DNA from: Actinomycetes bacterium
GTDB taxonomy: Bacteria; Actinomycetota; Acidimicrobiia; Acidimicrobiales; Ilumatobacteraceae
DNA: 64,000 nucleotides
NCBI GenBank assembly: GCA_027491335.1
Contig: JAIXWJ010000065.1
Span: forward strand, 1-64,000
Direction of reading: 5' to 3'
The notes beneath the pieces were generated by a model. That model had not been told where the DNA came from. It did not search any database and worked only from the letters and a program-made list of their open reading frames with translations. The position numbers were made by a program, and so were the translations under genes. This document shows, in pieces, positions 1 to 64,000 of this stretch. The stretch's first letter is position 1; each line of letters starts with the position of its first letter.

Positions 1-1617
1 ACCGCCGATGCCGACGACGTCGACGATGCCGGGGAAGAAGTGGACGAGCCCGCCGAGAAGCCGGCCCGTCGCAAGCGTGCGACGCGTTCCGAAGCCACGG
101 AGTCGCATTCGCAGGGACAACTCGACACACCGGCTCCGCCGCCGAGCGAGTGGGTCCTGCCGGCCGCGTCGTTGCTCAGTCGATCCGGCAAACAAGCCAT
201 CGACGACGCCGAGATCAGCGAACGCGGGCGCCTGCTCGAAGAGTCGTTGAGATCCCATGGTGTGGAGGTCACGCTGAAGGGTCGCACCGTCGGCCCCACC
301 GTCACGCGCTACGAACTGGAACTGCATCCCGGTGTGAAGGTGGCCCGCGTCACCAGTTTGCAAAAGGACATCGCCTACGCGATGGCGGCCACCGACGTGC
401 GAATCCTCGCGCCGATTCCCGGGGAGTCGCTGATCGGTATCGAGGTTCCCAATCGTTCTCGTCAACTGGTGTCGCTCGGCGACATCATGGGTTCGGCCGA
501 GTCCAAACTGGCGACCCATCCGCTCGACGTGGCGGTCGGAAAGGACATCGCCGGTCGATCGGTGTTCCTGAATCTCGCCACCACACCGCACTTGCTCATC
601 GCCGGAGCCACCGGAGCGGGCAAGTCCAGCGGAATCAACTGCATCATCACGTCGTTGCTGATGCGCTCCACTCCCGATCAAGTGCGCATGATCCTGATCG
701 ACCCCAAGCAGGTGGAGATGGGTCAGTACGCGCGACTGCCGCACCTACTCACGCAGCCGGTCACCAATCCGAAGAAGGCCGCCAACGCGCTGTCGTGGGC
801 CGTGCGCGAGATGGAGCGTCGTTACGACCTGTTGTTCGAGATGGGTTATCGCGACATCACCGGCTACAACGCCGCTTTCGATCGTGGTGAGATTCAGGCC
901 GAGAAGGGCACCGAAACGGTGGCCGAGCGCATGTATTTCATCGTGGTGGTGGTCGACGAGTTGAACGACCTCATGATGGTCGCGGCTCGCGACGTGGAGG
1001 AGAGCATCACCCGAATCGCGCAGAAGGCGCGCGCGGTGGGCATCCACCTCATCGTGGCCACCCAGCGCCCGTCGGTGAACGTCATCACCGGAGTCATCAA
1101 GGCCAACGTTCCCGCGCGCGCCGCGTATTCCGTGTCCAGCCAGACCGACAGCCGGGTGATCCTCGACCAAGTCGGTGCCGAGAAATTGGTGGGCAAGGGC
1201 GACATGTTGTTGCTACCGGGCAACTCCTCGGTCGCTCAGAGAATTCAGGGTTGCTGGGTCGAAGAGGACGAGGTGCGCAAGGTGGTGGCCCATTGGCGCA
1301 AGCAGGCCCCCGAGGTGTCCTACGTGAAGGGTGTCGAGGGCGACGAGCCCGCCGCCGGCAGTCCGGCGGGAATGGCGATCACCGAGAGTTACAGCGACGA
1401 TGACGACGACGAGACCTTGTTGAAGGCGGCCATGGAACTGGTGGTTCGCAGCCAGCTGGGGTCGACCTCGATGTTGCAGCGCAAATTGAAGGTCGGATTC
1501 GCCCGCGCCGGGCGAATCATGGATCTTCTCGAGGAGCGCGGCGTGGTGGGCCCGAGTGTGGGCAGCAAGGCCCGCGAGGTTCTGATGACGGTCGAGGAGT
1601 ACGAGGCGCTCGGCTGA
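1..1617 (+). CDS. ftsK: FtsK/SpoIIIE-family DNA translocase, 5'-truncated by window edge
   Basis: ATP-driven double-stranded DNA pump that clears chromosomes through the division septum. The frame is open from base 1, so the N-terminal membrane segments and linker lie upstream; a GTG at 40 is internal and not a credible start. Visible in order: an acidic/basic linker, the FtsK alpha/beta motor with Walker A GATGAGKS (about 604-627) and Walker B VVVVDE (about 943-960), then ATQRPSV and the DSRVILD segment typical of the family. After an Asp-rich linker comes a winged-helix gamma domain (about 1411-1614) that in homologues reads oriented chromosomal motifs. About 538 residues are visible. Confidence 0.95.
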   Translation, partial: TADADDVDDAGEEVDEPAEKPARRKRATRSEATESHSQGQLDTPAPPPSEWVLPAASLLSRSGKQAIDDAEISERGRLLEESLRSHGVEVTLKGRTVGPTVTRYELELHPGVKVARVTSLQKDIAYAMAATDVRILAPIPGESLIGIEVPNRSRQLVSLGDIMGSAESKLATHPLDVAVGKDIAGRSVFLNLATTPHLLIAGATGAGKSSGINCIITSLLMRSTPDQVRMILIDPKQVEMGQYARLPHLLTQPVTNPKKAANALSWAVREMERRYDLLFEMGYRDITGYNAAFDRGEIQAEKGTETVAERMYFIVVVVDELNDLMMVAARDVEESITRIAQKARAVGIHLIVATQRPSVNVITGVIKANVPARAAYSVSSQTDSRVILDQVGAEKLVGKGDMLLLPGNSSVAQRIQGCWVEEDEVRKVVAHWRKQAPEVSYVKGVEGDEPAAGSPAGMAITESYSDDDDDETLLKAAMELVVRSQLGSTSMLQRKLKVGFARAGRIMDLLEERGVVGPSVGSKAREVLMTVEEYEALG

Positions 1618-1678
1618 AAGCGCGCTCGCGCCGACACGTCATGAGTACGCATGGCGTGAAACATGGCATGATCGTCCC

Positions 1679-2614
1679 ATGACGAACGTGGGGGAAATCA
1701 TCGAAGTTGCCTCGGGGTTGAAGTTTCCCGAAGGCCCGATCGCGATGGCCGATGGGAGCGTGATTCTGGTCGAGATGTTCGGCCCGCGAATCACTCGTGT
1801 GCGTCCCGACGGCTCGAAGGAGACCATCGCCGAGATCGTGGGCGGTCCGAACGGAGCGGCCATCGGTCCCGATGGTGCGCTGTACCTGTGCAACAACGGC
1901 GGCTGCTTCACCGAGATCGACTTCGGGGGAATGTCGTTCCCGGGTCCTTTCGATCCGGCGCGATACAGCGGTGGTCGCATTCAACGCGTGGATCTGACCA
2001 CCGGTGCGGTGACGGACCTGTACACGTCGTGCGATGGGCGACCGTTGCGCGCACCGAACGACCTGGTGTTCGATACGCACGGTGGCTTCTATTTCACCGA
2101 CCACGGAATCCGCGACTTGGCCGCCCGCACCGCCGATCTGACGGGCATCTACTACGCCAAGGCCGACGGCTCATCCATCGTGGAAGTGGATTTCCCGGCC
2201 GAGGGTCCCAACGGAATCGGACTGTCGCCCGATGGCAAGAAGGTGTACTGGGCCGAGACTCACACCGGTCGCGTGTTCCAGCGCGACATCGTGTCGCCGG
2301 GTGTCCTGTCGCCGACGATGCCGGGAGACACCAGTGCGGTGCTGTGTGGTCTCGCGGGATTGCAGTTGCTCGACTCGTTGGCCGTCGATGGCGCCGGCAA
2401 CGTGTGCGTGGCGACGTTGGTGAACGGAGGCATCACGGTGATCTCTCCGAACGGTGAGATCCTGCGTCACATCGCCACGGGCGACTTGTTGACCACCAAC
2501 ATCTGTTTCGCCGCCGACGGATCCAACACGGCATGGATCACGCTGTCGGGAACCGGTCGGTTGGTTCGGATGGAGTGGCCCTGGCCCGGACTGCGGCTCG
2601 CCCACTCGGCCTGA
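1679..2614 (+). CDS. SMP-30/gluconolactonase/LRE family protein
   Basis: 311-residue six-bladed beta-propeller hydrolase. Sugar lactone or related ester hydrolysis is the usual activity in the family, but the substrate cannot be told here. The expected divalent-metal ligands are visible: Glu in FPEGP near residue 19, Asn in APNDL near 123 and Asp in LDSLAVD near 235. Repeated blades carry the GPNG and SPDGKKVY patterns. No signal peptide is seen, so it should be cytosolic. It starts 61 nt after ftsK and is followed 22 nt later by rimO. It has no obvious functional link to either neighbour. Confidence 0.8.
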   Translation: MTNVGEIIEVASGLKFPEGPIAMADGSVILVEMFGPRITRVRPDGSKETIAEIVGGPNGAAIGPDGALYLCNNGGCFTEIDFGGMSFPGPFDPARYSGGRIQRVDLTTGAVTDLYTSCDGRPLRAPNDLVFDTHGGFYFTDHGIRDLAARTADLTGIYYAKADGSSIVEVDFPAEGPNGIGLSPDGKKVYWAETHTGRVFQRDIVSPGVLSPTMPGDTSAVLCGLAGLQLLDSLAVDGAGNVCVATLVNGGITVISPNGEILRHIATGDLLTTNICFAADGSNTAWITLSGTGRLVRMEWPWPGLRLAHSA

Positions 2615-2636
2615 ACCGACCGGTAGCCTGATCGAT

Positions 2637-3908
2637 GTGTCGGGCCAGCAGAAGAGCTTCTACGTCGAAACGCTCGGCTGTCCGAAGAATCAGGTGGACT
2701 CCGACAAGCTGATCGGAACCTTGTTGGCTGACGGCATGGTGGCCGTGGAGTCCGCCGACGAAGCGGACCTGGTCGTGGTGAACACCTGTGCGTTCATCGA
2801 CGAAGCCCGTCGCGAGTCCATCGACACGATCCTCAGCCTCGACGAACAGCGTCGTGAGTCGTCGCGCCTGGTGGTCACCGGATGCATGGCCGAGCGTTAC
2901 GGCGCCGAGCTGGCCGCCGAACTTCCCGAGGTGGATTTGGTGGCCGGTTTCGGGGTGCCGGTGCAGGAGGCTCCGTCACGCAAGTTGATTCCGGTGGGCT
3001 CCGCGCCCGTTCCCACGCTGGACCTGCTGAATCTGCCGCGTCCGAAGAGTTCGTCTCCGTGGGCATACGTCAAGATCGCCGAGGGTTGCGACCGTTCGTG
3101 CGGATTCTGTGCGATTCCGTCGTTCCGGGGGCCGCAGCGCAGTCGCGACATGGAGTCGATCCTTCGTGAGGTGGACGAACTTCAGGCCCGCGAGATCGTG
3201 CTGATCGCCCAAGACCTCGCGAGCTACGGCAAGGATCGCCCCGACGAACTCGGTGCGGGTTCCATCGTGCCTCTGGTGCGCGCCGTGAGCGAGCGCGTCG
3301 ACCGCACGCGCCTGCTGTACTTGTACCCGAGCGACCTCACCGACGACCTCATCGACGCGATCCTCGACAGCGGAGTTCCGTATTTCGATCTGTCGTTGCA
3401 ACACGTGAGCAAGCCCCTGCTTCGCCGCATGCGCCGTTGGGGAGACGGACGCCGTTTCCTCGATCGCATCGCCGACATTCGGCGTCGCGACCCCGAGGCG
3501 GCGTTCCGTAGCAACTTCATCGTCGGCTATCCCGGTGAGACCGAGGAGGATCACGACCAACTGTTGGACTTCGTGGCCGAAGCCCAGTTGGACTGGTGCG
3601 GATTCTTCGCGTACTCGCCCGAAGAGGGCACCTACGCCTACGACCTCGATGGTGCGGTCGAAGAGGGTCTGATGCGCGATCGTTTGGCGGAACTCTCCGA
3701 ACTTCAGGACTCCATCACCGCTCGCCGGCGCGACGATTTGGTCGGTCGCGAGATTCGGGTTCTGGTGGACGAGGTCGGTGTCGGGCGCAGTCACCGCGAG
3801 GCGCCGGAGATCGACGGAATCGTCGAGGTGCCGACGACGCTCGCGGTGGGTGAGTTCCACACCGTCACCGTGAGGTCCGCGATGGGCCCCGATCTCGTCG
3901 CCGACTGA
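2637..3908 (+). CDS. rimO: Ribosomal protein S12 methylthiotransferase RimO
   Basis: Radical SAM enzyme that adds a methylthio group to the conserved aspartate of ribosomal protein S12. 423 residues, GTG start. The N-terminal UPF0004 domain carries VETLGCPKNQVDSD with cluster cysteines C15, C51 and C83. The radical SAM domain has GCDRSCGFC (C151, C155, C158), followed by the RGPQRSR segment typical of RimO. A C-terminal TRAM beta-barrel of about 65 residues binds substrate. The combination of GCPKNQ and FRGPQRSR separates RimO from the tRNA enzyme MiaB. It lies just upstream of pgsA and cinA, a common actinobacterial order. Confidence 0.95.
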   Translation: MSGQQKSFYVETLGCPKNQVDSDKLIGTLLADGMVAVESADEADLVVVNTCAFIDEARRESIDTILSLDEQRRESSRLVVTGCMAERYGAELAAELPEVDLVAGFGVPVQEAPSRKLIPVGSAPVPTLDLLNLPRPKSSSPWAYVKIAEGCDRSCGFCAIPSFRGPQRSRDMESILREVDELQAREIVLIAQDLASYGKDRPDELGAGSIVPLVRAVSERVDRTRLLYLYPSDLTDDLIDAILDSGVPYFDLSLQHVSKPLLRRMRRWGDGRRFLDRIADIRRRDPEAAFRSNFIVGYPGETEEDHDQLLDFVAEAQLDWCGFFAYSPEEGTYAYDLDGAVEEGLMRDRLAELSELQDSITARRRDDLVGREIRVLVDEVGVGRSHREAPEIDGIVEVPTTLAVGEFHTVTVRSAMGPDLVAD

Positions 3909-3913
3909 GCGTT

Positions 3914-3937
3914 CGACTCGAGCCCCGACTCGAGCCC
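3914..3937. repeat. Two tandem copies of a 12-bp unit (CGACTCGAGCCC)
   Basis: A perfect head-to-tail duplication just after the rimO stop codon in the rimO-pgsA gap. Each unit contains CTCGAG. It is probably a small slippage product; no function is evident. Confidence 0.7.
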
Positions 3938-3964
3938 GGCACGAAGTCGGTTTTCGCAGGTTCG

Positions 3965-4549
3965 GTGTGGCACGATGATTCCGTGCCGGTCGACCCCAAT
4001 GCCATCGCCACGTGGGCCAACGCCGTCACGGTGGGTCGCATTCTGGTCTCACCATTGATGTTCGTCGTCATCCCGGACTCGTCGGAAGGATCGTGGGCGG
4101 CCTTCGCTTTGTGGTTCGTCCTGTGTTCCAGCGACGGCATCGACGGCTATCTCGCTCGTCGGCACGGAGCCACGCGATCCGGTGCGTTCCTCGACCCCTT
4201 GGCCGACAAGGTGCTCGTTCTCGGGGCCATGTTCGCTCTGGTCAGCCGCGACATTTATTGGATCGTTCCGGTGGCGATCATCGGCGCGCGCGAAGTGGCC
4301 ATCAGCATGTACCGAGTGTTGGTGGGGGCCAAGGGCATCAGCGTTCCGGCCAGTCGTCTGGCGAAGTGGAAGACGTTGTTTCAGCAGTTGAGCGTGGCCT
4401 TCGCGATCGCTCCGCTGACGTCGGCGGATGCCACCTGGCTGTGGCTGTGGTTGCTGTGGATCTCGGTGGTGTTCACGGTCGTGAGTGGACTGCAATACAT
4501 GTGGCGCGCGCATCGACTTCGCGGCTCCACTCCGGCGACGGTGGGATGA
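3965..4549 (+). CDS. pgsA: CDP-diacylglycerol--glycerol-3-phosphate 3-phosphatidyltransferase family protein
   Basis: Membrane enzyme expected to join CDP-diacylglycerol with glycerol-3-phosphate, the first committed step of phosphatidylglycerol synthesis. 194 residues. The CDP-alcohol phosphotransferase signature is seen in SDGIDGYLARRHG...GAFLDPLADK (D, DG, AR, G, D, D spaced as expected). Several hydrophobic helices surround it. The start is uncertain: GTG 3965 has an AGG 4 nt upstream, while the in-frame GTG at 3983 gives a 188-residue protein beginning VPVDPNAIATWAN, closer to the domain edge. The cinA start follows 1 nt after the stop, so the two are probably co-translated. Confidence 0.9.
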   Translation: MWHDDSVPVDPNAIATWANAVTVGRILVSPLMFVVIPDSSEGSWAAFALWFVLCSSDGIDGYLARRHGATRSGAFLDPLADKVLVLGAMFALVSRDIYWIVPVAIIGAREVAISMYRVLVGAKGISVPASRLAKWKTLFQQLSVAFAIAPLTSADATWLWLWLLWISVVFTVVSGLQYMWRAHRLRGSTPATVG

Positions 4550-4550
4550 C

Positions 4551-5789
4551 GTGCGCTGTTCGGTGATCGCCGTCGGAACCGAACTCCTGCTTGGTCAGAT
4601 CGTCGACACCAACTCGTCCTGGATCGGCGAACAACTCGCCGCCAACGGAATCGATTCCCTCATTCAGATCAAAGTTGGTGACAATCGCGAACGCATCGTG
4701 AACGTCCTACGCTCGGTGTTGGCCGATGCCGACGCGGTGGTCATGTGCGGAGGGCTCGGGCCGACGCACGACGATCTCACCCGCGAAGCGATCAGCGAAG
4801 TGATGGGTCAGCCGTTGGAGTTGCACGACGACATCGCCGACGTGATTCGGTCCATCTTCGAGTCCCGCGGGCGCCGTATGGCCGAGAACAACCTGCGACA
4901 GGCCATGGTGCCGAACGGAGCCACCGTGATCCACCAGACGCGTGGAACCGCGCCGGGTCTGATCTGTCCGGTGGGGGACAAGGTGATCTACGCGGTCCCC
5001 GGTGTGCCTCACGAGATGCACGACATGATGGAGCGCGCCGTGTTGCCCGATCTGCGCCGCCGCGGAGGGGACACGTCGGTGATCGCCAGCCGTGTGATTC
5101 GCACGTGGGGTGAGAGCGAGAGTGGATTGAACGAGCGACTCGATCCGGTCATCGCCGAACTGGAATCGACGGGCAACCCGACGTTGGCCTTCCTCGCCAG
5201 TGGTTGGGAGGGCATCAAGGTGCGTCTCACCGCCAAGGGTTCCACCATGGACGAAGCCACGGCGTTGTTGAACGACTGGGACGCGCGGGTGTGCGCTCTG
5301 GTCGGTGACGTGGTGTTCGGGCGCGATGCTCAGAACATGGAGTCCGTCGTGCTGGACCTGTTGCGTGATCGTGGTTGGTCGTTGGGGCTGGCCGAGTCCG
5401 TCACGGGTGGTTTGGTGTCGGGTCGACTGACGTCGATCCCCGGTGCCAGTGACGTGTTGCGCGGTTCGGTGGTGTCGTACGCCAGCGACGTGAAGTTCGA
5501 CGTTCTCGACGTTCCCCGGGGTCCGGTGGTGAGCGAGGAAGCAGCCATCGCGATGGCCGAGGGGGCTCGTCGTGTGCTCGGTGCGTCCGTGGGCCTGTCG
5601 TTGACCGGAGTGGCCGGTCCGACCGAGCAGGACGGGCAGCCCGTCGGAACGTTGTGGGTCGGCGTGTCGATGCCGGATCGAGGGACCACGGCGACGATGT
5701 TTCGCCTGCCCGGTCAGCGCGACCAGATGCGTCAGATGGCGGTCATCTCGGCGTTGGACCTACTGAGACGAAGACTTTCCGGGCAGTAG
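4551..5789 (+). CDS. cinA: CinA-family nicotinamide-nucleotide amidohydrolase
   Basis: 412-residue two-domain protein. The N-terminal molybdopterin-binding-like domain starts VIAVGTELLLGQIVDTN and contains GGLGPTHDDLT. The C-terminal CinA domain (from about residue 265) has LAESVTGGLVSGRLT and SLTGVAGPT and, in characterised homologues, deamidates nicotinamide mononucleotide in pyridine-nucleotide recycling. The start was set at GTG 4551, directly after the pgsA stop, because the frame further upstream lies inside pgsA and the conserved strand begins at residue 5. GTG 4563 is an alternative. Confidence 0.93.
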   Translation: MRCSVIAVGTELLLGQIVDTNSSWIGEQLAANGIDSLIQIKVGDNRERIVNVLRSVLADADAVVMCGGLGPTHDDLTREAISEVMGQPLELHDDIADVIRSIFESRGRRMAENNLRQAMVPNGATVIHQTRGTAPGLICPVGDKVIYAVPGVPHEMHDMMERAVLPDLRRRGGDTSVIASRVIRTWGESESGLNERLDPVIAELESTGNPTLAFLASGWEGIKVRLTAKGSTMDEATALLNDWDARVCALVGDVVFGRDAQNMESVVLDLLRDRGWSLGLAESVTGGLVSGRLTSIPGASDVLRGSVVSYASDVKFDVLDVPRGPVVSEEAAIAMAEGARRVLGASVGLSLTGVAGPTEQDGQPVGTLWVGVSMPDRGTTATMFRLPGQRDQMRQMAVISALDLLRRRLSGQ

Positions 5790-5804
5790 CCTGCCCATCG
5801 GATT

Positions 5805-5881
5805 GCCCTCGTAGCTCAGCTGGATAGAGCAACGGCCTTCTAATCCGTAGCGCGCACGTTCGAATCGTGCCGAGGGCGCCA
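5805..5881 (+). tRNA. tRNA-Arg (anticodon TCT)
   Basis: A full cloverleaf can be drawn by hand: acceptor GCCCTCG/CGAGGGC, D-stem GCTC/GAGC, anticodon loop CTTCTAA with anticodon TCT (reads AGA/AGG), T-arm GCACG-TTCGAAT-CGTGC, discriminator G and an encoded CCA end. It is 77 nt long. The top pair of the anticodon stem is a C-T mismatch; the other four pairs are standard. Confidence 0.97.
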
Positions 5882-5922
5882 GGTGCTGACACACGAAATC
5901 GCGGCTGTCGTACCATCGACGC

Positions 5923-6297
5923 ATGCCCATCGCCGAACCTCTCGCCGTCACGTTCGACTGTCACGACCCCGCTCGACTCGCGGACTTCTGGCTTCGGTTG
6001 GTGGGGGGAACGCTCGAACCTGAGGTGCACGAGGATGACTACATCGTCATCGAGAATGTTCCGGTGTTCGGCTTTCTCGGGTTTCAGCAGGTCCCGGAGG
6101 ACAAGACCGTGAAGAATCGCGTGCATCTCGACCTCGACGTGTCCGACATCGAGACCGCCGTGCAGGCATCCACGGCCATCGGTGCCGTGAGAGTCGGCGT
6201 TCCGGTCGAAGAACCGTGGAACTGGTTCCAAGTGATGCGAGACCCGGAAGGCAACGAGTTCTGTTTCATTCGTCGCAAGGAGACCGAGGACTCCTGA
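5923..6297 (+). CDS. VOC (glyoxalase/bleomycin-resistance fold) family protein
   Basis: Small 124-residue protein with one vicinal-oxygen-chelate module pair. Typical elements are FDCHDPARLADFWLRLVGG at the start, a central NRVHLDLDVSD strand and the C-terminal MRDPEGNEFCFI motif that ends many actinobacterial glyoxalase-like proteins. Putative metal ligands are His in VHLDL and Glu in GNEFC. The reaction is unknown. It lies 41 nt after tRNA-Arg on the same strand. Confidence 0.75.
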   Translation: MPIAEPLAVTFDCHDPARLADFWLRLVGGTLEPEVHEDDYIVIENVPVFGFLGFQQVPEDKTVKNRVHLDLDVSDIETAVQASTAIGAVRVGVPVEEPWNWFQVMRDPEGNEFCFIRRKETEDS

Positions 6298-6381
6298 GGT
6301 CGCGAAATCGGCGTCCGATCCGTATCCGATGGCCGATGGCGCGAACAGTGTGAATTTCGGACCGTTCCGAGGGCGACTCGC

Positions 6382-6412
6382 TTGTCCAATCGCCTCGTGG
6401 TGGTCGTACAAT
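6382..6412 (+). promoter_or_regulatory. Candidate sigma-70-type promoter of the carD-like gene
   Basis: TTGTCC (6382-6387) and TACAAT (6407-6412) lie upstream of the CarD gene in a 172-bp non-coding gap. The spacer is 19 nt, slightly long. A 7-bp hairpin, GCCCGAA/TTCGGGC (6421-6443), follows in the probable leader. Confidence 0.4.
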
Positions 6413-6469
6413 CTCGGTCTGCCCGAATACCGCGGTTTCGGGCGTCGACGGTGACGAAGCGAGGTTCGC

Positions 6470-7267
6470 GTGAAGTTCAAGAAGGGTGACACGGTCATCT
6501 ATCCCCAGCACGGTGCGTGCAAGGTCATCGCGATCCGCAAGGAAGACCCGTTGAGCACCGGCAAGGCCCAGGACTACCTCATCCTCGAAGCCGTGATCGG
6601 CGAGATGCGCCTCATGGTTCCCATGGCCAAGGTGGACGACGTCGGCGTGCGTCCTCCGGTGTCGCCCGACGAACTCGAGGATCTGGTGGCCGTGTTGGCC
6701 AAGGCCGACCCGCGCGTGCCGTCGAACTGGAGTCGTCGTTTCAAGAACCACCAAGAGAAGCTGAAGAGCGGTGACGTGTATCAGGTGGCCGAGGTGGTGC
6801 GAAACCTGGCATCGCGCAACCGTGATGCGTCGTTGTCCGCCGCCGAGCGCACCATGTACGAACGCGCGCGAGTGAACCTCATCTCCGAGATCGCCCCGGC
6901 GCTGAAGGTGACGCCCGAAGAGGCCGAGGCCTACCTGGACGACGCTTTGGCCAAGGGCGTGTTGAAGCCCGTGAAGGCCGCCAAGCCCGCCGCCAAGACC
7001 CCGATGTGGGAAGAGTCCGGCGACGATGCGTCGGCCGCGGAAGCGCCGGCGAAGGCCGCTCCGGCCAAGAAGGCGGCGCCCGCCAAGGCGGCCCCGGAAA
7101 AGAAGGAAGCGCCCGCGAAGGCCGCTCCGGCGAAGAAGGCCGCTGCCGCCAAGAAGGAAGCGCCGGCCAAGGATGCTCCGGCGAAGAAGGCCGCTCCCGC
7201 CAAGAAGGAAGCGCCGGTCAAAAAGGCGGCTCCGGCCAAGAAGGCGGCTCCGGCCAAGAAGAAGTAG
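6470..7267 (+). CDS. carD: CarD-family RNA-polymerase-binding regulator with Lys/Ala/Pro-rich tail
   Basis: Residues 1 to about 160 match the CarD/CdnL family, which binds the RNA polymerase beta subunit and stabilises open promoter complexes. The start KKGDTVIYPQHGACKV and the helical second half with ERTMYERAR are typical. The family is normally about 160 residues, while this protein has 265. The extra ~100 residues are a low-complexity tail of repeated APAKKA, EAPAK and APAKKE units ending in KKK, similar in composition to histone-H1-like tails. GTG start preceded by GAGG. The tail may add non-specific DNA binding; that is inference. Confidence 0.9.
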   Translation: MKFKKGDTVIYPQHGACKVIAIRKEDPLSTGKAQDYLILEAVIGEMRLMVPMAKVDDVGVRPPVSPDELEDLVAVLAKADPRVPSNWSRRFKNHQEKLKSGDVYQVAEVVRNLASRNRDASLSAAERTMYERARVNLISEIAPALKVTPEEAEAYLDDALAKGVLKPVKAAKPAAKTPMWEESGDDASAAEAPAKAAPAKKAAPAKAAPEKKEAPAKAAPAKKAAAAKKEAPAKDAPAKKAAPAKKEAPVKKAAPAKKAAPAKKK

Positions 7268-7295
7268 CCGGTACGGCGCTGGGTAGCGTGACCCC

Positions 7296-8672
7296 ATGCT
7301 GACCCGACCGGTGATGTCGCGTGACGAACTGACGGCCCTCATCGACGAGGGTGTCATCGATTCGGTGATCATGGGGTTCGTCGATCGTTACGGTCGTCTG
7401 GTGGGCAAACGCGCCTCGGGTCGATTCTTCGTGGATCACGTGGCCGATCACGGCACCGAGAACTGCGACTACCTGCTCACCTGCAACATCGAGAACGACC
7501 CCGCCGCGGGCTTCCGATTCTCCAGCTTCGACAAGGGGTACGGCGACATGGTCGCGCGCGCCGACTGGAGCACCGTGCGTGTGCTTCCGTGGGTGCCCCG
7601 CACCGCACTGGTCATGTGCGATTTGTTTTCCACCGAGACCGGTGAGCTGGTGGAGGTCGCTCCGCGCACCATTCTTCGTCGCCAGGTGGAAGCCGCGGCG
7701 TCGATGGGTTACTTGCCCATGGTCGGTAGCGAGATCGAGTTCTATCTGTACCGCGACACGTACGAAGAGGCCCACGCGCGCGGGTACTCCGCCTTGAGCA
7801 CGCACTCCAATTTCGCGGAGGACTACAACATCCTGCAGACCACCCGCGACGAATACGTCATCGGTGAGATTCGTCGCGCGCTCGAAGGTGCGGGAGTTCC
7901 CGTCGAATTCACCAAGGGTGAGGCCGGCCGAGGCCAGCACGAGATCAATCTGTCGTACGCCACCGCACTCGAGATGGCCGATCGCAATCACGTCTACAAG
8001 AACGCCGCCAAGGAGATCGCCGCGGCGCTCGGTCGTTCGGTCACGTTCATGGCCAAGCCGTCCATGTCCGACGTCGGATCGTCGTGCCACGTTCACGCCA
8101 GCCTGTGGTCGCTCGATGGCTCCACGGCATTGTTCGCCGATCATCACGGCGAGCACGGTGCGAGCAAGCTGTTCCGCCATTTCGTGGCCGGTCAGATCGC
8201 CACGGCCCGCGAGTTCTCGTTGTTGTGGGGTCCGACGGTGAACAGCTATCGACGTTTCAAGCCGGGGTCATGGGCCCCGACGGGCGTGGGGTGGGGAATC
8301 GACAATCGCACCGTGGGCTTCCGCAAGGTGGGTCACGGCGCATCGACCCGAGTCGAGAATCGCATCCCGGGTGCCGATGCCGTCAGCTATCTGGTGTTCG
8401 CCGGAACCATCGCCGGTGGCCTACACGGAATCCGTCATGAGCTGGAGCCCGCCGCTCCGTTCGAAGGCAACGGGTACGAGGATCGCGATGTCGAGCGCAT
8501 TCCGTGGAATCTTCCCGATGCCATCGACCTGTGGCGCAACAGCAACATCGCGCGGGAGTGTTTCGGCGAAGAAGCGCACCACTGGATCCTGCGCTCGGCC
8601 GAGGCCGAGTGGGAGGACTTCAACGACACGGTCACCGACTGGGAACTGAAGCGCTACTTCGAGCGCATCTGA
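7296..8672 (+). CDS. Glutamine synthetase family protein (GlnA-like gamma-glutamyl ligase)
   Basis: 458 residues with the GS fold. Metal and substrate motifs are visible: GSEIEFYLY (near residue 145), GEAGRGQHEINL (near 207), MAKPSMSDVGSSCHVHASL (near 252), and NSYRRFKPGSWAP followed by the NRT and NRIPGADA segments. Sequence details differ from canonical housekeeping GlnA. This favours the GS-like ligases that act on amines such as putrescine or ethanolamine, but true glutamine synthesis cannot be excluded. It starts 28 nt after carD. Its last 19 nt overlap the convergent nuclease-like gene. Confidence 0.85.
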   Translation: MLTRPVMSRDELTALIDEGVIDSVIMGFVDRYGRLVGKRASGRFFVDHVADHGTENCDYLLTCNIENDPAAGFRFSSFDKGYGDMVARADWSTVRVLPWVPRTALVMCDLFSTETGELVEVAPRTILRRQVEAAASMGYLPMVGSEIEFYLYRDTYEEAHARGYSALSTHSNFAEDYNILQTTRDEYVIGEIRRALEGAGVPVEFTKGEAGRGQHEINLSYATALEMADRNHVYKNAAKEIAAALGRSVTFMAKPSMSDVGSSCHVHASLWSLDGSTALFADHHGEHGASKLFRHFVAGQIATAREFSLLWGPTVNSYRRFKPGSWAPTGVGWGIDNRTVGFRKVGHGASTRVENRIPGADAVSYLVFAGTIAGGLHGIRHELEPAAPFEGNGYEDRDVERIPWNLPDAIDLWRNSNIARECFGEEAHHWILRSAEAEWEDFNDTVTDWELKRYFERI

Positions 8673-9436
8673 ACCGTTGCGATCACCGGTAGGTGATCCG
8701 ATCGTCGCGACCAAACCACTGTTGGTTCGGGAACCTCGACCCGCGAGACCGTCCATTCGTTGGGTGTTAGTACATGGTCGAGACGTTGGTGCGGGGCGAC
8801 GGTCGGATTGGTGAGTCCGTTGCGGGAACGATCGGGGGCGGTGGACCACGCGTCGTGCAATCTGTCGCCGGCGAGTGCGTCCACCACCGCGGGTTCGCGA
8901 TGATCGTTCAGATCGCCCACCAGCACCGTGGGCAACTCCTGCCCGTGATCATGATCGTGATCATGGTCGCAGTCATGCGGGAATTCGGTGCGCACCAGAC
9001 CGTTCAGTTCGGACGCCTGACGAATGCGTTCCTCGGCATCGTCTCCCGAAGCCAAGTGGGTGTTCACGAGGCGAAAATCACCGGTGGGGTGTTCGATGGT
9101 GGCCCACATCGCCACCCGTCGTCGGAAGTCGGACCGTGATCGAGGGCCGGTCAGTTCGGCGTCACCGTCGTGGTTCATGGGGTCGCGCGACAGGATGGCC
9201 AGACCCTCGGCGAGGCGAGGCAGAAAACGTGAATAGCCGTTGTGCTTGAACGCCCAGACGCAGTGGTATCCGAGTTCGGTCGACAGGCGGCGTGCTTGAT
9301 GCCGTCGAACCTCCTGGAGGCCGATGACATCGGCGTCGAAAGAGGCGAGGGTGATCGCCAGGTCGTCGAGGTCGGGTCGCGCGGCGCCGTGGATGTTCCA
9401 CGACACGATGCGCAACTCGGAACGACGGTCGATCAT
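8654..9436 (-). CDS. Endonuclease/exonuclease/phosphatase (EEP) family protein
   Basis: 260 residues with the EEP catalytic set: SWNIHGA near residue 14 (metal Asn), IGLQEVRRHQ (metal Glu), LVGDLNDHREP (catalytic Asp/Asn) and a C-terminal RLDHVL...SDHLPVIATV (Asp-His pair). The substrate could be DNA, a phosphoinositide or another phosphodiester. An odd His/Asp run, CDHDHDHDHG, sits before the LVGDLND strand. The 3' end overlaps the convergent glutamine-synthetase-like gene by 19 nt. Confidence 0.85.
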   Translation of the reverse strand: MIDRRSELRIVSWNIHGAARPDLDDLAITLASFDADVIGLQEVRRHQARRLSTELGYHCVWAFKHNGYSRFLPRLAEGLAILSRDPMNHDGDAELTGPRSRSDFRRRVAMWATIEHPTGDFRLVNTHLASGDDAEERIRQASELNGLVRTEFPHDCDHDHDHDHGQELPTVLVGDLNDHREPAVVDALAGDRLHDAWSTAPDRSRNGLTNPTVAPHQRLDHVLTPNEWTVSRVEVPEPTVVWSRRSDHLPVIATVQMRSK

Positions 9437-9496
9437 GTTCCCAGTCTTGTCGGTCGGGCGGGAAGTAGCGTGGGAACCCGAACACGAAGGAGCAAC

Positions 9497-10267
9497 ATGG
9501 GACGTCTGACGGGCAAAGTGGCGGTCATCACCGGCGGGTCATCGGGTCTCGGTCGCGTGGGCGCCGAACTCTTCGCCCGCGAGGGTGCCATGGTCGTGGT
9601 GGCGGACGTGGTCGATGGCGACGAGGTCGTCGACGCGATCGATGCCGCCGGTGGCGAAGCCACGTTCGTGCGATGCGACGTGAGCGACGAGTCCTCGGTG
9701 GAGGCGGCCATGGCTCATGCCGTGGAGACTTTCGGTGGATTGCACGTGCTGTACAACAACGCGGGTGTGATGCTCAGCGAGGATGACGGCCCCACCAACA
9801 CCTCGATCGACACGTATCAGCGCACCATGGACATCAACGTGAAGGGTGTTCTGTTGGGCTGCCGATACGCCATTCCGGCGATGCTGGCCTCCGGTGGTGG
9901 ATCCATCGTGAACGTGGCCAGTTTCGTCGCGCACATGGGAGCGGCAACACCGCAGGTGGCATACACGGCGTCCAAGGGAGCGGTGCTGGCCATGACGCGA
10001 GAGATCGCGGTCATCTACGCCCGTCAGGGCATTCGCGCAAATTCGTTGTGTCCCGGACCCATCATGACTCCGATGTTGGCCAAGTTCCTGAGCGACGATG
10101 CCAAGCGCAACCGTCGTCTGGTTCACATCCCCATGGGCAGATTCGGTGATCCGATCGAGATCGCCAACGGTGCGTTGTTCCTGGCATCCGACGAGAGCAG
10201 TTGGATGACGGGGCAGTCGCTGATCATCGATGGTGGGATCACCGCCGCCTACGTCACGCCCGAATGA
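9497..10267 (+). CDS. SDR family oxidoreductase
   Basis: 256-residue classical short-chain dehydrogenase. NAD(P)-binding TGGSSGLGR near the N-terminus, NNAG, catalytic Ser region and YTASK (Tyr/Lys pair), and the C-terminal MTGQSLIIDGG. The start is ATG 9497 behind AAGGAG; the longer upstream frame lies antisense to the EEP gene. Its stop is followed at once by a convergent VOC gene. Confidence 0.88.
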   Translation: MGRLTGKVAVITGGSSGLGRVGAELFAREGAMVVVADVVDGDEVVDAIDAAGGEATFVRCDVSDESSVEAAMAHAVETFGGLHVLYNNAGVMLSEDDGPTNTSIDTYQRTMDINVKGVLLGCRYAIPAMLASGGGSIVNVASFVAHMGAATPQVAYTASKGAVLAMTREIAVIYARQGIRANSLCPGPIMTPMLAKFLSDDAKRNRRLVHIPMGRFGDPIEIANGALFLASDESSWMTGQSLIIDGGITAAYVTPE

Positions 10268-10271
10268 CGGA

Positions 10272-10931
10272 CTAGGACAGGATCACCGGCCCGTTGGCGG
10301 TGAGGATCTCGGCGTTGATCGCCGCGTGATCCGCGTAGTTGAGCGAGATCAACGACTCCTCGTCGCCGAGAACGGATTCGTCGCTCACCGCCGAGAGCAT
10401 CATGTCGATCGAACGCGGCTGCGGATGATGCAGGTCGAGTCGGACCAGAGTTCCGCCCACCTGCAAGCCGTGGGTCGGGTGCTCGGTGCGGCCCCAGTCG
10501 ATGAAGAACGGCAACACGCCGTTCTCGGGAAGGGCGCCCAAGGTCAACGTCCATTCGATCAGCACTCCGTCCAAGCGTTGACGGCTCATGGGGAGCACGT
10601 CACCGGGATCGAAACCGGCCTCGCGGGCCGCCGTCACGATGTCGGGCAGTGGCCGACGAGGGGCCGCGCACCACGCCACCAGGGCTGGCCGTTCGAGGGT
10701 GTCCACCCCGAAAGGGCGGGGAAAATCGGGGGCCGGTTGGGCGGGGTCGGGCCCCACGATCTCCAGGTACGTGCGATCGCCCAAACCGAGCAGAGCGTTG
10801 AACGTGCCCAGGCCCACGTGTGCTCCGCCGGGTTGAGGGGCCACCCCGAATCGAGCCTCGATGTCGGCCACCGTCTCGGCGAGATCGGGGGTGGCGTACA
10901 CCAGGTGGTCGATGTGAAGGAGCTTGCTCAT
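10272..10931 (-). CDS. Glyoxalase-like (VOC) domain protein
   Basis: 219 residues beginning MSKLLHIDHLVYATPDL, a common start for the glyoxalase-like group in which a substrate-recognition His sits in IDHL. It contains a YLEIVGPD strand and a ROW of conserved aromatic residues around LPFFIDWG, also typical of that group. Start ATG at 10931; a longer frame upstream would overlap the divergent dehydrogenase. No substrate can be assigned. Confidence 0.72.
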   Translation of the reverse strand: MSKLLHIDHLVYATPDLAETVADIEARFGVAPQPGGAHVGLGTFNALLGLGDRTYLEIVGPDPAQPAPDFPRPFGVDTLERPALVAWCAAPRRPLPDIVTAAREAGFDPGDVLPMSRQRLDGVLIEWTLTLGALPENGVLPFFIDWGRTEHPTHGLQVGGTLVRLDLHHPQPRSIDMMLSAVSDESVLGDEESLISLNYADHAAINAEILTANGPVILS

Positions 10932-10978
10932 GGTCAGTTGTCCATGTTGGCACCTCCGCGCCTGCCAAACTCGTGATC

Positions 10979-11914
10979 GTGCCCGAAACCTCACGTCCCG
11001 CCCCCGAAGACGCCACCGGCCCCATCCCCGTGATCGGAACCGGTCCTCGCGTCGCCTTCCTCGGTCTTGGAGTCATGGGAGCACCCATGGCCGGACATCT
11101 GTCGAAGGCCGACTATCGCATCACGGTGTACAACCGGACGGCGAAGAAAGCCTTGGCGTGGGTGGCGTTGCATCGTGGTCTGGCCAAGCCCACGCCCATC
11201 GAGGCGGTGGAGGATGCCGAGGTCGTGATGCTCTGTGTGGGCAACGATGACGACGTGCGCAGCGTGGTTCTCGGACCATCGGGTGCGTTGGCGGGCATGA
11301 AGCCCGGCTCGATCCTCGTCGATCACACCACGGCTTCGGCCGACGTGGCTCGCGAGATCGCCGCGGCGTGCGCCGAACGAGGAGTGGGATTCGTCGACGC
11401 CCCCGTGTCGGGCGGACAGGCAGGAGCCCAAAATGGCGCGCTCACGGTGATGTGCGGATGCGACGACCCGGCGGTGTTCGAAAAGGTCAAGGTGGTGATC
11501 GCTCCGTATTCGCGGGCATGCGAACTGTTGGGCGGCGTCGGTGCGGGTCAGTTGGCCAAGATGGTGAACCAAATCTGCATCGCCGGAGTCGTTCAGGGAT
11601 TGGCCGAGGGAATCAACTTCGCTCAGAAGGCCGGCCTCGACGTGGAGAAGTTGGTGAGCGTCATCGGCAAAGGTGCCGCGCAGAGCTGGCAGATGGACAA
11701 TCGTGCCGGCACCATGGCCAAAGGCGAGTTCGAGTTCGGTTTCGCCGTGGAATGGATGCGCAAGGATCTGGGCATCTGCCTCGACGAAGCCGATCGGAAC
11801 GGAGCCCGTTTGCCCATGACGGCCCTCGTCGATCAGTTCTATGCCCAGGTGATGGCCCGTGGCGGTCGCCGGTGGGACACCAGCAGCCTCGTTCATCTGT
11901 TGCAGAACGATTGA
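10979..11914 (+). CDS. NAD(P)-dependent oxidoreductase, 3-hydroxyisobutyrate dehydrogenase family
   Basis: 311 residues. Rossmann motif FLGLGVMGAPMAGHL, substrate-binding DAPVSGGQAGAQNG and catalytic Lys in GAGQLAKMVNQ are the three diagnostic motifs of beta-hydroxyacid dehydrogenases. The family oxidises 3-hydroxyisobutyrate, tartronate semialdehyde or related acids, and the exact substrate is not clear. GTG 10979 gives an N-terminal extension of about 24 residues before the Rossmann strand. GTG 10973 is also in frame. Confidence 0.85.
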   Translation: MPETSRPAPEDATGPIPVIGTGPRVAFLGLGVMGAPMAGHLSKADYRITVYNRTAKKALAWVALHRGLAKPTPIEAVEDAEVVMLCVGNDDDVRSVVLGPSGALAGMKPGSILVDHTTASADVAREIAAACAERGVGFVDAPVSGGQAGAQNGALTVMCGCDDPAVFEKVKVVIAPYSRACELLGGVGAGQLAKMVNQICIAGVVQGLAEGINFAQKAGLDVEKLVSVIGKGAAQSWQMDNRAGTMAKGEFEFGFAVEWMRKDLGICLDEADRNGARLPMTALVDQFYAQVMARGGRRWDTSSLVHLLQND

Positions 11915-11982
11915 GTGGTCGTCTCCATCGTCTTCGATCGGCGACGGCGATCTAGTCTGCTGTTGCGAATGGGGGTGAGGTG

Positions 11983-13239
11983 ATGGGGGACGTGCGTGAG
12001 GGGTCGGACACGAATTCCACGTCGGTGAACACACCGCGTCGGCGATTGGAGCTCATGGCCGAGCGGACGATCGCCCACAACAAGGCGGGAACCACCCACC
12101 TGACCGATTCGCCCACCACCATTCCCGCGTCGAACTATCACGATCCCGAACGTTGGCGTCGCGAGGTCGATCTCATCTTCAAGCGGGTTCCGTTGCTTCT
12201 GGCGACGTCGGCCGAGATCAAGGATGCCAACACCTACAGGGCCATCGAAGTGGCCGGAATGCCGGTGTTGATCGTGCGCGGATCCGATGGCGTGGCACGA
12301 GCTTTCGTCAACATGTGCAGCCATCGCGGCGCGATGTTGGTGGACGAGGGAGTGGGTGAGGCTCGTCGATTCGCCTGTCCGTATCACAACTGGGTGTACG
12401 ACCAGCGCGGCGAATTGGTCGGTATGTACAAGCAGGAAGAATTCGGTGCGGTGGACACGTCCTGTTTGTCGCTCACCGATCTGCCACTGATCGAACGTGC
12501 GGGCTTGATCTGGGTGACGTTGAACCCGAGCTTCGCGATGGATCCGGACGCGTTCCTGGCGGGATACGACGAATTGTTGGAGTTCTGTCGGTTCGCCGAG
12601 ATGAATCACTTCGGGTCGCGACGTCTGCTCGGGCCCAACTGGAAGATTTCGTTCGACGGGTACGTGGACTTCTATCACCTGCCGATTTTGCACAAGAACA
12701 CCTTCGGTCCCGATTTTCCGAGCGACGCGCTCTTTCATCGTGTGGGTCCGCATCAGCGCGTCACCGGCCCTCGTGGCAACTGGGCGAAACTGGAGAATCG
12801 CTCGCCCGATCAATGGCCCGAGTCCATCCTCATTGGCGGAGTGTGGAGCATCTTTCCGCACGCATCCATCGCGGGTTTCGACGTGGGGGAGCACAAGGTG
12901 TACCAAGTGGCCCGCATCTTCCCCGGCGCCACGGCCGAGGAGTCCGTCACGTATCTGGATTTCATCTCCACCGCCCCGAGGACGCCCGACATGATCGCGG
13001 CCATCGACAAACAGATCGCGTTTCTCGAGATGGTGGTGCGAGACGAGGACTACGCCACCGGCTTGAAGATCCAACGCACCGTCATGACCGGTGCCAAGAC
13101 CGAGTTCGTCTTCGGTCGCAACGAGGGTGGTGCGCAGTACGTGCACGGCTGGATCGATGCCATCCTCGACACACCGAACGAGGATCTGTCGGATCTCTTT
13201 CGGAGCGGGGTCGACGTGGCCCGCATCGTGAACCCCTGA
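11983..13239 (+). CDS. Rieske 2Fe-2S ring-hydroxylating oxygenase, alpha subunit type
   Basis: 418 residues. Rieske domain with CSHRGAML then CPYHNWVYD (C-x-H and C-x2-H cluster ligands). The catalytic domain carries NWKISFDGYVDFYHLPILH, giving the H-x4-H mononuclear iron ligands. Such enzymes hydroxylate or demethylate aromatic, steroid or amine substrates with a reductase partner; no ferredoxin or reductase gene is adjacent. ATG 11983 was preferred to the overlapping GTG 11980 because GGGGG at 11971-11975 is then spaced 7 nt. It is followed by an F420-type enzyme on the same strand. Confidence 0.9.
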   Translation: MGDVREGSDTNSTSVNTPRRRLELMAERTIAHNKAGTTHLTDSPTTIPASNYHDPERWRREVDLIFKRVPLLLATSAEIKDANTYRAIEVAGMPVLIVRGSDGVARAFVNMCSHRGAMLVDEGVGEARRFACPYHNWVYDQRGELVGMYKQEEFGAVDTSCLSLTDLPLIERAGLIWVTLNPSFAMDPDAFLAGYDELLEFCRFAEMNHFGSRRLLGPNWKISFDGYVDFYHLPILHKNTFGPDFPSDALFHRVGPHQRVTGPRGNWAKLENRSPDQWPESILIGGVWSIFPHASIAGFDVGEHKVYQVARIFPGATAEESVTYLDFISTAPRTPDMIAAIDKQIAFLEMVVRDEDYATGLKIQRTVMTGAKTEFVFGRNEGGAQYVHGWIDAILDTPNEDLSDLFRSGVDVARIVNP

Positions 13240-13294
13240 GTGTTCGTGTGGCGGGTCAACCGCCGGCGACGTCGGACGTGAGAGAATCGAGGCC

Positions 13295-14206
13295 ATGACC
13301 GGCGTCGGACTTTGCCTTCCTCAACTCGGACCACACGTCACCGTCGAGGTGGTGGCCGAGTTCGCTCGGCGCGCCGACGAATTGGGGTACTCGGGACTAT
13401 GGGTGCAGGACCACTTCATGTACCCGCTCGCGCCGGAGCGCGGCTATGGCGCCAAGGATGTGCTCCCTCCGGATCAGTACAAGTCCGTGTGGGCGCCAAC
13501 GGAGACCCTCGCGTTCGTGGCCGGTATCACCAAGAACGTCGCGCTGGGCACGAGCATCCTGGTGGCCGGCAATCATTGGCCGGTTCCGTTGGCGCAGCGC
13601 CTGGCCACGATCGATCAGATGTCCCGAGGGCGACTGATCGTGGGTTTGGGTGTGGGCTGGAGCCCCGAGGAACACGTGGCCGCGGGCACCGACGTCACCG
13701 AGCGCGGACGACGCATGGATGATTTCGTTCCGACGATGTTGGCCTGCTGGGGGCCCGACCCGGTGTCCCACGACAGCGATTTCTTCTCGGTTCCCGAATC
13801 ATGTGTGAATCCCAAACCGTTCGGCGGCCGTCGCCCGAAGTTGTTGAGCGGTATGTGGTCGGCGCAGGGTCTCGAACGCACCGCACGATGGTTCGACGCA
13901 TGGAATCCGGCCGGCTTGCCCGTGGGCAAGGTGCAAAAGATGGTGGCTTCGATGGACGCCAAGCGGCCCGCCGGACGTCCCGGCCTCGAGGTGTACTACC
14001 GATCCTTCGTGCAGGCGCCGAACGGTCCGGCTCCGGCCGATGGCGACAACATGGCCGCGCTCGTCGCCGACGCGGTGGCGACGCGCGAGGCGGGTTTCGC
14101 CGACCTGTGCTTGGAGCACAACTTCTGGTCGAGCATTCAGTCACCCGATGACTGGTTGGCGATTCCCGACCGGTTCTTGCCGGTTCTGGAGGCCGCTCGC
14201 GGCTGA
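13295..14206 (+). CDS. LLM-class F420-dependent oxidoreductase
   Basis: 303-residue luciferase-like TIM barrel. Markers: GLCLPQLGPHVTVEVV at the start, GLWVQDHF, the non-prolyl cis region near ALGTSILVAGNHWPVPLAQ and RGRLIVGLGVGWSPEE, all characteristic of actinobacterial F420 enzymes. It probably carries out hydride transfer to or from F420H2 on an unknown organic substrate. It is the last gene before the convergent aco operon, with a gap of only 7 nt. Confidence 0.85.
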   Translation: MTGVGLCLPQLGPHVTVEVVAEFARRADELGYSGLWVQDHFMYPLAPERGYGAKDVLPPDQYKSVWAPTETLAFVAGITKNVALGTSILVAGNHWPVPLAQRLATIDQMSRGRLIVGLGVGWSPEEHVAAGTDVTERGRRMDDFVPTMLACWGPDPVSHDSDFFSVPESCVNPKPFGGRRPKLLSGMWSAQGLERTARWFDAWNPAGLPVGKVQKMVASMDAKRPAGRPGLEVYYRSFVQAPNGPAPADGDNMAALVADAVATREAGFADLCLEHNFWSSIQSPDDWLAIPDRFLPVLEAARG

Positions 14207-14213
14207 GGTCGTC

Positions 14214-15653
14214 TCAGATCGCGGAGTTCAGCGCTGCGGGATCCGCCAACAAGTCGACGATCGACTTGCAGAACTGGGCCGCCGGTGCGCCATCGAACAC
14301 GCGATGGTCCCACGTGAGGCTGAGCGTCATGCGCTTGGAGGTGGCGGGCTTTCCCTTGGAATTCAGCACCACTTCGTCGCGCAGTCGGCCGACGCCGAGA
14401 ATGGCCGAGTTCGGAGGATTGATGACCGGAGTGAATCCGTCCACGCCGAACATGCCCAGGGTGCTCACAGAGAAGGTGCCACCCTCGAGTTCCGTGAGCG
14501 CCAACTTGCCCTCGCGGGCCGCCGACGACAATCGCTTGGTTTCATCGGCCAGTCCGGGCAAATCGAGTGACAGGGTGTTCTTGATCACCGGCACGATGAG
14601 GCCTTCGTCGAGAGCCACGGCCATGCTCACGTGCACCTCGGGCAATAGCGCGATTCCTTCATCGACGACCTGAGAGTTCACGATGGGGTGCAGACGCAAC
14701 GCGCGAGCACAGGCGGCGATGACGTAGTCGGTGAAGCCGGGAAGGGTGGCGCCGCCCGCGGCCTTGCGCGCCTCGCGGTCGGCGACGACGGCGTCGAGGT
14801 CGGCGTCCATGTGCAGCGTGAGTTGCGCCGTGTCCCGAAGGCTGGAGTGCATGCGCTTGGCGATGGTGCCGCGCATGCCGGTTAGCTTCTTCATCGAGCT
14901 CGGGGGCTGTGATGCCGGCGCGAGTGGCTGCGCCGTCGACGTGGATCCTGACGCTTGTTGTGCCGAGCCTGTTTGTATCGGCGCTGATTGAGTCGATGTC
15001 AGTCGCGCCCGCACCCAAGCCGCCACACCATCACGCGTCACGCGACCATCGGCGGGATCGTAGGGAACGAGAGACAAATCGACACCGAGCAGTTCGGCCA
15101 ACTGACGCGCGGCGGCGGTGGCCAACACATGTCCGGTCGAGGACACGATCGGAGCGACGACCGGAGCGACGTTCAGCGACGTCGTCGGCGCGTTGCGCAC
15201 ATCGACCGAAGTGACCCGACCGTTGGGTCCGGTGCCAACGATGGTGGTGGGATCGATTCCTCTTTCCCGGGCCACACGGCGCGCGTTGGGCGAGACGAAC
15301 ACTCGACCATCGGTCGAACGAGCGCTGGTTGCCACCGGTGTCGTGGTCGCGGCAGGTGCCTGGGCGATGGGCGCCGAAGTGGTGGACGTCGGGGCCGCCG
15401 CAGTAGGGGGCTTTTCGCCGTCGGCGAGCAGGAAGCCAATGATCGCGCCACACGGGAAGGTGTCTCCGACGAGTGCGGTGCGGTGCAAAACACCCGCGGC
15501 CGGTGACTCCACGTCACTTTCCACTTTGTCGGTCTCGATGCGCAACACCGCCATGCCCGCGGTGATGGTCGCACCATCCTCCACGAGCCACTCGAGGATC
15601 GTTCCTTCCTCCATGGTGAGGCCGAGTTTGGGCATGATGAATTCAGTGGCCAT
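14214..15653 (-). CDS. acoC: Dihydrolipoamide acetyltransferase (E2) of an acetoin/2-oxoacid dehydrogenase complex
   Basis: 479 residues. The lipoyl domain has the lipoylated Lys43 in IETDKVES. After an Ala/Thr/Pro linker, two peripheral-subunit-binding-like segments appear, at about residues 118-153 (SPNARRVARERGID...GPNGRV) and 175-214 (ATAAARQLAELLGVD...DGRVTRDGV); most E2s have one. The catalytic domain from about residue 255 carries DHRVFDGAPAAQF, with His450 and Asp454 forming HxxxDG. It transfers the acyl group from lipoate to CoA. The first 11 nt overlap the end of acoX, indicating translational coupling. Confidence 0.9.
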   Translation of the reverse strand: MATEFIMPKLGLTMEEGTILEWLVEDGATITAGMAVLRIETDKVESDVESPAAGVLHRTALVGDTFPCGAIIGFLLADGEKPPTAAAPTSTTSAPIAQAPAATTTPVATSARSTDGRVFVSPNARRVARERGIDPTTIVGTGPNGRVTSVDVRNAPTTSLNVAPVVAPIVSSTGHVLATAAARQLAELLGVDLSLVPYDPADGRVTRDGVAAWVRARLTSTQSAPIQTGSAQQASGSTSTAQPLAPASQPPSSMKKLTGMRGTIAKRMHSSLRDTAQLTLHMDADLDAVVADREARKAAGGATLPGFTDYVIAACARALRLHPIVNSQVVDEGIALLPEVHVSMAVALDEGLIVPVIKNTLSLDLPGLADETKRLSSAAREGKLALTELEGGTFSVSTLGMFGVDGFTPVINPPNSAILGVGRLRDEVVLNSKGKPATSKRMTLSLTWDHRVFDGAPAAQFCKSIVDLLADPAALNSAI

Positions 15654-16710
15654 GTTGGTCCCCGTCCGTTGTCGATTGTGTTCGCTCGTCGAATCGTTGA
15701 TCGCGCGCGGCGATGTTCAGAGTGGCCTCCACGTCGATGAGCAATGGTCCGCTCTGGTCGACACGAACGTTCACGCGACCGCGTTCGCTCACCGGAACAT
15801 CACGCTCGCCGTCGAAGGCCAACACGCACTTGCCGACGATCTCGACGTTCTCGCCCAGAGCGAGTGGGCGCACCTCGGCGATTTCGAGCGTGGTGAAGGA
15901 ACCCGGCGCCAGTGGAACTCGCACCCGTCGGCCATCACCGAAGCCCAGACGAACGAGCACTCCGCCATCTTCCCAACGGTCGACCGGATGAACGCGCCCG
16001 GCGATGCTCGACAGACCGGTGCTGGCCGGAGTGGCCACGGCCGCCACCACGGCGCGAACGGTGTTCGGGTCACGAACCGCGCGCGCTCCCACGAACTGCG
16101 CATCGATGAAGGCCAGATCGACGAGGGCCAAATCGTCGCGCGAGACGTGACGTTCTTCGTCGCCGTCGAGAACGACGTCGTCGATACGCACCGTGACGCG
16201 CTTCGACCGTCGTCCGACCCGAGCGATGTCCACGTGTCCCGAGGCCACCAGGGCCGCGGCGGCTCCGGCCGAGGTTCCGTCGATGGCGCTGGGGTAGACG
16301 TTGTTGGTGCCCGTGGAGATGGCGATCAATGGCGCGTCGGGCCATCCGAGGGCCACGTCGCGTGCGGTGCCATCGCCACCGAGGGCGATCACGGCTCCGA
16401 CTTGTTCCTTCCAGAATCGGCGCGCCGCGGCGATGGTGTCGAAGCGCGATCCGGTCAACGGTTCATCGACGATTTCGATCGTGCATTCCCCGTGGGGGCC
16501 GTTCAGGTCGAGGCCATCCGCCGCACGTTCGGCCAAGCGATGCCGATCGGGCATCAGCAAAATGCGAGTGGCCCCGGACTCCGCGGCGGCGACGATCGCG
16601 CGTCGCACGATGCCCACCTTCGTGACATCGGAGGTGTGGGTGGCCGGGGTCACCAATCGTCGGATGTCCTTGCCCGCATTGGGGTTGACGATGATGCCGA
16701 CGGTGGCCAT
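15643..16710 (-). CDS. acoX: AcoX-like ATP-NAD-kinase-fold protein
   Basis: 355 residues. IIVNPNAGKDIRR at the N-terminus and the ALGGDGTARDVA nucleotide-binding motif (GGDGT) place it in the ATP-NAD kinase/diacylglycerol-kinase fold. Position between E1 beta and E2 of an acetoin-type complex is the known setting of acoX, whose biochemical role is unresolved. The start is ATG 16710, 8 nt after acoB; the longer frame upstream runs antisense-like through acoB and lacks domain similarity. Confidence 0.85.
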   Translation of the reverse strand: MATVGIIVNPNAGKDIRRLVTPATHTSDVTKVGIVRRAIVAAAESGATRILLMPDRHRLAERAADGLDLNGPHGECTIEIVDEPLTGSRFDTIAAARRFWKEQVGAVIALGGDGTARDVALGWPDAPLIAISTGTNNVYPSAIDGTSAGAAAALVASGHVDIARVGRRSKRVTVRIDDVVLDGDEERHVSRDDLALVDLAFIDAQFVGARAVRDPNTVRAVVAAVATPASTGLSSIAGRVHPVDRWEDGGVLVRLGFGDGRRVRVPLAPGSFTTLEIAEVRPLALGENVEIVGKCVLAFDGERDVPVSERGRVNVRVDQSGPLLIDVEATLNIAARDQRFDERTQSTTDGDQHGH

Positions 16711-16718
16711 GGGGACGA

Positions 16719-17708
16719 TCAGACGCGGGCCATGACATCCCGGACGCCCTGGACGATGGTCTTGGCGTTCGGGATGTAGTGCTGTTCGAGAGCGGGGCTG
16801 AAAGGAACCGGTGAGAACGGCGCTCCGATGCGCGTGACGGGCGCATCCAGGTAATCGAAGGCGAGCTCTTGGATCTGCGAGGCGATCTCGCCGCCGAGGC
16901 CGCCGAATCGAACGGCCTCGTGCACCACCACCGCATGGTTCGTCTTCTTGACCGAGGACACGATGAGGTCGGTGTCGAGAGGCTGAAGCGTGCGAGGGTC
17001 GATGATCTCGCAGTCGATGCCGTCCTTGGCCAGTTCCTCGGCGGCGAGGAGCGCCTCGTTGGCCATGCGGGCGTACGCGACGATCGTGACGTCGTTGCCC
17101 GGTCGCAGGATGTTGCCTTTGCCGAGGGGGATCGAGTAGCTCTCCTCGGGCACGTGTCCGGTCATGCCCAGCAGACGCTTGTGCTTGATCATGACGGTCG
17201 GGTTGTTCTCCTGGATGCAGGCGGTCATGAGCCCCTTCATGTCGTAGGGGTTCGACGGCATGACCACCTTGAGGCCCGGGATATGGCACAGCAACGCCTC
17301 GAGCGACTGACTGTGTTGCGCGGCGGCCGACAAGCCACCTCCACCGGCGGTGGTGATGGTGAGCGGCAGAACCGCGTCTCCGCCGAACATGTACTTCAGC
17401 TTGGCCGCCTGGTTCACGATCTGGTCGAGGGCCACGCAAATGAAGTCCATGAACATCAGGTCGACGATCGGACGCAATCCCGTGACCGCCGCTCCGACTC
17501 CGAGGCCGACGATGGCCTGTTCGCTGATGGGGGTGTCGACGACTCGGTCGGCTCCGAACTTGGCTTGCAGACCTCCGAACGTTCCGAACACGCCACCGAA
17601 GGCACCGATGTCTTCTCCGGCACAAAAGACATTGGGGTCGGCTTCCATTTGCTGCTTGACGGCCTCGTTGAACGCCATCACGTAAGCGAGTTTGCGTTCG
17701 TCGGCCAT
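16719..17708 (-). CDS. acoB: Acetoin/2-oxoacid dehydrogenase E1 component, beta subunit
   Basis: 329 residues beginning MADERKLAYVMAFNEAVKQQ. It contains the transketolase-type pyrimidine-binding region (GEDIGAFGGVFG, DTPISEQAIVGLGVG) and the C-terminal transketolase domain with DLRTL-like IIDPRTLQPLD and VVVHEAVRFGG. With AcoA it forms the alpha2beta2 thiamine-diphosphate decarboxylase that acylates the lipoyl group of E2. Its ATG overlaps the acoA TGA by one base (TGATG), so translation is coupled. Confidence 0.93.
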   Translation of the reverse strand: MADERKLAYVMAFNEAVKQQMEADPNVFCAGEDIGAFGGVFGTFGGLQAKFGADRVVDTPISEQAIVGLGVGAAVTGLRPIVDLMFMDFICVALDQIVNQAAKLKYMFGGDAVLPLTITTAGGGGLSAAAQHSQSLEALLCHIPGLKVVMPSNPYDMKGLMTACIQENNPTVMIKHKRLLGMTGHVPEESYSIPLGKGNILRPGNDVTIVAYARMANEALLAAEELAKDGIDCEIIDPRTLQPLDTDLIVSSVKKTNHAVVVHEAVRFGGLGGEIASQIQELAFDYLDAPVTRIGAPFSPVPFSPALEQHYIPNAKTIVQGVRDVMARV

Positions 17709-18706
17709 CACTGGGCTCCGGTCATGCTGGTGTACACGCCGACCATGATCTGGTCGGGTGTGGGATAGGGGCTTTCGTCGGCGAAGGCGATGGCGGTGTC
17801 GATGTCGGCGCGCAACTCGGCCCAGATCGCGTCGAACTGGTCGCGAGTGGCGGCCTTGTTCTCGATCATTCGATCCTCGAGGGTGAAGATCGGATCGCGT
17901 TGCTTCCACATCGCCACTTCGTCGTCGGAGCGGTACTTCAGTCCGAGGTTCTGCACGCCGTGGTGGTTGTAGAACCGGTACGTCTTGGCCTCGATCAGCG
18001 ACGGACCACCTCCGGCACGAGCGCGCTCGACGGCTTCGACCGCCGCCTCGTGCACCGCGATGACGTCCATGCCGTCGACGATGACGCCGGGCATTCCGTA
18101 TCCGGCCGCGCGGTCGACGATGTCGGTGATGGCCATGGTCTTGTCGCGCGGGGTGAACTCGCCGTACTCGTTGTTCTCGCAGGCGAAGACGATGGGGAGG
18201 TGGAGCGCACACGCCATGTTCGCGGCTTCGTGGAACGCGCCGATGTTGGTGGAACCATCGCCGAAGAACGCCACTGCAACCTGGCCCCGACCGCGGTATC
18301 GGTTGGCGAAAGCCGCACCGACGGCGATGGGCGACCCGGCGCCCACGATGCCGTTGGCCCCGAGCATGCCGAGCGAGGTGTCCGAGATGTGCATCGAACC
18401 ACCCTTGCCCTTGCAATAGCCGGTGGCCTTGCCCATGAGTTCGGCCATCATGCGATTGAAGTCGCCACCCTTGGCGACCAGGTGACCGTGACCGCGGTGG
18501 GTGGACGTGATGTGGTCGTCGTCGTTCAGCGCACCGCACACGCCGGCCGCCACTGCTTCCTCACCCACGTAGAGATGGAGGAAGCCGGGCAAGCGATTCG
18601 ATTCGGCCAAACGCCCGGCGGCCTCTTCGAACAAGCGGATGCGCACCATGCGTCGGTGCAGATCGAGTTGCACGTCGACGGATATGTCCGTTGGGGATCG
18701 GTCCAT
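17708..18706 (-). CDS. acoA: Acetoin/2-oxoacid dehydrogenase E1 component, alpha subunit
   Basis: 332 residues. Thiamine-diphosphate motif GDGSTN followed about 30 residues later by ENN, and STHRGHGHLVAKGGD around the substrate channel, are typical of acetoin/branched-chain E1 alpha. It is the first gene of the acoA-acoB-acoX-acoC operon. AAGGAAG lies just upstream of ATG 18706. No E3 dihydrolipoamide dehydrogenase or AcoR activator is encoded alongside, so E3 must be shared from elsewhere. Confidence 0.93.
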   Translation of the reverse strand: MDRSPTDISVDVQLDLHRRMVRIRLFEEAAGRLAESNRLPGFLHLYVGEEAVAAGVCGALNDDDHITSTHRGHGHLVAKGGDFNRMMAELMGKATGYCKGKGGSMHISDTSLGMLGANGIVGAGSPIAVGAAFANRYRGRGQVAVAFFGDGSTNIGAFHEAANMACALHLPIVFACENNEYGEFTPRDKTMAITDIVDRAAGYGMPGVIVDGMDVIAVHEAAVEAVERARAGGGPSLIEAKTYRFYNHHGVQNLGLKYRSDDEVAMWKQRDPIFTLEDRMIENKAATRDQFDAIWAELRADIDTAIAFADESPYPTPDQIMVGVYTSMTGAQ

Positions 18707-18742
18707 TGGTTGTTCTTCCTTTTCGGGTGGATGGTGGCAAGG

Positions 18743-19513
18743 TCAGCCGTCGAGTCCGCGCGCCCACCGTAGTGAGCGTCGGAGAAGTTCGTAATACGCC
18801 GGTTTTTCCCACGAGCAACGTTCGATGCGCGGGTAGTAGTCGAGGACCGGCTTCATGTCGTAGTGGCCACGACAATGGCCCAGGGTGTTGTACAGGATGG
18901 CGCCGCTGCCCAGATGGCGCAGATACATCACGAGATGCGTCGGGTCGCCCGAGGTCCAATCCGCTTCGGCGAATCCGGTGGCCTCACCGCTCCATGTGGT
19001 GTGAAGCAGTGGATGAAGGGAATCGCGATCGGCGTATTCGCTCAGGTACAACTCGTCGTCGGTGTCGAACGACTCGATTCCCGCCACGAGCCAGTGCGAC
19101 GGGTCCGAGACCGCGACGGTGTACGGCTGGATCGGCGGATGGGCGACGAACTGACTGCCGAGGGTCTCGGCCCACAGCGGGAACACTCGCGGCGATTCCA
19201 CGCCATTGGGTCCGCCAAGAGTGAGCGCCGAGTTGGTTCCGTGGAGGGCCACCCAGCGACCGCCGTTCTCCACCCAGTCGCGGATCGCGCGTTGGGCTTT
19301 CTCGCTCGGTCGCACATCGCAGGTGTACGACACGAGGATCTCGGCCGATGTGATGCCGTCCACATCCTCGTAGTCCGGTTGGACGCGAACACGAAACTCG
19401 TCGTGTTCGGCGAGCAGACCCAACAGCTCGCGTCGTGCGAAGTCGATGTCGTGGTACTTGCCTCCGGCGACGAGGGTGACCTCGATGCGACGTGTTGCGG
19501 GCTTGTGGCTCAC
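18743..19513 (-). CDS. ThuA-like domain protein
   Basis: 256 residues with a glutamine-amidotransferase-like fold of the ThuA (trehalose utilisation) family. Cues are the VTLVAGGKYHDIDFARRELL start, WVENGGRWVALHGTNS and the final MYLRHLGSGAILYNTLGHCRGHYD, where the GxH pattern ends the domain. Start GTG 19513. The role is unknown; family members occur in sugar and hydrophobic-compound catabolism. A second, divergent ThuA-like gene is at 24443-25219. Confidence 0.75.
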   Translation of the reverse strand: MSHKPATRRIEVTLVAGGKYHDIDFARRELLGLLAEHDEFRVRVQPDYEDVDGITSAEILVSYTCDVRPSEKAQRAIRDWVENGGRWVALHGTNSALTLGGPNGVESPRVFPLWAETLGSQFVAHPPIQPYTVAVSDPSHWLVAGIESFDTDDELYLSEYADRDSLHPLLHTTWSGEATGFAEADWTSGDPTHLVMYLRHLGSGAILYNTLGHCRGHYDMKPVLDYYPRIERCSWEKPAYYELLRRSLRWARGLDG

Positions 19514-19523
19514 GGCCCGACGC

Positions 19524-20279
19524 TCAGAAGTCGACGCGCTTCAGGAAACCGCCATCGACGGTGAGGTTGACACCGTTGATGTGTCGGGCACGATCGCTGG
19601 CCAGGAAGACGACCGCGTTGGCAACGTCGCTCGGCTCACCCATGTGTCCGCCGGGATGGGCCTTCTCGGTGGCCTCGAAGAAGGGAGGCATCGCGTTCTT
19701 GATCATGTCCCAGTCGCCGCCCTGCACCATGATCGGGCCGGGGGAGACCACGTTGCACCGGATGCCTTGGGCGCCGAGCACTTGAGCCTGGCCCAACGTC
19801 CAGTTCGTGACCGCGGACTTGAGTGCGCTGTAGCTGCCCGATCCACCACCGAAGTGCTCGGCCGTGGCGGTGGTGCCGATGCTGATGACCGATCCACCGC
19901 CGGCAGCGAGAGCGGACTTGGCGGCCTCGACGCCGTGCACGAGGGCCATCAAGTCGATGTTGAAGTTGTTGATCCACTGCTCGAGCTTGCGAGCCGGCTT
20001 TCCGGACGTGTTGTGCACGTAGATGTCGATGCCGCCGAGTTGCTCGGCCGAGGAGGCCACCCACGCCTTCAGCGCGTCGGGATCTCCGGCATCGACCGCC
20101 GCACCCACGACGGTTCCCTTGGCCGACAGTTCCTTCACGGCCGCGGCCACCTCGTCGGCGTTGCGCGCGCAGATCGCCACCGATGCTCCCTCGGCCAGAA
20201 GCGTCTCCACGATGGCTCGGCCGAGCCCCTTGGTCGAGCCGGTGACGAGAGCCTTCTTGCCCGCGAGTCCGAGATCCAT
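19524..20279 (-). CDS. SDR family oxidoreductase
   Basis: 251 residues: TGSTKGLGRAIV cofactor motif, HNTSG in place of the usual NNAG, SYSALKSAVTNW with the catalytic pair and HINGVNLTVDGG at the end. The start was set at ATG 20279 because AGGGGGA lies 6-8 nt upstream. A frame extension to 20315 exists but lacks a site. It lies between ThuA and an acyl-CoA dehydrogenase on the same strand, perhaps one transcript. Confidence 0.87.
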   Translation of the reverse strand: MDLGLAGKKALVTGSTKGLGRAIVETLLAEGASVAICARNADEVAAAVKELSAKGTVVGAAVDAGDPDALKAWVASSAEQLGGIDIYVHNTSGKPARKLEQWINNFNIDLMALVHGVEAAKSALAAGGGSVISIGTTATAEHFGGGSGSYSALKSAVTNWTLGQAQVLGAQGIRCNVVSPGPIMVQGGDWDMIKNAMPPFFEATEKAHPGGHMGEPSDVANAVVFLASDRARHINGVNLTVDGGFLKRVDF

Positions 20280-20348
20280 GATTTCCCCCTGATTGTGTGT
20301 TGGTGCATCGGCCATCGGCCGGTGTTGTCTGCTTCGGGCCCGTCCCCG

Positions 20349-21635
20349 TCAGCGACGGGTGTCCTTCCAGGCCAGATCCTTGTCGACGCGCGGCTCACTG
20401 GGCAGGCCGAGAACTCGCTCGCCGATGATGTTGCGCTGGGTCTCGTCCGAGCCTCCGGCGATGCGGTAGCCGGGCGCTCCGAGAACGTGTTCGCCCCACG
20501 CGTACGTTCCCCATTCGTTGGTGTCGGCCACCAGTGAGGCGCCGAGGATCCGAGAGATCAGATCCGAGACGCGGGTCATGCCCTCGGTCCAGATGAGCTT
20601 GCCCAGAGACCCTTCGGGTCCCGGGGGTGACCCGGCGCGACGCATGTCGGCCGCGCGACGATTCACGAAACCCTCGACGCGGAAATGCGTGTACGCCTTG
20701 GCCAGTTCTTGGCGCAACACGGGGTCGGCGGTGACGCCCATGGCCCGAGCGGTGGCCAACACTTGGCGCCACGAACCTCCGACGCGGCTACCGCCGCCAC
20801 CACCATCGCCGGAATGATCGCGTTCGAAGCCGAGCGTCGTGAGAGCAACCTTCCAGCCCTCGCCCTCGGGGCCGAGTCGCATGGTGTCGGGGATGCGAAC
20901 GTCGTTGAAGAAGACCTCGTTGAACGACGAGCCGCCGCTCATCTGCTTGATGGGGCGAATCTCGATTCCGGGCAGGTTCATGGGAATGATGAACGCGGTC
21001 ATTCCCTTGTGCTTGACGACGTCGACGTTGCTGCGCGCGATGAGTTCGCCCCACTCGCTGAACTGCGCCCCCGAGCTCCAGACCTTCTGGCCGTTCAGAA
21101 CCCATTCGTCGCCGTCGCGCTCGGCGCGACAACCCAACGACGCGAGGTCGCTGCCGGCGCCGGGCTCGGAGAACAACTGGCAACACAGATCCTTGGTGGC
21201 CATGAACCGTCCGACGAACTGTTCCTTCTGCTCGGGAGTTCCGAACAGGTCGATCGTCGGGGCGATCAATCCCACGGTGACGCTCAACGTCTCGTGTCCG
21301 GTGGGCGTGACGAACTGCGACTCGAGTTTCGAGAACGCCCGTCCGTGCGAGCGGGGATAGCCGAGTCCGCCGTACTTCACCGGTGCGGTGATGGCGTGAT
21401 AGCCGTGCTCGGCCTTCTTCTGGATCCAGGCCTTGCCGCGTTCGAGGAGAGCCTTCTCGTCTTCGAAGGAGAGAGAGTGGAACACGGACACCGAGAACTC
21501 GCCGTCACCCCACACGAGTTCCTTGTCGTCGCTGCCTCCGCTGCGATATTCGGCGTTCGCTTCGAGCCACTCGCGAGCGGTGCGTGTGAACTCCTCGAGC
21601 GAGGGTGCGGAGGCGGAGTCGTTGTCGGCGGCCAC
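20349..21635 (-). CDS. Acyl-CoA dehydrogenase
   Basis: 428-residue FAD enzyme that introduces the alpha-beta double bond into an acyl-CoA. The N-terminal helical part contains GGLGYPRSHG, the central domain CCQLFSEPGAGSDLASLG and VLNGQKVWSSGAQ, and the C-terminal part GGSDETQRNIIGERVLGLP. A Gly-rich loop GDGGGGGSRVGG in the C-terminal domain is unusual. GTG start. It is divergent from a TetR regulator across a 68-bp gap that contains a perfect palindrome, so repression by that regulator is likely. Confidence 0.9.
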   Translation of the reverse strand: MAADNDSASAPSLEEFTRTAREWLEANAEYRSGGSDDKELVWGDGEFSVSVFHSLSFEDEKALLERGKAWIQKKAEHGYHAITAPVKYGGLGYPRSHGRAFSKLESQFVTPTGHETLSVTVGLIAPTIDLFGTPEQKEQFVGRFMATKDLCCQLFSEPGAGSDLASLGCRAERDGDEWVLNGQKVWSSGAQFSEWGELIARSNVDVVKHKGMTAFIIPMNLPGIEIRPIKQMSGGSSFNEVFFNDVRIPDTMRLGPEGEGWKVALTTLGFERDHSGDGGGGGSRVGGSWRQVLATARAMGVTADPVLRQELAKAYTHFRVEGFVNRRAADMRRAGSPPGPEGSLGKLIWTEGMTRVSDLISRILGASLVADTNEWGTYAWGEHVLGAPGYRIAGGSDETQRNIIGERVLGLPSEPRVDKDLAWKDTRR

Positions 21636-21649
21636 GACTCAACCGTAAT

Positions 21650-21663
21650 TGATCGGACGATCA
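21650..21663. promoter_or_regulatory. Candidate TetR operator, perfect palindrome TGATCG-GA-CGATCA
   Basis: 6-bp arms around a 2-bp centre, in the 68-bp gap between the divergent acyl-CoA dehydrogenase and TetR genes. Position and symmetry fit an autoregulatory TetR-family site. No second copy was noticed in the window. Confidence 0.55.
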
Positions 21664-21703
21664 GTATTCGTACGGAGGCGAGGCGGTCGGACATACTCGG
21701 GAG

Positions 21704-22402
21704 ATGACGGCGGGAAAGGTTGCGAGGCGTACGGATGCGGGGCGAAAGGTCTCGGGGCGACCAAGCGACGGAGCCAAGGTCGTCGAGCGACGTCTCGGGC
21801 GACCGCCCGACACCGACTCGGCCGACACTCGCCGGGTCATTTTGCGGATCGCTCGCGAAACCTTCTCCGTGTTGGGATACGAGATGACCACGAACCGGGA
21901 CATCGCCACCCGGGCCGGCGTCACTCCCGGTGCGCTGTACCACTACTTCGGCTCGAAACTCGATCTGTATCTGGCCGTCCACGAGGCGACGCAGGAACTG
22001 GTCTACTCGCGCTTCACCGAGGCCATCGTCGGACGCGGCACCTTCGTCGAGCAGTTCGACGCGATCCTCGATGTGGCGCACGAACTGAACAAGACCGATC
22101 CGTCCGTCGCTCGATTCCTCGGTGCGGTTCGCGTGGATACTCGGCGACATCCCGAGATGCGGGCCTCGGTCGCTCCTCGCAGCAGACAGCGAGAGACGTT
22201 CTTTGCCGACATGGTCGAGTTGGGCGTGAGCACCGGAGAGATCGCCGCGGAACGGCGACCGATCGTCTTCGCCTTCATCCTCACGGTGCTCGTCGGTCTC
22301 ACCGACGCCGTGTCCGATGATCCGAAGGTTCAGAGCCAAGCCATCGCCGGCATCAAGGACGCGGTGCCGGGTCTGTTGGCGCCGGGAGTCCGACGACGAT
22401 GA
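21704..22402 (+). CDS. TetR/AcrR family transcriptional regulator
   Basis: 232 residues. A basic N-terminal extension of about 40 residues precedes the helix-turn-helix: [18 protein letters not shown] then [19 protein letters not shown], the classic TetR recognition helix. The C-terminal ligand domain is all-helical. It probably represses the divergent acyl-CoA dehydrogenase and its own operon (SDR, PPOX-type and nitroreductase genes follow with 4-bp or short spacings). The ligand may be an acyl-CoA, by analogy with neighbours. Confidence 0.9.
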
Positions 22403-23154
22403 ATTCACGGGCCGCGATCGTCACCGGAGGTGCGTCCGGTATCGGGAGAGCGACAGTCGAGGCGTTGTTGGCCGATGGTGGCCGCGTGGTGGTGGTCGAT
22501 CGAGATGGTCCACATCTTGCGGAGATGCAGCAACGTTCGGGTGTGGCGATCGTCGCGGGTGACGTCACCGAGGCGGAGGTGAATCGTCGGGCCGTCGATT
22601 TCGCGATCGCCGAATTCGGGGGACTGGACGCGGTGGTCCTCAACGCGGGGATGTCGTGTGTCGGGGACCTGTTGCGTCTTCCGATCGAAGAGTTCGATCG
22701 AACGATGGACGTGAACGTGCGGGCGGTGTTGCTGGGAATTCGCGCCGCCGTTCCGGCGATGAAGGAGCGCGGTGGCGGTCGCATCGTGGTGACGGCGTCC
22801 ACCTCGGGCTTGGCGGCCGATCCGAACATGTGGGCCTACAACGCGTCCAAAGCCGCGGTGATCAACCTCGCGCGGGCCGCGGCGCTGGACCTGGCCCTCG
22901 ACGGCATCACGGTGAACGTCGTGTGTCCCGGACCCACCGAAACCGGAATGACCGCCGGAATCAAGAACGTTCCTGCGGTGCACGATGGTCTGCGACGCGC
23001 GGTGCCCATGCAACGTTGGGGACGACCCGACGAGGTGGCCGCCGTCATCGCTTTCCTCGCATCACCGGCCGCGAGTTTCGTGACGGGGGCCGTGGTGCCC
23101 GTCGATGGCGGAATCACGGCGAACACCGGACAGTTCGCGCCACGACCATCGTGA
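22399..23154 (+). CDS. SDR family oxidoreductase
   Basis: 251 residues: [27 protein letters not shown] then [14 protein letters not shown], and [11 protein letters not shown]. Its ATG overlaps the TetR stop (ATGA), so it is co-translated with the regulator. The substrate is unknown; the operon partners suggest redox processing of a CoA-linked or hydrophobic compound. Confidence 0.88.
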
Positions 23155-23188
23155 AGGGGATCATCGTGAAGAAAGGGGACAGCAAGAC

Positions 23189-23725
23189 ATGACGGAGCAT
23201 CCCGAGAACTACGAGGACGTCACGGTCTACGGACTGGACGACGACACCGAGGAAAAGCTTCTTCTTGCGCACAATGAGTGCACCTTCATTTGGTCGAACA
23301 AGGAAGGCTGGCCCGTGGGCGTGATCATGTCGTACGTGTGGCGCAAGGGTTCGTTCTGGCTGACCGCGTCCAGTCAACGCGCGCGCATTTCCGCGGTGCG
23401 TCGTGACCCGCGGGTGTGCGTGGTGGTGACGTCGACCGGCTCGCCGTTGCCGAGAAACAAGGCGATCACGTGGAAGGGCACATGCGCCATCCACGACGAC
23501 GACGCCACGAAGGCGTGGTTCTACCCTGAGTTGGCCGAGGCGGTGATGGGTCCGAACCCCGAGAGGCGCGATGCGTTCGCAAAGTTCCTCGATTCACCGC
23601 GTCGGGTCATCCTCGAGGTCACTCCGACCCAGCGCATCGGCTACGACGGAGCCAAGATGGGCAAAGCGACCGCGGAGTGGATGGCCGCTCAAGCGGATCG
23701 ATCGACCGACAGGAGAACGTCATGA
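23189..23725 (+). CDS. Pyridoxamine 5'-phosphate oxidase-like flavin/F420-binding protein
   Basis: 178 residues with a split-barrel fold: ECTFIWSNKEGWPVGVIMSYVWRKGSFWLTAS followed in the text of the protein by RISAVRRDPRVCVVV and an ITWKGTC strand, the usual PPOX-type pattern. Members bind FMN, haem or F420 and act as reductases. The start is ATG 23189 with GAAAGGGG 9 nt upstream; the longer frame lies within the SDR end. It overlaps the nitroreductase gene by 4 nt. Confidence 0.75.
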   Translation: MTEHPENYEDVTVYGLDDDTEEKLLLAHNECTFIWSNKEGWPVGVIMSYVWRKGSFWLTASSQRARISAVRRDPRVCVVVTSTGSPLPRNKAITWKGTCAIHDDDATKAWFYPELAEAVMGPNPERRDAFAKFLDSPRRVILEVTPTQRIGYDGAKMGKATAEWMAAQADRSTDRRTS

Positions 23726-24360
23726 CCATGAAACTCGGATTGACCGCCGACGAGGTGCTCACCACCACGCGGGCCGTGCGCAAGCGACTCGATCTCACCA
23801 AGCCGGTCGAGCGCGAGGTGTTGATGGAGTGCGTGGAGATCGCCCATCAGGCTCCGACCGGATCCAACATGCAGGGTTGGCGCTGGCTGTTCGTCGAGGA
23901 TCAGGCGAAGAAGACGGCCTTGGCCGAGATGTATCGCGCCAACTATTACCCGTACGTGAACGATCCGAATCGTCCCAAGCGCGACGCGCAAGGCGAGCGA
24001 ATCGTGGACTCGTCGATGCACCTCGCGCAGGTGTTGGACCAGGTGCCGGTTCTGATGATTCCGCTCATCGCGGGCCGACTCGACGCCGGAACGCCGACGT
24101 TCGGTCAGGCGTCGGCGTGGGGATCATTGTTGCCCGCGGTGTGGAGCTTCATGCTGGCGTTGCGAGAGCGGGGACTCGGCTCGGCGTGGACGACGCTGCA
24201 CCTGCCCAACGAGCGTGAGGCCGCGGAACTGTTGGGGATTCCTTTCGACAAGTACACCCAGGCCGGGCTGTTTCCCATTGCGTACACGGTGGGGACCGAT
24301 TTCAAGCTGGCGTCTCGAGTGCCGGCCGAGAAGTTCGTCCGCTGGAACACCTGGTCCTAA
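23722..24360 (+). CDS. Nitroreductase family protein
   Basis: 212 residues. FMN-phosphate-binding TTRAVRKRLDL near the start, the APTGSNMQGWRWLFVED segment and a C-terminal AYTVG strand are typical of NAD(P)H-dependent nitroreductases. Start ATG 23722, with AGGAG 7 nt upstream, overlaps the previous stop by 4 nt. It is the last gene of the tetR operon. Its final stop base is the first base of a very long perfect inverted repeat. Confidence 0.85.
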   Translation: MTMKLGLTADEVLTTTRAVRKRLDLTKPVEREVLMECVEIAHQAPTGSNMQGWRWLFVEDQAKKTALAEMYRANYYPYVNDPNRPKRDAQGERIVDSSMHLAQVLDQVPVLMIPLIAGRLDAGTPTFGQASAWGSLLPAVWSFMLALRERGLGSAWTTLHLPNEREAAELLGIPFDKYTQAGLFPIAYTVGTDFKLASRVPAEKFVRWNTWS

Positions 24361-24432
24361 CCAAAATGCGACAATTTGTCGCTTTGTGTACACGAGTCAT
24401 GTACACAAAGCGACAAATTGTCGCATTTTGGT
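24360..24432. repeat. 73-nt perfect inverted repeat (32-bp arms, 9-nt loop) between convergent genes
   Basis: Arms 24360-24391 and 24401-24432 are perfectly complementary around ACGAGTCAT. Each arm itself contains a smaller palindrome, GCGACAA-T-TTGTCGC. It fills the gap between the nitroreductase and the convergent ThuA gene and is more AT-rich than its surroundings. It can act as a bidirectional terminator, although no T-run follows. It may instead be a palindromic intergenic element. Confidence 0.85.
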
Positions 24433-24442
24433 AATTGGTTGG

Positions 24443-25219
24443 TTAGGGGGAGGCGGCCCAGAGGATGGTGTTGCGGACGATCCGTCGGAAGTTCGCATCG
24501 CCGTACGTCACCGGCCCGTCGCCGAATTGCAGATAAGCCAGTCGTGAGTTCCCGGCTTGTTTCACCCACGCCACGAGATCGCTGCCAGCCGGATGGGTCC
24601 AGTCGGCATTGCTATTCAGCTGGCCTCGAATCGCCTTGTCGGCGGAGAAGAAGCGCGTCGGATCGTTCACGGGAAAACGGGTCCGCATGATGGGCACGAC
24701 GTCCTCGGCGAAGACCGGAAAGCAGTACAGCTCATCGGACAGTTCGAAGGATTCATCGAGGCCCTCGCAGATCGGGTGAGTGGGGTCGATCACTTCGACG
24801 GTGTGGGTCACGTCGAACACGTAGCCGGAATCCGGATAGTCGATCCCGCGCAAGGTCGCTGGCTGGTAATGAAAGCGACCACCCACCAACTCGGCGAAGC
24901 CCGCCCACGCCGGCCATGAGGCCACCGCGTGGTGCATGAAGACCATTCCAATCCCACGTTGTTGCAGCTTGTCGAACACACCGCGCTGATCGCTCGTCGG
25001 TTCCGGGAAGATCACCGGCGGCTCACCACCACCGGTGAAGCGCAGCCCGGGCATGTCATAGAACAGCACGACGTCGGGCGGATCCAGCTTGGGAATCGTG
25101 GGGGCCGTGGTGGCGGTCCACACGAGACCCTCGGATTCGGCGAGACGATCGAAGACCGCGAAGAACTCTCGGGCTTCGAAAGGATGTCCGCCCGTGACCA
25201 CCTGCAATCGGAGGGTCAT
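24443..25219 (-). CDS. ThuA-like domain protein
   Basis: 258 residues, ThuA-type amidotransferase-like fold. MTLRLQVVTGGHPFEAREFFAVF is the nucleotide-like first strand and loop, shown here as MTLRLQVVTGGHPF; DVVLFYDMPG, GIGMVFMHHAVASWPAW and RLAYLQFGDGP follow. The start is ATG 25219, 7 nt after the upstream small gene; further upstream frame is noncoding. It is only loosely similar to the ThuA protein at 18743-19513. Function unknown. Confidence 0.72.
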   Translation of the reverse strand: MTLRLQVVTGGHPFEAREFFAVFDRLAESEGLVWTATTAPTIPKLDPPDVVLFYDMPGLRFTGGGEPPVIFPEPTSDQRGVFDKLQQRGIGMVFMHHAVASWPAWAGFAELVGGRFHYQPATLRGIDYPDSGYVFDVTHTVEVIDPTHPICEGLDESFELSDELYCFPVFAEDVVPIMRTRFPVNDPTRFFSADKAIRGQLNSNADWTHPAGSDLVAWVKQAGNSRLAYLQFGDGPVTYGDANFRRIVRNTILWAASP

Positions 25220-25226
25220 GGGTCGG

Positions 25227-25691
25227 TCAACCGCGTCCGACGAAGCCCCAGTCGCCCTTGATCGCGTCCTCATGGGCGAGGCGGAGGGCCAGGATCTCGC
25301 GTCCGCGAAGGTGCAACTGGTCGTGACCCGCGGCGAAAACGCTCTCGAGCGCTTCCGAGAAACATTCTCCGGCGCGACCATAGGAGTCGCTCACGGCGTC
25401 GAGGTCCAGAGTTTCGTTGTCTCCCGATTGGTGCGCGGCGATCGCCGCGTCGAGTGACGTCGACGAGCCGAGCGCATCTCGCACATCGCGCGCGAACGCC
25501 ATCATCAGATCGGACTCCTCGCGCATCCATGCGATCTCGTGAGCGGCGCGTTCGGCGCAGTTGCGCAGAACGTTCTCCAGCATCTGGATCGCCACCTTCA
25601 CCGCCGGATCGGTAACGGCGGGGTCGATGGTCTCCAGAAGTTCCCGGCGACAGTCGAGGATGATTTGTTGGGTGGTGGGCTTGGACAACAT
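25227..25691 (-). CDS. Hypothetical all-helical protein in phosphotransferase operon
   Basis: 154 residues, nearly all predicted helix, with no catalytic motif that I recognise. N-terminus SKPTTQQIILDCRRELLE, later NVLRNCAERAAHEIAWMREE and ending with DAIKGDWGFVGRG. It lies between an APH-type phosphotransferase (13-nt gap upstream) and a ThuA protein (7-nt gap downstream), so it is co-transcribed. Small helical partners of APH-type kinases occur in other actinobacteria. I cannot name the family. Confidence 0.65.
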   Translation of the reverse strand: MLSKPTTQQIILDCRRELLETIDPAVTDPAVKVAIQMLENVLRNCAERAAHEIAWMREESDLMMAFARDVRDALGSSTSLDAAIAAHQSGDNETLDLDAVSDSYGRAGECFSEALESVFAAGHDQLHLRGREILALRLAHEDAIKGDWGFVGRG

Positions 25692-25704
25692 GTTGAACTC
25701 CGGT

Positions 25705-26718
25705 TCAGTTCGAGGGGGCCAAACACGCGCTCATGAAGTTCGCGTGGCCGATGGTGAGGGCGTTGATCGTGTACGTGGTCATGATCCCCGAGTTGAGGCC
25801 ACGCGACATGGCCGCGGCCCCACCCAGAATCTGGGCGTACACCGAAATGGCGGCCAACGACGAGAAGTACGCGAGGGTCCCCAAGTTGATGGTGTCCTCG
25901 CCGAATCCGGTTCGTTCGCGATAACGGGCCAGGAACGCGAGCGGGTCGCTCATGATCAGGCTCGGGCCGGACGACGCCGAGTAGACCGCGTAGTACCCGA
26001 GGTCCTCGCGCGGGTCACCGATGTGCGTGAGCTCCCAATCGATGACCCGATGACTGCCATCGGGGGTGACCATGATGTTCGCCGGCTGAAAGTCGGAGTG
26101 AACGATGCGAAGGGGGAGCGGAGCGGGCTTGTTCGCATCGAGCCACTCGGCCACGTATCGCAGGAACGGGTTGGATTCCACGTGGGCGCGATCAGCCTGA
26201 CGGAAGCGGTCGATGAGGCCGCTGATGTACGACTCCCAATCGGTCGGACGCGCGATCGCATCACCGACATCGTTGGGATCGATGGAGTGCACGCGAGCCA
26301 TGGTGTCGACCAGATCGAAGGTGTGTCGTCCGAAGTTTCCGTCGGTGCAATCGTTGAGATGGGACTGCAGCGAGCGACCTTCGACGAAGTCGAGGACGAT
26401 GCACTTCGTGCCCAATCGATCGCCGGTCGGATCGAAGTAGCGGGCGGCGGGCATCGGAATACTGTCCGCGCGTCCGAGGGCACTGAGTAGTCCCCACTCG
26501 GTGGCCCGATCGGTGTCCATCATCGACTTGCCCGGCGGCGGGTCGCCGCGAAGCACCATCTTCTCGGTGCTTCCGTCGGCCCACTGGATGGTGGCCAGGG
26601 CCATGAGTCGGCTGTAGCCGCCGCTCATGGGCTCGTAGCCGGTGACGGTGGCCCTTTGCCCGGCGTGTTCGGCGAGAAACGCCTCCAGCCGCGCCGGCAT
26701 GACGCTCGATTCGATCAT
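25705..26718 (-). CDS. APH-type phosphotransferase family protein
   Basis: 337 residues with the aminoglycoside-phosphotransferase/kinase-like fold. Catalytic loop VHSDFQPANIMV (HxDxxxxN) and metal site VIDWELTHIGDP are intact, with the ATP-binding Lys region KMVLRGDPPPG in the N-lobe. Such genes in fatty-acid and steroid regions of actinobacteria are often fused or adjacent to acyl-CoA dehydrogenases. The substrate is not an antibiotic by default. Start ATG 26718 follows GGGGGAAGAG. First gene of a three-gene minus-strand operon. Confidence 0.82.
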   Translation of the reverse strand: MIESSVMPARLEAFLAEHAGQRATVTGYEPMSGGYSRLMALATIQWADGSTEKMVLRGDPPPGKSMMDTDRATEWGLLSALGRADSIPMPAARYFDPTGDRLGTKCIVLDFVEGRSLQSHLNDCTDGNFGRHTFDLVDTMARVHSIDPNDVGDAIARPTDWESYISGLIDRFRQADRAHVESNPFLRYVAEWLDANKPAPLPLRIVHSDFQPANIMVTPDGSHRVIDWELTHIGDPREDLGYYAVYSASSGPSLIMSDPLAFLARYRERTGFGEDTINLGTLAYFSSLAAISVYAQILGGAAAMSRGLNSGIMTTYTINALTIGHANFMSACLAPSN

Positions 26719-26813
26719 CTCTTCCCCCTCGATCCGATGCGGTCCTCGTTCGGGTGTCGCCGACGTTCGTATCGATCGACTCCGTTGGGTTCCGCACGCG
26801 GTGACGAGACCAT

Positions 26814-26833
26814 TATTGACCGCTGGGTTAGTT
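26814..26833. promoter_or_regulatory. Possible degenerate copy of the AACTAA-N8-TTAGTT operator
   Basis: TTAGTT at 26828-26833 extends to GGGTTAGTTTGG and matches the right half of the operators at 52201 and 53583; the left half, TATTGA, matches only 3 of 6 bases. It lies in the 209-bp gap between the phosphotransferase and the acyl-CoA synthetase. A 7-bp hairpin, CCGAGAT/ATCTCGG (26844-26866), follows. Confidence 0.3.
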
Positions 26834-26927
26834 TGGTCCAGTACCGAGATGACAGCATGATCTCGGGGTTTGTAGGGGAAGCGTGCGGGCGACCACTGGT
26901 CGCTCCCATGAAACGGGGGGTTTCGAC

Positions 26928-28553
26928 ATGTTGACGTATCCGAACATCTTCGAGGCGCACGCCGACGAGTTTCCGTCCGCGGTGGCCATTGCCTACGGGG
27001 ATCGCGAGATCACTTGGGCGCAGTACGACGCCGACGCGTCGCGTCTGGCCTCGGCGCTCACCGCGAACGGACTCGCTCGCGAGTCCAAGGTGGGCATGTT
27101 CATGTACAACTGCCCCGAGTACTTGATCACTCAGTTTGCTTCGTTCAAGCAGCGAATCACGCCCGTGAACGTGAACTATCGATACCTCGACGACGAGCTG
27201 TTGTATTTGCTCGAGAACGCCGATTGCGAGGCGGTCGTCTTCCATTCCAGCCTCGGCGATCGCATCGCTCGGGTGAAGGATCGATTGCCCAAGCTTCGTC
27301 TGCTCATCGAGGTGTCCGATGGGCCGTCGGCGAACGTCGACGGTGCGCTGGCGTGGGACGAGGTCATCGCCGCGCACGATCCCGCACCGCGCATCGAACG
27401 CGGTCTGGACGATCTCTACATGCTGTACACCGGTGGCACGACCGGCATGCCCAAGGGCGTGATGTATCACATGGGCAACTTCACCGCGGGTTTCCTGGGC
27501 TTCTACACGGCACCCATGGGACGCCCGCCGGTGGAGTCGGTTGCCGAGGTGACCGGCATGGCCAAGATGGTTCATGGTCTCGGCCAACCGGTTGCCACGC
27601 CGTGTTGCCCGTTGATGCACGGCACGGGCGTGTGGTTGGGTGGTCTGCTCCCGCATCTGGTGGCGGGCAAGGTCGTTCTTCTCGAGGGACGCAGCTTCGA
27701 TGCCGCCGAGTTGTTCCGTGCCGTCGAACGTCATCGCATCAGCACTCTGGTGATCGTCGGCGACGCCTTCGCGCGCCCCATGGTGCAAGCTCTTCGTGCG
27801 CAGGCCGACAGTGGTCGGCCGTTCGACACCTCGTCCATCACCACGATCGTTTCGACCGGCGCGATGTTCTCGGCCGAGGTAAAGGCCGAGATGTTCGAGC
27901 ACCTGCCCGGAGCCGTCGTGATGGACATTCTGGGTTCGAGCGAAGGGGGCATGGGTCAGACCATGGCCACCAAGGCCAACGTGAACACCACCGCGAAGTT
28001 CGGGGCGATGCCCACCACGAGAGTCATCAACCTCGACACCGGACTCGAAGTGGTTCCGGGTTCCGGAGAGCAGGGCATGGTCGGTGTGAGCGGCCCCGGT
28101 ATTCCGGTCGGGTACTACAAGGACCCCGAGAAGTCGGCGCGCACGTTCCGCGAGGTGGCCGGCGTGCGGTACAGCTTCCCCGGAGACATGGCGGTCGTGG
28201 AAGCCGACGGCACCATCACCTTGCTCGGACGTGGTTCGAATTGCATCAACACCGCCGGAGAGAAGGTCTTCCCCGAAGAGGTGGAGGAAGCCGTCAAGAC
28301 GCATCCCGACCTGGCGGACTGTCTGGTGTTCGGTGTCGCCGACGAGAAGTACGGCCAACGCGTGGTGGGGGTGGCCTCCGTCGCTCCCGGTCGCACTCAG
28401 CCCACAGCCGACGCGGTGATCGCCCACACCAAGACGAAGTTGTCCAGTTACAAGGTTCCCAAGCAACTGGTCTTCGTGACTACCGTTCCTCGCGCACCAA
28501 ACGGCAAGGCCGATTACGTGTCGGCCAAGGCGTTGTTCGAGAAGGAGCAATAG
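26928..28553 (+). CDS. Acyl-CoA synthetase (AMP-binding, ANL superfamily)
   Basis: 541 residues. The AMP-binding P-loop YTGGTTGMPKGV, central GSSEGGMGQT motif (A5-type), FPGDMAVVEADG and the hinge/C-terminal GRGSNCINTAGEKVFPEEVE and PNGKADY lysine motif are all present. It activates a carboxylic acid as CoA thioester. ATG 26928 follows a G-run. It abuts a Rieske oxygenase gene (28554) with no spacer, so the acid may be produced or consumed alongside that hydroxylation. Confidence 0.9.
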   Translation: MLTYPNIFEAHADEFPSAVAIAYGDREITWAQYDADASRLASALTANGLARESKVGMFMYNCPEYLITQFASFKQRITPVNVNYRYLDDELLYLLENADCEAVVFHSSLGDRIARVKDRLPKLRLLIEVSDGPSANVDGALAWDEVIAAHDPAPRIERGLDDLYMLYTGGTTGMPKGVMYHMGNFTAGFLGFYTAPMGRPPVESVAEVTGMAKMVHGLGQPVATPCCPLMHGTGVWLGGLLPHLVAGKVVLLEGRSFDAAELFRAVERHRISTLVIVGDAFARPMVQALRAQADSGRPFDTSSITTIVSTGAMFSAEVKAEMFEHLPGAVVMDILGSSEGGMGQTMATKANVNTTAKFGAMPTTRVINLDTGLEVVPGSGEQGMVGVSGPGIPVGYYKDPEKSARTFREVAGVRYSFPGDMAVVEADGTITLLGRGSNCINTAGEKVFPEEVEEAVKTHPDLADCLVFGVADEKYGQRVVGVASVAPGRTQPTADAVIAHTKTKLSSYKVPKQLVFVTTVPRAPNGKADYVSAKALFEKEQ

Positions 28554-29999
28554 ATGACGACCATCGACGAAGGCGTCGGCGCGGCGCGCAGCAGTGGGCC
28601 CAGTGTTCAGGATCTTCTGGCGTCCGACTCGCGTCGGGTGCCCGAGTCATTGAAGGACCATTCGTACGTTCCGCAAGGCAGCGCGGACATCCCGAAGATT
28701 CGCTACACATCGAACGCATTCGCGGCCCTCGAGAACGAGTACCTCTGGACGCGCACCTGGCAAATGGCCTGCACGGCGGACGAACTTGCTCAACCCGGGG
28801 ATCACGTGGTCTACGACGTCGCCGATCAATCCGTGTTGGTGACCCGCACGAAGGACGGCTCCATTCGGGCGTATCACAACTCGTGTCTGCATCGCGGAAC
28901 GAAGTTGCGAACCGAGTCCGGTCGTGTGGCGTCGTTCCGTTGCCCCTTTCACGGTTGGCGATGGGACCTCGACGGCCAATTGACCGAGCTTCCCGCCGAA
29001 TGGGACTTTCCCCAGGTGTGGAACCAGCCGGACTCGTGCCTTCCCCAGGCCCAAGTGGCCGAGTGGGCCGGTTTCGTGTTCGTCAACCTCGATCCCGAGG
29101 CTCCATCGTTCGAAACGGTGGCGGCGAAATTGATCGAACACTTCGGACGCGACTTCCAGATGGAAAAGCGTTACAAAGCCTTCCACGCGGTGAAAGAGGT
29201 GCCGGCCAACTGGAAGGTGTGCATGGAGGCGTTCGCCGAGGGCTATCACGTCATCGCCACGCACCCGCAGATTCTCGAATTCGCCGGTGATGCGAACAGC
29301 GAGTACTCCATCTGGGAGGACTCCCCGTACGTCACCCGTTTCGTGAACGGGTTCGGAATCAAGAGCCCGCATCTCGGACCGTTGTCCGAACAACAGATCG
29401 CCGACGCGTACATCCGCTTCTCGGCCCGCGGCGCCAAGGGATCGGTGGAGGTGCCCGAGGGTCGCACGGCGCGCGAGGTGATGGCCGAATTGTTCCGCAC
29501 GATGATGGGTCAGTCGTTCGGTGTGGATCTGTCGGAAGTGTCGGACTCGGAGATCCTGGATGCGCAGCTGTACCACTTGTTCCCCGCGTTCGCTCCGTGG
29601 GCCGGTGTCGGGCAATCGCTCACGTACCGCTGGCGCCCCGGTCCCACGGCGGACACGTGCTACATGGACGTGTTGCGAATGCTTCCGGTGCCCGACGGAC
29701 AGGAACGGCCCGAGCCCGCACCGATGCAGGTGTTGCGACTCGAGCAGTCATGGCGCGAAGCACAGGGAATGGGTGGTCTCGCCGACGTGTTCGAACAGGA
29801 CATGGAGAACCTTCCCAAGGTTCAGTTGGGTCTGAAGATGACCGCCAAGCGCGCGAAGAAGGGCGTGAGCATGGGTCTGTATCAGGAGGCCCGCATGCGC
29901 CTGATCCACCGGCACATCGATCGCTTCATCCGCGAGGGTCTGACCACCGATGGTCGGGACACTTCGGAACTCGAACCATTCCTCGTTCCCGAGGGCTGA
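28554..29999 (+). CDS. Rieske 2Fe-2S ring-hydroxylating oxygenase, alpha subunit
   Basis: 481 residues. The Rieske domain has CLHRGTKLR and CPFHGWRWDLDG; the catalytic domain has NWKVCMEAFAEGYHVIATH with H-x4-H iron ligands. It is longer than the oxygenase at 11983 and only distantly similar. It starts directly after the acyl-CoA synthetase stop (TAG then ATG). No beta subunit or reductase is adjacent. Substrate unknown; aromatic or steroid-like compounds are plausible. Confidence 0.9.
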   Translation: MTTIDEGVGAARSSGPSVQDLLASDSRRVPESLKDHSYVPQGSADIPKIRYTSNAFAALENEYLWTRTWQMACTADELAQPGDHVVYDVADQSVLVTRTKDGSIRAYHNSCLHRGTKLRTESGRVASFRCPFHGWRWDLDGQLTELPAEWDFPQVWNQPDSCLPQAQVAEWAGFVFVNLDPEAPSFETVAAKLIEHFGRDFQMEKRYKAFHAVKEVPANWKVCMEAFAEGYHVIATHPQILEFAGDANSEYSIWEDSPYVTRFVNGFGIKSPHLGPLSEQQIADAYIRFSARGAKGSVEVPEGRTAREVMAELFRTMMGQSFGVDLSEVSDSEILDAQLYHLFPAFAPWAGVGQSLTYRWRPGPTADTCYMDVLRMLPVPDGQERPEPAPMQVLRLEQSWREAQGMGGLADVFEQDMENLPKVQLGLKMTAKRAKKGVSMGLYQEARMRLIHRHIDRFIREGLTTDGRDTSELEPFLVPEG

Positions 30000-30030
30000 G
30001 GGTTCGTCTCGACGTCTCGCGAAAACGAAT

Positions 30031-30378
30031 TCAGTCGAACGAAGCGCTGGCCTTGAAATCCGCGCCGTACACCGGGGCGGTCTTGTCGATGCGCAGCTTG
30101 CGGCTCACGGCGGACTTCAGCCCGTACCGGCCCAGCATGTCGCGCATGTTGTGGTAGTTCGGGTGATCGAAGTGGGCGGCGAGCGACGCCTCGTCGGCCC
30201 ACAGTTCATAGACCTGAATGTGATCGGGCACGCACGGATCGGCGGCGAAGCAATACACGAGGCAGCCGGGCTCCTCGTCGCGGGTGGCCTTCTGGAATCG
30301 AACCGATTCGGCGACCGCGGCGTCGCGCACGCTGGCGTCGTTGAGGGTGATCGATGCTTCGATGGCGATGAGACTCAT
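30031..30378 (-). CDS. Antibiotic biosynthesis monooxygenase (ABM)-like ferredoxin-fold protein
   Basis: 115 residues: an AIEASITL strand, a helix with ESVRFQKATRDEEPGCLVYCF and an IQVYELWADEASLAAHFDHPNY segment, the standard ABM/quinol-monooxygenase pattern. The start is ATG 30378, as the frame further upstream lacks domain features and overlaps the divergent dehydrogenase. It could modify quinol-like compounds without a cofactor; this is inferred from family only. Confidence 0.75.
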   Translation of the reverse strand: MSLIAIEASITLNDASVRDAAVAESVRFQKATRDEEPGCLVYCFAADPCVPDHIQVYELWADEASLAAHFDHPNYHNMRDMLGRYGLKSAVSRKLRIDKTAPVYGADFKASASFD

Positions 30379-30452
30379 GGTTCGACTGTAGGCGTTCGTG
30401 TCGATGCGATTCGCTGTCGTAGTGTCGAGGGCGTGTCGACGGGGGAGGGTGC

Positions 30453-31487
30453 ATGTTCGCGGCATTGATCACCGGCAGGGGTTCCCTGGAGATGGTGGAG
30501 TTTCCGGACCCGTCTCCGGCCACGAATGGTGTGGTGGTCGACATCTCGTATTGTGGAGTGTGCGGCACCGACGTGCACGCGTTCCAAAGCGGACAGCCTT
30601 ACAACCCGGCGATTTGCGGTCACGAGTGGGTGGGGCACGTGTCGGCGGTTGGCGCCGACGTGAAAGGTTTGGGCGACGGCGACCGAGTGGTGGTGGCGAT
30701 CGCCCCCGCGTGTGGTCGATGCGCGCCGTGTCGTGCGGGTCAATCGGATCGCTGCACCGTGTCCTTCTTGTCGGCGTTGGGCCGTGAACCGGGTGCACCA
30801 GCGCATGGTGGTTTCGCTCCTCGCATCGCGGTGGCGGCATCGCGCGTCGTGAAGGCTCATTCCGCATTGACCGACGAACAGGCGGCGCAGGTCGAACCAA
30901 CCACCGTCGCTTTTCATGCGGTGCGCCGCAGCGGCGTTCGTCTCGGAGACGTGGCGGTGGTGCAGGGGGCGGGACCCATCGGACTGGGAACCATGCAGTG
31001 GGTGCGAGCCGCCGGCGCCGGTGTCGTGATCGTGGTGGAACCCAACGAGCGGCGTCGATCGTTGGCCCGTGAACTGGGAGCGCATCACGTGGTGGAGCCG
31101 GGAGCGTCGGCCGACGAATTGGTGAAGGAACTCACGCACGGTCTCGGTGCCGACATCGTGTACGAATGCGTGGGTCGACCCTTCGCCGTTCAAAGCGCGG
31201 TCGATCTCGCGCGTCGTGGTGGTTCGATGTGCCTGATCGGTCTGGCCGACGAAAACGCCCCCATCAGTCCGGCCTCGTGGCTCATCAAGGAGATCGGCGT
31301 CACGTCGGCACTCGCCTACAACCACGAGGAGTTCGACATGGTGATGGGAATGATCGTCGATGGTCGCTTCCGCACCGAACCGTTGCACACGTCGACCGTC
31401 GGTCTCGACGGATTGGGTGCGGTGCTCGCCGATCTGGCCAGTGGTGAGTCGACGCAGACGAAGGTTCTGGTGGATCCGCGTCGCTGA
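30453..31487 (+). CDS. Zinc-dependent alcohol dehydrogenase family protein (MDR)
   Basis: 344 residues. Catalytic zinc ligands in YCGVCGTDVHAF and ICGHEWVG, structural zinc ligands in CGRCAPCRAGQSDRC, and the NAD(P) site VVQGAGPIGLGTMQ are all present. It oxidises a primary or secondary alcohol, or reduces the corresponding carbonyl; substrate unknown. It is divergent from the ABM-like gene and convergent with an SDR whose stop lies 5 nt away. Confidence 0.9.
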   Translation: MFAALITGRGSLEMVEFPDPSPATNGVVVDISYCGVCGTDVHAFQSGQPYNPAICGHEWVGHVSAVGADVKGLGDGDRVVVAIAPACGRCAPCRAGQSDRCTVSFLSALGREPGAPAHGGFAPRIAVAASRVVKAHSALTDEQAAQVEPTTVAFHAVRRSGVRLGDVAVVQGAGPIGLGTMQWVRAAGAGVVIVVEPNERRRSLARELGAHHVVEPGASADELVKELTHGLGADIVYECVGRPFAVQSAVDLARRGGSMCLIGLADENAPISPASWLIKEIGVTSALAYNHEEFDMVMGMIVDGRFRTEPLHTSTVGLDGLGAVLADLASGESTQTKVLVDPRR

Positions 31488-31491
31488 CGGC

Positions 31492-32346
31492 TCAGGCCTT
31501 TTCGCGAATGCCCGCCTCGCGCATGATGGCGGATTCCTGTCGATGGAATCGTCCGTCACCAGCCACGGTGGTGGTGCCGGCGTCCACGACGAGGGTGTGT
31601 CCGGTCACGTAGCGCGCCTCGTCACTGGCGAGGTACACGGCGGCGTTGGCGATGTCGACGGGGAGTCCGGCGATGCCCAACAACGAAGATTTCTCGATGT
31701 GGCTGGTGGCGACGTCCATGGCGTCGGCGTCACCGGTCATGACCGCCGACGTCATCGCGGTGACCGTGTTGCCCGGTGAAATGGCATTGACCCGAACACC
31801 GTGACGTGCCAACTCGGACGCGACGGATTTCGTGAGCCCGATGATGGCGTGTTTGCACGCGGTGTAGCAGTGGGGGCCGAGACCACCCATGATGCCCGCG
31901 GTACTGGAGGTGGAGATGATGACGCCTCCGTTCTGGGGGACCATCACCCGCGCCGCGTGCTTCATTCCGTGAAAGACGCCGTTCAGAAGAATGTCGACGG
32001 TGCGATTCCATTGGTCGCTGGAAGTGTCGGCGATGCGGCCGACGGCGCCCACGATCCCGGCGTTGTTGAACATGATGTCGAGCCGACCGAATTCGTTCAC
32101 GGCGGTGGTGACGGCATCGGACACCTGCGACTCGTCGGTGACGTCGCAGTGCACGTATCTGGTGGACTCACCCAATTCGGCGCACAGCGCGCGTCCTTTG
32201 TCGTCTTGCACGTCGGCGAGCACCACCTTGGCTCCCTCCTCGACGAATCGACGAGCCGTTCCTTCTCCGATTCCGCTGGCCGCTCCGGTGATGACCGCGA
32301 CCTTGCCGGCCAGACGGCCCCGTGCGGACGATTCGTTCCCCATCAT
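31492..32346 (-). CDS. SDR family oxidoreductase
   Basis: 284 residues: TGAASGIGEGTARRF, NNAGIVG, STSSTAG then YTACKHAIIGLTKS, and VTGHTLVVDAG. A 20-residue C-terminal tail (GDGRFHRQESAIMREAG) extends past the usual end. GGGGGAAG precedes tandem ATG codons at 32346 and 32343. An unpaired AACTAA half-site lies about 70 nt upstream at 32414-32419. Confidence 0.87.
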   Translation of the reverse strand: MMGNESSARGRLAGKVAVITGAASGIGEGTARRFVEEGAKVVLADVQDDKGRALCAELGESTRYVHCDVTDESQVSDAVTTAVNEFGRLDIMFNNAGIVGAVGRIADTSSDQWNRTVDILLNGVFHGMKHAARVMVPQNGGVIISTSSTAGIMGGLGPHCYTACKHAIIGLTKSVASELARHGVRVNAISPGNTVTAMTSAVMTGDADAMDVATSHIEKSSLLGIAGLPVDIANAAVYLASDEARYVTGHTLVVDAGTTTVAGDGRFHRQESAIMREAGIREKA

Positions 32347-32458
32347 TCTTCCCCCAACCTCGCTCGCCGTCCCTCGGTGGCGTCTGCGCTCACGATCTCG
32401 GCGATGCGATCCAAACTAATGCGCTCGAGACGGCCCGCGGTGTGCCAAGGTTCGACCC

Positions 32459-33151
32459 ATGATCGATGAGACACGATTCGGGGCCGAGTACCGCAACGCG
32501 CGAGTTCGAATGCAGGAACTGGCCAGTGGGTTGTCCGAGGATGATGGACGCCGCGTGGTCATGGCGTGCCCGGCATGGACGGTGAAGGACTTGTTCTCTC
32601 ACGTCACGGGGATCGCCGTTTCGTTGTCGGCGGGCGACTCACCATCGGGTGACACCCAAGCGTGGGTCGATGCCCAAGTGGAGAACCGTCGCGAGCGCAC
32701 GTTGGCCAGCGTGGTGGAAGAGTGGATGCAAGCCGGGCCGGGTTTCGAGACCATGATCGATTCCGCTCCGAAGGCTCTCTGGTCGCTGACGTACGACACG
32801 GTGGTTCACGAGCACGACCTTTTCACCGCGGTCGGTCGAGTCGGAGATCGTTCGTCGTCCGGAGTGGTGATGGCGGCCGAGTTGGGTCTCAAGCTGGTGA
32901 AGGGTGATCTGCGCACGCACGGGCTCCCGGCGCTTCGTGCGGTGGTCGATGGAGTCGAGCACGTGGTGGGAACCGGTGACCCCGCGCTGACCTTGCGGGC
33001 GTCCTCGTTCGAAACGCTGCGTCTGTTGGGTAGTCGACGAACGCTGGCCGAGTTGCTGGCGGCGGACTTCGAGGGCGACTTCGAAACGATGCGTCCGGGC
33101 ATTGTGCACATGGATCTCCCCGAGGTGAGTCTGGGCGAGGGCGCGCTCTAG
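32459..33151 (+). CDS. Mycothiol-dependent maleylpyruvate isomerase-type (DinB-fold) protein
   Basis: 230 residues resembling the actinobacterial TIGR03083 group, which uses a DinB-like four-helix bundle and a His-rich metal site. ACPAWTVKDLFSHVTGIA and the DTVVHEHDLFTAV segment provide the expected histidines. Members bind mycothiol or an unknown thiol and isomerise or transfer. It is divergent from the SDR at 31492-32346 and 48 nt upstream of another SDR on the same strand. Confidence 0.75.
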   Translation: MIDETRFGAEYRNARVRMQELASGLSEDDGRRVVMACPAWTVKDLFSHVTGIAVSLSAGDSPSGDTQAWVDAQVENRRERTLASVVEEWMQAGPGFETMIDSAPKALWSLTYDTVVHEHDLFTAVGRVGDRSSSGVVMAAELGLKLVKGDLRTHGLPALRAVVDGVEHVVGTGDPALTLRASSFETLRLLGSRRTLAELLAADFEGDFETMRPGIVHMDLPEVSLGEGAL

Positions 33152-33199
33152 GATCCGCTCAACGTTCCACCGTTTCGGTGGCCGCACAGGGGGGTAAGC

Positions 33200-34117
33200 A
33201 TGGGTCAGTTCTCCGGCAAGACGGTTCTCATCACCGGCGCGTCGTACGGCTTGGGCGAGGGGTTCGCCGAGGGCTTCGCCAAGGAAGGCGCCGATCTCGT
33301 TTTGACGGCGCGCAGCAAGGACATGTTGGAGGCGGTGGCCGAACGTTGTCGGGCGTTGGGTTCCAAGGTCACGGTGGTCACCGGCGACGTCGCCGTCGAG
33401 GAGGACGTTCTTCGAGTCGTGAAGACCGGCATCGAAGCTCACGGCAAGATCGACGTGTTGATCAACAACGCGGGAGTCAGCGACCTGCGCGGGCTGTCGG
33501 CCGAGCAGTACGACACGGCGACGTGGAACTGGATCATCTCCATCGATCTCACCGGCGCGTTCATGTTCCTGCGCGAGGTCGGCCGACACATGTTGGAGCG
33601 TCGTTCGGGCTCGATCGTGAACATCTGCTCGATCATGGGAAGCGGAGCGAACGAGAACAACATCATCGCCTACGCGGCCGCCAAGGGTGGCCTGCGCAAC
33701 GTCACCATGCAGGTGGGATGCGAATGGGCCGATCGCGGAGTTCGCGTGAACTCGGTGTCGCCCGGTTTCATCATCACCGAAATGGTCCGGCCCGCTCTCG
33801 AGGGAATGGGCATGGACAAGTGGATCGCCAGCCGCACTCCAATGCGTCGCATCGGAGAGTTGCACGAGATCGTCGGGCCGGTCATGTTCCTGGCCTCCGA
33901 TGCCGCCAGTTACATCACGGGCCATGATCTGTTGGTCGACGGTGGCACCAATTCGGCCAATGGCTATTACCAGATCCCGCCGATTCACCAGGAGTGGAAC
34001 AAGGCGACGACACCGCGAGTCGGAGAGGGATATCCGGGAGTCCAGCCGCGTCCCGATTGGTATCAGATCATGGAGAACGGCATCCCGGGTCTGCACTACC
34101 CGTTGCCCGAGGCCTGA
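33200..34117 (+). CDS. SDR family oxidoreductase with C-terminal extension
   Basis: 305 residues: TGASYGLGEGFAEGF, NNAGVS, NICSIMG then YAAAKGGLRNVT, and ITGHDLLVDGGTNS. A tail of about 50 residues after the usual end carries Trp, Tyr and Pro (EWNKATTPRVGEGYPGVQ) and may cover the active site or mediate oligomers. Substrate unknown. Confidence 0.87.
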   Translation: MGQFSGKTVLITGASYGLGEGFAEGFAKEGADLVLTARSKDMLEAVAERCRALGSKVTVVTGDVAVEEDVLRVVKTGIEAHGKIDVLINNAGVSDLRGLSAEQYDTATWNWIISIDLTGAFMFLREVGRHMLERRSGSIVNICSIMGSGANENNIIAYAAAKGGLRNVTMQVGCEWADRGVRVNSVSPGFIITEMVRPALEGMGMDKWIASRTPMRRIGELHEIVGPVMFLASDAASYITGHDLLVDGGTNSANGYYQIPPIHQEWNKATTPRVGEGYPGVQPRPDWYQIMENGIPGLHYPLPEA

Positions 34118-34140
34118 CCGAGTCGGGTTTCCGAACTCGT

Positions 34141-34653
34141 TCAGTTGTCGGGCGTGATTCGGGGCGACGGTTCGAAGGTTCCCGAAGCGAACGCGTTGCT
34201 GATTCGTTCGATCGTGTCCCAATCGTGCGTCAGCGCTCGATGCGAGATGCGCCAGTCGTCGCCTCGGCGTTCGAATCGGTCGAAGTAGCGGCCGCAGAAC
34301 TTCTCGAGATACTCGCCGTCGTCGTCGCGGCATCGGTGCCACGCCAACACCTGCGTCTCGACGTCGGCGGTCGTCTCCGACGTGAACACGATGTGCGGTG
34401 GTGAGCAGAAGTGGGTCGTGGACAACGTGCGTCGACGCAGACGCTCGGTGACCAGACGAGCGAAGTCCACTCCGAGTCCGACGAACGATCCGTGATCGTC
34501 GGTCGCGTCGGGATGGTAAACCGAGGCCACCAGATCGGCGTCGCAACGATCGACGCCGCGGCAATAGTCGAGGAGGCAGCGCTGGATGGCCAGAACGGCC
34601 ATCGACGCCTCGGCCGGTTCCAATGGCCCACGGGCCGCACTCTCGCTGGTCAC
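34141..34653 (-). CDS. NTF2/SnoaL-like family protein
   Basis: About 170 residues, cone-shaped alpha+beta fold. IQRCLLDYCRGVDRCDADLVASVY is the helical start, shown here as LLDYCRGVDRCDADL, then YHPDATDDHGSF, HIVFTSETTADVETQ and ISHRALTHDWD. The group includes scytalone-dehydratase-like and ring-hydroxylation small-subunit-like proteins. The start is uncertain: GTG 34653 (170 residues) or ATG 34602 (153). Confidence 0.72.
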   Translation of the reverse strand: MTSESAARGPLEPAEASMAVLAIQRCLLDYCRGVDRCDADLVASVYHPDATDDHGSFVGLGVDFARLVTERLRRRTLSTTHFCSPPHIVFTSETTADVETQVLAWHRCRDDDGEYLEKFCGRYFDRFERRGDDWRISHRALTHDWDTIERISNAFASGTFEPSPRITPDN

Positions 34654-34783
34654 GAGGGCAGGGTAACCGTGTCGGGCCCCGTGATTCTCGGGAGTCGCTT
34701 GGTGACTTTCTGACGGGTCGCGTTCACTAAGGTCGGATCGTCGACGCGAAGCGGGGTTCGCGTCGGGACGTGGAGGGGGAGTC

Positions 34784-35209
34784 ATGTCGCAAGTGCCGGT
34801 GACCGAAGGGGTCTTCACGTGGCCGTCCGACAGTCCGCAGTTGATCGGTAGTCGTTGCGTGGCCTGTGGCAATCACATGTTCCCGGTCCAACAGGGATGT
34901 CCGAAGTGCACGGCCGCCGAAACGGAAGAGGTTCTTCTCGGTCGTCGGGGAACGTTGTGGACGTGGACCGTCCAAGGTTTCCCGCCCAAGGCGCCTCCAT
35001 ACGCCGGCAACGTGGATCCCAAGACGTTCGAGGCTTTCGGCGTGGGTTACGTGGAACTGCCGGGTCAATTGAAGGTCGAGTCGCGTCTCACCGAGGCCGA
35101 CCCCGAAAAGTTGAGAATCGGAATGGAGATGGAGCTCGTCATCGTGCCCCTCTCCAAGGATTCCGATGGAAATGAGATCGTCACCTTCGCGTTCGCGCCG
35201 GTGGCCTGA
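34784..35209 (+). CDS. Zn-ribbon/OB-fold (DUF35) protein, thiolase-like partner
   Basis: 141 residues: a rubredoxin-like zinc ribbon with CVACGNHMF and GCPKC (two C-x2-C pairs) followed by an OB fold (RGTLWTWTVQGFPPKAPP, GYVELPGQLKVESRL). DUF35 proteins bind acyl-CoA and act as obligatory subunits of thiolase-fold enzymes; in steroid side-chain degradation a DUF35 domain pairs with an Ltp-type retro-aldolase. The thiolase-like gene follows 27 nt later, which fits. Confidence 0.88.
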   Translation: MSQVPVTEGVFTWPSDSPQLIGSRCVACGNHMFPVQQGCPKCTAAETEEVLLGRRGTLWTWTVQGFPPKAPPYAGNVDPKTFEAFGVGYVELPGQLKVESRLTEADPEKLRIGMEMELVIVPLSKDSDGNEIVTFAFAPVA

Positions 35210-35236
35210 GTCGTCGTAACGGGAGAGGGAGCGCAC

Positions 35237-36385
35237 ATGAGCACGGAAGTCGCCATCGTCGGTATCGGAATGCACGAGTTCGGACGCACCGACGGAGTGT
35301 CCGGGATGGATCAGGGAGTCGTCGCGGTGCGTCGCGCGTGCGCCGACGCCGGAGTCAACTGGGAGGACATCCAGTTCGCCTTCGGTGGATCGATGGCGGC
35401 CGGCGCCGCCGACACGATGGTGTCGTTGCTCGGATTGACGGGATTGCAGTTCATCAACGTGGCCAACGGATGCGCCACGGGTGGTTCGGCACTGTTTTCG
35501 GCGTACAACACCATCCGCTCGGGAGTGTTCGATCTGGGCATCGCCATCGGTTTCGACAAGCACGAGCGCGGCGCGTTTCGTGTGAACACCAAGGGTGGCG
35601 GTCTGGGCGATTGGTACGGAGCGTCGGGTCTGGCGCTCACCACTCAGTTCTTCGGCATGAAGATCAACCGTTACATGCACGAGTACGGCATCACGCAAAG
35701 CACCCTGGCCAAGGTGTCGGAGAAAGCGTTCCGTAACGGTTCCATGAATCCGATGGCGTGGCGTCGCAAGCCGATCTCGGAAGAGGAAGTCATCAACTCG
35801 CCGATGTTGTCCTACCCGCTCACTCAGTACATGTTCTGTTCGCCCGGCGAGGGAGGAGTCGCTCTCATCTTGGCCCGCGCCGACAAAGCCCATCTCTACA
35901 CGGACAAACCGATCTATCTGCGGGCCGCCGTCGTTCGCAGTCGTCGATTCGGGAGCTTCGAGGTGTTGGCGCCGTCGATCGCCCTCGAACACAACGCCGG
36001 ACCCACCGTGGACGCCTCGAAAGCGGCCTTCGAGATGGCGGGCATGGGACCAAAGGACATGGATCTGGCGCAACTTCAGGACACCGAGTCCGGGGCCGAG
36101 GTGATGCACATGGCCGAGAACGGATTCTGCGAGCACGGCGAGCAGGAGTTCATGATCCAGGCCGGCGACACCGAGATCGGTGGCAAGTTTCCCGTGAACA
36201 CCGACGGAGGCTGCTTGGCCAACGGAGAGCCGGTGGGCGCGTCGGGATTGCGCCAGGTGTACGAGAACGTGTTGCAGTTGCGCGGACAGGCCGGAGCGCG
36301 ACAGGTGCCCAACGACCCCAAGACCGCGTACACCCACGTGTACGGCGCACCCGGAATCTCGGGTGTGACGATCCTGTCCCGGTAA
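35237..36385 (+). CDS. Thiolase-fold lipid-transfer-type protein, probable acyl-CoA retro-aldolase
   Basis: 382 residues with the thiolase superfamily fold. The nucleophile-position Cys79 is present in NVANGCATGG. The histidine motif GHPxGASG is instead GEPVGASG, and the C-terminal CxG motif is replaced by GAPGISG, so two of the usual catalytic residues for Claisen thiolysis are missing. This pattern, plus the adjoining DUF35 gene, suggests an Ltp2-like aldol cleavage of a beta-hydroxyacyl-CoA rather than thiolysis. It is followed 12 nt later by an acyl-CoA synthetase. Confidence 0.85.
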   Translation: MSTEVAIVGIGMHEFGRTDGVSGMDQGVVAVRRACADAGVNWEDIQFAFGGSMAAGAADTMVSLLGLTGLQFINVANGCATGGSALFSAYNTIRSGVFDLGIAIGFDKHERGAFRVNTKGGGLGDWYGASGLALTTQFFGMKINRYMHEYGITQSTLAKVSEKAFRNGSMNPMAWRRKPISEEEVINSPMLSYPLTQYMFCSPGEGGVALILARADKAHLYTDKPIYLRAAVVRSRRFGSFEVLAPSIALEHNAGPTVDASKAAFEMAGMGPKDMDLAQLQDTESGAEVMHMAENGFCEHGEQEFMIQAGDTEIGGKFPVNTDGGCLANGEPVGASGLRQVYENVLQLRGQAGARQVPNDPKTAYTHVYGAPGISGVTILSR

Positions 36386-36397
36386 GGAGGAATCGCC

Positions 36398-37975
36398 ATG
36401 GCTGTTCTCACATCCGATCACGCTCTGCAACGAGGTGACGTCGCCGCTCTGATCGACGAATTCCGCGAGGTCACCTGGTCGCAGTTCGACGAGCGGGTCA
36501 ACCGACTGGTGAACGGGCTTCGCGAACTCGGCTTGAAGACGGGCGACACCGTCGCGGTGATCGTGGGCAACCACTGCGAATTCTTCGAATTGGCCATGGC
36601 TTGCGCTCACGGTGGCTGGACGTACGTGCCCGTCAACTGGCACTGGGTGGCCGACGAACTCGCCTACGTCTTCGCCGATGCCGACGCCCGCGCGGTGTTC
36701 GTCGACGAGCGCTTCGCCGATGCGTGCGCCACGGCGTTGCGCGACGAACGTGGTCGCGGTGTGGGTCATGTGGTGGGTATTCGTTGCGCATCGGGTGCGG
36801 CGATCGCGACCGACTCACGATTCCGTTCGTACGAGGACGTGATCGCCACCGCATCCTCCGAAGAGCCGGCCGACCAGATGCTCGGTGGTCCGATGTTCTA
36901 CACCTCTGGCACCACCGGCCGCCCCAAGGGCGTTCGCGGCATGTTGTCCGGTGGCTCGTCGATGACTCCCGACATCATGAAGTTGGTGGCGGCGGGATTC
37001 TCGAATTTCCTTCCGATTCCGGGCCGCACGATGTTGTGCGGCCCCTTCTACCACTCGGCTCAGTGGGCGTTCTCGTACCTTCCGATGATCGGCGGGTCCT
37101 CGGTGGTGATGCAACACAAGTTCGACTCGGCGGCCATGCTCGAGTTGATCGATCGTCACGGATGCACCAACGTCCACCTCGTCCCCACTCAGATGAAGCG
37201 CATGCTCGATCTGGCCGATGACGTGAAGTCCGGTTTCCGGGGGGACTCCTTGGTGACGGTGTGGCACGGCGCGGCTCCGTGTCCGCCGGCGGTGAAGCGC
37301 GGACTCATCGAATGGATGGGGCCCAAGATCACCGAGTACTACGGAAGCACCGAAGGCTCGATCATCTCGACGATCAGCTCGGACGAATGGCTCGCCAAGG
37401 GCGGCAGCGTCGGCAAACCCTTGGAGACGGTGGAAGTGATCGTCGTCGATGACGACCAACAGCGTGTCGCGCCGGGTTCCGAGGGAACCTTGTACTTCCG
37501 CAACAAGATGGGGACCGATTTCACGTATCACAACGACGAGGGCAAGACCGCGGCGGCCCACTTGGAGCCCGGCGTGTTCACGACCGGTGACGTGGGCTAT
37601 GTGGACGCCGACGGTTACCTGTGGTTGAGCGATCGCAAGATCGACATGATCATCAGCGGTGGCGTGAACATCTATCCGGCGGAGATCGAAGGCGTTCTCG
37701 CGGTTCACCCCTCCGTCGAGGACGTGGCGGTGATCGGCGTGCCCGACGAGGAGTTCGGCGAGAGTGTGAAGGCTCTCGTGCAGGTGAAGGACGGGGTGCT
37801 CGCCGACGAGGCGTTGGCTTCCTCGCTGGTTGCGCATTGTCGCGAACTCCTGGCCGGGTACAAGGCGCCCCGCTCGGTGGATTTCGTGAATCACATTCCG
37901 CGCACCGGCACGGGCAAGATCCAAAAGGCTCCGTTGCGCGCGCCCTACTGGGAAGGACATCGACGTCGTATCTGA
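36398..37975 (+). CDS. Acyl-CoA synthetase (AMP-binding, ANL superfamily)
   Basis: 525 residues. FYTSGTTGRPKGVRG P-loop, EYYGSTEGS, TGDVGYVDADGYLWLSDRK and SGGVNIYPAEIEG, and a C-terminal GKIQKAPLRA lysine motif. AAGGAGG sits 8 nt before the ATG. It forms a transcription unit with the DUF35 and thiolase-like genes upstream and VOC and SDR genes downstream, so it probably activates the acid of that pathway. Confidence 0.92.
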   Translation: MAVLTSDHALQRGDVAALIDEFREVTWSQFDERVNRLVNGLRELGLKTGDTVAVIVGNHCEFFELAMACAHGGWTYVPVNWHWVADELAYVFADADARAVFVDERFADACATALRDERGRGVGHVVGIRCASGAAIATDSRFRSYEDVIATASSEEPADQMLGGPMFYTSGTTGRPKGVRGMLSGGSSMTPDIMKLVAAGFSNFLPIPGRTMLCGPFYHSAQWAFSYLPMIGGSSVVMQHKFDSAAMLELIDRHGCTNVHLVPTQMKRMLDLADDVKSGFRGDSLVTVWHGAAPCPPAVKRGLIEWMGPKITEYYGSTEGSIISTISSDEWLAKGGSVGKPLETVEVIVVDDDQQRVAPGSEGTLYFRNKMGTDFTYHNDEGKTAAAHLEPGVFTTGDVGYVDADGYLWLSDRKIDMIISGGVNIYPAEIEGVLAVHPSVEDVAVIGVPDEEFGESVKALVQVKDGVLADEALASSLVAHCRELLAGYKAPRSVDFVNHIPRTGTGKIQKAPLRAPYWEGHRRRI

Positions 37976-37994
37976 CGTGCGAGACGGAGGTTCG

Positions 37995-38468
37995 ATGATG
38001 CGTGTCGATTACGGCCGGTGTTACCACCAAGGAATTCGCGTGCCGAACCTCGAGGCCGCGATGGCCGACATGGGCGATGCCCTCGGCGTCACATGGTGCG
38101 AACCTCAACAGTCCGAGCAACAGGTGTGGTTGCCCGGCGTGGGGGAGAGTCGCATTCCGCTGCGGTTCACCTATTCGGCGCAAGGGCCGCAACACATCGA
38201 GTTGTTGGAGGGGGCACCCGGATCGATCTGGGATGGCCGAGAGGCCCCCGGTCTGCATCATGTGGGTGTCTGGTCCGACGACGTGGGTGGACAGACGAGA
38301 GCGCTCGAAGCCCGGGGGTGGACGGTCCTGATGGCCCAGGCTTCCCCCGAACGCAACTACGGCGCGTTCACCTACGTGCAACCGCCCAGCGGGTTGATCG
38401 TCGAGCTGGTCTGGAGCGCGATCGAGCCGATGTTTGCGCGTTGGTTCGCCGGAGGTCCCCTCGCATGA
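37995..38468 (+). CDS. VOC (glyoxalase-like) family protein
   Basis: 157 residues with paired VOC motifs: YHQGIRVPNLEAAMADMG at the start, QHIELLEG, LHHVGVWSDDV and LIVELVW. Ligand-like residues are His in YHQG and HHVG and Glu in IELL and VELV. Some members of this pattern are methylmalonyl-CoA-epimerase-like, so it could epimerise or isomerise a CoA ester. ATG 37995 has CGGAGG upstream. Its stop overlaps the SDR start (ATGA). Confidence 0.78.
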   Translation: MMRVDYGRCYHQGIRVPNLEAAMADMGDALGVTWCEPQQSEQQVWLPGVGESRIPLRFTYSAQGPQHIELLEGAPGSIWDGREAPGLHHVGVWSDDVGGQTRALEARGWTVLMAQASPERNYGAFTYVQPPSGLIVELVWSAIEPMFARWFAGGPLA

Positions 38469-39430
38469 ACGTTCGACACACGCCTACCAACAGTGGATTC
38501 TCGGCCGCGTCGACGACCGACGACGTTCTCGCTGGCGTCAGTCTCGTCGGTCGGCGTTTCCTGGTGACCGGAGCATCGGGTGGTCTCGGGCTGGAGACGA
38601 CGCGAGCATTGTCCGCTCATGGCGCCACCGTGGTGATGGCCGCGCGCGATTCGTCCAAGAATCGCGAGGCGATGGCAACCATTCGGGCGGACCACCCCGA
38701 CGCCGATCTCGAGGAACTCGAGGTCGACCTCGGCTCGTTGGCATCGGTGCGTGCGGCAAGCTCGCGCTTCTTGGCGGACCCTCGACCGCTGCACGGGCTC
38801 ATCCTCAACGCGGGAATCATGGCCACGCCGCTCGGTCGCACCGTCGACGGATTCGAGCAGCAGTTCGGCGTCGATCACCTCGGACATTTCCTGTTGGCCC
38901 GGGAGTTGTTGGAGCGAATGGTGGAGTCCGCTCCCGCGCGCGTGGTGGTGTTGTCATCGGCCGGTCACCGCATGGGTGACGTCGATCTCGGGGACGTCAA
39001 CTTCGAACGCCGCGAGTACGAACCCTTCGTCGCGTACGGCGCGGCGAAGACGTGCAACGTGTTGCACGCGGTGGAAATCGATCGTCGCTACGCCGATCGG
39101 GGAGTGCGGGCGTTCGCCGTGCATCCCGGTGGCATCCACACCGAACTGGGTCGCTACATGACACCTGATGTGATTCGGTCGTTGATGGACCGCATCAGTG
39201 ACAGCCCACAGGTGCTCACATGGAAGACACCACAACAGGGTGCCGCCACCACGGTGTGGGCGGCCACATCGGCACTTCTGGACGGCCGCGGTGGAGAGTA
39301 TTGCGAGGACTGCGACGTGTCCCCGGTGGTCGATGACGAGTCGTTGGGCGCGGGTGGTGTCGCTCGCCGAGCGGTGGATGCGTCTCGGGCCACTGCATTG
39401 TGGGAGTTGAGCACGTGTTTGGTCGACTGA
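38465..39430 (+). CDS. SDR family oxidoreductase (retinol-dehydrogenase-like)
   Basis: 321 residues. TGASGGLGLETTRAL, LNAGIMATP, NFGVDHLGHFLL-type region seen as FGVDHLGHFLL, SSAGHRMGDV, and YGAAKTCNVLHA with the catalytic pair place it in the WWOX/retinol-dehydrogenase-like SDR branch. The start was fixed at ATG 38465, which overlaps the VOC stop by 4 nt; the longer frame lies inside the VOC gene. A strong inverted repeat follows 5 nt after the stop. Confidence 0.86.
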   Translation: MNVRHTPTNSGFSAASTTDDVLAGVSLVGRRFLVTGASGGLGLETTRALSAHGATVVMAARDSSKNREAMATIRADHPDADLEELEVDLGSLASVRAASSRFLADPRPLHGLILNAGIMATPLGRTVDGFEQQFGVDHLGHFLLARELLERMVESAPARVVVLSSAGHRMGDVDLGDVNFERREYEPFVAYGAAKTCNVLHAVEIDRRYADRGVRAFAVHPGGIHTELGRYMTPDVIRSLMDRISDSPQVLTWKTPQQGAATTVWAATSALLDGRGGEYCEDCDVSPVVDDESLGAGGVARRAVDASRATALWELSTCLVD

Positions 39431-39435
39431 ACGCC

Positions 39436-39487
39436 CGTTCTGGGTATCGGAAGTCGCCGGTTTCGGTCACTTTCGATACCCAGAACG
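39436..39487. repeat. Inverted repeat, 19-bp arms with 14-nt loop, after the SDR gene
   Basis: Arms 39436-39454 and 39469-39487 pair with one G-T wobble (14 outer pairs perfect, CGTTCTGGGTATCG/CGATACCCAGAACG). The loop can form a further small hairpin, CCG-GTTT-CGG. No T-run follows. It could be a terminator for the upstream operon or a structured leader of the next gene, whose ATG lies 15 nt downstream. Confidence 0.75.
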
Positions 39488-39501
39488 AGGTGGGGAGGCT
39501 G

Positions 39502-39912
39502 ATGGATCGGGCCGAGATCGTCGATGTCACCGTGCGTTACGCGTGGGCGCTCGACACCAAGAACTTCGATGCTCTCGATGACGTCTTCACACCGGATGCA
39601 CGCGCCGATCTGTTGGAGATGCTCGAAGGTCGCGAAGCGATCAAGGCTCGGGTTCGTCGTGCTCTCGAGCCGCTCGATCGAACGCAACATCTGTTGGGAA
39701 ATCATCGGGTCGACATCGACGGCGATCGCGCCACGTGTTCGTCGTATCTTCAGTCGCAACACGTGCGTCGAGGCACCGAGGGTGGCCCCAACTTCATCGT
39801 CGCCGGACAATACGAAGACACACTGGTCAGAACGGCCGATGGTTGGCGCATCGAGTTCCGTCGACTCTCGGTGTGGTGGACCGAGGGAAACGCGCTCGTC
39901 ACCCGCGGTTGA
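39502..39912 (+). CDS. NTF2/SnoaL-like family protein
   Basis: 136 residues: MDRAEIVDVTVRYAWALDTK, then DDVFTPDARADLLEM, HLLGNHRVDIDGD and TADGWRIEFRRLSVWW are the four landmarks of the SnoaL_4-type fold. The start was set at ATG 39502 because upstream codons fall in the inverted repeat and lack similarity. Close relatives occur next to SDR and CoA ligase genes, here as well. Function unknown. Confidence 0.75.
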   Translation: MDRAEIVDVTVRYAWALDTKNFDALDDVFTPDARADLLEMLEGREAIKARVRRALEPLDRTQHLLGNHRVDIDGDRATCSSYLQSQHVRRGTEGGPNFIVAGQYEDTLVRTADGWRIEFRRLSVWWTEGNALVTRG

Positions 39913-39940
39913 GTTCTTCCCTGGGTTGCCCGGTCGGGTC

Positions 39941-40741
39941 TCAGCCGGCCAACGAACCGGCGTCGGCCACCACGACCTCTCCGGTGATCCATGCGGCCAT
40001 GTCGCAGGACAGGAAGACGATCACGCGCGCGATGTCGTCGGCCGTTCCGGCTCGACCGAGAAGCGTTTGGCTCATGCGCTTGGCGACGTCGAGTCCGGCG
40101 GCCTTCAACGGCGCCATTTGCTCCTGCACCCCGGGGGTGTCGATGGGGCCCGGCGCGACTCCGACGACGCGCACGTCGCGCGGGCCGAATTCGAGTGCCA
40201 GCGACTTCGTGAGACCCACCACCGCGTGCTTGGAAATCACATAGGCGCTGATTCCAGGAGCCGCACGGAATCCGGTGGTCGACGCCAAGTTCACGATGAC
40301 CCCGCCGGCGCTCATTCGCCGTGCCGCTTCACGGGCCCCCGCGTACGAGCCCCGCACGTTCACCTCCAACAAACGGTCGATGAAGTCATCGGTGGCATCG
40401 AGGGCCGGACCCGTGGTGGGGTAGATGCCCGCGTTGTTCACCCAGATGTCGAGACCGCCCAAGCGATGCAGGCACAATTCGGCCGCGGCCACCACCGAGT
40501 CGGTGTCGGAGACGTCGAGACGTGTGGAGATCACCGTTCTGCCGGTGGCGCCGGCCACCTCGACGGCGGTCCGAGCCGCCCCGGATTCGTCGATGTCGGC
40601 CACCACCACATCGGCGCCGGCCTCGGCGAGACGTCTCACGGTGGCGGCACCGATTCCCGCTGCACCTCCGGTGACCACCGCTCGACGTCCTTCGAGCGAC
40701 CACAATTCGTCCAAGGCCTGTTTCGAATGATCCTCGATCAT
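39941..40741 (-). CDS. SDR family oxidoreductase
   Basis: 266 residues: TGGAAGIGAATVRRL, NNAGIYPT, LASTTG then YVISKHAVVGLTKS, and ITGEVVVADAGS. Start ATG 40741 with GGGAGG upstream; the much longer frame beyond runs antisense through the SnoaL and synthetase genes and is rejected. Divergent from the SnoaL-like gene at 40790. Confidence 0.87.
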   Translation of the reverse strand: MIEDHSKQALDELWSLEGRRAVVTGGAAGIGAATVRRLAEAGADVVVADIDESGAARTAVEVAGATGRTVISTRLDVSDTDSVVAAAELCLHRLGGLDIWVNNAGIYPTTGPALDATDDFIDRLLEVNVRGSYAGAREAARRMSAGGVIVNLASTTGFRAAPGISAYVISKHAVVGLTKSLALEFGPRDVRVVGVAPGPIDTPGVQEQMAPLKAAGLDVAKRMSQTLLGRAGTADDIARVIVFLSCDMAAWITGEVVVADAGSLAG

Positions 40742-40789
40742 GATTCCCTCCCATCGCTGGCGCGCGCCACCGCAGACTAGAACTGTTCC

Positions 40790-41296
40790 ATGAGCAACGC
40801 CGTGCCCGTGTCCGCCGCAGTCCCCGTGTCGTCGGATGATTACGTCTCGATTCAGCGATTGGTGAACCGCTACGCCGATGCGGTCGTGCACCGTTCCGCC
40901 GAACAGTGGGCGTCCTGCTGGGCCGACGACGCCGTGTGGGATCTGGGCCGTGGCCGACTCGTCGAAGGCAAGGACGCCATCATGAAGTTGTGGCTCGGTG
41001 CCATGACCGGATTCGCGGCTGTCGTTCAGACGGTTCACAGCGGCGACGCATGGTGTGCGGCGTCGTCCGAGGAAGCCGTCGGGCGTTGGGCGATCAGCGA
41101 AAGGTTCCGTCGGGCCGACGGACAATCCGGACTGTTGTTGGCCCATTACGACGACACGTATCGAAAGGTGGAGGGCCGTTGGCTCTTCGCTCGACGATTC
41201 CTGCAGGTGCACTACGGAGGGCCCGCCGACTTGTCGGCCGAGTTCACCAACAATCGCGAGGCTTTGCTCGCGCGCGGCGTGGCCGCGGACGTCTGA
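40790..41296 (+). CDS. NTF2/SnoaL-like family protein
   Basis: 168 residues: DDYVSIQRLVNRYADAVVHR, AEQWASCWADDAVWDLG, VQTVHSGDAWC and YDDTYRKVEGRWLFARR, a complete SnoaL_4-type domain. It is followed 9 nt later by an acyl-CoA synthetase, so it is probably in the same operon. A role as a dehydratase or isomerase of a CoA ester is possible but unproven. Confidence 0.75.
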   Translation: MSNAVPVSAAVPVSSDDYVSIQRLVNRYADAVVHRSAEQWASCWADDAVWDLGRGRLVEGKDAIMKLWLGAMTGFAAVVQTVHSGDAWCAASSEEAVGRWAISERFRRADGQSGLLLAHYDDTYRKVEGRWLFARRFLQVHYGGPADLSAEFTNNREALLARGVAADV

Positions 41297-41305
41297 GGTC
41301 GCACG

Positions 41306-42847
41306 ATGCCCGTTTTCGCCGCAGATCTGGCCCGTGAACGACCCGACGAGATCGCGGTGCGCGATCCCGACAAGGCCCTGCGTTGGGCCGAGGTCGACGA
41401 CATCTTGAATCGAGTGGCCAACATCGCCTTGGCCACCGACCTCGGACCGAGCCGTCGGGTGGCCGTGTTCGCCGAGAACGCCGCCGAGACGGCACTGGCT
41501 CATCTCGGCTGCTTGCTCGGTGGCGCATCCACCGTTCCCGTGAACTTCCATCTCACCGCCGAGGAGACCGCGTACATCCTCGTCGACTCCGATTCGCGTC
41601 TTCTGTTCGTCGGACCCGAAACACTGGACCGCGGTTTGGCGGCGGCCACCATCGCGCGTGGTGAGGGTTTGAGCATCGACGTGGTGGGTTGGGGCGTGAA
41701 CGATCCCGGTCTGCGCACATGGTCGGAGTGGTTGGCCGATGGCGCCACGCACCATCCGCCCATGGACGTGGTGCCTCGGGCGAACCTGTTGTACACCTCG
41801 GGCACCACCGGTCGTCCGAAGGGAACCGAGTTGCCCCCCACGATGTTCGCCGGTGGTTCAACCATGGCCGAGCACCTCGAGGGAATGAAGGCGAATCGCT
41901 TCGCCCAGTTCGGAACCCACTTGGTGGTCGGTCCGATGTACCACACCGGACCGTTGAACGGGATGAGGTTGCTGGTGCGGGGCGTGCCCATGGTGGTGTT
42001 GGCGAAGTTCGACGCGGAGAAGACCCTGCAGGCGATTCACGAGCATCGAACCGAGTCCTCCGTGATGGTTCCCACGCACTTCGTGCGTCTTCTGGCGCTT
42101 CCCGACGAGGTGAAGAAGAAGTACGACCTGTCGTCCATGCGTCTGGTGGCGCACACCGGCGCGTCGTGTCCGGTCGACGTGAAGCGATCGATGATCGACT
42201 GGTGGGGGCCGATCTTCATCGACGCGTACGGTGCCACCGAGGTGGGAACGACCTGCCAGATCACGAGTGCCGAATGGTTGGAAAATCCGGGTTCGGTCGG
42301 TCGCCCGATTCCGCCCTTCAGCGTGATCGTTCTGGACGACGACGGCAACGAGTTGCCGGCGAACACGGAAGGACGACTGTTCTTCAAGGACTCGACCGGG
42401 CGCGGCGTCATCTACCCGAACGATCCGGAGAAGACGAGGTTGGCCAACATCGCGCCCGGAGTGTTCACGCTCGGCGAGATCGGCTACGTGAACGACGGCG
42501 GATACGTGTACATCACCGACCGTTTCAGCGACATGGTCGTGTCCGGCGGCGTGAACATCTACCCGGCCGAGGCCGAGCAAGTGTTGACCCGGCACCCGGC
42601 GGTTCTCGATGTCGCGTGCATCGGCATTCCCCATGCCGAGATGGGGGAGGAGTTGAAAGCCTTGGTGATCCCGCGCGACCCGGCGAACCCGCCCGATTCG
42701 GCCGAGATCCTGACGTTTTGTCGCGAACGTCTGAGTCATTACAAGTGTCCGCGAACCGTCGACTTCGTCGACGATCTGGGTCGCAACACCATGGGAAAGA
42801 TCAACAAGCGGAAGCTGCGCGCCCCCTACTGGGAAAAGGATCGATGA
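41306..42847 (+). CDS. Acyl-CoA synthetase (AMP-binding, ANL superfamily)
   Basis: 513 residues. P-loop LYTSGTTGRPKGTELP, YGATEVGTTCQ, LGEIGYVNDGGYVYITDR and SGGVNIYPAEAEQVL, ending in TMGKINKRKLRAPYW with the catalytic lysine. Third CoA ligase of the window; its C-terminal end resembles that of the synthetase at 36398-37975. It is followed 1 nt later by an enoyl-CoA hydratase gene, consistent with activation and beta-oxidation-like processing of the same acid. Confidence 0.92.
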   Translation: MPVFAADLARERPDEIAVRDPDKALRWAEVDDILNRVANIALATDLGPSRRVAVFAENAAETALAHLGCLLGGASTVPVNFHLTAEETAYILVDSDSRLLFVGPETLDRGLAAATIARGEGLSIDVVGWGVNDPGLRTWSEWLADGATHHPPMDVVPRANLLYTSGTTGRPKGTELPPTMFAGGSTMAEHLEGMKANRFAQFGTHLVVGPMYHTGPLNGMRLLVRGVPMVVLAKFDAEKTLQAIHEHRTESSVMVPTHFVRLLALPDEVKKKYDLSSMRLVAHTGASCPVDVKRSMIDWWGPIFIDAYGATEVGTTCQITSAEWLENPGSVGRPIPPFSVIVLDDDGNELPANTEGRLFFKDSTGRGVIYPNDPEKTRLANIAPGVFTLGEIGYVNDGGYVYITDRFSDMVVSGGVNIYPAEAEQVLTRHPAVLDVACIGIPHAEMGEELKALVIPRDPANPPDSAEILTFCRERLSHYKCPRTVDFVDDLGRNTMGKINKRKLRAPYWEKDR

Positions 42848-42848
42848 C

Positions 42849-43706
42849 ATGACCACCGATGTGTTGCTCGTGGACGAACCGGCGCCGCGCGTTCGTCGTT
42901 TCACGTTGAATCGCCCGGACAAGCGCAACGCGCTCAATGATGATCTGCGCGGAGCTCTGTTCGACGCGTTGCGCGCCGGCGACAAGGATCGCGACGTTTC
43001 GGTGATGATCATTCGCGGTGGTGGCTCGTGCTTCTGCGCGGGTTACGACCTCGGCTCGACCAATACCGACGTGGAGCGGTCCATCTCTCGGGCCGACGGT
43101 TGGTGGTCGCGCCACGTGGTCAACAACTGGTTCGAGATGTGGGACATGAGCACGCCGATCATCGCGCAGGTGCACGGGTACTGCCTCGCGGGCGGAACCG
43201 AACTGGCCACGGCATGCGATCTCGTCTACGTGGCCCATGACGCCAAGATCGGCTATCCGCCGGTGCGTTCGATGTCGCCTCCCGACATGCAGTGGCAGAC
43301 GTGGATGATGGGCTTGCGTCGGGGCATGGAGGCGTTGTTGACCGGCGACTCGATGTCGGGCGACGAGGCGGTGAGCGCCGGTTTCGCCAATCGGGCGTAC
43401 GACGCCGAGCGACTCGACGACGAGGTGCTGGCCATGGCCGAACGCGTGGCCAAGGTGCCCGCGGACCTGTTGGCTCTCAACAAGCGGGCGGCACATCGAG
43501 CGATGGAAGCAATGGGCATTCGTGCCGGTATTCGAGCCACCGCCGAGATCCAGGCCCTCGGCTTTCATCAGAGGTCGTCGATCGAATACATGCAGGGCTT
43601 CGCGACCAAGGGCGTCACGGCGACGTTGAGTCAACGCGACGCCAGCTTCGGCGACTATCGCGAGGGTGGCTCCTCCCCGACGGCGTCCCCGGACTCCGTC
43701 GATTGA
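42849..43706 (+). CDS. Enoyl-CoA hydratase/isomerase family protein
   Basis: 285 residues of the crotonase fold. N-terminal RRFTLNRPDKRNALN, the oxyanion-hole segment GGSCFCAGYDLGS and HGYCLAGGTELATACDLVYV are visible. The usual glutamate pair of true hydratases is not obvious at the second site, so isomerase, hydrolase or decarboxylase activity is possible. Last gene of the SnoaL-ligase-crotonase unit and directly upstream of the Liv-type transporter. Confidence 0.88.
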   Translation: MTTDVLLVDEPAPRVRRFTLNRPDKRNALNDDLRGALFDALRAGDKDRDVSVMIIRGGGSCFCAGYDLGSTNTDVERSISRADGWWSRHVVNNWFEMWDMSTPIIAQVHGYCLAGGTELATACDLVYVAHDAKIGYPPVRSMSPPDMQWQTWMMGLRRGMEALLTGDSMSGDEAVSAGFANRAYDAERLDDEVLAMAERVAKVPADLLALNKRAAHRAMEAMGIRAGIRATAEIQALGFHQRSSIEYMQGFATKGVTATLSQRDASFGDYREGGSSPTASPDSVD

Positions 43707-43801
43707 CCGTGTCCTCCGATGATTGACCCTCACACCCCCATGTGAAAGGCTGTGACGCATGACTCGTCCGCTCCGGACTGGTCGTTCGTCAAGGGGGAAA
43801 T

Positions 43802-45196
43802 GTGAGAAGCAGAAAGATCAGTTTCGTCGCGGGCTTGGCCGTCCTGGGCCTGCTCGTCGGCGCGTGCAGCGAAGACTCGGGTAGCGAGAGTTCCTCTCCG
43901 GCCACCGAGGCTCCGACGTCGGAGGCACCGACCTCGGACGCGCCCAGCACCGATGCACCGTCGGAGGCTCCGGTCGCTCAGTCCACGCTCGACACCGCGC
44001 TCGCCTACACCGGTGGCACCGCGGGTGCCGCCAGTGGCGACCCGATCTACATCGGCTACGTGAACCAGGAAGGTGGCACCCCGGCGTTCCCGGAGGCCTC
44101 CAATGGCGCTCGTTCCGCCGTGTGGTTGATCAACAACTTCCTCGGCGGCATCGGTGGTCGTCCCATCGAGCTCGTCGAGTGCTTCGTCTCCAAGGAAGAG
44201 GACGGCCAGAAGTGTGCACAGGAGATGCTCGCGAACGAGGACGTGCAGGTGGTCGTCACCGGTGCGATGTTCAACGGCACCGCCCCGTTGCTCGATGGTT
44301 TGAAGGACAAGAAGCCCGTCATTCTGGGTAACCCCACGACGACTCCCGAGTTCTTGGCCACCGATGCCTTCGCGTTCACCTCGGGTTCGCCCGGAGTCGT
44401 GCAGGGTATGTCGGTGTTCGCCGCCAACTACCTCGGTGAGTTGGAAGGCAAGGAGATCAAGAAGGCCGCGGTCGTGTACAACGACAACCCGGCCGGAACG
44501 ATCGCCTTCACCGCGCTCACCAAGCCCGTTCTCGAGGGTCTCGGTCTCGAGGTCACCGGCGTGCCGGTTCCCGACACCGCTGGTGCCACCGAGATGGCGA
44601 CCGCCATTCAGTCCTCGGGTGCCGACACCGCCGACGTCTTCTTGCCGCTCGTGACCGTGCAGAGTTGCATCGGTATCTACGACGCCATCAAGACCCTCGA
44701 GATCGACACCGCGGTTGTCACCACCGGACTGTGCTTCGGTACGCCCATGCAGGATCACATGAAGTCCGTCGGTGAGTCCGGCAAGCTGCCCGACGGCTGG
44801 TACTTCGTTGGTTACGGCTATTCGTACGAGATCGCCGGCAACCCCGAACAGGACGCGTACAACGATGCGGTCTTCGCCTGGGCCGAGACCGAGGGCATCG
44901 AGGATCTGGAGTACACCGGATTCAGCGGACCGACCTTCGCCACCTTCATGACCGTGGCGCAGTTCATGAACGGCGGCGCCGCCGATGGTGCGGGAATCCG
45001 TACCGCCGCGAAGTCCTTCGCCGGTCCGCAGTGGATGGTGGCCGGAGACATGCAGTGCGGCTCGAACGCCGTCTTCCCGAGCCTGTGCGGTTTCTCGGTT
45101 GGAGTTCAGCAGCAGCAGGGTTCCGAGTACGTGTCCATCATGGACGGGTACAACGGCAAGGCGATCAACGCCGCCGCGGAGCTCGGTCAGGGCTGA
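43802..45196 (+). CDS. Branched-chain-amino-acid-type ABC transporter substrate-binding lipoprotein
   Basis: 464 residues. A hydrophobic signal ends with the lipobox LLVGAC, so the mature protein is anchored by a lipid at Cys. A disordered Ser/Thr/Pro/Ala linker with APTSEAPTSDAPSTDAP follows, then the periplasmic-binding type I fold (IYIGYVNQEGG, GGRPIELVECF, VVVTGAMFNG, AAVVYNDNPAGTIA). The ligand could be an amino acid, aromatic or terpenoid acid. GTG start. A strong terminator follows, which would keep its expression above that of the permease genes. Confidence 0.9.
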   Translation: MRSRKISFVAGLAVLGLLVGACSEDSGSESSSPATEAPTSEAPTSDAPSTDAPSEAPVAQSTLDTALAYTGGTAGAASGDPIYIGYVNQEGGTPAFPEASNGARSAVWLINNFLGGIGGRPIELVECFVSKEEDGQKCAQEMLANEDVQVVVTGAMFNGTAPLLDGLKDKKPVILGNPTTTPEFLATDAFAFTSGSPGVVQGMSVFAANYLGELEGKEIKKAAVVYNDNPAGTIAFTALTKPVLEGLGLEVTGVPVPDTAGATEMATAIQSSGADTADVFLPLVTVQSCIGIYDAIKTLEIDTAVVTTGLCFGTPMQDHMKSVGESGKLPDGWYFVGYGYSYEIAGNPEQDAYNDAVFAWAETEGIEDLEYTGFSGPTFATFMTVAQFMNGGAADGAGIRTAAKSFAGPQWMVAGDMQCGSNAVFPSLCGFSVGVQQQQGSEYVSIMDGYNGKAINAAAELGQG

Positions 45197-45220
45197 CCTG
45201 ACGGGAACACACGTCATCGT

Positions 45221-45267
45221 CGAGGGTGGGAGGGTGCTGCGAAGCGCCCTCCCACCCTCGTGATTTT
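45221..45267 (+). terminator. Rho-independent terminator after the substrate-binding gene
   Basis: A 17-bp hairpin (arms 45221-45237 and 45244-45260, one G-T wobble, 6-nt loop TGCGAA) is followed by TGATTTT. It is probably a partial terminator between the binding protein and the permease genes of the same transporter. Confidence 0.85.
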
Positions 45268-45338
45268 CCAAGAGCGATCGGCGCCCGGGGTGGCGCGGAT
45301 CGCAGTGGTGGTCGAGGTAGTGGTCGCGGTCGAAGCAA

Positions 45339-47576
45339 ATGGGGGATGAGTCGGTGCTCCAAGGATTCTTGAAGGTCACACGCCGGAAGCCGGCTCTCAC
45401 GGGGCTGGTGGTCGTTCTTCTGGTGTTCGCGATCCTGTACGCGTGGGACGCTCGCCAACTGGCGCCGATGTTCTCGAACGTGGGAACCGGTGCGCTGATG
45501 GCCGCCATTGCCCTCGGTGTGGTGTTGACCTATCGCGGTTCCGGCGTGGTGAACTTCGCCAACGGAGTCGTGACCATTTTCGTCGCGTACTGGTATTACG
45601 GCCTGCGAATGGAAGGCAAGTTCTACGTTCCGCCGTTGCCGAATCCGCTCGTGCTGATCGAGATCCCGGTCAACTGGTTCCGCGATGACGGAAACAAACT
45701 GGATCTGATCAATTGGCCGACCGTCATCGACCTTCCGGGTGATCGCCTCACCACCGCGTCGGCTCTGATCGTGTCGCTGCTGCTGGCCGTGCTGCTGGGC
45801 TTGGCTCTTCATTTCTTGATCTTCCGTCCGTTGCGCAACGCGCCGGTGCTGGCCAAGGTCGTCACGTCGGTCGGCCTGTTCGTGGTGCTGCAGGAGTTCC
45901 TGCGTCTTCGCTTCGGTGAACTCGCGCGCACCGGAGTGCAGTTCCCGCTACCCAAGGGCAAAGTTTCGTTGCCCGGCGAGTTGGGCGCCATCCCCAACAA
46001 TCAACTGTTTTTGGTGGCGGTGGTCGTGGCCATCGCCATCGCTCTATGGGCTCTGTTTCGATTCACCCGTTTTGGTTTGGCCACGCGAGCCGCGGCCGAG
46101 AACGAGAAGGGGGCGATGCTTCTGGGCTTCTCGCCGGACTTCTTGGCCGGAGCCAACTGGGTGTTGTCGACGGTGATCGCCGGTCTGGTGGGCATCTTGG
46201 CCTCGCCGATCACGAACCTCGACACCATCACCCTTCCGCTTCTCATCGTGCCCGCACTTGGCGCGGCTCTGCTGGCCAGTTTCTCCTCGTTCGGAGTGAC
46301 CGTGGCCGCCGGCATCGGTATCGCGATGTTGCAAGGCTGGGTGCAGTACCAAGGCGCACAGACGTGGTTCCCGCGTGGAGTATTGCCCACGGCCGGCCTC
46401 ACTCAGGCTCTGCCCTTCTTCGTGATCGTGATCGCCATGTTCGCCCGCGGCAAGGCGCTTCCGGTTCGAGGTGCGGTGTCGTCGGGCAAGTTGCCCTCTG
46501 CCACGGCTCCGAAGCACGTTTGGCCGTTGACGTCGCTCGCAATCGTCGGAACCCTGGTCATGTTGTTCGGATTCAGCTATGACTGGCGTCAATCCACCAT
46601 CAACACACTTGTCGGTGTGGTCGTCGCGCTCTCGTTGGTGGTGCTCACCGGTTTCGTCGGACAGATCTCGCTGGCGCAAATGGCCTTGGCCGGAACCGCG
46701 GGCTTCTTCATGTCGAAGTACTTCGCCGACCTTCCGTTCCCGTTGGCACCGCTCATCGGTTCGGTGGTGGCGGCCCTGTTCGGTGCGGCCATTTCGATCC
46801 CGGCTCTGCGACTCCGCGGCGTAAACCTGGCGGTCATCACTCTGGCCGCGGCGGTGGCGATCGAGCAGCTGGTCTTCAAGAACAAGACCTTCGCTGGCGA
46901 ACTGGGAGCTCTACGAGTTGATCCGCCCATGATCGGTGGAAAAGATTTCGGACCAAACAACACCGCGTTGAGGGTTCTCGGACTGAAGGGGCGCGACGAC
47001 GTGCCGCCGAACGTGTGGTTCGGTGTCATCTGTTTGATCTTCGTCGTGGTGCTGTGTCTGATGGTCGTGAACGTGCGTCGTTCGGCCACGGGTCGTCAGT
47101 TCCTCGCCGTTCGATCCAACGAACGAGCGGCGGCGGCGTCGGGAATCGACGTGGCCCGAACCAAGATTCTCGCGTTCGGTCTGGCGGCGTTCATCGCTGG
47201 CATGGGAGGCGCGCTGTCCGGCTATCGGTTCGGTTCCGTCACCCCGGCCTACTTCGGGGCGTTCGCGTCGTTGACGTTCCTGGCCTTCGCGTATCTCGGT
47301 GGTATCGCCAGCGTGTCGGGAGCCGTTTTGGCGGGAATCGTCGTTCCCAACGGACTCAACTTCAATTTCCTCGAGAACATCCTGCACATCGATCAGGGTT
47401 ACGCCACCCTCATCGGAGGCATCGGACTCATCATCACCGCGGTGCGCAATCCGGAGGGTCTGGCCGGTGCGCCACGCTTGCTGGCCGAGCAACGAGCGTT
47501 GAGACGCGCGAGGAAAGCCGCACTATCGAAAGAGAAGCAAGACGAGGAAGCACGAACCATGGGGGTGGGGCAGTGA
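45339..47576 (+). CDS. Fused Liv-type ABC permease (LivH-LivM in one polypeptide)
   Basis: 745 residues with two successive permease modules. The first half (about 1-365) has LivH features: GTGALMAAIALGVVLTYRGSG...NFANG and LLGFSPDFLAGANWVLS. The second half (about 400-720) has LivM features: GQISLAQMALAGTAGFFMS, AISIPALRLRGVNLAVITLA and RAAAASGIDVARTKILAFG. They are usually two genes of about 290-340 residues each. Together they form the membrane channel with the LivG/LivF ATPases. Its stop overlaps the next GTG (GTGA). Confidence 0.92.
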   Translation: MGDESVLQGFLKVTRRKPALTGLVVVLLVFAILYAWDARQLAPMFSNVGTGALMAAIALGVVLTYRGSGVVNFANGVVTIFVAYWYYGLRMEGKFYVPPLPNPLVLIEIPVNWFRDDGNKLDLINWPTVIDLPGDRLTTASALIVSLLLAVLLGLALHFLIFRPLRNAPVLAKVVTSVGLFVVLQEFLRLRFGELARTGVQFPLPKGKVSLPGELGAIPNNQLFLVAVVVAIAIALWALFRFTRFGLATRAAAENEKGAMLLGFSPDFLAGANWVLSTVIAGLVGILASPITNLDTITLPLLIVPALGAALLASFSSFGVTVAAGIGIAMLQGWVQYQGAQTWFPRGVLPTAGLTQALPFFVIVIAMFARGKALPVRGAVSSGKLPSATAPKHVWPLTSLAIVGTLVMLFGFSYDWRQSTINTLVGVVVALSLVVLTGFVGQISLAQMALAGTAGFFMSKYFADLPFPLAPLIGSVVAALFGAAISIPALRLRGVNLAVITLAAAVAIEQLVFKNKTFAGELGALRVDPPMIGGKDFGPNNTALRVLGLKGRDDVPPNVWFGVICLIFVVVLCLMVVNVRRSATGRQFLAVRSNERAAAASGIDVARTKILAFGLAAFIAGMGGALSGYRFGSVTPAYFGAFASLTFLAFAYLGGIASVSGAVLAGIVVPNGLNFNFLENILHIDQGYATLIGGIGLIITAVRNPEGLAGAPRLLAEQRALRRARKAALSKEKQDEEARTMGVGQ

Positions 47577-48330
47577 GCCTTCTGACAACGAGTGGCATGT
47601 CGGTGACGTTCGGCGGCCTGAGAGCCGTGAACAATGTCGACATATCCGTCGAGCAAGGAAAACTCGTCGGACTGATCGGTCCGAACGGTGCGGGCAAGAC
47701 CACGTTCATCGACGGGATCACGGGTTTCGTCCCCACCACCGGCCGCATCGAGTTCAAGGGCCAAGAGATCAACGACATGGCGGTCCACAACCGCGCGCGT
47801 CTCGGTCTCGGGCGCACCTGGCAGTCCTTGGAACTGTTCGACGACCTCACGATCGAGGAGAACGTGCAGGTGGCGGCGGAACGTCAGTCCGCCAAGAACT
47901 TTCTCTTGGATCTTGTGCGACCCGGACGCAAGCGGGATCGAAGTGGCGTCGATTTCGCCTTCGAGGTGCTCGGGATCGGTGATCTGGCCAAGAAGTACCC
48001 GAACGAGATCAGCCAGGGTCAGCGCAAGTTGGTGTCGGCGGCCCGCGCGTTGGCGGCCCGACCGGACCTGGTGTGCATGGACGAACCGGCCGCCGGGTTG
48101 GACACCGCCGAGTCCCAAGAGCTCGGTCGACGACTGCGCCGAATCATCGACGCGGGTCTGACGATCTTTCTCGTCGATCACGACATGGGTCTGGTCCTCG
48201 AAGTGTGTGACTACATCTACGTGATCGAGTTCGGCGTGAAGATCGCCGAGGGAACGCCGGAGCAAATCAAGCGCGACCCCAAGGTCATCGAGGCCTACCT
48301 CGGGTCCAGCGCCACCGAGGGAGGACACTG

Positions 48331-48331
<1 letters not shown>
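47573..48331 (+). CDS. livG: Liv-type ABC transporter ATP-binding protein (LivG-like)
   Basis: 252 residues. Walker [10 protein letters not shown], the signature [15 protein letters not shown] (Gln variant of LSGGQ), Walker [13 protein letters not shown] and the H-loop in FLVDHDMG are complete. GTG 47573 overlaps the permease stop. The frame further upstream lies within the permease gene and is not used. Confidence 0.93.
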
Positions 48332-49032
<701 letters not shown>

Positions 49033-49071
49033 ACCGGCTCGGTGAGCAACCGGGCTCGCTGGGTGACGTTC

Positions 49072-49443
49072 TCAGGCGGTGGGGAGCTGCTTGAAATACG
49101 TCTGGGCATCGAAGTAGTCGCGCCACAAGGTGATCTTGCCGTCGACGACTTCCCACACGCCGTTGACCGGCAATTCCAGCCAGCCCCATGACATCTTGAA
49201 CCGGTCGGTGCGCTCGTTGAACACGATGTTGCCGTTCTGGGCCTCGCGGTGGACGATCCAACGCACCTCCGTGCAGTCGCCGAACATGGGGGTGAGAACA
49301 CCCTTGATGCCATCGGGCCCGTACATCTTCATGAGCGGGACGTTGTCGTACTCGCAGTCGCTGCTGACCATGGCGCAGGCGGCGTCGAGATCCAGTCGCT
49401 CGATCGCGGCGATGAAGGCGTTGACGGTTTCCAGCGGTGTCAT
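49072..49443 (-). CDS. Limonene-1,2-epoxide hydrolase-like (NTF2-fold) protein
   Basis: 123 residues. MTPLETVNAFIAAIERLDLD is the usual N-terminal helix. NERTDRF provides the Arg-x-Asp of the Asp-Arg-Asp catalytic set, LPVNGVWEVVDGKI the core strand pair and WRDYFD the second aspartate, all characteristic of the LEH family that opens epoxides. Start ATG 49443 overlaps the preceding AhpD-like gene stop by 4 nt, so they are co-translated. An epoxide made by a nearby P450 would be a logical substrate; that is inference. Confidence 0.88.
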   Translation of the reverse strand: MTPLETVNAFIAAIERLDLDAACAMVSSDCEYDNVPLMKMYGPDGIKGVLTPMFGDCTEVRWIVHREAQNGNIVFNERTDRFKMSWGWLELPVNGVWEVVDGKITLWRDYFDAQTYFKQLPTA

Positions 49444-49973
49444 GCGGGTTCTTCTCCTGTGGTGGATTCTTGCTTGGCGGGCGGCTCCTGGCTCCAGAGC
49501 ACGTCGAAGTCCTTGGCGATGTCGAGCACCTGAAAGGCGCGACCCATTCCGACGCAGAATCCGATCGTCACGGTCAGTTCCAACAGTTCGGGGTCGGAGA
49601 AGTGGGCGCGCAGACGCTCCCAGAGCTCGTCGTCGACGGCCGTGTGATCGATCGCGAATCGTTCGGCGTATTCGGCGGCCAGTCGTTCGCGATCGGTGAA
49701 GTCCGGGTGATCGTGATAGTGCTGAACCGAGTTGTACGCCTCGTCATCGAGTCCTTGCCGCATCGCCGATGCGGCTCGAGTGTTCATTCAAACGACGCAT
49801 TGGTTGAGTTGGGCGATTCGCATGCGGGCGACCTCGCGCTCGCGAATGGCGAGACTCGACTTCGCGTACACCGCTTCGCTCATCGCCGCGACTCCGGCAC
49901 CCATGTGCGGAGCCAGCATCCACACGCGATGAGCTTCGAGACCGTTGCCTTCGGGGACGTCGAGCCGGGCCAT
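49440..49973 (-). CDS. AhpD/carboxymuconolactone-decarboxylase-like protein with in-frame TGA, candidate selenoprotein (CxxU)
   Basis: One frame of 178 codons from ATG 49973 (GGAGG 6 nt upstream) to the stop at 49440, with a single internal TGA at 49788-49790 (codon 62). The part before it is 61 residues and the part after it 115, and both belong to the same family: REREVARMRIAQLNQCVV joins directly to MNTRAASAMRQGLDDEAY. In AhpD-like proteins this is the E-x11-C-x2-C motif; here Glu47 and Cys59 are present and the TGA sits at the second Cys. This fits selenocysteine, giving Cys59-Val-Val-Sec62, and a hairpin follows at the right distance. Alternatives are a nonsense mutation or a one-base sequencing error from TGC or TGT. 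The downstream part is fully conserved, which argues for function. Co-transcribed with the Mo enzyme (13-nt gap) and the epoxide-hydrolase-like gene. Confidence 0.7.
49747..49779 (-). promoter_or_regulatory. Candidate bacterial SECIS hairpin inside the AhpD-like gene
   Basis: Read on the minus strand: an 8-bp perfect stem GCCGCATC/GATGCGGC (49768-49775 with 49757-49764) capped by GGC, and a 4-bp outer stem TCGA/TCGA with a 6-nt one-sided bulge. The apical loop starts 21 nt after the TGA. Known bacterial SECIS elements are hairpins just downstream of the UGA with a G early in the apical loop, about 16-37 nt away. Confidence 0.55.
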
Positions 49974-49986
49974 GTCGTTTCCTCCC

Positions 49987-52164
49987 TCAGCGATTGATTC
50001 GCTCGATGACTGAGACGCGCACCGGGATGGCGCTCTGCACCACCATACCGTTCACCGGGTCGTGACCTCGTTCGACGGACACCAGTCGGTTGGTGGGAGT
50101 TCCGATGTCGCGAACCTTCTCGTCCGTGAGCGACGAGCCGCCCCATGAATGGGCCATGGAAATCACGCCGCGACGAACGTCGTCGGCGGACTCGGCCACC
50201 GCTCGCAGTGACGAGCGCGGACTGGTGACCTCGATCAGATCGCCGTCGGCCAGGTCGAGATCTTCCATGTCGTCGGGGTTCATGTACGCCGGATTGGTCG
50301 TGCCCTTCGCCCCGAGCACCGAGAGTTCCGAGCCGAAAGAGTTCAACACGTGCTTCAGGCGGCGGCTGACGAGACGGTACGGAAAGGCGGCCGGATCCAC
50401 CCCCAACGCGGCGGCGGAGTTCTCCTCGGCGCGCACGCGCACCATCTCCTCGACGATGTCCGGTGGTGCGACCGTGAACCGTGCCGTGCACTCGGGGTCG
50501 GCCGGTTGAGCCACCAGCCGCTTGTCGGGATGAATCGTCATTCGGTTCCGACGAACTTCGTCCATCGACATACGAGAGCCCGCATAGGCCAGGTCGAGCA
50601 TCTCGTCGTCGGTGGGTCGAGCATCCATTGGCGCATCGCCGCCCGGGAGAGGCAACGTCGAGTTCAGTCGTCGTGCGAGCTCCCAGAAGACCTCCCACTC
50701 GTTCATCACGTCGCCGAGGCGGGGTGTGATGGCCTCGGTGTAGTTGGTGTACGGGGCGCTGAACCAGCGATCCATGAGGTGGGGGACGTCGGCTCGTTCC
50801 AGGGAGAGGGTGGGGGCGATCACGTAGTGGGCGAACTCGGCGGTGGCCGACATTCGGTGGTCGATGACGACCAACAGTTCCAAGTCCTTCATCGCCGCGA
50901 TGGTGAGTTCCTGATCCGGCCACGCCACCACGGGGTTGCCGCCGCTCACGATGAGCGCGCGCACTTGGCCATCTCCCGGAGTCAGGATCTCCTCGGAGAG
51001 AGCGGTGGTCAGCATCTCGCCACGAATCCCGCGCAGATTGCGCACACGCTGGTGGGCGCCGGTGGCCGGCGGTCGTGCGGCGTGCACCTGAGCGCGTTTG
51101 GGTGTCTCGGGATACAAGAAGTAACCGCTCTCCAGCGTGTCGCCCTCACGGTTCACGCGGCCACAAATGGTGTTGAGCACGATGGAGAGATGCTCGGTCA
51201 GGCTGGAATGCGGCGCCATGCTCGGTCCGGTGCCGGTGCCACTCGTTCCCTTGCGCACCGAGGCGAACATGCGCGCGGCGGCCACGATGTCGTCGGCGGG
51301 AACGTCGCACCGTTTCGCCACGTAGTCCAGATCGAACGTCGACACGGCTTGGGCGAGTTCGGCGAGATCGGCCACCCAGCGATCGCAGAACTCGTGGTCG
51401 AACAAACCCTCGTCGATGATCACCTTCAGGATTCCGGCCATCAACGTGGGATCCTCGCCCGGACGGGGCGCGAGATGAATGTCGGCGCGAGCGGCGAATT
51501 CGGTTCGTCGGGGGTCGATGACGATGAGCTTCATTCCACGACGTTGCGCGTCGCGAAGCGCGACGTACGGATTGGTTCCCTGCAGACCGCCGACGGGACC
51601 GAAGCTGGACACCAACGGGTTGTAACCGATGGCCAGCAAGACCTCGGCGTCGCTGAAGTTGTTGTAGCCCGCCTCCCAGATGCCGACACGGAAAGGTGCG
51701 GTGGCCTTGGCCGGCTGATCGATGGTGACCGAGGTGTAGAACGATGGCGACTTCAAGCCTTGATGGAAGGCGCGGGCCGCGGGGATGGCGAGCGAGTTCT
51801 GGTAGCCCCCGGTTCCGGTGTACGACGCGATCGCTCGCGGGCCGTGCGCCTCGAGGATGCGTCGTAGCTCGACGCCGATGGAATCCATGGCCTCATCGGA
51901 CGAGATCTCTTCGAACGTTCCATCGGAACGGCGACGCAGTGAGGTGCGCAACCGACCGGAGTGCGTCATCTGCTCGGGGATTTGGCGTCCCTTGATGCAG
52001 GTGTAGCCGGCGAACAAGGGATCCTCGGCCACGCCCCGAACGGCCACGGCGCGACCGTCCACCACGTCCACCTCGATGGGGCAACTGGCATGGCAGAAGC
52101 GGCAGAAAGAGTGGTGAGTGTGCACTTCGTCCGACTCGATCGGACGATCCTCGGCAATGGTCAT
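49987..52164 (-). CDS. Molybdopterin-dependent oxidoreductase, formate-dehydrogenase/DMSO-reductase superfamily
   Basis: 725 residues. The N-terminal 4Fe-4S site is C21-x2-C24-x3-C28 with Cys56 in GYTCIKG. DAEVLLAIGYNPLVSS, KLIVIDPRRTEFA, the GTGTGPSMAPH region and the C-terminal molybdopterin-guanine dinucleotide domain with TTNPAYMNPDDMEDL are typical. No twin-arginine signal or electron-transfer subunit is seen, so it is probably a cytoplasmic single-subunit enzyme. No Cys or Sec is evident at the usual molybdenum-ligand position. ATG 52164 was chosen; an extension to 52278 would cross the palindrome. Confidence 0.9.
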   Translation of the reverse strand: MTIAEDRPIESDEVHTHHSFCRFCHASCPIEVDVVDGRAVAVRGVAEDPLFAGYTCIKGRQIPEQMTHSGRLRTSLRRRSDGTFEEISSDEAMDSIGVELRRILEAHGPRAIASYTGTGGYQNSLAIPAARAFHQGLKSPSFYTSVTIDQPAKATAPFRVGIWEAGYNNFSDAEVLLAIGYNPLVSSFGPVGGLQGTNPYVALRDAQRRGMKLIVIDPRRTEFAARADIHLAPRPGEDPTLMAGILKVIIDEGLFDHEFCDRWVADLAELAQAVSTFDLDYVAKRCDVPADDIVAAARMFASVRKGTSGTGTGPSMAPHSSLTEHLSIVLNTICGRVNREGDTLESGYFLYPETPKRAQVHAARPPATGAHQRVRNLRGIRGEMLTTALSEEILTPGDGQVRALIVSGGNPVVAWPDQELTIAAMKDLELLVVIDHRMSATAEFAHYVIAPTLSLERADVPHLMDRWFSAPYTNYTEAITPRLGDVMNEWEVFWELARRLNSTLPLPGGDAPMDARPTDDEMLDLAYAGSRMSMDEVRRNRMTIHPDKRLVAQPADPECTARFTVAPPDIVEEMVRVRAEENSAAALGVDPAAFPYRLVSRRLKHVLNSFGSELSVLGAKGTTNPAYMNPDDMEDLDLADGDLIEVTSPRSSLRAVAESADDVRRGVISMAHSWGGSSLTDEKVRDIGTPTNRLVSVERGHDPVNGMVVQSAIPVRVSVIERINR

Positions 52165-52200
52165 GCGAGCCCCCTCGTGAGCCTCGTCCCCACGAGGCAA

Positions 52201-52230
52201 ACACAAACTAACCCACTGATTAGTTTGTGT
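52201..52230. promoter_or_regulatory. 30-bp palindromic operator between the Mo-enzyme operon and P450 gene
   Basis: Perfect 11-bp arms ACACAAACTAA/TTAGTTTGTGT around an 8-bp spacer. It lies in the 90-bp gap between divergent genes, 24 nt before the P450 start. It shares the AACTAA-N8-TTAGTT core with the site at 53583-53602. A dimeric TetR-type regulator would suit this geometry. Confidence 0.75.
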
Positions 52231-52254
52231 CGTACCGAAAACAGCGAGGGGCGC

Positions 52255-53544
52255 ATGTCTGCCGGAAACATCGACCAACTGATCAACCGCGAGCAGTCGG
52301 CCATCGCCTGCCCGTATCCGATCTTCGCGGACCTACGAGGGTCCGAGGGGATTCCGTTCAGTGCCGACCTCGGCGCATGGATCGTCTCCCGTTACGAGGA
52401 CGTGCGCGCCATTCTCCGTGACACCGAACGCTTCTCCAGTCTCAGCCCCACCGGCCCGGCCCAGTCCGGTGAGGTGCTGATGGCCGGAATTATGGAGTTG
52501 ATGAAGGATCCCGAGATGGCGTCCCTCATCGGATCGCGGACCATGACGCGTGGGCGGGTCGCGGTGCTCTTGAACGCCGATCCGCCGGATCATCGTCGGC
52601 AACGAAAGTTGGTGAATCCCGCGTTCCGTCCCGATCGCATCCGCGCCATGGAACCCGCGGTGGTGGAGGTCACGAGAAGGTTGTTGGACGACGTCGTCGA
52701 CGATCTTCGCACGGTCGGTGCCACCGACATCGTTGGACGTTTCGCGGTTGGTCTGCCCTTGACCATCATCGCCATGGCGTTGGGTGTGGCCGACGACGAT
52801 CTGGTCACGTTCAAGAGGTGGTCGGACGACATCGTGATGCCGGTGGGTAATCATTCGCCATCGGTGGAGCAGGTGCGTGGTTTCCTGCTCTCCACCAAGG
52901 AGTTCACCGAGTACTTCCTCGCGCAGATCGCCGCGCGCAAACGGAATCCCACGGGGGACCTGTTGTCGGACATCGCCAACGCCCGAATCGATGGTGAAGA
53001 ACTCACCGACGATGAGCAGCTGGGGATGTTGCAGCAATTCCTCGTGGCGGGCAACGAGACCACGACGAACCTGATCGCCAACATCGTTCATCGTCTGGCC
53101 GAGGAACCGGAGTTGCAGAAGCGAGTTCGTGCGAACCCGGAGCTGGTGGACGGTCTGGTGGAGGAGATGTTGCGAATGGAGGCGCCGGTGGGTGGTCTCT
53201 TCCGACGCGCCAAGGTCGACGTGGAGATCGCGGGAACGCCCGTGCCGGCCGGGGATCACCTGTGGCTGCTCTTCGCTTCGGCGAATCGCGACGAGTGCAA
53301 GTTCGAGTCGGCGGACACGGTGGATCCGTTGCGGGCCAACGCCAAGGATCACCTGGCGTTCGGCAACGGTGAACACTTCTGCCCCGGAGCCGGATTGGCG
53401 AGGGCCGAGGCTCGCATCGCCACCGAGATGCTGTTGGCGGCCGTGAGGAACATTCGTCTGGCGTCGGACAACGAGTTTCGTTACGGGGATTCGTTCGTGT
53501 TGCGCGGCTTGACCAGCCTGCGCATCGTCGGCGATCCGACATGA
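52255..53544 (+). CDS. Cytochrome P450
   Basis: 429 residues. I-helix oxygen-activation motif AGNETTT, K-helix EEMLRME, and the haem-thiolate loop FGNGEHFCPGAGLARAE are intact. It is a soluble bacterial monooxygenase needing ferredoxin and reductase, which are not nearby. The start was set at ATG 52255 after GAGGG; upstream frame runs through the operator. Divergent from the Mo-enzyme/AhpD-like/epoxide-hydrolase-like operon. Confidence 0.93.
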   Translation: MSAGNIDQLINREQSAIACPYPIFADLRGSEGIPFSADLGAWIVSRYEDVRAILRDTERFSSLSPTGPAQSGEVLMAGIMELMKDPEMASLIGSRTMTRGRVAVLLNADPPDHRRQRKLVNPAFRPDRIRAMEPAVVEVTRRLLDDVVDDLRTVGATDIVGRFAVGLPLTIIAMALGVADDDLVTFKRWSDDIVMPVGNHSPSVEQVRGFLLSTKEFTEYFLAQIAARKRNPTGDLLSDIANARIDGEELTDDEQLGMLQQFLVAGNETTTNLIANIVHRLAEEPELQKRVRANPELVDGLVEEMLRMEAPVGGLFRRAKVDVEIAGTPVPAGDHLWLLFASANRDECKFESADTVDPLRANAKDHLAFGNGEHFCPGAGLARAEARIATEMLLAAVRNIRLASDNEFRYGDSFVLRGLTSLRIVGDPT

Positions 53545-53582
53545 GAATTCCGACGGTCGCGCCTCGACGGGTGTGGCGACGG

Positions 53583-53602
53583 AACTAATCGGTCGGTTAG
53601 TT
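53583..53602. promoter_or_regulatory. Second AACTAA-N8-TTAGTT operator, before the F420/P450/SDR genes
   Basis: AACTAA (53583-53588), 8-bp spacer TCGGTCGG, TTAGTT (53597-53602), followed by TTC. It has the same half-sites and spacing as 52201-52230 and lies 43 nt upstream of the F420 oxidoreductase start, downstream of the first P450. Confidence 0.65.
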
Positions 53603-53645
53603 TCTGGTGGACGGGTCGTGCGGCCCGGGGGACGGGGGTCCGAGA

Positions 53646-54623
53646 ATGTCCAAGAGCAAGCCGTTCCGGTTCGGTCTGCAGGCCTACGCCCCGGCATCGG
53701 CCAAGGACTGGCGCGATCTGGCCCGTAAAGCCGAGTCCATGGGATTTTCCTCGTTCCATCTGGCCGATCACGTCATCGGGCCGGGGCCGGCCCTCAACGC
53801 GACGGGACACCCGGTTCAGACCGTGGCCGCGATTCCCGCCATGGCCGTGGCCGCCGAGGCCACCGACACCATCAAGGTGGGCTGTCGCGTGTTGTGCGTC
53901 GACTACCGCAATCCGGTGATGTTGGCCAAGGAAGTGGCCACGCTCGACTTCTTCTCCGGCGGTCGACTGGAACTCGGTCTCGGCGCTGGTTGGTTGCAGA
54001 ACGAGTACGAGGCCATGGGGATTCGGTTCGACCGAGCCGGTGTGCGTATCGATCGCATGGAGGAAGTGATCGAACTTCTTCGCGCATCGTTCGCCGACGG
54101 CGAATTGAACATCGACGGCCGTCACGTGCACGCCGTCGGTTTCGAGGCGGTGCCCAAGCCGGTGAGCAAGCCCGGCCCGCCGCTCATGATCGGCGGAGGA
54201 GCCAAGCGAGTGCTCACCATCGCGGGCCGCGAGGCCGACATCGTCAGCCTCAACTTCGACAATTCCTCGGGCAAGTTGGGAGCGGAGGGCATCGGCTCCT
54301 CGACGGCCGAACTCACCGAGCAGAAGATCCGCTGGGTGCGCGAAGGTGCCGGCGACCGGTTCGCCGACATCGAATTGGAGATCGCGGCGTACTTCACCAT
54401 CGTCACTCCCGACGGAGAGGGAACGCGATCCAAGATGGCCCCGATGTTCGGCATGACCCCCGAGGTGCTCGCCGAGCATCCTCATGCCCTCATTGGTTCG
54501 ATCGACGAGATCTGTGATCGCATCGTCGAACGGCGGGAGCGTTACGGCATCAGTTACGTCTCTTTCGGCGCATCGGCCATCGATGCGGTCGCACCGGTCA
54601 TCGAGCGGCTCGCTGGTAAGTGA
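53646..54623 (+). CDS. LLM-class F420-dependent oxidoreductase
   Basis: 325 residues, luciferase-like TIM barrel: FRFGLQAYAPASAKDWRDLA, FHLADHV, VGCRVLCVDYRNPVMLAKE, FFSGGRLELGLGAGWLQNEY and PPLMIGGGAKRVL are typical of the TIGR03621-like actinobacterial F420 group. Start ATG 53646; the frame reaching back to 53607 is less likely. First gene behind the 53583 operator and 25 nt before a P450. Confidence 0.88.
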   Translation: MSKSKPFRFGLQAYAPASAKDWRDLARKAESMGFSSFHLADHVIGPGPALNATGHPVQTVAAIPAMAVAAEATDTIKVGCRVLCVDYRNPVMLAKEVATLDFFSGGRLELGLGAGWLQNEYEAMGIRFDRAGVRIDRMEEVIELLRASFADGELNIDGRHVHAVGFEAVPKPVSKPGPPLMIGGGAKRVLTIAGREADIVSLNFDNSSGKLGAEGIGSSTAELTEQKIRWVREGAGDRFADIELEIAAYFTIVTPDGEGTRSKMAPMFGMTPEVLAEHPHALIGSIDEICDRIVERRERYGISYVSFGASAIDAVAPVIERLAGK

Positions 54624-54648
54624 CGAACGACGGAAGCAGGAGAAGAGC

Positions 54649-55935
54649 ATGAGCGTCGACATTTCCAATTTCAATCCGTTCGATCCCCGCACACAACAGT
54701 GCCCGTTCCCGCATTACGCCAAGATGCGCGCGGAGGCGCCGGTGCACGCGGTGGACAGCATCGGTGTGCACATGGTGACCAAGCACGATCTGGTCATGCA
54801 GGTGCTGCGCGATCCGCAGACCTATTCGTCGATGTTCGGCGGTGCGGGGATGCCTCTCAATGGCCCCGACCGCGAGCGATTCGCCGAGGTGATGGCCGAG
54901 GGATACCCGCGCGTGCCCACCATGCTCACCGCGGATCAGCCCGAACACACGCGATACCGGCGTCTCGTTTCTCGGGCCTTCCACCCCAAGGTGATCGCCG
55001 AGATGGAGCCGGTCATCCGCGAGATCACGGTGGGTTTGATCGAATCGTGGATCGACAAGGGCCGCATCGAGTTCGTGAAGGACTTCGCGGTGCCGCTTCC
55101 GGTGCGGGTGATCGCCAAGGCACTCAACGTTCCCGATGACCGTTTGGCCGACTTCAAGCGTTGGTCCGACGATTCCATCGCCGGTATCGGAACGAACATC
55201 TCCATCGACGATCGCATCACGGCCGAATACGGAGTCAACGAGTTCCAGCACTACTTCGCCGAACAAATCGAACTTCGTCGAACGGCACCGCAGGACGACT
55301 TGTTGACCAACCTGTTGAACGCCACCATCGACGACGACGATCCCGAGGTGACCGACAAGCGTCAGTTGGACATGCCCGAGATGCTGAGCATCGTGCAGCA
55401 GCTCTTGGTGGCCGGCAACGAGACCACCACCAAGACCCTCACCGAGATGATTCGTCTGTTGGCCGAGAATCCCCAAGAGTGGGCCAGGCTCAAGGCCGAT
55501 CCGAGTCGTGCGGAAAAGGTGGTGGAAGAGACGTTGCGCCTGTCCACGCCGACCCAAGGCATGTGGCGAGTGGTCACCAAGGACACGGTGCTCGGTGGAG
55601 TCGAACTGAAGAAGGGTCGCCGCATCGTGATCGTCTTCGCGTCGGCGAATCGTGACGAGGATCTGTACGAGGATCCCGACGCGTTCGTGCCCGATCGCGA
55701 ACATCTGCGCGAGAACCTGGCCTTCGGCAAAGGGATCCATTTCTGCCTGGGGGCGAACTTGTCGCGTCTCGAGGGCAAGGTGGCCGCCGAGGAATTGTCG
55801 AAGCGCCTCGACGGCATTTCTCTCACCAGCAACAACAAGTTCGAGTATTTCCCGAGCTTCATGTTGCGTGGTCTCACCGATCTCGAGATCGAGTTCACGC
55901 CATCCGAGTTCTCGCGGGCCAAGGTGTCGTCATGA
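54649..55935 (+). CDS. Cytochrome P450
   Basis: 428 residues. HTRYRRLVSRAFHP (C-helix), AGNETTTK I-helix, EETLRL K-helix ExxR and FGKGIHFCLGANLSRLE haem loop. AGGAGAAGAGC precedes ATG 54649. It is distinct from, not a recent copy of, the P450 at 52255. Its stop overlaps the next SDR start (ATGA), so the pair is co-translated: hydroxylation followed by alcohol oxidation is a plausible sequence. Confidence 0.93.
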   Translation: MSVDISNFNPFDPRTQQCPFPHYAKMRAEAPVHAVDSIGVHMVTKHDLVMQVLRDPQTYSSMFGGAGMPLNGPDRERFAEVMAEGYPRVPTMLTADQPEHTRYRRLVSRAFHPKVIAEMEPVIREITVGLIESWIDKGRIEFVKDFAVPLPVRVIAKALNVPDDRLADFKRWSDDSIAGIGTNISIDDRITAEYGVNEFQHYFAEQIELRRTAPQDDLLTNLLNATIDDDDPEVTDKRQLDMPEMLSIVQQLLVAGNETTTKTLTEMIRLLAENPQEWARLKADPSRAEKVVEETLRLSTPTQGMWRVVTKDTVLGGVELKKGRRIVIVFASANRDEDLYEDPDAFVPDREHLRENLAFGKGIHFCLGANLSRLEGKVAAEELSKRLDGISLTSNNKFEYFPSFMLRGLTDLEIEFTPSEFSRAKVSS

Positions 55936-56750
55936 GCGGCCGTTTGGCGGGCAAGACGGCGGTGGTCACCGGGTCGAGCCGCGGCATCGGTCGTGGCACG
56001 GCCATCGCGTTGGGCGAGATGGGCGCCACCGTGTACATCACCGGTCGCAACACCGGCAGTGGTCCACTCACGATCGACACGACCGCCAAGATGGTCGAGG
56101 ATGCCGGAGGGGTCGGCATTCCAGTTCGCGTGGACCACGGGGATGATCGCCAGATCGCCGAGTTGTTCGATCGCGTGCGCGCGGAAGCGGGCAAGCTTCA
56201 CGTGTTGGTGAACAACGTGTACAAGATTCCCGATCCGCCGGCATGGGGCGGGGGTTTCTGGGAGCACCCCGTCAGCATCTGGGACGACCAAGTGGGCATC
56301 GGCCTGCGAGCTCACTACGTGGCGTCGTGGCACGCGGCTCCGTTGCTCTTCGAGGGCGGCGCCGGTGGCTCGATCATGAACGTGTCATCGCCCGGTGGCA
56401 GCTCGTACCACTTCAGTTCGTCGTACGGGGCTGGCAAGGCCGGATTGGATCGCCTGAGTGCGGACATGGCTCTCGAGTTGAAGCCCAAGGGAATCGCGTG
56501 CTGTTCGATCTATCCCGGTTCGGTGGCGACCGAGTTCATTCTGGAATGGGCGGGCAAACGGGGGAGCGATCTCTCGACGGCGCAAACGACCCTCGGTGTC
56601 GGCCGGGCGATCGCCGCTCTCGCGGTGGCTCCGGACCTGATGGAGCGATCGGGAAGCATCCAATGGATCGAGGACATCTCCGAGCAGTTCGATGTCCGCG
56701 ACGAGAACGGCAATCTGGCGCCGCGGTATCCGGGTCGTATCCGCGGCTGA
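55932..56750 (+). CDS. SDR family oxidoreductase
   Basis: 272 residues: TGSSRGIGRGTAIAL, NNVYKIPD in the NNAG position, NVSSPGG then SYGAGKAGLDRLSADM with the catalytic pair, and a C-terminal ISEQFDVRDENGNLAP. The variant resembles dehydrogenase/reductase SDR member 1-like proteins. Co-translated with the P450 and convergent with the next P450, only 1 nt between stops. Confidence 0.87.
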   Translation: MSGRLAGKTAVVTGSSRGIGRGTAIALGEMGATVYITGRNTGSGPLTIDTTAKMVEDAGGVGIPVRVDHGDDRQIAELFDRVRAEAGKLHVLVNNVYKIPDPPAWGGGFWEHPVSIWDDQVGIGLRAHYVASWHAAPLLFEGGAGGSIMNVSSPGGSSYHFSSSYGAGKAGLDRLSADMALELKPKGIACCSIYPGSVATEFILEWAGKRGSDLSTAQTTLGVGRAIAALAVAPDLMERSGSIQWIEDISEQFDVRDENGNLAPRYPGRIRG

Positions 56751-56751
56751 A

Positions 56752-57981
56752 TCAGAATTCCAACGCGAGTCGATCGACTCCGCGAATGGTGAGGCGATCT
56801 CGCCACGTGATGTCGCCGGTCGAGCGCATGTTCGGGAAACGACGCACGAGTGACCCCACGGCCACTTCGGCTTCGAGCTTGGCCAGATTCGATCCCAGGC
56901 AATAGTGGATGCCGGCCGCGAAGGCCAAATGGCGCCCGGCGTTTGCGCGGTCCAGCATCAAGCGACCGGGAGTCTCGAACATCGACGGATCGTGGTTGCC
57001 GGCTCCCAGAACGGTGGTCACAACGGTTCCGGGCTCCACGGTGACGCGGCCGGAGGCTGTTTCGTAGTGGACGGGGACCATGGGAACCCGCACCGTTTGC
57101 TGAACCGGGCCGTCGAAACGCAACAACTCGTCGACGGCGCGAGCCCCGATGCTCGGGTTCGCGTTCCAAGCCGCCAACTGGTCCGGGTGGCGTAGAAGCG
57201 CGTTGACGGAGTTTCCGATGAGATTGACCGTCGTCTCGTGGCCGGCGATGTAGAGCAGAACCACGAACGAGATGAGCTCTGCGGCATCGAGGTTGTCGCC
57301 GTCGTCCTCGACCGCGATGAGGGCCGACAACAGATCGTCGCCCGGGTGTCGACGGCGATCCTCGATGATCTCGAACAGGTAAGGGATCAGAAGAGCGAAC
57401 GCATCGTCGACCTTGGCCAGGTCGTCCATGGTGGACGCCGGCTCCAGGGCGAAGGTGATCACCTGGCTCCAATCGCGCAGCTCATCGGCTCGATCGACGG
57501 GCATGTCGAGGAGGTCGGAGATCACCTGAAAGGGAATGGGAAACGCGAGTTCGTCGATGAGTTCGATTCCTCCGCGGGCCTCGGCGCGGTCGAGCACCTC
57601 GTCGACCAGCTGCTGAATGCGCGGCCGGAGATTCTCGATGGAGGAGGGAGTGAAGGCCTTGCTCACGAGTCGACGAAGCCGCGTGTGGTCGGGCGGGTCG
57701 AGGTTCAGGATGGTCTTCGACGAATTCCGACTGCGGCGGCGTTCGCGCTTGGCGCGCGACAACGGATCGGTCGGCTCGTTCGCGTTGGCCTCGATGTCGC
57801 GACTGAAGTCGTTGCTGCGCAACGTGTACGCGACGTCCTCGTAGCGCGTCAGCACGACGGTGTCGCCGACGCGGTGCACCGGATCGTGTTGGCGCAATGC
57901 CTCGTAGAACGGATACGGGTTGGCGCGGAACGCCGGATCGAGCGGCGAGAACTCGGCGAGCGCGGGATCGGTGGTGGTCAT
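56752..57981 (-). CDS. Cytochrome P450
   Basis: 409 residues. I-helix AGHETTVN, K-helix DELLRFDGP and haem loop FAAGIHYCLGSNLAKLE. A His replaces Asn in the AG(N/H)ET motif, a common CYP variant. The start ATG 57981 overlaps the stop of the aminotransferase (ATGA), so it is translated second in a two-gene minus-strand unit. Confidence 0.93.
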   Translation of the reverse strand: MTTTDPALAEFSPLDPAFRANPYPFYEALRQHDPVHRVGDTVVLTRYEDVAYTLRSNDFSRDIEANANEPTDPLSRAKRERRRSRNSSKTILNLDPPDHTRLRRLVSKAFTPSSIENLRPRIQQLVDEVLDRAEARGGIELIDELAFPIPFQVISDLLDMPVDRADELRDWSQVITFALEPASTMDDLAKVDDAFALLIPYLFEIIEDRRRHPGDDLLSALIAVEDDGDNLDAAELISFVVLLYIAGHETTVNLIGNSVNALLRHPDQLAAWNANPSIGARAVDELLRFDGPVQQTVRVPMVPVHYETASGRVTVEPGTVVTTVLGAGNHDPSMFETPGRLMLDRANAGRHLAFAAGIHYCLGSNLAKLEAEVAVGSLVRRFPNMRSTGDITWRDRLTIRGVDRLALEF

Positions 57982-59198
57982 GCGACTTCCTTCATGGCGG
58001 CCGCGAGGGCATCGACGATGCGATCCACCTGGTCGTCGTGGATCACGAGAGGAGGACAGAACGCGTTGGTGTCGGCCCCGATGGCACGGGTGATGACACC
58101 GTGTCGGAGCATGGCGTCACGCACGGCGAAGGCGTCGACACCGGGATGATGGCCGACCGCCCACACGGCGCCGTCGCCACGAATGGAAGCCACGGTTCCG
58201 TCGGTGGCCAACGCGGACAAGCCCCGAGAGAGTCGTTCACCAACGTGCATCGCACGATCCACGAGACCCTCGCGCTTCATGATGTCGAGGTTCGCGAGCG
58301 CCGCCACGCAGGCGGTGGGATGACCCGAATACGTGAAGCCGGTGCGCAGGAAGAAGTTCGGATCGCTTTCGAGGGCCGCGCGCACGGCGGGGCCGACGAA
58401 GACACCGCCCAATGGCTGATATCCGGAGGTGACGGCCTTGGCGAACGTCACCATGTCGGGGCGCACGCCGTAGCGATGCGCCGCGAACCAATGACCGAGT
58501 CGACCGAACCCCGAGATGACTTCGTCGTAGATGAGGTGGGCACCGTGCTGATCGCACAGGCGACGCACGGACTCGAGGTATCCCTCGGTGGGTGGATGAA
58601 CGCCACCGGCACCCTGTAGCGGCTCGACCAACACCGCGGCGATCGTGGACCCACGCTGCGACATCAAGGAGGCCAAGGCCTCCACGTCGTCGGCGGGCAC
58701 CTGCACGACGTCGCCCACGTACGGTGCGTATCCCTCGCGATTGGGGGCGATGCCTTGAGCGCTGGTGCCGCCGTACGCGGTGCCGTGGTAACCGCGTTGG
58801 CGCGAGATGATGAGCGTCTTCTCCGGATGCCCGGCCTGAATGTGAGCGAGGCGGGACAGCTTCATCGCCGTGTCCACGGCTTCGGATCCCGACGACGTGA
58901 AGAACACCCGCGAATCGGTCATGGGGGCGATGTCCACCAGTACCTCGGCCAATTCCTCCGCGGGAGCGTTGGTGAAAGGATCGAAGGTGGAGTACGCGGC
59001 CAGGGTGCCGGCCTGTCGACCGATGGCCGCGGCGATGTCGGAGCGACCATGCCCCACCGCGCAGTACCACAGGCTGGCCATGCCGTCGATGTACTCGTTG
59101 CCTCGGTCGTCGTACACGACGGCCCCTTGGCCTCGCACGAGAGTGATGAAGTCGCTCTTGGTGGGCTTGGCGAAGGGGTGGAGGAAGGCGGAGGCCAT
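57978..59198 (-). CDS. Class III pyridoxal-phosphate aminotransferase
   Basis: 406 residues. SGSEAVDTAMKLSRL, YHGTAYGGTSAQG, VEPLQGAGGVHPP, IYDEVISGFGRLG and the PLP-lysine segment FAKAVTSGYQPLGG are all conserved. It swaps an amino group between an omega-amino compound and a ketoacid or aldehyde. Paired with a P450, it could aminate or deaminate the same scaffold, but this is inference. Divergent from znuA. Confidence 0.92.
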   Translation of the reverse strand: MASAFLHPFAKPTKSDFITLVRGQGAVVYDDRGNEYIDGMASLWYCAVGHGRSDIAAAIGRQAGTLAAYSTFDPFTNAPAEELAEVLVDIAPMTDSRVFFTSSGSEAVDTAMKLSRLAHIQAGHPEKTLIISRQRGYHGTAYGGTSAQGIAPNREGYAPYVGDVVQVPADDVEALASLMSQRGSTIAAVLVEPLQGAGGVHPPTEGYLESVRRLCDQHGAHLIYDEVISGFGRLGHWFAAHRYGVRPDMVTFAKAVTSGYQPLGGVFVGPAVRAALESDPNFFLRTGFTYSGHPTACVAALANLDIMKREGLVDRAMHVGERLSRGLSALATDGTVASIRGDGAVWAVGHHPGVDAFAVRDAMLRHGVITRAIGADTNAFCPPLVIHDDQVDRIVDALAAAMKEVA

Positions 59199-59258
59199 GG
59201 GTTAACGGTAGTTCTGTGGTCCGACCAGCGGGCGATCACTGACGGGTTGCGCGTATGA

Positions 59259-59275
59259 ATGAGAATCATTATCAT
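59259..59275. promoter_or_regulatory. Zur-like box at the znuA start
   Basis: Near-perfect 17-bp palindrome ATGAGAATCATTATCAT: one mismatched pair around a central base. It resembles the TGAAAATGATTTTCA-type sites of actinobacterial Zur and Fur family regulators. It ends 6 nt before the probable znuA ATG, so zinc-loaded Zur would block transcription. Confidence 0.65.
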
Positions 59276-59281
59276 AATGTC

Positions 59282-60226
59282 ATGCGTCTGCGTCTCTCTC
59301 GGTCCGTCGTCGTCGTGTCCCTGTTGGCGCTGTCCGCCTGTGGCTCGGACACCGAATCCGAGGGGACGCAACGTCCGTCTGTGGTGGTGAGCACGCCAAT
59401 CCTGGGTTCCTTGGTCACCGAGATCGTCGGTGACTCCGCCGACGTGACGGTCTTGATGCCCAACGGTGTCGACCCGCACGGTTGGGAGGCATCGCCCAAG
59501 GAGATCGAGGCGTTGTCGTCGGCCGACGTCGTGGTGATCAACGGACTGCATCTCGAGGAGTCGTTGGAGGAAGCGATTGACGCGGCTCGGGGAGACGGTG
59601 TTCGCGTGTTCGAGGCGGCTGACCATGTCGACGTGATTGTTGGGGTCGATGAGGACGAGCATTCGGAGGACGAGTCCGGTGATGTTCACTCGGAGGACGA
59701 GTCCGATCATGGGCACGCCGATGGAGATCCGCACATCTGGACGGACGCGGCCGCGATGGCCGATGTTGCTCTTGCTTTGGGTGACGAGTTCGCCGAGGCC
59801 GGAATCGACGTCGGCGATCGCGCGTCGGTGGTGTACGAACGACTGCTCACTCTCGACAACGACCTTCGCAAGTTGGTCGACGAGGTGGACGCGAGCGAGC
59901 GAAAGCTCGTGACGGGACACGAGTCGTTGGCCTACCTCGCCGCACGATACGAATTCGAACTCGTCGGCGCCGTGATTCCGGGATTGTCGAGCGAGTCCGA
60001 GGTGTCCGCCGGAGAGTTGGCCGAACTCAAGGATCTCATCGAGGCCGAGAGCGTGGGCGTGATCTTTTCCGAGGCCGGAACTCCGGATCAGGTGGTCGAG
60101 GCCATCGCCGACGAAACCGGAGTCGACGTTGTCGAACTCGACACCCACTTGTTGCCAGAAGATGGCACCTACGACACGTTCATGACCGAATTGGTATCCG
60201 CCATCGTCTCCGCGTTGTCGTCATAA
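59282..60226 (+). CDS. znuA: Zinc ABC transporter substrate-binding lipoprotein (ZnuA-like)
   Basis: 314 residues. A signal peptide with lipobox LSAC anchors the protein. PNGVDPHGWEASPKEI gives the first metal His, an acidic His-rich loop (DEDEHSEDESGDVHSED and DHGHADGDPHIW) lies before the second, VTGHESLAYLAARY gives the third, and a C-terminal acidic residue completes the site. This ZnuA-type pattern binds Zn(II) outside the cell. The start was set at ATG 59282; the in-frame ATG 59255 would make the Zur box part of the coding region. Confidence 0.9.
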   Translation: MRLRLSRSVVVVSLLALSACGSDTESEGTQRPSVVVSTPILGSLVTEIVGDSADVTVLMPNGVDPHGWEASPKEIEALSSADVVVINGLHLEESLEEAIDAARGDGVRVFEAADHVDVIVGVDEDEHSEDESGDVHSEDESDHGHADGDPHIWTDAAAMADVALALGDEFAEAGIDVGDRASVVYERLLTLDNDLRKLVDEVDASERKLVTGHESLAYLAARYEFELVGAVIPGLSSESEVSAGELAELKDLIEAESVGVIFSEAGTPDQVVEAIADETGVDVVELDTHLLPEDGTYDTFMTELVSAIVSALSS

Positions 60227-60236
60227 CCTCCCCCTG

Positions 60237-61079
60237 ATGTCGCAGCTTGTCGAACCGTTTCTCGACAACGAGTTCATGCAGCGGGCTCTGCTCGCGGGAA
60301 TTCTGGTGTCGTTCTCCTGCGCCATCGTCGGAACGTACGTGGTGTTGCGGGGTCTGGCGTTCGTCGGTGATGCTTTGGCACACGGCGTCCTGCCCGGCGT
60401 GGCGGGTGCGGTCATCGTCGGTGCGCCGGTGATGCTCGGAGCGGCGGCGGGGGCCGTGGCGATGATCGTGGGGGTGGGGTTCATCACCGCGAAGTCACGA
60501 CTGTCGAATGACTCGGCGATCGGGTTGCTCTTCATTGGTCTGCTGGCCCTGGGTGTGGTTCTCGTGTCGTCGTCGGATGAACTGACGGGCGACCTCGATG
60601 CGATCCTGTTCGGTGAGTTCCTCGGCGTGAGTTGGTCGGATCTGGCGGTGCAGGGAATCGGACTGGTGTTGGTCGCCGCGGTGTGCGTGTACGCCGCGCG
60701 ACCGTTCTTGTTGCTGTGTTTCGACCCGGATCTGGCCGACGCGATGGGTTTCGGGGCCCGCCGGCATCATCGACTGATGCTCGCCCTAGTCGCGGGAACC
60801 GTCGTGGTGTCGTTCCAGGCGGTGGGATCGCTGTTGGTGTTCGGAATGCTGTTGGCTCCCGCGGGCACGGCGGCGCTCGTCACCCGACGAATCGGCTCGA
60901 TGATGATGGTCGCGATGTTGGTTGGGGTTCTGTCCACGTACATCGGTCTGTCGTGCTCGTATCACTTCGATCTGGCGGCGGGAGCCTCGGTCGTTCTGTC
61001 GTCGGTGATCATCTTCTTCGTCGTTCTCATCTCGCGGTCGCTGCGTCGTCCCACGGTGGCGGGGGCCGAACATGAGTGA
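60237..61079 (+). CDS. znuB: Zinc ABC transporter permease (ZnuB-like)
   Basis: 280 residues, about eight hydrophobic helices of the ABC-3 family. Cues: SCAIVGTYVVLRGLAFVGDALAHGVLPG, DLDAILFGEFLG, FQAVGSLLVFGMLLAPAGTA and YHFDLAAGASVVL. It forms the membrane channel for zinc (or manganese). Its end overlaps znuC by 8 nt. Confidence 0.92.
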   Translation: MSQLVEPFLDNEFMQRALLAGILVSFSCAIVGTYVVLRGLAFVGDALAHGVLPGVAGAVIVGAPVMLGAAAGAVAMIVGVGFITAKSRLSNDSAIGLLFIGLLALGVVLVSSSDELTGDLDAILFGEFLGVSWSDLAVQGIGLVLVAAVCVYAARPFLLLCFDPDLADAMGFGARRHHRLMLALVAGTVVVSFQAVGSLLVFGMLLAPAGTAALVTRRIGSMMMVAMLVGVLSTYIGLSCSYHFDLAAGASVVLSSVIIFFVVLISRSLRRPTVAGAEHE

Positions 61080-61887
61080 CGCTCCGACGACTCCGGATCG
61101 TTCGGGGGCCGCATCTCCGGTCGTGGTGGCGCGGCGTCTGGACGTGGGCTACGACGGACGCACCGTTCTTCGGGGGATCGACGCTTTCGCCACGCCGGGG
61201 CGTTCCATCGCCTTGATCGGACCGAATGGCTCCGGCAAGTCGACGCTACTGCGCACGTTCGCCGGGTTGCTCGCACCCGTGGGCGGGGCGTTGGAGATGT
61301 GCGGGCTGCCGGTGTCGAATGCGTCCCAACGGATCGCGTACCTGAATCAGTTTCATCAGAACGCGATGGCGTTGCCGCTGCGCGTGCTCGACGTCGTGCA
61401 CATGGGGCGGCTCGACCGTCGTGGACGCTTCGCTCGGCGACGTACCGAAGACCATGCCGCGGTGGACGAGGCACTGCACCGCATGGGCATCGCCAATCTG
61501 GCGGGCGAGGCGCTGCGCGACCTGTCGGGAGGACAGCGACAACGGGTGTTCCTGGCTCAGGTGCTGGCTCGGCGTGCCGACGTCATTCTCTTGGACGAGC
61601 CGTCGTCGGGCCTCGATGCGGTCGGTCGATCGGTCTTTCTGGAGGCGATGGAGGCCGAGACGCGGCGTGGCGCGGTCGTGATCACGGCCACCCACGACGT
61701 CGGTGAAGCCTCGCGCTGTGATCGGGTGATGTTGCTCGCCGGTCGGTTGATCGCCGATGGGCCGGCCGACGAGGTGCTGACGTCGGACAATCTGTTGTCG
61801 ACGTTCGGCATCGGTTTGTCACGCGCGGGAGATCATCTGGTGGTCACCGATCACGGTCATCACGATCACGGTCAACACGATCACTGA
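61072..61887 (+). CDS. znuC: Zinc ABC transporter ATP-binding protein (ZnuC-like) with His-rich tail
   Basis: 271 residues. Walker A GPNGSGKST, signature LSGGQRQRVFLAQVL, Walker B VILLDEPSSGLD and H-loop TATHDVG are intact. The C-terminus ends in DHGHHDHGQHDH, which is not required for ATPase function and may bind zinc as a sensor or buffer. Fourth translated unit of the Zur-controlled operon. Confidence 0.93.
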   Translation: MSDAPTTPDRSGAASPVVVARRLDVGYDGRTVLRGIDAFATPGRSIALIGPNGSGKSTLLRTFAGLLAPVGGALEMCGLPVSNASQRIAYLNQFHQNAMALPLRVLDVVHMGRLDRRGRFARRRTEDHAAVDEALHRMGIANLAGEALRDLSGGQRQRVFLAQVLARRADVILLDEPSSGLDAVGRSVFLEAMEAETRRGAVVITATHDVGEASRCDRVMLLAGRLIADGPADEVLTSDNLLSTFGIGLSRAGDHLVVTDHGHHDHGQHDH

Positions 61888-61923
61888 CCGAACGATCAAC
61901 AGCAATCGGGGGTGCGCGCCGGT

Positions 61924-62214
61924 CTAGTGCTCGTCGTAATGATCGCCGTGGGCCGCGTGCAGGTGGCCGTCGTGCAGATAATCCACGTGGTCCCCGTGGG
62001 GCACGGCAACGTGTCCGCAGTCGGGTCCGTGCACATGGTCGTGTTGCGCGTGCTCCACGCATTCGTCCAGTTCGCACGCGTCCCAATGATCATCGTGACG
62101 ATGATGCAGGTGGCCATCGTGCACGTAGTCGACGTGGTCGCCGTGTGGCACGGCCACGTGGCCGCAGTCGGGGCCGTGCACGTGAGGGTGTTCGGAATCG
62201 GGCCGGTGATCCAC
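61924..62214 (-). CDS. His-rich two-repeat metal-binding protein
   Basis: 96 residues, GTG start at 62214. Two copies of a 49-residue unit, each with HGPDCGHVAVPHGDHVDY followed by HDGHLH and a His/Asp-rich tail; the DNA copies are offset by 147 bp. His, Asp and Cys make up most of the sequence, with no membrane segment and no signal. It is convergent with znuC at a 36-nt distance. Small proteins of this composition occur near Zur regulons in actinobacteria; a cytoplasmic zinc store or chaperone is likely. Confidence 0.75.
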   Translation of the reverse strand: MDHRPDSEHPHVHGPDCGHVAVPHGDHVDYVHDGHLHHRHDDHWDACELDECVEHAQHDHVHGPDCGHVAVPHGDHVDYLHDGHLHAAHGDHYDEH

Positions 62215-62282
62215 GAAAGGAGTATGTCATTCGTCCCGTCGTCAGGTTCGTCTTTGCCCGACGATGTGGTGTCAAATGGGGC

Positions 62283-63263
62283 ATGGGTCGCCTGCAGCAT
62301 CTGATCGACGGGGTCCTGGACGCCACCATCGCACCGGGCTACTCGCGACTCGGATACGAGATCCGGTCGCGCTCGGACGAATGGGAGCCGTTGGCCCCGA
62401 ACTGCATGGAGGGTCGTGTCGTGGTGATCACCGGGGCCACCTCCGGTCTCGGCTTGGCCACCGCGCGTCGGTTGCGTTCGCTGGGGGCCGCACTGGTCTT
62501 GGTGGGTCGCGATCGCGATCGCACCGAGAAGGTGGCTCGTGAACTGGTCGACGGACACAGATCGAATGCCCGTGTCGACGTGGTCGTGGCCGACATGGCC
62601 GAGCCGTCGCAGGTGCGCGATGCCTGTCTCGAGCTCGCGTCTCTTTCTCGCATCGACGTGCTCGTTCACAACGCGGGATCCCTGTCGAAGCAACGCATCG
62701 TGAACTCCGCCGGACTGGAGTCGACCCTGGCGGCCCAGGTGGTGGGTCCGTTCATCATGACCGACGCATTGCTGGACGTTGTCGAGCGGAGCCACGGACG
62801 CGTGATCACCGTCTCGTCCGGAGGCATGTACGCCGCCACGCTTGCCGACATGTCGGCGTCGTCGCCCGAGCCCCTCGCGGTGAACGGGTACGACGGGACC
62901 AAGCAGTACGCGACGGCGAAACGGATGCAGGTCACCTTGAACGAGATGTGGGCACAGCGGCGTCCCGACGTGCACTTCGCCTCCATGCATCCGGGATGGG
63001 CCGACACGCCGGGCGTGCGGACGTCACTGCCGGGGTTCGCACGTTGGACCGGACCGTTTCTGCGCGACGCCGAGCAAGGTGCCGACACGATCGTGTGGCT
63101 GTCGGCGACGGACACGTCGAATCTCGGCACGAGCGGTGGTTTCTGGAGCGATCGTACGCGGCGTCCGATCCATCGGTTGGGTTCGACGCGTCGCTCGGAT
63201 CGACCCGACCGCCGACGAGCGTTGTGGGAGTGGTGCGCTCGTGAGGCTACGACTGCTCATTGA
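62283..63263 (+). CDS. SDR family oxidoreductase (DHRS12-like)
   Basis: 326 residues. TGATSGLGLATARRL, HNAGSLS, TVSSGGMYAA, YDGTKQYATAKRMQ with the catalytic pair and ASMHPGWADTPGV match the DHRS12 branch of SDRs. About 60 residues precede the Rossmann motif. The start was set at ATG 62283; the frame to 62145 lies over the His-rich gene and shows no similarity. The 3' end overlaps the convergent radical SAM gene by 17 nt. Confidence 0.85.
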   Translation: MGRLQHLIDGVLDATIAPGYSRLGYEIRSRSDEWEPLAPNCMEGRVVVITGATSGLGLATARRLRSLGAALVLVGRDRDRTEKVARELVDGHRSNARVDVVVADMAEPSQVRDACLELASLSRIDVLVHNAGSLSKQRIVNSAGLESTLAAQVVGPFIMTDALLDVVERSHGRVITVSSGGMYAATLADMSASSPEPLAVNGYDGTKQYATAKRMQVTLNEMWAQRRPDVHFASMHPGWADTPGVRTSLPGFARWTGPFLRDAEQGADTIVWLSATDTSNLGTSGGFWSDRTRRPIHRLGSTRRSDRPDRRRALWEWCAREATTAH

Positions 63264-64000
63264 TTCCGGACGAGGTCATGATCTCGTCGGCGAAACGTCC
63301 TCGTCGAACGAGGTCGGCCATGATGCGCATCTTGGGCTCGGAGTGCGCGAAGAATCTCTTGTAGCCGTCGCAGAGATGGTTCAAGCCGGGTTCCCCGTCG
63401 GGCGTGATGGCGAAGCGATCCTTGGGGCACCCTCCGTGGCAGGCGTACCGCACGTCGCATTCGAGGCACATCCGGGGGAGTGACTCCAACTTGTGGCGGC
63501 CGAACGCGACCTGTTGCGGTGAGGCCACCAAGTCGACCATCGGTGTGTCGTGGATGTTTCCGAGCAGGTGCTCCGGTTCCACGAAGTGGTCGCACGAGTA
63601 GAGATCACCGTTGTGCTCGAGCGCGAGCGCCGAGCCACACGTGGGCGCGTGCACGCAGAGACTGTGCAGATCGAAGTGGGCACCCAACGTCACGTCGAAG
63701 AGCTGAACGAAAACGTCTCCGACGTCGCGGGACACCCATTCATCGAACACCGCGCACAGAAATTCTCCGTACTGTCGTCCGGAGATCGATCGCGAGGTGA
63801 CGAGGTCTCCGTTCTGGGTGTAAAGGATTCGTCGCTTTCCGCGGCCGGTGCCCCAACCTCCCTCGGCGACCTCGATGTTGGCGACCGTGGCCCGCTCGAC
63901 GATGGGGATGAATTGAATGTGACGCGCACCGAGATCGTCGCGCAGATGGCGATAGGTCTCGAGAGGGTGATCGACGTTGGCCGCGCTGAGACTGCACAAC
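63247..64000 (-). CDS. Radical SAM/SPASM protein, anaerobic sulfatase-maturase type (5'-truncated)
   Basis: The visible 3' part (about 251 residues) reaches the window edge; the radical SAM CxxxCxxC core lies outside. The SPASM region has CVHAPTCGSALALEHNGDLY, SCDHFV with the LGNI segment, then CLECDVRYACHGGCPKDRF and HLCDGYKRFF. CxGGCPKDR is the hallmark of anaerobic sulfatase-maturating enzymes, which oxidise a Cys or Ser of a sulfatase to formylglycine. No sulfatase gene is in view. A TTG at 63999 is not a credible start. Confidence 0.85.
   Translation of the reverse strand, partial: LCSLSAANVDHPLETYRHLRDDLGARHIQFIPIVERATVANIEVAEGGWGTGRGKRRILYTQNGDLVTSRSISGRQYGEFLCAVFDEWVSRDVGDVFVQLFDVTLGAHFDLHSLCVHAPTCGSALALEHNGDLYSCDHFVEPEHLLGNIHDTPMVDLVASPQQVAFGRHKLESLPRMCLECDVRYACHGGCPKDRFAITPDGEPGLNHLCDGYKRFFAHSEPKMRIMADLVRRGRFADEIMTSSGINEQS

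Follow-up and report, generated by a model that had tools for sequence, protein, structure and literature searches.

A predicted CxxU selenoprotein of the AhpD/CMD fold in Acidimicrobiia, and the exchange of selenocysteine and cysteine among its relatives

Selenoproteins of the AhpD-like type with a CxxU motif have been reported from environmental surveys. The Sargasso Sea survey of 2005 (PMC1088965) and the GOS survey of 2008 (PMC2398784), in the parts of their text available to us, describe AhpD-like 1 members (COG2128) and AhpD-like 2 members, which have the CMD domain, PF02627. Several AhpD/CMD-type CxxU selenoproteins are also listed in the accessible portion of a 2026 review. In AhpD, the proton relay consists of Glu, Cys, His/Tyr, Cys, and His, and both cysteines and the last histidine are invariant in the family members compared in the accessible text of PMC3141380. 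The bSECIS model, as restated in the available text of PMC13188914, has an apical loop of 3-9 nt, an upper stem of 4-16 bp, a G in the first two loop positions, and a loop located 16-37 nt from the UGA. Among other actinobacteria, the use of selenocysteine (Sec) is recorded for Microlunatus, Nakamurella, and Arthrobacter in the accessible part of PMC5029168. Our literature search found no selenoprotein work on Acidimicrobiia or on Ilumatobacter, and the papers that pair selenocysteine with "acidimicrobi" name neither in the title or abstract.

Here, we analyzed a gene within a 64,000-nt stretch of contig JAIXWJ010000065.1, hereafter called the "window", from an actinobacterium of the family Ilumatobacteraceae, in the class Acidimicrobiia.

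Reading frame, relatives, and decoding machinery

The gene lies on the minus strand at 49440..49973. Read from 49973 to 49440, it forms an open frame of 177 residues followed by a terminal TGA (49440-49442), and the sole interruption is a TGA at codon 62 (49788..49790, minus strand). The initial annotation, which named no strand, had described two halves of one protein lying in one frame and separated by this TGA alone. The plus-strand reading of 49440-49973 is unrelated to the gene, while the minus-strand reading bears the description out. The Pfam CMD model PF02627 matches the read-through protein over residues 22-104, across TGA62, with 35.5 bits against a gathering cut-off of 23, which places the protein in the CMD superfamily. 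Searching the genome in six frames independently recovered the CMD match, with one TGA inside it. The sequence context is QLNQ-C59-V-V-TGA62-M-N-T-R, and the TGA replaces the second cysteine of a CxxC pair, as the initial annotation had also proposed.

We next read this column in the relatives. From 98 loci, short and identical rows were dropped to leave 78 distinct proteins, the window's included; codon 62 is TGA in 47 of them and TGC or TGT in the other 31. The homologue alignment therefore returns Cys or TGA at this position, and the combination of an in-frame UGA with Cys in the homologues is the pattern by which bacterial selenoproteins are tested. In each of the 47 TGA-bearing proteins, codon 62 accounts for the single in-frame TGA of the match. 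Three of the 78 rows carry a TAG, a TAA, or N bases: the TAG lies within the match of L055, the TAA just past the last matched residues of L035, and the N bases in L059. Counted by source, the relatives in assembled-genome contigs comprise 18 with TGA and one with TGC (n=19), and a set of 49 loci, own gene included, comprises 36 with TGA, 11 with TGC, and two with TGT.

The TGA copies come from eight families of the class. Matches were present in 40 of the 150 genomes sampled from the window's own family, its own genome included (E 1e-15 or better), and in 79 of 395 genomes of the class-wide sample (E 1e-25 or better). Beyond the class, a phylum sample of 396 genomes (E 1e-30) yielded 19 matches in 16 genomes, all of them free of internal stops. 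On the midpoint-rooted tree, in which some long branches are unsure, nine undirected Sec/Cys changes are needed, at least six of which are forced by well-supported branches.

These data bear directly on whether the TGA arose through faulty sequencing or assembly, or whether the gene is a pseudogene with a recent nonsense mutation. The window does sit in a draft assembly of 76 contigs (2.52 Mb, 94.6% complete), where an error could occur. However, many separate assemblies, which span several genera and families, have the identical TGA; conservation of the protein extends to either side of it, as the initial annotation had noted for the flanking family sequence, and no other TGA lies within any of the 78 matches. 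An error or a pseudogene is thus extremely improbable.

Several relatives deserve separate mention. L030 (CALPPJ020000168.1) is titled Bifidobacterium breve; it has the operon described below, shares about 80% protein identity with the window, and nests in the window's lineage in the tree, and the bin is probably mislabelled. In the tree, L035 and L038, whose records bear the name Candidatus Microthrix, fall together with the marine MedAcidi-G1 sequence L037, and their labels may be outdated or wrong. In the much more distant relatives L118 (G055; 34% identity) and L060 (G008; 39% identity), the aligned codon is again TGA, and the sequences downstream of it are different; that of L060 folds to a hairpin. 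The two may be separate selenoprotein paralogues.

Does the cell possess the means to decode UGA as Sec? The search of the genome that the initial annotation had suggested found all four components, selA, selB, selC, and selD. A tRNA-Sec scores 67 bits against a cut-off of 47 and is called tRNA-SeC with the anticodon TCA by ARAGORN, and the remaining 11 tRNA-Sec matches fall below the cut-off. The selB gene (289 bits) adjoins selA (395 bits) on contig C3, and selD scores 322 bits, all three above their cut-offs.

Across the class, selA exceeds its cut-off in 15 of 16 TGA genomes and in 24 of 52 Cys-only genomes (Fisher p 0.001, with phylogeny ignored). This comparison covers 68 of the 79 matching genomes, and Cys was inferred from the lack of an internal stop in those Cys-only genomes whose locus was not fetched. 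Within the window's own family, selA is present in 18 of 19 TGA genomes, in 20 of 21 Cys-only genomes, and in 111 of 150 genomes overall; its presence is therefore non-discriminating there, and Sec use seems common in the family. The TGA genomes in which selA stays under the cut-off are G103 (90% complete) and G323 (79% complete). An origin of the Cys copies through the loss of the Sec machinery is unsupported inside the family, since 20 of the 21 Cys-only genomes keep selA. The Cys copies closest to the window's copy belong to G022, G025, and G043, which are Cys-only genomes with selA.

The hairpin downstream of TGA62

A hairpin occupies 49757..49775 on the minus strand, with the arms GCCGCATC and GATGCGGC enclosing a GGC loop. 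The element GCCGCATC-GGC-GATGCGGC begins 12 nt past TGA62 and has an 8-bp stem and a 3-nt loop, which starts 20 nt after the UGA; this geometry agrees with the bSECIS model in the form restated in the available text of PMC13188914. The folding energy by itself is moderately unusual, with z values of -2.2, -2.3, and -2.7 for three pieces and -1.86 for a 50-nt piece.

In a close set of 25 related elements, one pair is U-A in 20 sequences and C-G in 5, both sides having changed together, one pair is broken in the five marine copies, and six pairs are invariant; two of the five covariation measures are no better than shuffling. The U-A/C-G switch couples the silent third base of Ala67 to residue 72, which is Gln or Arg. 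In the wide set of 32 distinct elements, seven of the eight pairs show changes on both sides, a result reached by 8 of 500 shuffles, and the covariation score and the pairing percentage are reached by none of the 500, although the shuffles ignore relatedness. The one failing measure of the five is the number of pair types, which is no better than shuffling (403/500). In this set, 87.5% of the cells pair, as compared to 19.5-56.3% when the partners are slid by one to three columns.

The hairpin is associated with the TGA and not with Cys. At this fixed position, at least six of the eight pairs form in 41 of the 45 distinct TGA sequences and in none of the 31 Cys sequences, which reach five at most, and the first loop base is G in 44 of the 45 TGA sequences. 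The four exceptions are L085, L101, and L105, which form 6-7 bp in another register with the loop AGTT, and L108, with five of the eight pairs. A looser test, in which the longest stem without interruption counts wherever it lies in range, provided that its loop bears a G, still separates TGA from Cys sequences (p 4e-8, with phylogeny ignored), with an overlap: 6-7 bp are possible in 7 of the 31 Cys sequences, and just 4 bp in 7 of the 45 TGA sequences. Codons 68-70, within the hairpin, are the only ones without synonymous variation among 72 conserved columns of 28 Sec genes, Met and Trp columns being left out. The Cys copies L050 and L051 serve as a natural control, since they encode the peptide RAASAM with different codons and have no stem. 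The Cys copies L050 (z +0.35) and L054/L034 (z +0.22) are no better folded than shuffles. The marine copies L035-L039 have a mismatch in the stem (L035, z -0.91).

A covariance model of the hairpin, whose training sequences include the window's, retrieved the selenoprotein gene from the window's genome with E 4.5e-12. It found nothing else convincing in the assembly, the next match having E 0.7 (150 of 2850 first-look candidates scored, for this SECIS type only). A GC3-based scan of the window for other TGA-interrupted genes gave six candidates, none convincing, and those at 35207 and 41294 (plus strand) look like gene boundaries; the scan is insensitive, as it missed the known TGA.

With the hairpin at hand, two further readings of the TGA can be weighed. 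First, the codon could be an ordinary sense codon in an organism with another genetic code, which would account for a frame that runs on through TGA62. However, the gene's own terminal TGA overlaps the ATG of the next gene, so that UGA carries both meanings within one gene; the relatives without TGA have Cys codons at this position without exception (31/31); the genome holds tRNA-Sec, selA, selB, and selD; and the hairpin accompanies TGA rather than Cys. Another genetic code thus deserves next to no credence. Second, translation could stop after codon 61 and restart at an ATG that adjoins the TGA; the outcome would be a pair of small proteins or a truncation with a regulatory role. The window does have this ATG, from which a 115-aa ORF begins. 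It is, however, shared by just 3 of the 45 distinct TGA sequences, most of which have CTG there. Moreover, the Cys relatives are single uninterrupted proteins, the hairpin has the geometry of a SECIS element, and a split would part C59 from its partner, making re-initiation very improbable. All three readings were examined and rejected.

The Sec reading put forward in the initial annotation is strongly supported by the sel machinery, the Sec/Cys pairing, and the covarying SECIS element at a fixed distance. On this sequence evidence, the gene very probably encodes a selenoprotein of the AhpD/CMD fold, with UGA62 read as Sec. The cell's own SelA, SelB, SelD, and tRNA-Sec would decode UGA62, directed by the hairpin just downstream, and this recoding would turn the CxxC of AhpD-fold proteins into a C59-x-x-U62 redox pair.

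Active site, gene neighbourhood, and possible function

The AlphaFold2 prediction from 24 sequences has a mean pLDDT of 80 and a pTM of 0.78. The best solved structures found by Foldseek are PA0269-type AhpD-like proteins (E 5.6e-6), and a sequence search also finds 2O4D (E 3.7e-15). The predicted all-helical fold resembles that of PA0269 (2O4D/2IJC), with TM-scores by target of 0.80-0.88 for the P. aeruginosa chains among the matches listed. Mycobacterial AhpD is found with a Foldseek E of 0.57 or worse and a probability of up to 0.98.

How far does the active site follow that of AhpD? The window protein shares the Glu and the CxxC spacing with PA0269 and M. tuberculosis AhpD: Glu47, which corresponds to the relay Glu and lies 12 residues before the first Cys, and Cys59 (codon 49797..49799, minus strand), the partner of Sec62, are both invariant in the 78 rows, and position 62 is Sec or Cys. 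The window protein differs from them in having Sec at the second Cys and Arg in place of the relay His. Arg66 (codon 49776..49778, minus strand), four residues after Sec62, is placed opposite the His by the alignment to 2O4D and is Arg in 78/78 rows; the rows were selected by similarity to the window protein, and this invariance is a feature of the branch rather than of CMD proteins at large. Residue 61, at the Tyr/His site of AhpD, is V, I, A, S, or N in 77 of the 78 rows. With Glu47, Cys59, and Sec62 kept and the His replaced by Arg66, the protein retains the AhpD fold and its redox pair, but not all of the AhpD active site. The term "AhpD-like enzyme" in the initial annotation therefore fits the fold, while AhpD-type peroxidase chemistry should not be assumed.

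It is accordingly unlikely that the protein is a selenoprotein and yet an ordinary AhpD, serving as an adaptor or peroxidase partner of AhpC. The fold and the position of the redox pair agree with the PA0269-type structures, and Glu47 is the counterpart of the relay Glu. In contrast, the His that is invariant in the AhpD-like structures covered by the available text of PMC3141380 is Arg throughout the 78 rows, the motif-internal Tyr/His is replaced in 77 of them, as described above, and no peroxiredoxin family was recognized among the 23 window ORFs scanned. Still less probable is a selenol-dependent reductive dehalogenase or electrophile reductase with a fold related to Bmp8. Foldseek does list the debrominase Bmp8 (E 8.7e-4), and the setting of oxidative catabolism would suit such an enzyme; nevertheless, Bmp8 ranks below the PA0269-type proteins at 14% identity, and no halogen chemistry was recognized among the window ORFs scanned.

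The setting is as follows. A molybdopterin oxidoreductase gene with an Fe4S4 domain (49987..52278, minus strand, start codon uncertain) ends 13 nt upstream of the selenoprotein gene and probably belongs to the same operon. Downstream, a gene for a limonene-1,2-epoxide hydrolase/SnoaL-like protein (49072..49443, minus strand) overlaps the selenoprotein stop with its ATG (ATGA). A divergent cytochrome P450 gene lies at 52234..53544 on the plus strand. Among 42 loci, many of which are near-duplicates, the molybdopterin gene is upstream in 31 (directly in 29, and about 1 kb away in L053 and L059), and the hydrolase-like gene is directly downstream in 24. For the marine copies L035-L039, no molybdopterin gene lies within reach, and the gene that follows codes for a P450. 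Among the 59 loci L060-L118, those outside the window's family have neither the molybdopterin nor the hydrolase-like gene within the short flanks; a P450 is nearby in 10 of the 59, TGA and Cys copies alike (L074, L081, L082, L085, L092, L094, L095, L098, L105, and L106).

Five of 10 adjacent ORFs scanned were matched, to a CoA-transferase, a DUF222 protein, an aldo/keto reductase, an EamA transporter, and a luciferase-like monooxygenase. The window neighbourhood further contains more P450s, a luciferase-like monooxygenase, short-chain dehydrogenases, AMP-binding enzymes, an enoyl-CoA hydratase, and a branched-chain-type ABC transporter, and looks like an oxidative catabolic island. At 45339-47576, a 745-aa branched-chain-type ABC permease gene with two PF02653 stretches appears to join two permease halves.

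In selenoproteins generally, Sec attacks, Cys resolves, and a thiol reductant recycles the enzyme. By analogy, Sec62 would attack as the selenolate, Cys59 would form the Se-S bond that resolves the oxidized selenium, and the enzyme would be regenerated by a thiol reductant of the cell. Our tentative guess, which we hold to be well short of probable, is a selenol-dependent reductase that clears a reactive by-product or substrate of the surrounding oxidative catabolism, or keeps a partner reduced. The substrate might be an organic hydroperoxide, a quinone, or another electrophile, and the catabolic partners might be the molybdopterin oxidoreductase, the epoxide-hydrolase-like protein, the P450s, and the luciferase-like monooxygenase. 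This guess is drawn from the oxidative-catabolic neighbourhood; the absence of the AhpD His and the variation of the neighbours between lineages count against it. More broadly, and with somewhat greater though less than even confidence, we propose a class-wide actinobacterial branch of AhpD-fold selenoenzymes with the signature E47...C59-x-x-U62-x3-R66, in which Sec and Cys were exchanged at least six times. With Arg in place of the proton-relay His, its members, found in bacteria that are mostly uncultured, would run a non-AhpD reaction, coupled to molybdopterin- and P450-dependent oxidation.

Comparison with described families

The best NCBIfam match of the window protein is NF053654, "YciW-related (seleno)protein", which crosses the Sec position and matches all 24 aligned members. 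The window protein scores 72.9 bits, with the best E-value of the 24, against a cut-off of 310, and eight more distant members reach at most 62.4 bits; the protein is thus related to the curated family and lies outside it. For TIGR01926, the peroxidase-related enzyme family, it scores 40.4 bits against a cut-off of 81.8; the best E-value of the other 23 members is 3.6e-12, and the eight more distant members score at most 49.7 bits. By the scores shown, all 32 members scanned stay below the NCBIfam cut-offs. A second CMD-family gene in the same genome (L001; G000:C12:4135-4368) has no internal stop and scores 80.8 bits with PF02627, above the selenoprotein's score.

The branch adds a well-supported selenoprotein lineage to the class Acidimicrobiia, in a gene that ordinary gene finding would leave split. 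Its repeated Sec/Cys exchanges form a natural series, some members of which are found in genomes that keep the Sec machinery, and the Cys-only genomes retaining selA (20/21 in the window's family) make the keeping or dropping of Sec testable within one enzyme.

The initial annotation had called the protein a candidate new selenoprotein. This holds at the level of the subfamily and lineage and fails for the kind, as CxxU AhpD-like/CMD selenoproteins were already described in 2005 and 2008, in the parts of those surveys available. The Sargasso/GOS proteins, as described there, and the window protein are alike in being of the CMD/AhpD type, with CxxU, a SECIS element directly downstream, and Cys homologues. 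They differ in that the word actinobacteria is absent from both main texts (PMC1088965 and PMC2398784), and the accessible portions mention neither such an operon nor an Arg in place of the His, both of which the window has. What appears to be new is the spread in Acidimicrobiia with repeated Sec/Cys exchange, the invariant Arg at the AhpD catalytic His position in a branch that no NCBIfam model captures, and the conserved operon with the molybdopterin oxidoreductase and the limonene-epoxide-hydrolase-like gene. The window protein thus represents a widespread and apparently uncurated branch of a known kind of selenoprotein.
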